DNA of 10,621 nucleotides from NCBI RefSeq assembly GCF_014200575.1, contig NZ_JACHBZ010000037.1, forward strand, positions 1 to 10,621, given 5' to 3'. Positions 1 to 10,621 of this stretch are shown here, one piece after another. This stretch comes from Mucilaginibacter saanensis. GTDB taxonomy: Bacteria; Bacteroidota; Bacteroidia; Sphingobacteriales; Sphingobacteriaceae. The position numbers and the translations under genes were made by a program. The notes under the pieces are model-generated. The model had not been told where the DNA came from, made no database searches, and was given only the letters and a program-made list of their open reading frames with translations. Numbering within the stretch: the first letter of the stretch is position 1; each line of letters opens with the position of its first letter.

Positions 1-79
1 ACTCAAATATCAACACAAAGGGGTAGTCTTTCGGCTACCCCTTAACTTTTATCAAAAAATCTTTTTACCGGACAACAGT
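1..79. mobile_element. Right end of an insertion element (rest outside window)
   Basis: Positions 62-79 read TTTTTACCGGACAACAGT, identical in the last 17 bases to the right terminal repeat of the 290-bp element at 4394-4683. In both places the next bases are GAACTTGTTTCGGCA, the right half of a REP palindrome, and the first following repeat copy begins exactly 57 bp after that point. Sequence left of the terminal repeat differs from the other element apart from a short TATCAAA match, so this looks like the end of a different, perhaps full-length, relative. The left end and any transposase would lie outside the window. The left limit given is simply the window edge. Confidence 0.6.
18..43. terminator. 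Hairpin terminator near element end
   Basis: A perfect 9-bp stem (18-26 with 35-43, AAGGGGTAG and its complement) closes an 8-nt loop. It is flanked by A-rich sequence on the left and a T-rich stretch on the right. It probably ends a gene lying left of the window. It sits 36 bp before the end of a transposon-like terminal repeat (62-79). A similar but unrelated hairpin sits in about the same place in the element at 4394-4683, so it may be the terminator of an element-borne gene. Confidence 0.7.
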
Positions 80-438
80 GAACTTGTTTCGGCACTCCAC
101 AAGCTGAGCTCTCCACACTTTCCAATAAAATTAAACTTGTCATCCTGAGCGATAGCGAAGGATCTATTCTTGAAGGAGCATAGTGTACACCGGCTCTTGG
201 CCGCGGTTTGGTTACTTTGTTGCGACAAAGTAACCAAACCGCTTGTCATCAGAAATGCTTCTCTGCCGCACAAGGCCTTTACCCTGCAAAACCCGACAGA
301 ACCACGGGCTGCTAAACCTTGCCTCTACTTTGTTCGCTCAACATCCCCGGCTTCGGCAACGTTTGCTAATGCCCCTGCCAGCCGCACAATTCCGCCATGT
401 TCTGCCCGGTTTTCGCCCGAAGCTTATCTGCTGACGGG
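80..438 (+). repeat. ~403-bp composite repeat, copy 1
   Basis: First of four copies (others at about 468-842, 4036-4338 and 4684-5043). Each copy starts with a REP-type motif (TTGTCATCCTGAGCGATAG, here from 137) followed by about 300 bp of conserved sequence ending near GAAGCTTATCTGCTGACGGG. Inside lie two inverted repeats: TTACTTTG/CAAAGTAA around 214-232, and AAACCTTGCC with GGCAACGTTT further on. Copy 1 differs from copies 3 and 4 in that its first stem is extended to a perfect 18-bp palindrome (203-220 with 225-242). Open frames across it are low-complexity shadows that change between copies, so I call no gene here. Confidence 0.85.
203..242. repeat. Perfect 18-bp inverted repeat, 4-nt loop
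   Basis: Positions 203-220 and 225-242 are exact reverse complements around TGCG. In repeat copies 3 and 4 the same site has only an 8-9 bp core stem, and the left flank reads GGGAGGGCC instead of a mirror of the right flank. Copy 1 therefore carries a left arm that matches its own right arm. Confidence 0.9.
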
Positions 439-467
439 AAAAAGCTTGACGGTATACTACAAAAGAC

Positions 468-842
468 CTGTCATACCGAACTTGTTTCGGGCCCCCACAA
501 GTCCAGCCTCACCGAATTTCTCCAATAAAACAAACAAACTTGTCATCCTGAGCGATAGTGAAGGATCTGTTCTTGAAAGAGCATAGCGTACACCCGCTCT
601 TGGCCGCAGGAGGGCCAGTTATTTTTCCTTGATGAAAAGTAACCAAAAATCAAGTCATCAGAAATACTTCTCTGCCGCACATGGCCTTTGTCCTGCAAAC
701 CGGACAGAACCACGGCTGCTAAACCTTGCCTCCACTTCGTTCGCTCAACGTCCCTGTTACGGCAAGGTTTGCTAATGCCCCTGCCAGCGGCACGATTCCA
801 CCATGTTCTGCCCGCTTTTCGTCCGAAGCTTATCTGCTGACG
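468..842 (+). repeat. ~403-bp composite repeat, copy 2
   Basis: Tandem to copy 1: the REP motif recurs at 540, 403 bp after 137. It carries an unoccupied REP palindrome CCGAACTTGTTTCGG at 476-490, the site that holds an element end in front of copies 1 and 4. Its first inner hairpin is a variant, TTATTTTTC (619-627) with GAAAAGTAA (634-642), nine pairs with one T.G. Both arms differ from the other copies in a way that keeps pairing. The second inverted repeat (AAACCTTGCC/GGCAAGGTTT, about 720-771) is intact. No convincing gene lies here. Confidence 0.85.
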
Positions 843-900
843 AGAAGAAAAGTAAAAACACGTCATTACGGGGCATGAAACAATCTTCAATAAAACCACC

Positions 901-975
901 TTGTCATGCCGAACTTGTTGAAGGGTAGTGTGCAGAGGCCATCACCACCATGCTTCGATGGAGCTTAGTATGACA
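901..975. repeat. REP-like intergenic element
   Basis: The element begins TTGTCATGCCGAACTTG and ends TATGACA, so its ends (TGTCAT at 902-907, ATGACA at 970-975) are inverted repeats. It belongs to the same loose family as the GCCGAACTTGTTTCGGC palindromes in the composite repeats, but its middle differs. It fills most of the gap between repeat copy 2 and the dehydrogenase gene. Confidence 0.6.
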
Positions 976-998
976 TCCATTTTAAGATGCAACGTTAA

Positions 999-1595
999 CT
1001 ACCATACGCTGATGGTTTGCCCTGTTAGGGCGCCAAATACGCTTTTGTAATAGGCATTGGTAACTTTGCTCATAACCACGGGTATATGACCGGGGAAGTA
1101 AGGGAAATATCCCGGAGAATCTTCAACAACGCCGGCACTTACCGCATTAATGCGTACCCCGTTTTCCAGTTCAATGGCGGCTGCTTTAGCAAATGCATTA
1201 ATGGCTGCGTTTACAGTGCTTAGGTTTGCGCCCAGTACAATTGGATCATCGGCCAAAATACCTGAGGTAAGCGTAAACGACCCTTTGGCGTTAATATAAT
1301 GCTGACCAATGAGCACCAGGTTAACCTGACCTAAAAGCTTGTTTTGCAGTCCGCTATCAAAATCTTTAGCCGTCATTGATTTTAACGGACCGAAATGGGC
1401 GCTGCCCGTAACGCTTACCAAGGCATCAAAGCTGCCTGTTTGTTTATAAAATGCCTCGATAGATGCGCTGCTGGTAATGTCAACCTGGAGATCGCCGCTT
1501 TTGGAGCCGGCTGTAATAATTTCATTTCCAGGGCTTAGGGCTTCGGTTACCTTTTTACCTATGGTGCCGCTTGCCCCAACAATAATTATTTTCAT
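999..1595 (-). CDS. Atypical short-chain dehydrogenase/reductase, catalytic Tyr-Lys absent
   Basis: A 198-residue cytoplasmic protein with a Rossmann nucleotide-binding start, GxxGxxG at residues 7-13 (GASGTIG), and an acidic residue after the next strand (VDIT, 38-41). The catalytic serine position is kept (Ser111). Where classical members have YxxxK, this protein reads LSTVN (125-129), so the tyrosine is Leu and the lysine is Asn. The following helix (AAINAFAKAAAIEL) and the RINAVSAG segment fit the family well. At about 200 residues it is short for a classical SDR. SDR proteins of this short type are known, so the loss may be ancestral rather than decay. It may bind NAD(P) without normal ketoreductase chemistry. 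It is transcribed alone, with a terminator hairpin (1714-1744) isolating it from the gene upstream. The substrate is unknown. Confidence 0.85.
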   Translation of the reverse strand: MKIIIVGASGTIGKKVTEALSPGNEIITAGSKSGDLQVDITSSASIEAFYKQTGSFDALVSVTGSAHFGPLKSMTAKDFDSGLQNKLLGQVNLVLIGQHYINAKGSFTLTSGILADDPIVLGANLSTVNAAINAFAKAAAIELENGVRINAVSAGVVEDSPGYFPYFPGHIPVVMSKVTNAYYKSVFGALTGQTISVW

Positions 1596-1713
1596 GTAGC
1601 TGAATGTTTTAGGTAAGTATTAATTGGTTGCTATGATAAATATAAGAATTTTGCCAATAACTATATTCCTGTCAAAAATGAGCCTGATCCAGGTTTAAAT
1701 GTTCGGGAACAAT

Positions 1714-1744
1714 AAAGCCCTTTTATACCGGATAAAAGGGCTTT
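1714..1744. terminator. Strong hairpin terminator
   Basis: A perfect 13-bp stem (1714-1726 with 1732-1744, AAAGCCCTTTTAT and its complement) closes the 5-nt loop ACCGG. It lies 52 bp downstream of the stop of the coiled-coil gene on the minus strand, where it should end that transcript and insulate the dehydrogenase. The T-tract on the minus side is short (ATTGTT). Confidence 0.8.
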
Positions 1745-1796
1745 GCGTGATGTGATTTTAACAAACAAATCTTCCGTTTCCGGAAGAGATGCATCT

Positions 1797-2087
1797 TTAC
1801 AGTTTGTTAATGGCGTCCTGTTCTTTCAGCGCTTGTATGTTGTTGCTGTCGCTAAAACTTTCTGTCTGGCTGGCAAAATCTTCCAGGATGCTGGTGATGT
1901 TATCCAGGTTATCGGCTACGCGCTGGTGCATATCGGGGAGGTCTTTTTCGAGCCTTTTGTTACCCAGTTCAATATTGTCTACTTCTATTTTGGCAAGCTT
2001 GGTAATAATAGCCTGCTGACTGTTTTTCAGATCTTCCAGTTCATGGACAATTTTCTCCATCAGTCCAAACTTCTTTAACTTATCCAT
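1797..2087 (-). CDS. Small coiled-coil protein, function unknown
   Basis: A 96-residue acidic, helical protein without cysteine, signal peptide or membrane segment. The spacing of hydrophobic residues (LKKFGLMEKIVHELEDLKNSQQAIITKLAKIEV, then further heptad-like stretches to the end) suggests a coiled coil over most of its length, so it is probably oligomeric. No catalytic motif is visible and I do not recognise the family. The ATG at 2087 is the only sensible start. It is divergent from the secreted TPR gene, with a 118-bp gap that contains the 52-bp palindrome, so the two genes could share control. A strong hairpin follows its stop codon. Confidence 0.75.
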   Translation of the reverse strand: MDKLKKFGLMEKIVHELEDLKNSQQAIITKLAKIEVDNIELGNKRLEKDLPDMHQRVADNLDNITSILEDFASQTESFSDSNNIQALKEQDAINKL

Positions 2088-2159
2088 AGTGTTGCGTTTT
2101 TTAATTTAAAGTATAACTGATTAACCTCAAAAAATAAAAATTGTTTAACATTTGGATAA

Positions 2160-2211
2160 TTTCATAACAACTAATATATTAGTTATAACTAATATATTAG
2201 TTGTTATGAAA
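2160..2211. promoter_or_regulatory. Perfect 52-bp palindrome over a start codon
   Basis: Every base from 2160 to 2211 pairs with its mirror position. The palindrome contains two copies of the smaller palindrome AACTAATATATTAGTT (2169-2184 and 2187-2202) spaced by AT, capped by TTTCATAAC on the left and GTTATGAAA on the right. The ATG of the secreted TPR gene (2206-2208) lies in the right cap. It could act as a DNA operator with two adjacent sites for a dimeric regulator, as an RNA hairpin that buries the start codon, or both. It lies between two divergent genes and reads the same on either strand. Confidence 0.9.
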
Positions 2212-3351
2212 AGACTTATCCTATCAGTTTTACTTGTTTTTTGTTTGTCATTATCAACAAACGCTCAGCAAGCGGCAGTAAATGATTCTTTACTGCTTGA
2301 CTATTATCAAAATCAGCGTTTTGCCGAAGCCGCCGATTATCTGAAGAATACCTACCCGGAACCGGTAACTAATATAAAGGTGCTGAGTAAGCTTGCTTAT
2401 ACATCGCAAATGGCGGCCAGATTACCCGATGCCGAAGCTTATTACCAGCGCATGTATAGCGCAGATTCTACCAATATCCCGGTCTTATTTAGTCTTGGTG
2501 CTATAAACCTGCGCAGAGGGAATAATTTAAAGGCCGAAGTTTATTATAAAATGATAAGCCTAAAGGATACCACAAACTTTTTGGTATACAAACAGCTGGG
2601 CAAAATTTGCCTGGATAAGGGCGATATGAACGGAACGTTGATCAATCTTCAAAAGGCCAATAAAATTAATCCGGCAGAGCCAGATGTGGCATCTGATCTG
2701 AGTGATCTGTATGTGACCTTAAAGCAATTTACCGCTGCCGAAACGGTTTTAGACACGGCCATTACACATGATTCTGAAAATATAGTGCTGTTACAAAGCT
2801 TGCTCAAGCTTACTTATTCACAAGGTAAATTTGAGCAGGCTAAAAATACTTGTTTAAAGCTTATTCAGTTGGGAAGCGGCTCCGAATTTATTTTAACCAA
2901 ACTTGGTGTGGCTTATTATAACCTGAAAAACTATAGTTGTAGTGTTGAAACCTTTGCCCAGCTATCGCCAATGGAGCAGTCAGAAACCAGTTTTTATATT
3001 GCAGCACTGGCCTATAAGGCGCTTAAAGATCAGCCTAAGGCCATAGAAAACCTTAATAACGCAATTGATGCTGGAATTTCGCCGAATATAGGTGATTATT
3101 ATATAGAAATGGCGGATAGCTACGAAACCCGGAAACAATATAAAAGGGCCATAGTGGCCTATCAAAAAGGGTTGCAGTTTAAAGAAAAACCAATTACCTT
3201 TTATTTGCTGGCAACTATTTACGATCAGGACCTGAAAAATAAGAAGCTTGCCCTACAATATTATAAAAAATATATGCAAAGCAAACCTCCGGTTAAGGAG
3301 CAAAAGTTTGTTGCTTATTCCAGATCAAGGGTTACCCAGCTTGCCAATTAA
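2206..3351 (+). CDS. Secreted tetratricopeptide-repeat protein
   Basis: A 381-residue protein. It opens with a signal peptide (MKRLILSVLLVFCLSLSTNA, likely cleaved before QQ at residue 21), so it should act in the periplasm or be exported. The rest is a run of roughly eight TPR-like helical hairpins from about residue 88 to the end, recognisable by segments such as LGAINLRRGNNLKAEVYY and IAYQKGL-type second helices. TPR proteins are scaffolds, and no enzyme domain is present. The start at 2206 is chosen because the signal peptide begins there. An in-frame TTG at 2152 would add 18 residues and bury the signal. The start codon lies inside the 52-bp palindrome, an unusual position that suggests control at translation or initiation. 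Its stop codon overlaps that of the convergent riboflavin synthase gene. The binding partner is unknown. Confidence 0.88.
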   Translation: MKRLILSVLLVFCLSLSTNAQQAAVNDSLLLDYYQNQRFAEAADYLKNTYPEPVTNIKVLSKLAYTSQMAARLPDAEAYYQRMYSADSTNIPVLFSLGAINLRRGNNLKAEVYYKMISLKDTTNFLVYKQLGKICLDKGDMNGTLINLQKANKINPAEPDVASDLSDLYVTLKQFTAAETVLDTAITHDSENIVLLQSLLKLTYSQGKFEQAKNTCLKLIQLGSGSEFILTKLGVAYYNLKNYSCSVETFAQLSPMEQSETSFYIAALAYKALKDQPKAIENLNNAIDAGISPNIGDYYIEMADSYETRKQYKRAIVAYQKGLQFKEKPITFYLLATIYDQDLKNKKLALQYYKKYMQSKPPVKEQKFVAYSRSRVTQLAN

Positions 3352-3932
3352 CGATGCATTAAACGGGCTACGTATTTCCCGATAATATCAAACTCTAGGT
3401 TTACAACCGAGCCCACGCGTACGTTATGCAGGTTGGTGTGCTCAAAAGTGTAGGGGATAATGGCTACGGAGAAACTGTTGGCTTTGGAGTTTACCACGGT
3501 TAAGCTAATACCGTTTACACAGATGGAGCCCTTTTCAACCGTTACATTACCGGTTGCCGCATCATATTCAAAGGTATACTCCCAGCTGCCGTCAAGTTCA
3601 TTAAATGCGGTGCAAACGGCGGTTTGGTCAACATGGCCCTGTACAATATGTCCATCTAAACGGGCATTCATTTGCATGCAGCGTTCTAGGTTTACGGGTT
3701 CGCCAGTTTTCAGGTGCTCCAGGTTGGTTTTATTCAGCGTTTCTTCAATAGCGGTAACCACGTGCAGGCCATCGGCCAGGGCAACTACCGTTAAACAAAC
3801 GCCATTGTGTGCCACCGACTGATCGATCTTTAACTCATGCGATATAGCCGACTCTATAGTGATATTTAAATTGCCTTGATCCTGTTGCAGATCGGTTACT
3901 TTACCTAAGGTTTCTATAATTCCTGTAAACAT
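3348..3932 (-). CDS. ribE: Riboflavin synthase, alpha subunit
   Basis: A 194-residue enzyme that dismutates two molecules of 6,7-dimethyl-8-ribityllumazine to riboflavin plus the pyrimidinedione, the last step of vitamin B2 synthesis in the cytosol. It starts with the family hallmark MFTGIIE. Two lumazine-binding barrels are visible: the first carries NGVCLTVV (43-50), then the GHIVQGHVD linker segment (94-102), and the second carries NGISLTVV (140-147) and YTFEHTNL (161-168). The length is normal for the family. The ATG at 3932 is chosen because it begins this motif and has a good GGGAGG ribosome site just upstream; an in-frame TTG at 3944 is rejected. I see no FMN riboswitch upstream and no other rib gene in the window. 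The stop overlaps that of the convergent TPR gene (TTAA, 3348-3351). The symbol ribE is used for this enzyme in many bacteria; ribC is used in others. Confidence 0.96.
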   Translation of the reverse strand: MFTGIIETLGKVTDLQQDQGNLNITIESAISHELKIDQSVAHNGVCLTVVALADGLHVVTAIEETLNKTNLEHLKTGEPVNLERCMQMNARLDGHIVQGHVDQTAVCTAFNELDGSWEYTFEYDAATGNVTVEKGSICVNGISLTVVNSKANSFSVAIIPYTFEHTNLHNVRVGSVVNLEFDIIGKYVARLMHR

Positions 3933-4035
3933 ATTGCCTCCCAATCCCCCTTAATGTTGAGTTTTGATTGGCGGTAAAGCTAAATATATTATGCTTGTTT
4001 TTTGTCAGGATAAAATGAAAAAATGCTTTGTGATT

Positions 4036-4338
4036 TTGTCATTCTGAGCGACAGCGAAGTATGTATTCACCCGCGAGCATGTCGTATACCCGCTCTTGGC
4101 CGCGGGAGGGCCTTTACTTTGTTGCGGCAAAGTAACCAAACCGCTTGTCAGCAGAAATGCTTCTCTGCCGCACAGGGCCTTTACCCTGCAAAACCGGACA
4201 GAACCACGGGCTGCTAAACCTTGCCGCTACTTCGTTCGCTCAATCCCCGGCTTCGGCAAGGTTTGCTAATGCCCCTGCCAGCCGCACAATCCCACCATGT
4301 TCTGCCCGGTTTTCGTCCGAAGCTTATCTGGTGACGGG
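4036..4338 (+). repeat. ~403-bp composite repeat, copy 3
   Basis: This copy begins at a diverged REP motif (TTGTCATTCTGAGCGACAG) about 100 bp upstream of the riboflavin synthase start and runs to GGTGACGGGGG. The first inner hairpin is TTACTTTG (4114-4121) with CAAAGTAA (4128-4135). The second is AAACCTTGCCG with CGGCAAGGTTT (about 4215-4266). It lacks the CCGAACTTGTTTCGG module in front that copies 1, 2 and 4 have, so it is the first member of the second tandem pair. Open frames inside are not credible genes. Confidence 0.85.
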
Positions 4339-4424
4339 GGAAGTTTAGCTCTATACGCTACAAATAAAAAACCTGTCATGCCGAACTTGTTTCACTGTTG
4401 TCCGGTAAACCAAAATCGTAAAAC

Positions 4425-4559
4425 TTTTACCGGACAGCCGGTATCGAAATAGCTACGATATTTTCAGCAAAAAACTTTTTATAACGCTATAACGCAACCA
4501 TAAGCAGTCAAATGCCAAGAATATCCATGTTTTGGTTAAATTTTTACCGGACAGCCGGT
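4425..4559 (+). repeat. Two 18-bp direct repeats inside the MITE
   Basis: TTTTACCGGACAGCCGGT appears at 4425-4442 and 4542-4559, 117 bp apart. The first 12 bases match the element's right end, and the last part (ACCGG-ACAG-CCGGT) can fold into a 5-bp hairpin. They could be transposase-binding sites or remnants of nested insertions. Confidence 0.8.
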
Positions 4560-4620
4560 TTTTAAAAATGAGCACACCTTTCCATTTTTTAGAAGGCTTG
4601 CTTTTAAAAAAGCAATAAAA

Positions 4621-4638
4621 AAGACCCTTTGAGGTCTT
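4621..4638 (+). terminator. Terminator-like hairpin inside the MITE
   Basis: AAGACC (4621-4626) pairs with GGTCTT (4633-4638) around CTTTGA, preceded by an A-run and followed by a loose T-rich stretch. The stem is short. Its position, 45 bp from the element end, parallels the hairpin at 18-43, which is consistent with the 3' end of a deleted transposase gene. Confidence 0.5.
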
Positions 4639-4683
4639 ATGAGATGTTTTCTAATATCAAAGGAACTTTTACCGGACAACAGT

Positions 4684-5043
4684 GAACTTGTTTCGGCACC
4701 CCGCAAGCTGAGCTTTCCACACTTTATCAATAAAACAAACTTGTCATCCTGATCGATAGCGAAGGATCTATTCGCCCGTGAGCATGGTGTATACCCGCTC
4801 TTGGCCGCGGGAGGGCCTTTACTTTGTTGCGACAAAGTAACCAAACCGCTTGTCATCAGAAATGCTTCTTTGCCGCACAAGGCCTTTACCCTGCAAACCG
4901 GGCGGAACCACGGGCTGCTAAACCTTGCCGTCACTTCGTTGGCTCAACGTCCCTGCTTCGGCAAGGTTTGCTAATGCCCCTTCCCAACCGCACAATCCAC
5001 CATGTTCTGCCCGGTTTTCGTCCGAAGCTTATCTGCTAACGGG
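4684..5043 (+). repeat. ~403-bp composite repeat, copy 4
   Basis: This copy starts at the right half of the REP palindrome next to the MITE. Its REP motif is at 4741-4769 and it ends near TCTGCTAACGGG. The spacing from GAACTTG to the REP motif is 57 bp, identical to copy 1. The first inner hairpin is TTACTTTGT (4819-4827) with ACAAAGTAA (4832-4840); the second pairs AAACCTTGCCG with CGGCAAGGTTT around 4919-4970. No gene is called. Confidence 0.85.
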
Positions 5044-5107
5044 AAAAAAAACCAAGTCACTATGTCCAACGCGTCATTAGTAAGAGGCAATCTCCAATAA
5101 AACAAAC

Positions 5108-5191
5108 TTGTCATCCTGAGCGATAGCGAAGGATCTATTCGTAAACTGTTTATATTCGGTAACAGATTCTTCGTTCCGCTCAGAATGACAA
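5108..5191. repeat. REP/BIME-type inverted repeat element
   Basis: The left arm at 5108-5136 (starting TTGTCATCCTGAGCG) and the right arm at 5164-5191 (ending CTCAGAATGACAA) are imperfect complements of 28-29 bp around a 27-bp centre. The left arm is the same motif that heads each composite repeat, so those repeats may have grown from such elements. It lies just downstream of the SRPBCC gene stop and could also slow transcription from that side. Confidence 0.85.
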
Positions 5192-5209
5192 ATGGGGCTT
5201 ATAGTTGCT

Positions 5210-5707
5210 CTATTTAAAACTACTAAACAGATCAACCCTTTTATTGCGCAGGTCTTTGCCGCCTTCTATTACTGATTTTAGGTTGGTTAAAAAAAATGTC
5301 CAACCTATCTGGCATTGTACGTAAAGGTTTTTTGTGGGGTCATCTTCTATGGCAATGTTTTCCTGGGTAAGTTCAACTATGGTAAGGCCATATTTGTTCT
5401 GGATGTCAACAGTAACTATACTGCCGCCTGTAAAGGTAAATTTAAGCAGGTCGGTGCCGTTATTTTCCAATATCTGGCCGTTTTCTGTTGTGTCATCGGT
5501 ATAGCCATGCCAGTACCAGGAGTAGCTGTCCTCCTTTTTTATAAACTCATCTTTTTCGCGCAGTCTGCCGGCTATGGTATAAAAATTAGCCTGACGCACA
5601 AACCAGCTTTCGAGGCCGGCAGGCGTAGTCCATGCCTCGTAAATGCTACGTACATCGGTATCAAAATCAGCAGTTAATTTAAATGTTGTCCACCTGTTGT
5701 CGGTCAT
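5210..5707 (-). CDS. SRPBCC / AHSA1-type domain protein
   Basis: A 165-residue cytoplasmic protein of the START-like (SRPBCC) fold, in the AHSA1 (activator of Hsp90 ATPase homologue 1-like) group. The recognisable signature is an N-terminal beta strand followed by SIYEAWTTPAGLESWFV (residues 21-37), then a run of beta strands with WYWHGY and LKFTFTGG, and a final long helix (GWTFFLTNLKSVIEGG). Proteins of this fold enclose a hydrophobic pocket for a small ligand; bacterial members mostly have no known ligand. The length is usual. It is divergent from the NUDIX gene with 84 bp between starts, so they may share a promoter region. I see no clear promoter match. Confidence 0.85.
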   Translation of the reverse strand: MTDNRWTTFKLTADFDTDVRSIYEAWTTPAGLESWFVRQANFYTIAGRLREKDEFIKKEDSYSWYWHGYTDDTTENGQILENNGTDLLKFTFTGGSIVTVDIQNKYGLTIVELTQENIAIEDDPTKNLYVQCQIGWTFFLTNLKSVIEGGKDLRNKRVDLFSSFK

Positions 5708-5791
5708 AAGTTTAAATGGGAATATTTAGGTTGTCATAAAAATAACAATAATACATTGCCCTTTTATTAACTTGCTTTTAAAAATTAATTT

Positions 5792-6247
5792 ATGCGCAAA
5801 CAAAGTGCCGGGATACTGCTATACCGGAAAGTGAACCATGTATTGCAGGTTTTCCTGGTGCATCCCGGTGGCCCGTTTTTCAGGAACAAGGATGATGGCA
5901 GCTGGTCTGTGCCTAAAGGGGAGTATCAGGATGATGAAGATGCGCTGGCGGCGGCTAAGCGCGAATTTGAGGAGGAAACCGGATATGTCATTACCGGCAA
6001 GTTTATTGCCCTGAGCCCGATCATTCAAAAAGGCGGTAAAACAGTACAGGCATGGGCGGTGGAAGGTGACATTGACCACCTGGCTATAAAAAGCAACCAT
6101 TTTGAAATAGAATGGCCCTCACAGTCGGGCAAACAGCAGTGGTTCCCGGAAGTGGACAGGGCAGCCTGGTTTGATGCGGACACGGCTAAAATAAAGATCA
6201 ACGCCGCGCAGGCAGGGTTGATTGAGGAGCTGATAGCCATCGGGTAG
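5792..6247 (+). CDS. NUDIX hydrolase, COG4119-like predicted NTP pyrophosphohydrolase
   Basis: A 151-residue cytoplasmic enzyme with an intact Nudix box, Gx5Ex7REUxEExGU, from Gly43 to Tyr65 (REFEEETGY at 57-65), which binds the divalent metal and hydrolyses a nucleoside diphosphate linkage. The opening SAGILLYR (5-12), the LVHPGGPF (22-29) and SWSVPKGE (37-44) blocks, and the later HFEIEWPSQSGKQQWFPEVDRAAWF region are typical of the COG4119 group. The substrate within that group is not settled. The ATG at 5792 begins right at the conserved start. Two tandem hairpin repeats follow the stop. Confidence 0.9.
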   Translation: MRKQSAGILLYRKVNHVLQVFLVHPGGPFFRNKDDGSWSVPKGEYQDDEDALAAAKREFEEETGYVITGKFIALSPIIQKGGKTVQAWAVEGDIDHLAIKSNHFEIEWPSQSGKQQWFPEVDRAAWFDADTAKIKINAAQAGLIEELIAIG

Positions 6248-6369
6248 ACTCACCCCCGTCTGCGCTTCGCTTGACGACCCTCTCTACGGCTTTGCCGTAA
6301 GAGGGTAAACTCACCCCGTCTGCGCTTTGCTTGACGACCCTCTCTACGGCTTTGCCGTAAAGAGGGTAA
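6248..6369 (+). repeat. 61-bp tandem duplication with hairpins
   Basis: Two head-to-tail units (6248-6308 and 6309-6369) begin ACTCACCCC and end AGAGGGTAA. Each holds a hairpin of CCCTCTCTACGGC with GCCGTAAGAGGG; the second copy has one extra A that replaces a bulge with a mismatch. They follow the NUDIX stop codon at once, so they may act as its terminator, though no T-tract is present. Differences between units are few: CTTCGC to CTTTGC, one C in the C-run and the extra A. Confidence 0.85.
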
Positions 6370-6376
6370 ACCCAAC

Positions 6377-6484
6377 AACCCATTCCAAAGGATAGGGCTT
6401 CAAATGTTTTCTTAAAGTTCCCTTTTTTTAGAGGATTTCAGGAATATATTAAAGCCCTCTTCTTTGGAGAGGCTTGGGTGAGGC
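6377..6484. repeat. Two CTCACCC/CCTCTCC hairpin repeats, opposite orientation
   Basis: A degenerate copy at 6377-6403 (AACCCATTCC, AAAG, GATAGGGCTT) reads on the plus strand. A better copy at 6451-6484 reads on the minus strand (GCCTCACCCAAGCCTCTCC). Both belong to the family also seen at 9440-9472 and 10460-10494. The stretch 6370-6562, before the importer operon, otherwise holds only AT-rich sequence. A weak -7 candidate, TACGTTTC, lies at 6531-6538 without a matching -33 element. Confidence 0.65.
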
Positions 6485-6562
6485 GCAACAGAAATTGTAA
6501 AACTATTCTCACCTTTTACCGTTCTTTTTTTACGTTTCACCTCAAATATATAACTTAGTAAA

Positions 6563-7537
6563 ATGAAGTTCCTTAAATATATCCCAGTAGCATTTTTATT
6601 GATTTTAATGGCATCGTGCAAGCCAAAAACTAAGGCAGTTAATATTCCTGTAGTTGGTTTCGTGGATGCTTTTGAGGATGCTACCATAGCACAGGCCCGT
6701 ACCGGCTTTACCGATGCTTTAAAAAAGGACGGCTTCAGCGAGGATAGAAAAACAGTTCAGATAGAATACCGCAACGCCCAGGGTAATATACCTACGCTTA
6801 CACAGATCGTGAACTACTTTGTATCTGAAAAGGTTGATTTACTGGCTACCAGCACCACGCTGGCAACAGTAACTGCCTTGCAGAATACCAAAACTATACC
6901 CGTATTTGCCATGGTATCGCCCGTTCCTGAACGCATGAAAGTGCTTGATGCGGCTGGTAAGGCGCCCGCTAATCTTTTTGGTGCGTTAGAAGACCTGAAC
7001 TATATTGATACTTCATTTTCCATTATCCCCAAATTGCTTAAACCAAAGGGTGCCAAACTGGTGATCGGGATGATCTATAACCAGGCTGAGCCACAATCAA
7101 CAGATGCGCTTAACCGCATTAAATCACTGGCTCAAAAACAAAATGTTACCATTGTTGCGCTGCCGCTTAATACATCGGCCGATGCACAGTTGGTTACGGA
7201 ATCATTACTGTCTAAAAACATTGATGCCTTTTTTGCCAACCCTGATAATACGGTTTTTGCCTCTTTTGAAACGATACTGAAAAGCTGCAATCAAAAAAAC
7301 ATCCCCATATTTACCAGCGAAGCCGGTTTGGTACAGCGTGGTGCCGTTGCTGCTTTTGGCGCCGATATTTACCAATGGGGATACCAGGCCGGCGAGCAGG
7401 CGGCGCAATATTTAAAAACGCATAAAACCACCGGCCTTGCACCGCAAATGGTGAAGATCAGGAAGCGGGTATATAACCCGGCGACTGCCAAAAAGTATAA
7501 TATTACTATCCCGTCAAATTTCGAGGCTGTTAAATAA
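6563..7537 (+). CDS. ABC importer substrate-binding lipoprotein, TrpX-like (COG2984)
   Basis: A 324-residue lipoprotein. The N-terminus is a type II signal peptide with the lipobox MASC, so Cys19 should be lipidated and the protein anchored facing the periplasm. The rest is a two-lobed periplasmic-binding fold of the ABC_sub_bind family: the first lobe opens with VVGFVDAFEDATIAQARTGF (from residue 29), followed by VDLLATSTTLATVTAL and the inter-lobe segment. Relatives are annotated as tryptophan/tyrosine binding proteins, though few have been tested, so the ligand is inferred. It is the first gene of a three-gene operon; its stop abuts the permease ATG with no spacer. No T-box or amino-acid leader is visible upstream. 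Confidence 0.92.
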   Translation: MKFLKYIPVAFLLILMASCKPKTKAVNIPVVGFVDAFEDATIAQARTGFTDALKKDGFSEDRKTVQIEYRNAQGNIPTLTQIVNYFVSEKVDLLATSTTLATVTALQNTKTIPVFAMVSPVPERMKVLDAAGKAPANLFGALEDLNYIDTSFSIIPKLLKPKGAKLVIGMIYNQAEPQSTDALNRIKSLAQKQNVTIVALPLNTSADAQLVTESLLSKNIDAFFANPDNTVFASFETILKSCNQKNIPIFTSEAGLVQRGAVAAFGADIYQWGYQAGEQAAQYLKTHKTTGLAPQMVKIRKRVYNPATAKKYNITIPSNFEAVK

Positions 7538-8407
7538 ATGGATTTTTACCTTACCGCTTTACTACAAGGGCTTTGCTTTTCGGCACTGGCATTGGGTATT
7601 TATATCTCCATGAAGATATTTAACATCCCCGATATTACTACCGATGGCAGTTATACCCTGGGCGGCGCGATAACCGGGATATTGCTAACTCATCATCAAT
7701 CACCTTATGTTATTTTACCTGCGGTGATTGTAGCCGGTGGGGTAGCAGGAGCGTTCACGGGCATTATCCACACTAAACTGAAAATAAACGCGCTGCTGGC
7801 CGGTATCCTGGTCATGTATGCGCTTTACTCGGTAAATCTTACTATCATGGGGCGCTCTAATTTGCCGCTTATCAGCGTGTCATCGCTTTTTTCGTTACTT
7901 CAGATAGCAGTGGATCCTAATCAAAATACTTTCTGGATATTGGGGGTATTTGTTATTGTAATCACTTTTTTAATAGGTTACCTGCTCAAAACAGATTTTG
8001 GTTTAGCCATGCGCGCCACAGGCAACAGCGAATCCATGATCAGGGCACTGGGTGTAAATACCGACCGCATGAAAATTACCGGTCTGGCACTGGCCAATGC
8101 ACTTACCGCACTTAGCGGCTATTTAATTGTACAGTTTCAGGGCTTTGCTGATATCAGCATGGGTATAGGTATAGTGATTGTGGGCCTGGGCTCGGTCATT
8201 ATTGCTGAAACGCTGATCAACTGGTTCCGGATTACCAAAATCTGGATCAGCCTGGTGCTGGTACTGGGTGGTGCTGTTATATTTCAATTTGTTTTAGCCT
8301 TTACACTCGCCATGGGCGTTGATCCTAATATGCTCAAAATAGTTACCGCTGGTTTTGTATTATTAGTAGTTGGTTTACCCCGTTTATCCTCATTAAGAGC
8401 CTCATGA
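7538..8407 (+). CDS. ABC importer permease, TrpY-like (COG4120)
   Basis: A 289-residue inner-membrane protein of the BPD_transp_2 family (the branched-chain amino-acid/ribose permease type). It is almost wholly hydrophobic, with about eight probable membrane segments. The cytoplasmic loop GLAMRATGNSESMIRALGVN (155-174) is the conserved coupling segment that contacts the ATPase in this family. NIPDITTDGSYTLGGA (29-44) is another typical block, near the first segments. It starts directly after the lipoprotein stop and overlaps the ATPase start by ATGA, which points to translational coupling. It should form the transmembrane pore of the importer. Confidence 0.93.
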   Translation: MDFYLTALLQGLCFSALALGIYISMKIFNIPDITTDGSYTLGGAITGILLTHHQSPYVILPAVIVAGGVAGAFTGIIHTKLKINALLAGILVMYALYSVNLTIMGRSNLPLISVSSLFSLLQIAVDPNQNTFWILGVFVIVITFLIGYLLKTDFGLAMRATGNSESMIRALGVNTDRMKITGLALANALTALSGYLIVQFQGFADISMGIGIVIVGLGSVIIAETLINWFRITKIWISLVLVLGGAVIFQFVLAFTLAMGVDPNMLKIVTAGFVLLVVGLPRLSSLRAS

Positions 8408-9153
8408 TAGTTATTAACGATGTTCATAAAATTTTTAATAAGGGTAAGGCTAACCAGGTAAATGCGGTTAACGGCATCAGCCTGCATATTGCCAGCGGCG
8501 ATTTCCTGGTAATTGTAGGCTCCAACGGTTCGGGCAAAACTACGTTGCTTAACCTGGTGGCTGGCAGCGTTTTTCCGGATGCGGGCAGCGTTGTAATTGA
8601 TGATAACGATGTGAGCAAACTGCCCGATTATAAACGGAGCCAGTGGATAGCACGCGTTTTTCAGAACCCGATGAGCGGCACGGCATCTGACCTGAGCATT
8701 CTGGACAATTTCAGGCTGGCGGCTATACGTACCAGGGCTAAAGGACTATCAATTGGTATTAATGATCAGTTTAAACAACAGGTAAAGGAAAAGATAGCCA
8801 CGCTGGGCATGGGCCTGGAGAGCAAGATAGAGCAACCCATGGGCACGCTTTCGGGCGGACAGCGGCAGGCTTTAACCTTGCTGATGAGTGTGATGGACAG
8901 CTGCAAGGTTTTACTGTTGGATGAGCCCACCGCAGCGCTCGACCCACGATCGGCCGAGGTGGTGATGCGTACGGCTGATAAACTGATCACGGATTTTAAA
9001 CTGACCGCTATACTGATCACCCATAACCTGAAGGATGCCTACAACTATGGCTCCCGGATTATACAGATGAACGAGGGCCTTGTACAGCACGATCTGAACA
9101 ACAAACAAAAGTCAGATTTAAAGCAAAATGATCTTTTTGATTGGTTCAGTTAA
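8404..9153 (+). CDS. ABC importer ATP-binding protein, TrpZ-like (COG1101)
   Basis: A 249-residue cytoplasmic ATPase that powers the importer. All motifs are intact: Walker A GSNGSGKTT (39-47), Q-loop Gln87 in VFQNP, signature LSGGQ (149-153), Walker B KVLLLDEP (168-175) with catalytic Glu174, D-loop AALD (177-180) and H-loop His207. The VFQNPMSGTASDLSI sequence after the Q-loop is typical of the COG1101 group that pairs with COG2984 and COG4120 genes. It overlaps the permease stop by four bases. The C-terminal tail (SDLKQNDLFDWFS) is short, with no regulatory domain. Confidence 0.95.
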   Translation: MIVINDVHKIFNKGKANQVNAVNGISLHIASGDFLVIVGSNGSGKTTLLNLVAGSVFPDAGSVVIDDNDVSKLPDYKRSQWIARVFQNPMSGTASDLSILDNFRLAAIRTRAKGLSIGINDQFKQQVKEKIATLGMGLESKIEQPMGTLSGGQRQALTLLMSVMDSCKVLLLDEPTAALDPRSAEVVMRTADKLITDFKLTAILITHNLKDAYNYGSRIIQMNEGLVQHDLNNKQKSDLKQNDLFDWFS

Positions 9154-9187
9154 AAAATGGCAAAATAATTGTATAGTCATCCGTACT

Positions 9188-9436
9188 ATGAAGAATAATA
9201 ATTTTGAAGCCATATTCGACGCTTACCAGTTAGTGAGCGGCGCTAAGATAAAAGGAAAAAAACAAGACGAAATTTTTGAACTGGGCATCTATGATGCTTT
9301 AAAAAGAGGTTACACCCTGTACCCCCTGGAGCATGGTGTAAAGTACGATGATTTCAGCGTGATCATATCTGAAAAAGAATTAAAGACCAATTTTTTGATT
9401 GAAGGTCTTAAGGTAAATACGGCTATAGCGGCGTAA
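9188..9436 (+). CDS. Small hypothetical protein behind the importer operon
   Basis: An 82-residue soluble protein that I do not recognise. It has no cysteine, signal or membrane segment. It looks compact and mixed alpha/beta, with an N-terminal helix (NFEAIFDAYQLVSGAKI), a basic KGKKQDE stretch and the segments FELGIYDALKRGYTLYPL and DDFSVIISEKELK. The ATG at 9188 is chosen because an earlier in-frame ATG at 9128 would lie inside the ATPase gene and add a non-matching tail. It is 34 bp after the ATPase stop on the same strand, and no terminator lies between them, so it may be co-transcribed. A role in the importer is not shown by the sequence. A hairpin at 9450-9468 follows. Confidence 0.7.
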   Translation: MKNNNFEAIFDAYQLVSGAKIKGKKQDEIFELGIYDALKRGYTLYPLEHGVKYDDFSVIISEKELKTNFLIEGLKVNTAIAA

Positions 9437-9439
9437 TAG

Positions 9440-9472
9440 CCTCACCCAACCCTCTCCAAGGGAGAGGGCTTC
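9440..9472 (+). terminator. CTCACCC/CCCTCTCC hairpin after the small gene
   Basis: CCCTCTCC (9450-9457) and GGAGAGGG (9461-9468) form a perfect 8-bp stem around AAG, preceded by CCTCACCCAA and followed by CTTC. It lies just after the stop at 9436. The T-tract is poor, so the end may be processed or the hairpin may only be a dispersed repeat; related copies are at 6377-6403, 6451-6484 and 10460-10494. Confidence 0.6.
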
Positions 9473-9504
9473 AACAGATTTACTATAAACAGATTAAAGA
9501 AATT

Positions 9505-9601
9505 CGCCATTGCGAGTAACGAAGCAATCTCTGCGCAAGCAGGTCATACTTGCATGTTAACTCTGTATAGTATAGAGATTGCTTCGTTACTCGCAATGAC
9601 G
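9505..9601. repeat. GTCATTGCGAG inverted-repeat element
   Basis: The arms at 9505-9532 and 9574-9601 are 28 bp and differ at one position; the centre is 41 bp. The right arm ends ACTCGCAATGACG and is followed by a run of seven T, so on the plus strand it also looks like a terminator. A decayed right half of the same element (GTATAGCATAGAGATT) is visible at 10503-10528. Confidence 0.9.
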
Positions 9602-9873
9602 CTTTTTTTAATGAAATTAATTTCCTTTTTTGGAAAGCCAAAAAAAGAAATGGTAAGTGAAGCTATTCCAACGTGAGTCCCTACGGCAAAACAGCTGCAT
9701 TTTGCAATCTCATGCAATAAGTGTAAATTTGTAAAAAAATAAATGATGCTGTTTCACAATTCATTCTGCTCAAAAAATATAATGTGGCCTAAGGGCGCAT
9801 TGCAGAAGGGGTATGCATCAATGATACTCTTCTCAAGTCCGGTTTAGCAAACATATCATTACACCGGCAGGAA
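9602..9873 (+). other. Intergenic leader region with tiny open frames
   Basis: After the T-run, three short open stretches occur in one frame: 9611-9676 (21 codons, starting MKLISFFGKPKKE), 9677-9742 (no start codon) and 9743-9847 (34 codons). The consensus promoter falls inside the second one. None has a ribosome site or a recognisable family, so I do not call them genes. Confidence 0.4.
9701..9731 (+). promoter_or_regulatory. Bacteroidota consensus promoter, TTTG-N19-TAAATTTG
   Basis: TTTG at 9701-9704, exactly 19 bp, then TAAATTTG at 9724-9731 matches the -33/-7 promoter described for this phylum. Transcription would start near 9737, giving a leader of about 200 nt before the TPR gene at 9935, or a short RNA. 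Confidence 0.6.
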
Positions 9874-9904
9874 TTTACATCATTATTTATTCAATTTAAG
9901 TTTG
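9874..9904 (+). promoter_or_regulatory. Second promoter-like site before the TPR gene
   Basis: TTTA (9874-9877), 19 bp, then TAAGTTTG (9897-9904). The -7 box is an exact TAnnTTTG match and the -33 box has one mismatch. It predicts a start near 9910 and a 25-nt leader. The in-frame TTG at 9902 lies inside this box, which supports ATG 9935 as the gene start. Confidence 0.6.
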
Positions 9905-9934
9905 CATAGTCAGACTCAGTACACTTTAAAATTT

Positions 9935-10456
9935 ATGGACACTTATTATACTATCGAAGAAAAGTATTTGCAGGCCGTTGATGAATTATCATTTGGAGAA
10001 ACCCCTAAGGGACTTAATTTGCTGAACGAAATCATCAGCAATGATCCTTTATATGCCAGGGCACATTACCAGTTAGGCATCATATACTATTACGAAATAA
10101 AAGATTATCAAACAGCAGGTTATCATTTTAAAACCTGTATGGAGCTTGAACCGGCATTTCCGGATAATTACACCCATTACCTTGATCTGCTGGTGTTTTT
10201 AAACATGGAGAAACAGGTAGTCACCATTTCTGCGAAGGCGTTAAACACACCGGGAGCCGATGCCGCAGGTATATATGACCTGCTGGGACTGTTCTATGAA
10301 AAAAACAAACAGTGGGCAAAAGCATTGGAGGCCTATCAAAAAGCCTTTATGGAGGTAACCGAAAACGCCGAAAAGGTGGATATTGAACAAAGCCTTAAAC
10401 GCGTGCGCTCCAAAATGCAGCAGACCCTCCCTTATACTTATCATATAACGGAGTAA
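9935..10456 (+). CDS. Cytoplasmic TPR-containing protein
   Basis: A 173-residue protein without a signal peptide, so cytoplasmic, unlike the secreted TPR protein at 2206-3351. It has a TPR-like pair around residues 27-75 (GLNLLNEIISNDPLYARAHYQLGIIYYY, then YQTAGYHFKTCMELEP) and a second one around 110-145 (GIYDLLGLFYEKNKQWAKALEAYQKAF), with a less regular helical stretch between. The C-terminus (LKRVRSKMQQTLPYTYHITE) is basic then polar. It has no enzyme motif; it probably binds another protein. ATG 9935 is chosen since the -7 promoter box at 9897-9904 covers the earlier in-frame TTG. It stands alone on the plus strand and is followed by a hairpin repeat. Confidence 0.85.
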   Translation: MDTYYTIEEKYLQAVDELSFGETPKGLNLLNEIISNDPLYARAHYQLGIIYYYEIKDYQTAGYHFKTCMELEPAFPDNYTHYLDLLVFLNMEKQVVTISAKALNTPGADAAGIYDLLGLFYEKNKQWAKALEAYQKAFMEVTENAEKVDIEQSLKRVRSKMQQTLPYTYHITE

Positions 10457-10459
10457 TGG

Positions 10460-10494
10460 TCTCACCTAAATCCTCTCCAAGGGAGGGGACTTTA
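10460..10494 (+). terminator. CTCACCT/CCTCTCC hairpin after the TPR gene
   Basis: TCCTCTCC (10471-10478) pairs with GGAGGGGA (10482-10489) around AAG, with one T.G pair. It follows the stop at 10456 and is the fourth member of the hairpin family in this window. It is followed by CTTTAAAAAA, a weak terminator context. Confidence 0.55.
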
Positions 10495-10540
10495 AAAAAT
10501 CAGTATAGCATAGAGATTTGTTTGTTCGAGTAACGATCCT

Positions 10541-10579
10541 TAAACAACAAAAGCGGGCAAAGCCCGCTTTTGTTGTTTA
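10541..10579. terminator. Strong bidirectional terminator
   Basis: A perfect 18-bp stem (10541-10558 with 10562-10579) closes an AAA loop, with a GC-rich top (GCGGGC/GCCCGC) and A- and T-rich bases on the two sides (AACAACAAAA, TTTTGTTGTT). It would stop transcription in either direction and probably separates the TPR gene from a gene beyond the window. Confidence 0.92.
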
Positions 10580-10621
10580 GCCTTTAGCCTTTAGCCTTTA
10601 GCCTTTAGCCTTTAGCCTTTA
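10576..10621. repeat. TTTAGCC heptamer tandem array, running off the window
   Basis: Six complete TTTAGCC units (10576-10617) plus TTTA reach the window edge with no mismatch. The first unit overlaps the end of the terminator stem. Seven is not a multiple of three, so the array is unlikely to be coding. Its true length is unknown. Confidence 0.95.

Follow-up and report, generated by a model that had tools for sequence, protein, structure and literature searches.

A perfect 52-bp palindrome over the start codon of a Mucilaginibacter saanensis TPR gene is most likely a tandem operator for a BlaI/MecI-family repressor

The perfect 52-bp palindrome that covers the start codon of a TPR-protein gene in Mucilaginibacter saanensis is, with high probability, a tandem operator for a BlaI/MecI-type repressor, and the best candidate for this repressor in the same genome is a PF03965 protein that we call BlaI-A (G000:C23:44103-44441). 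This reading is based on sequence comparison within the genus. The original prediction had offered two interpretations of the palindrome: a paired operator for a dimeric regulator, and an mRNA hairpin that hides the start codon until it is opened. For the TPR gene, the first is strongly supported by the sequences, since the site is kept ahead of this gene across the genus and has counterparts in front of genes for BlaI/MecI-family repressors.

Results

Geometry of the palindrome and content of the window

The window analysed here, a stretch of 10,621 nucleotides, contains the following features around the palindrome.

1797..2087, minus strand: divergent gene, 96 aa; in relatives an MDxLKKF- or MDKIRKF-like start faces the operator
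2151..2154, plus strand: putative -33 element TTTG; TTTG stands 19-20 nt before TANN at 44/49 distinct loci
2160..2211, no strand: perfect 52-bp palindrome, 26/26 pairs match
2160..2168, no strand: left cap TTTCATAAC, exact reverse complement of the start-codon flank
2169..2184, no strand: operator 1, AACTAA-TATA-TTAGTT, holding the putative -7 box; motif kept at TPR orthologues, three exact AACTAA-N4-TTAGTT copies in the own genome
2175..2182, plus strand: putative -7 box TATATTAG within operator 1; one mismatch to TAnnTTTG, TA fixed in 49/49
2187..2202, no strand: operator 2, AACTAA-TATA-TTAGTT; second site present in some relatives only
2203..2211, plus strand: right cap GTTATGAAA including the start codon; ATGAAA/ATGAGA after the first site at 48/49 distinct loci
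2206..3351, plus strand: TPR-repeat protein gene, probably the controlled gene; Pfam TPR matches, signal peptide judged by eye

Inspection of positions 2160-2211 confirmed the palindrome, with symmetry complete over all 26 pairs. It holds two copies of AACTAATATATTAGTT (2169-2184 and 2187-2202; step 18, gap 2 bp), and the start codon (ATG, 2206-2208) lies in the right cap, as had been described. At the local composition (A+T about 80%) the chance of one matching pair is 0.34. The probability of 26 matching pairs is then 8e-13 per centre, and that of the 14 pairs beyond those forced by the two half-site sets is 3e-7, which bears out the earlier statement that the symmetry is far beyond chance. 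Apart from it, the longest perfect palindromes of the window measure 16 bp (the two sites within 2160-2211) and 14 bp (one).

The divergent gene is present as previously stated. Its 96-aa protein showed no Pfam or NCBIfam match, and the MDxLKKF- or MDKIRKF-like start facing the operator was seen at 9 of the 30 loci listed. An adjacent regulator gene had been reported as missing; in agreement with this, none was found among the eight window proteins scanned with Pfam, nor by NCBIfam in the three ABC-transporter proteins and in three of the eight Pfam-scanned proteins that were scanned again.

Other contents of the window include an apparent ABC transporter operon (6563-9153) with genes for a substrate-binding protein, which scores 146 bits to the TrpX model and thus under its cut-off, a permease-like protein and an ATPase. 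Tandem TTTAGCC units occupy the contig end (about 10577-10621). A repeat of about 255 bp occurs in four copies (186-438, 589-842, 4085-4345 and 4790-5043) and genome-wide in 13 long copies of 84-100% identity, several of them close to contig starts, with shorter pieces elsewhere.

The operator motif is conserved at TPR genes and shared with repressor genes

Searches with the full-length unit first hinted at a unique site. Exact AACTAATATATTAGTT was found in the own genome only at this locus, and a search allowing two mismatches returned 10 matches per strand for the unit versus 16 for the reversed control; it was the open N4 spacer that revealed the link to a repressor. Comparison of the TPR orthologues in the genus showed a constant part, AACTAA-N4-TTAGTT, whose four middle bases vary. 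This motif has three exact sites in the own genome (6.24 Mb), two in the window and one at C23:43979-43994, the latter ending 93 bp ahead of the start of BlaI-A. As the C23 site also lies upstream of a divergent gene that appears metallo-beta-lactamase-like by eye, it could belong to that gene instead of to BlaI-A.

In 36 genomes of the genus, AACTAA-N4-TTAGTT occurred 157 times versus 41 times for the reversed control, with one genome (G003) running opposite (one motif, eight control matches). For the own genome and 13 relatives, whose sites were listed completely, the 77 sites comprised 17 at the TPR gene, at least 18 at PF03965 genes (a lower bound, counted as a site within 700 bp upstream of such a gene) and 42 others. 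A dyad-symmetric site is common to the TPR promoter and the upstream region of a PF03965 repressor gene. The search of the motif in the same and related genomes, which had been proposed with the original prediction, has located it ahead of TPR start codons and near repressor genes.

A strong match to the TPR gene was detected in 29/36 genus genomes, and 26 of these 29 carry the site at the gene. Among 34 orthologous Mucilaginibacter TPR loci in the genome contig collection, 33 have the site ahead of the start codon; the exception (L176) comes from a MAG and has 45% identity, and three loci of 23-32% identity, assigned to other phyla by title (L183, L185, L186), stand outside this count. The two fractions are not independent, many loci being from the same genomes. 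Two sites followed by ATG, at any gene, were found in 26/149 genus genomes. Paired sites at TPR loci have steps of 17-22 bp. Since 37 of the 51 distinct TPR loci have a single operator, the two-operator layout is not general.

BlaI-A is the best candidate regulator

BlaI-A matches PF03965 above the cut-off (104.4 bits), its best PDB match is MecI, and its scores with the named NCBIfam models for BlaI, MecI and CopY fall short of their curated cut-offs. At L108, BlaI-A (3089-3460) is directly followed by an M56 peptidase gene (3463-5136; Pfam 44.4 bits, above cut-off, HEQVH visible in the sequence), a gene order as in BlaI/BlaR1 systems. The product of the second gene, a putative sensor, matches M56, TonB_C and Plug above the Pfam cut-offs and a SusC/RagA signature and TonB C-terminus in NCBIfam. 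No beta-lactam sensor-domain family was detected in it at E <= 0.001. We judge the combination encoded at L108:3463-5136, a BlaR1-like M56 part joined to a TonB C-terminal domain and, at the end, a SusC/RagA plug signature, to be unusual.

The own genome contains four PF03965 genes. Together with the 30 loci of relatives that were listed, these gave 34 BlaI-family genes, 31 of which have a site (at most two mismatches, within 220 bp upstream) as compared with 1/34 for the reversed control. Of the 12 BlaI-A subfamily genes examined, 11 have AACTAA-N4-TTAGTT with no or one mismatch; the remaining one, in G001, is preceded by two exact sites at distances of 509 and 540 bp. Most genes of the subfamily to which the own C9 gene belongs carry AACTAY..RTAGTT, and the operator form tracks the repressor subfamily.

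BlaI-A is sharply delimited (80-94% identity versus at most 58% for the next paralogues) and was found in 30/36 genomes. Of the 26 genomes with a TPR site, 25 have BlaI-A, the exception (G015) being 71% complete; it is missing from all three genomes that have the TPR gene without the site (G003, G024, G030). As related genomes may share history, these three may represent one or two evolutionary events. Five further genomes (G001, G007, G011, G018, G034) have BlaI-A and no strong TPR match. The TPR genes of G024 and G030 carry hybrid sites, AACTAT-N4-TTAGTT and AACTAA-N4-ATAGTT, and the latter form is also found upstream of the BlaI-family gene of these genomes.

That another BlaI-family paralogue uses the same operator, either the C9 'KELTK' type or the C2 'MEKL' type, is unlikely. 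The C9 repressor resembles BlaI-A in its recognition-helix segment (YNTVSTVVRVLE vs YNTVSTIIRILE) and has related sites of its own, and it could contribute to the control of the TPR site; genes of its type mostly have the different operator given above, however. The MEKL type has its genomic position in its favour, as in nine genomes it is encoded 4.6-20 kb downstream of the TPR gene and in the same orientation. Yet no site with fewer than three mismatches was found in the 200 bp ahead of any of the 15 MEKL-type genes examined, 9/26 genomes with the TPR site lack the type (E <= 1e-40), and we have set it aside as the regulator.

The genes starting MEKLSQQEEEA, with close variants, were observed at L112, L113, L114, L115, L116, L117, L126 and L127, at a distance of 4.6-11 kb from the TPR gene (20 kb in G010) and with no matching upstream site. 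MQKL-type BlaI genes, which have a near-identical site (TACTAAT..ATTAGTT), were rejected as none of the four own PF03965 genes starts with MQKL.

A promoter appears to be embedded in operator 1

Comparison of 49 distinct promoters (the four loci without the site, L029, L030, L032 and L176, and loci identical over 56 bases were dropped) revealed that the N4 spacer of the first site begins with TA in all 49. TTTG is located 19 or 20 nt upstream of this TA in 44 and is missing from five. At second sites, TA at the spacer start was found in 1/14, and at exact BlaI-A sites, read towards BlaI-A, in 0/8. Because second sites and BlaI-A sites mostly do without it, the TA of the first site would serve the promoter and not the repressor.

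Bacteroidetes promoters are described in excerpts of PMC7366714 as having TTTG near -33 and TAnnTTTG at -7, the -33 motif not having been identified in Flavobacterium johnsoniae according to the same excerpts. TTTG-N19/20-TANNTTAG, in which TANNTTAG has one mismatch to the consensus TAnnTTTG, thus appears to be a promoter of this type with its -7 box in operator 1, so that the operator would lie over the promoter. Since the -7 box is reported to span -12 to -5 in F. psychrophilum (excerpts of PMC9723704), transcription is predicted to start at about 2187, the first base of operator 2 in the middle of the palindrome, leaving a leader of 19 nt. In relatives with a single operator two bases before the ATG (e.g. 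L159, L163) the predicted start falls on the A of ATG, and leaderless mRNAs are therefore predicted; leaderless messages made up 5.5% of those examined in F. psychrophilum (excerpts of PMC9723704).

In the mechanism that we propose, a BlaI-A dimer bound to operator 1 would mask the -7 box of the TPR promoter, another on operator 2 would lie over the leader and the predicted start point, and RNA polymerase would thereby be kept off. By analogy to BlaI/BlaR1, the M56 peptidase encoded after BlaI-A may sense an envelope signal and inactivate the repressor, whereupon the TPR gene would be switched on together with other envelope genes.

Folding and conservation do not support an RNA switch

The alternative put forward in the original prediction, an mRNA hairpin over 2160-2211 that hides the start codon until heat melts it or a protein opens it, is very unlikely. 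RNA from 2160-2240 does fold well (-29.2 kcal/mol, z -8.4). Of the two relatives folded, both with one site, L158 gives a hairpin that spans its site but is shorter (z -2.8, 1/200 shuffles as good) and L159 folds more weakly (z -1.5, 14/200 shuffles as good). With a start at about 2187, however, the full RNA hairpin would not be made, and a transcript start inside the palindrome had been named beforehand as excluding it; the leader from this predicted start folds no better than shuffles (z +0.7).

Conservation also speaks against the hairpin. Full symmetry is private to the window among 14 paired-site loci, the 37 distinct TPR loci mentioned above carry a single site, and the same motif stands upstream of many other genes at varied distances. 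When flank pairing was compared across relatives, a check suggested in the original prediction, values at the TPR gene were near those of shuffled flanks at 6, 9 and 12 bp, and the innermost 3 bp alone exceeded shuffles (30/2000 reach the value). Flank pairing at the sites of other genes likewise showed no clear excess (101/2000 shuffles reach the observed value at 9 bp). On the grounds of folding from the predicted start, and with neither conservation nor flank covariation in its favour, an RNA thermometer was rejected, and the RNA-switch reading is not supported.

Origin of the exact symmetry

The proposed tandem operator accounts for part of the symmetry; symmetric flanks are not typical of these sites in general and call for an explanation of their own. 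In the 13 other distinct paired-site loci, 13-20 of 25-28 pairs are symmetric versus 26/26 in the window, which has matching spacers, a matching centre and nine flanking pairs over and above its two operators. The near paired-site loci L150, L151, L157 and L174 keep ATGAAA on the right and have other sequence on the left; because they differ there, the start-codon side could have been copied, as its reverse complement, into the left cap. Of the 48 other distinct loci, however, four (L153, L154, L160, L169) have TTTCAT at 4 nt to the left of the first site, where the window has it at 3 nt, and given this similar position six bases of the left cap may be inherited.

Exact flank runs of at least 7 occur in five of the 104 distinct operator blocks, all kinds taken together (L066, 11; the window, 9; L048, 8; L059 and L031, 7 each). 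The shuffle mean for such runs is 1.02 (five or more in 5/2000 shuffles) and displaced centres lead to an expectation of 0.15; homologous flanks inflate the shuffle null, and a third null designed to get round them still gives 0.76-0.92. Three runs of at least 8 were observed, a number equalled in 95/2000 shuffles, and two of at least 9, equalled in 128/2000. A further locus with nine flank pairs and one operator (L162) is outside the 104 blocks, in which near relatives were merged. The longest run belongs to a site at another gene (L066; G009:C85, 1501-1516) and has 11 exactly symmetric flank bases on each side, exceeding the caps in the window.

Template switching at quasi-palindromes is described in excerpts of PMC8794818 and PMC7202029 as making imperfect inverted repeats perfect or more nearly so. 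A template switch during replication at an existing quasi-palindrome is the likelier, if unproven, cause of the extra symmetry here. The likeness to the template-switch mutations of E. coli and others lies in the perfected repeats; in our case the event would be deduced from a single locus and from a tail test whose controls are mixed.

It is improbable that the perfect symmetry was itself selected, for a cooperative complex of four repressor protomers or for a cruciform, and is not a mutational by-product. Such a role would agree with Clostridium thermocellum, in which two BlaI regulators seem to need two pairs of inverted repeats (excerpts of PMC8457756), and with the spacers of L157, which are also mutually complementary. 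Against it stand the 13 other paired-site loci, which at spacings of 17-22 bp do without full symmetry, and the sporadic long exact flank runs at sites of other genes (L066, L048, L059). Nor does the symmetry beyond the two operators look like a selected RNA structure.

Chance or an assembly artefact is the least credible origin, and we regard it as extremely improbable. Fold-back artefacts are able to create inverted repeats, and with TTTCAT left of the site in four other loci the left cap may be part-inherited and its fit to ATGAAA fortuitous. The probability calculated above for the 14 extra pairs argues against chance, however, and the divergent gene and operator are common to relatives, hence the palindrome does not lie where unrelated sequences meet.

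Many other sites lie near envelope genes

Survey of the fully listed genomes, considering genes that start within 260 bp and assigning classes by reading N-termini, showed an envelope or membrane protein gene near 33 of the 36 other places (the 42 other sites with six close pairs merged), a descriptive count; the exceptions are L050, L225 and L234. Pfam was applied to 13 candidate targets, including L065 from outside the 36 places, and the remainder were assigned by resemblance. CarboxypepD_reg-type domains were detected in five of the 13 (with a TonB plug above cut-off in one and below it in another), Porph_ging in two (one of which is GLPGLI in NCBIfam), DUF6624 in two, and MacB/FtsX, redoxin, MFS and TonB_C in one each.

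Discussion

Resistance to beta-lactams and to copper is the main setting in which BlaI/MecI repressors are known. In the systems of Staphylococcus and Bacillus, where they act with BlaR1/MecR1, a dimeric PF03965 repressor binds a dyad operator over the promoter, sometimes two, and the repressor gene adjoins an M56 sensor gene. The system described here is similar in its PF03965 gene with an adjoining M56 gene and in MecI being the best PDB match, and we propose, from the sequence features, that the window site works like a BlaI operator. Unlike in BlaI/BlaR1, the putative targets are envelope proteins and the putative sensor carries TonB_C and the SusC/RagA plug signature; no link to a beta-lactamase was seen at this locus, where the target is a TPR protein. 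The operators differ as well. The core in the window is AACTA-N6-TAGTT versus the classical TACA/TGTA (excerpts of PMC7253601), and this places AACTAA-N4-TTAGTT outside the staphylococcal/CopY consensus class.

The BlaI_0696 and BlaI_1845 repressors of C. thermocellum recognise inverted repeats of GTCTAT that are five nucleotides apart (excerpts of PMC8457756). They share with the present system the CTA core of the inverted repeats, paired sites for four protomers and autoregulation, whereas they belong to another phylum and their regulons are small, with three and one operons; no promoter-embedded site is described for C. thermocellum BlaI in these excerpts. In the part of the literature that was searched, we found nothing on point about a BlaI operator or regulon in Bacteroidetes.

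The copper repressors CopY/CopR are members of the same Pfam family as BlaI/MecI. BlaI-A scores 47 bits with the CopY_TcrY model of NCBIfam, under the curated cut-off of 121.95 bits, and the CopY/CopR operator, given as RNYKACANNTGTMRNY in an excerpted source, differs from the window operator.

As a tentative wider picture, in which we have limited confidence, a BlaI-type repressor and an M56-TonB-SusC-plug sensor may control an envelope regulon throughout Mucilaginibacter, in which the TPR operators would double as the -7 box of promoters with very short leaders or none and template switching would sometimes perfect operators. The palindrome also calls for caution, since even a dramatic palindrome at a start codon may have an ordinary operator as its basis rather than an RNA switch. 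The part worth following is the apparent envelope regulon around it, for which a testable operator, a candidate regulator and a list of candidate targets are now available: a repressor of the BlaI/MecI kind seems to govern outer-membrane and secreted proteins in a genus of soil and rhizosphere bacteria.
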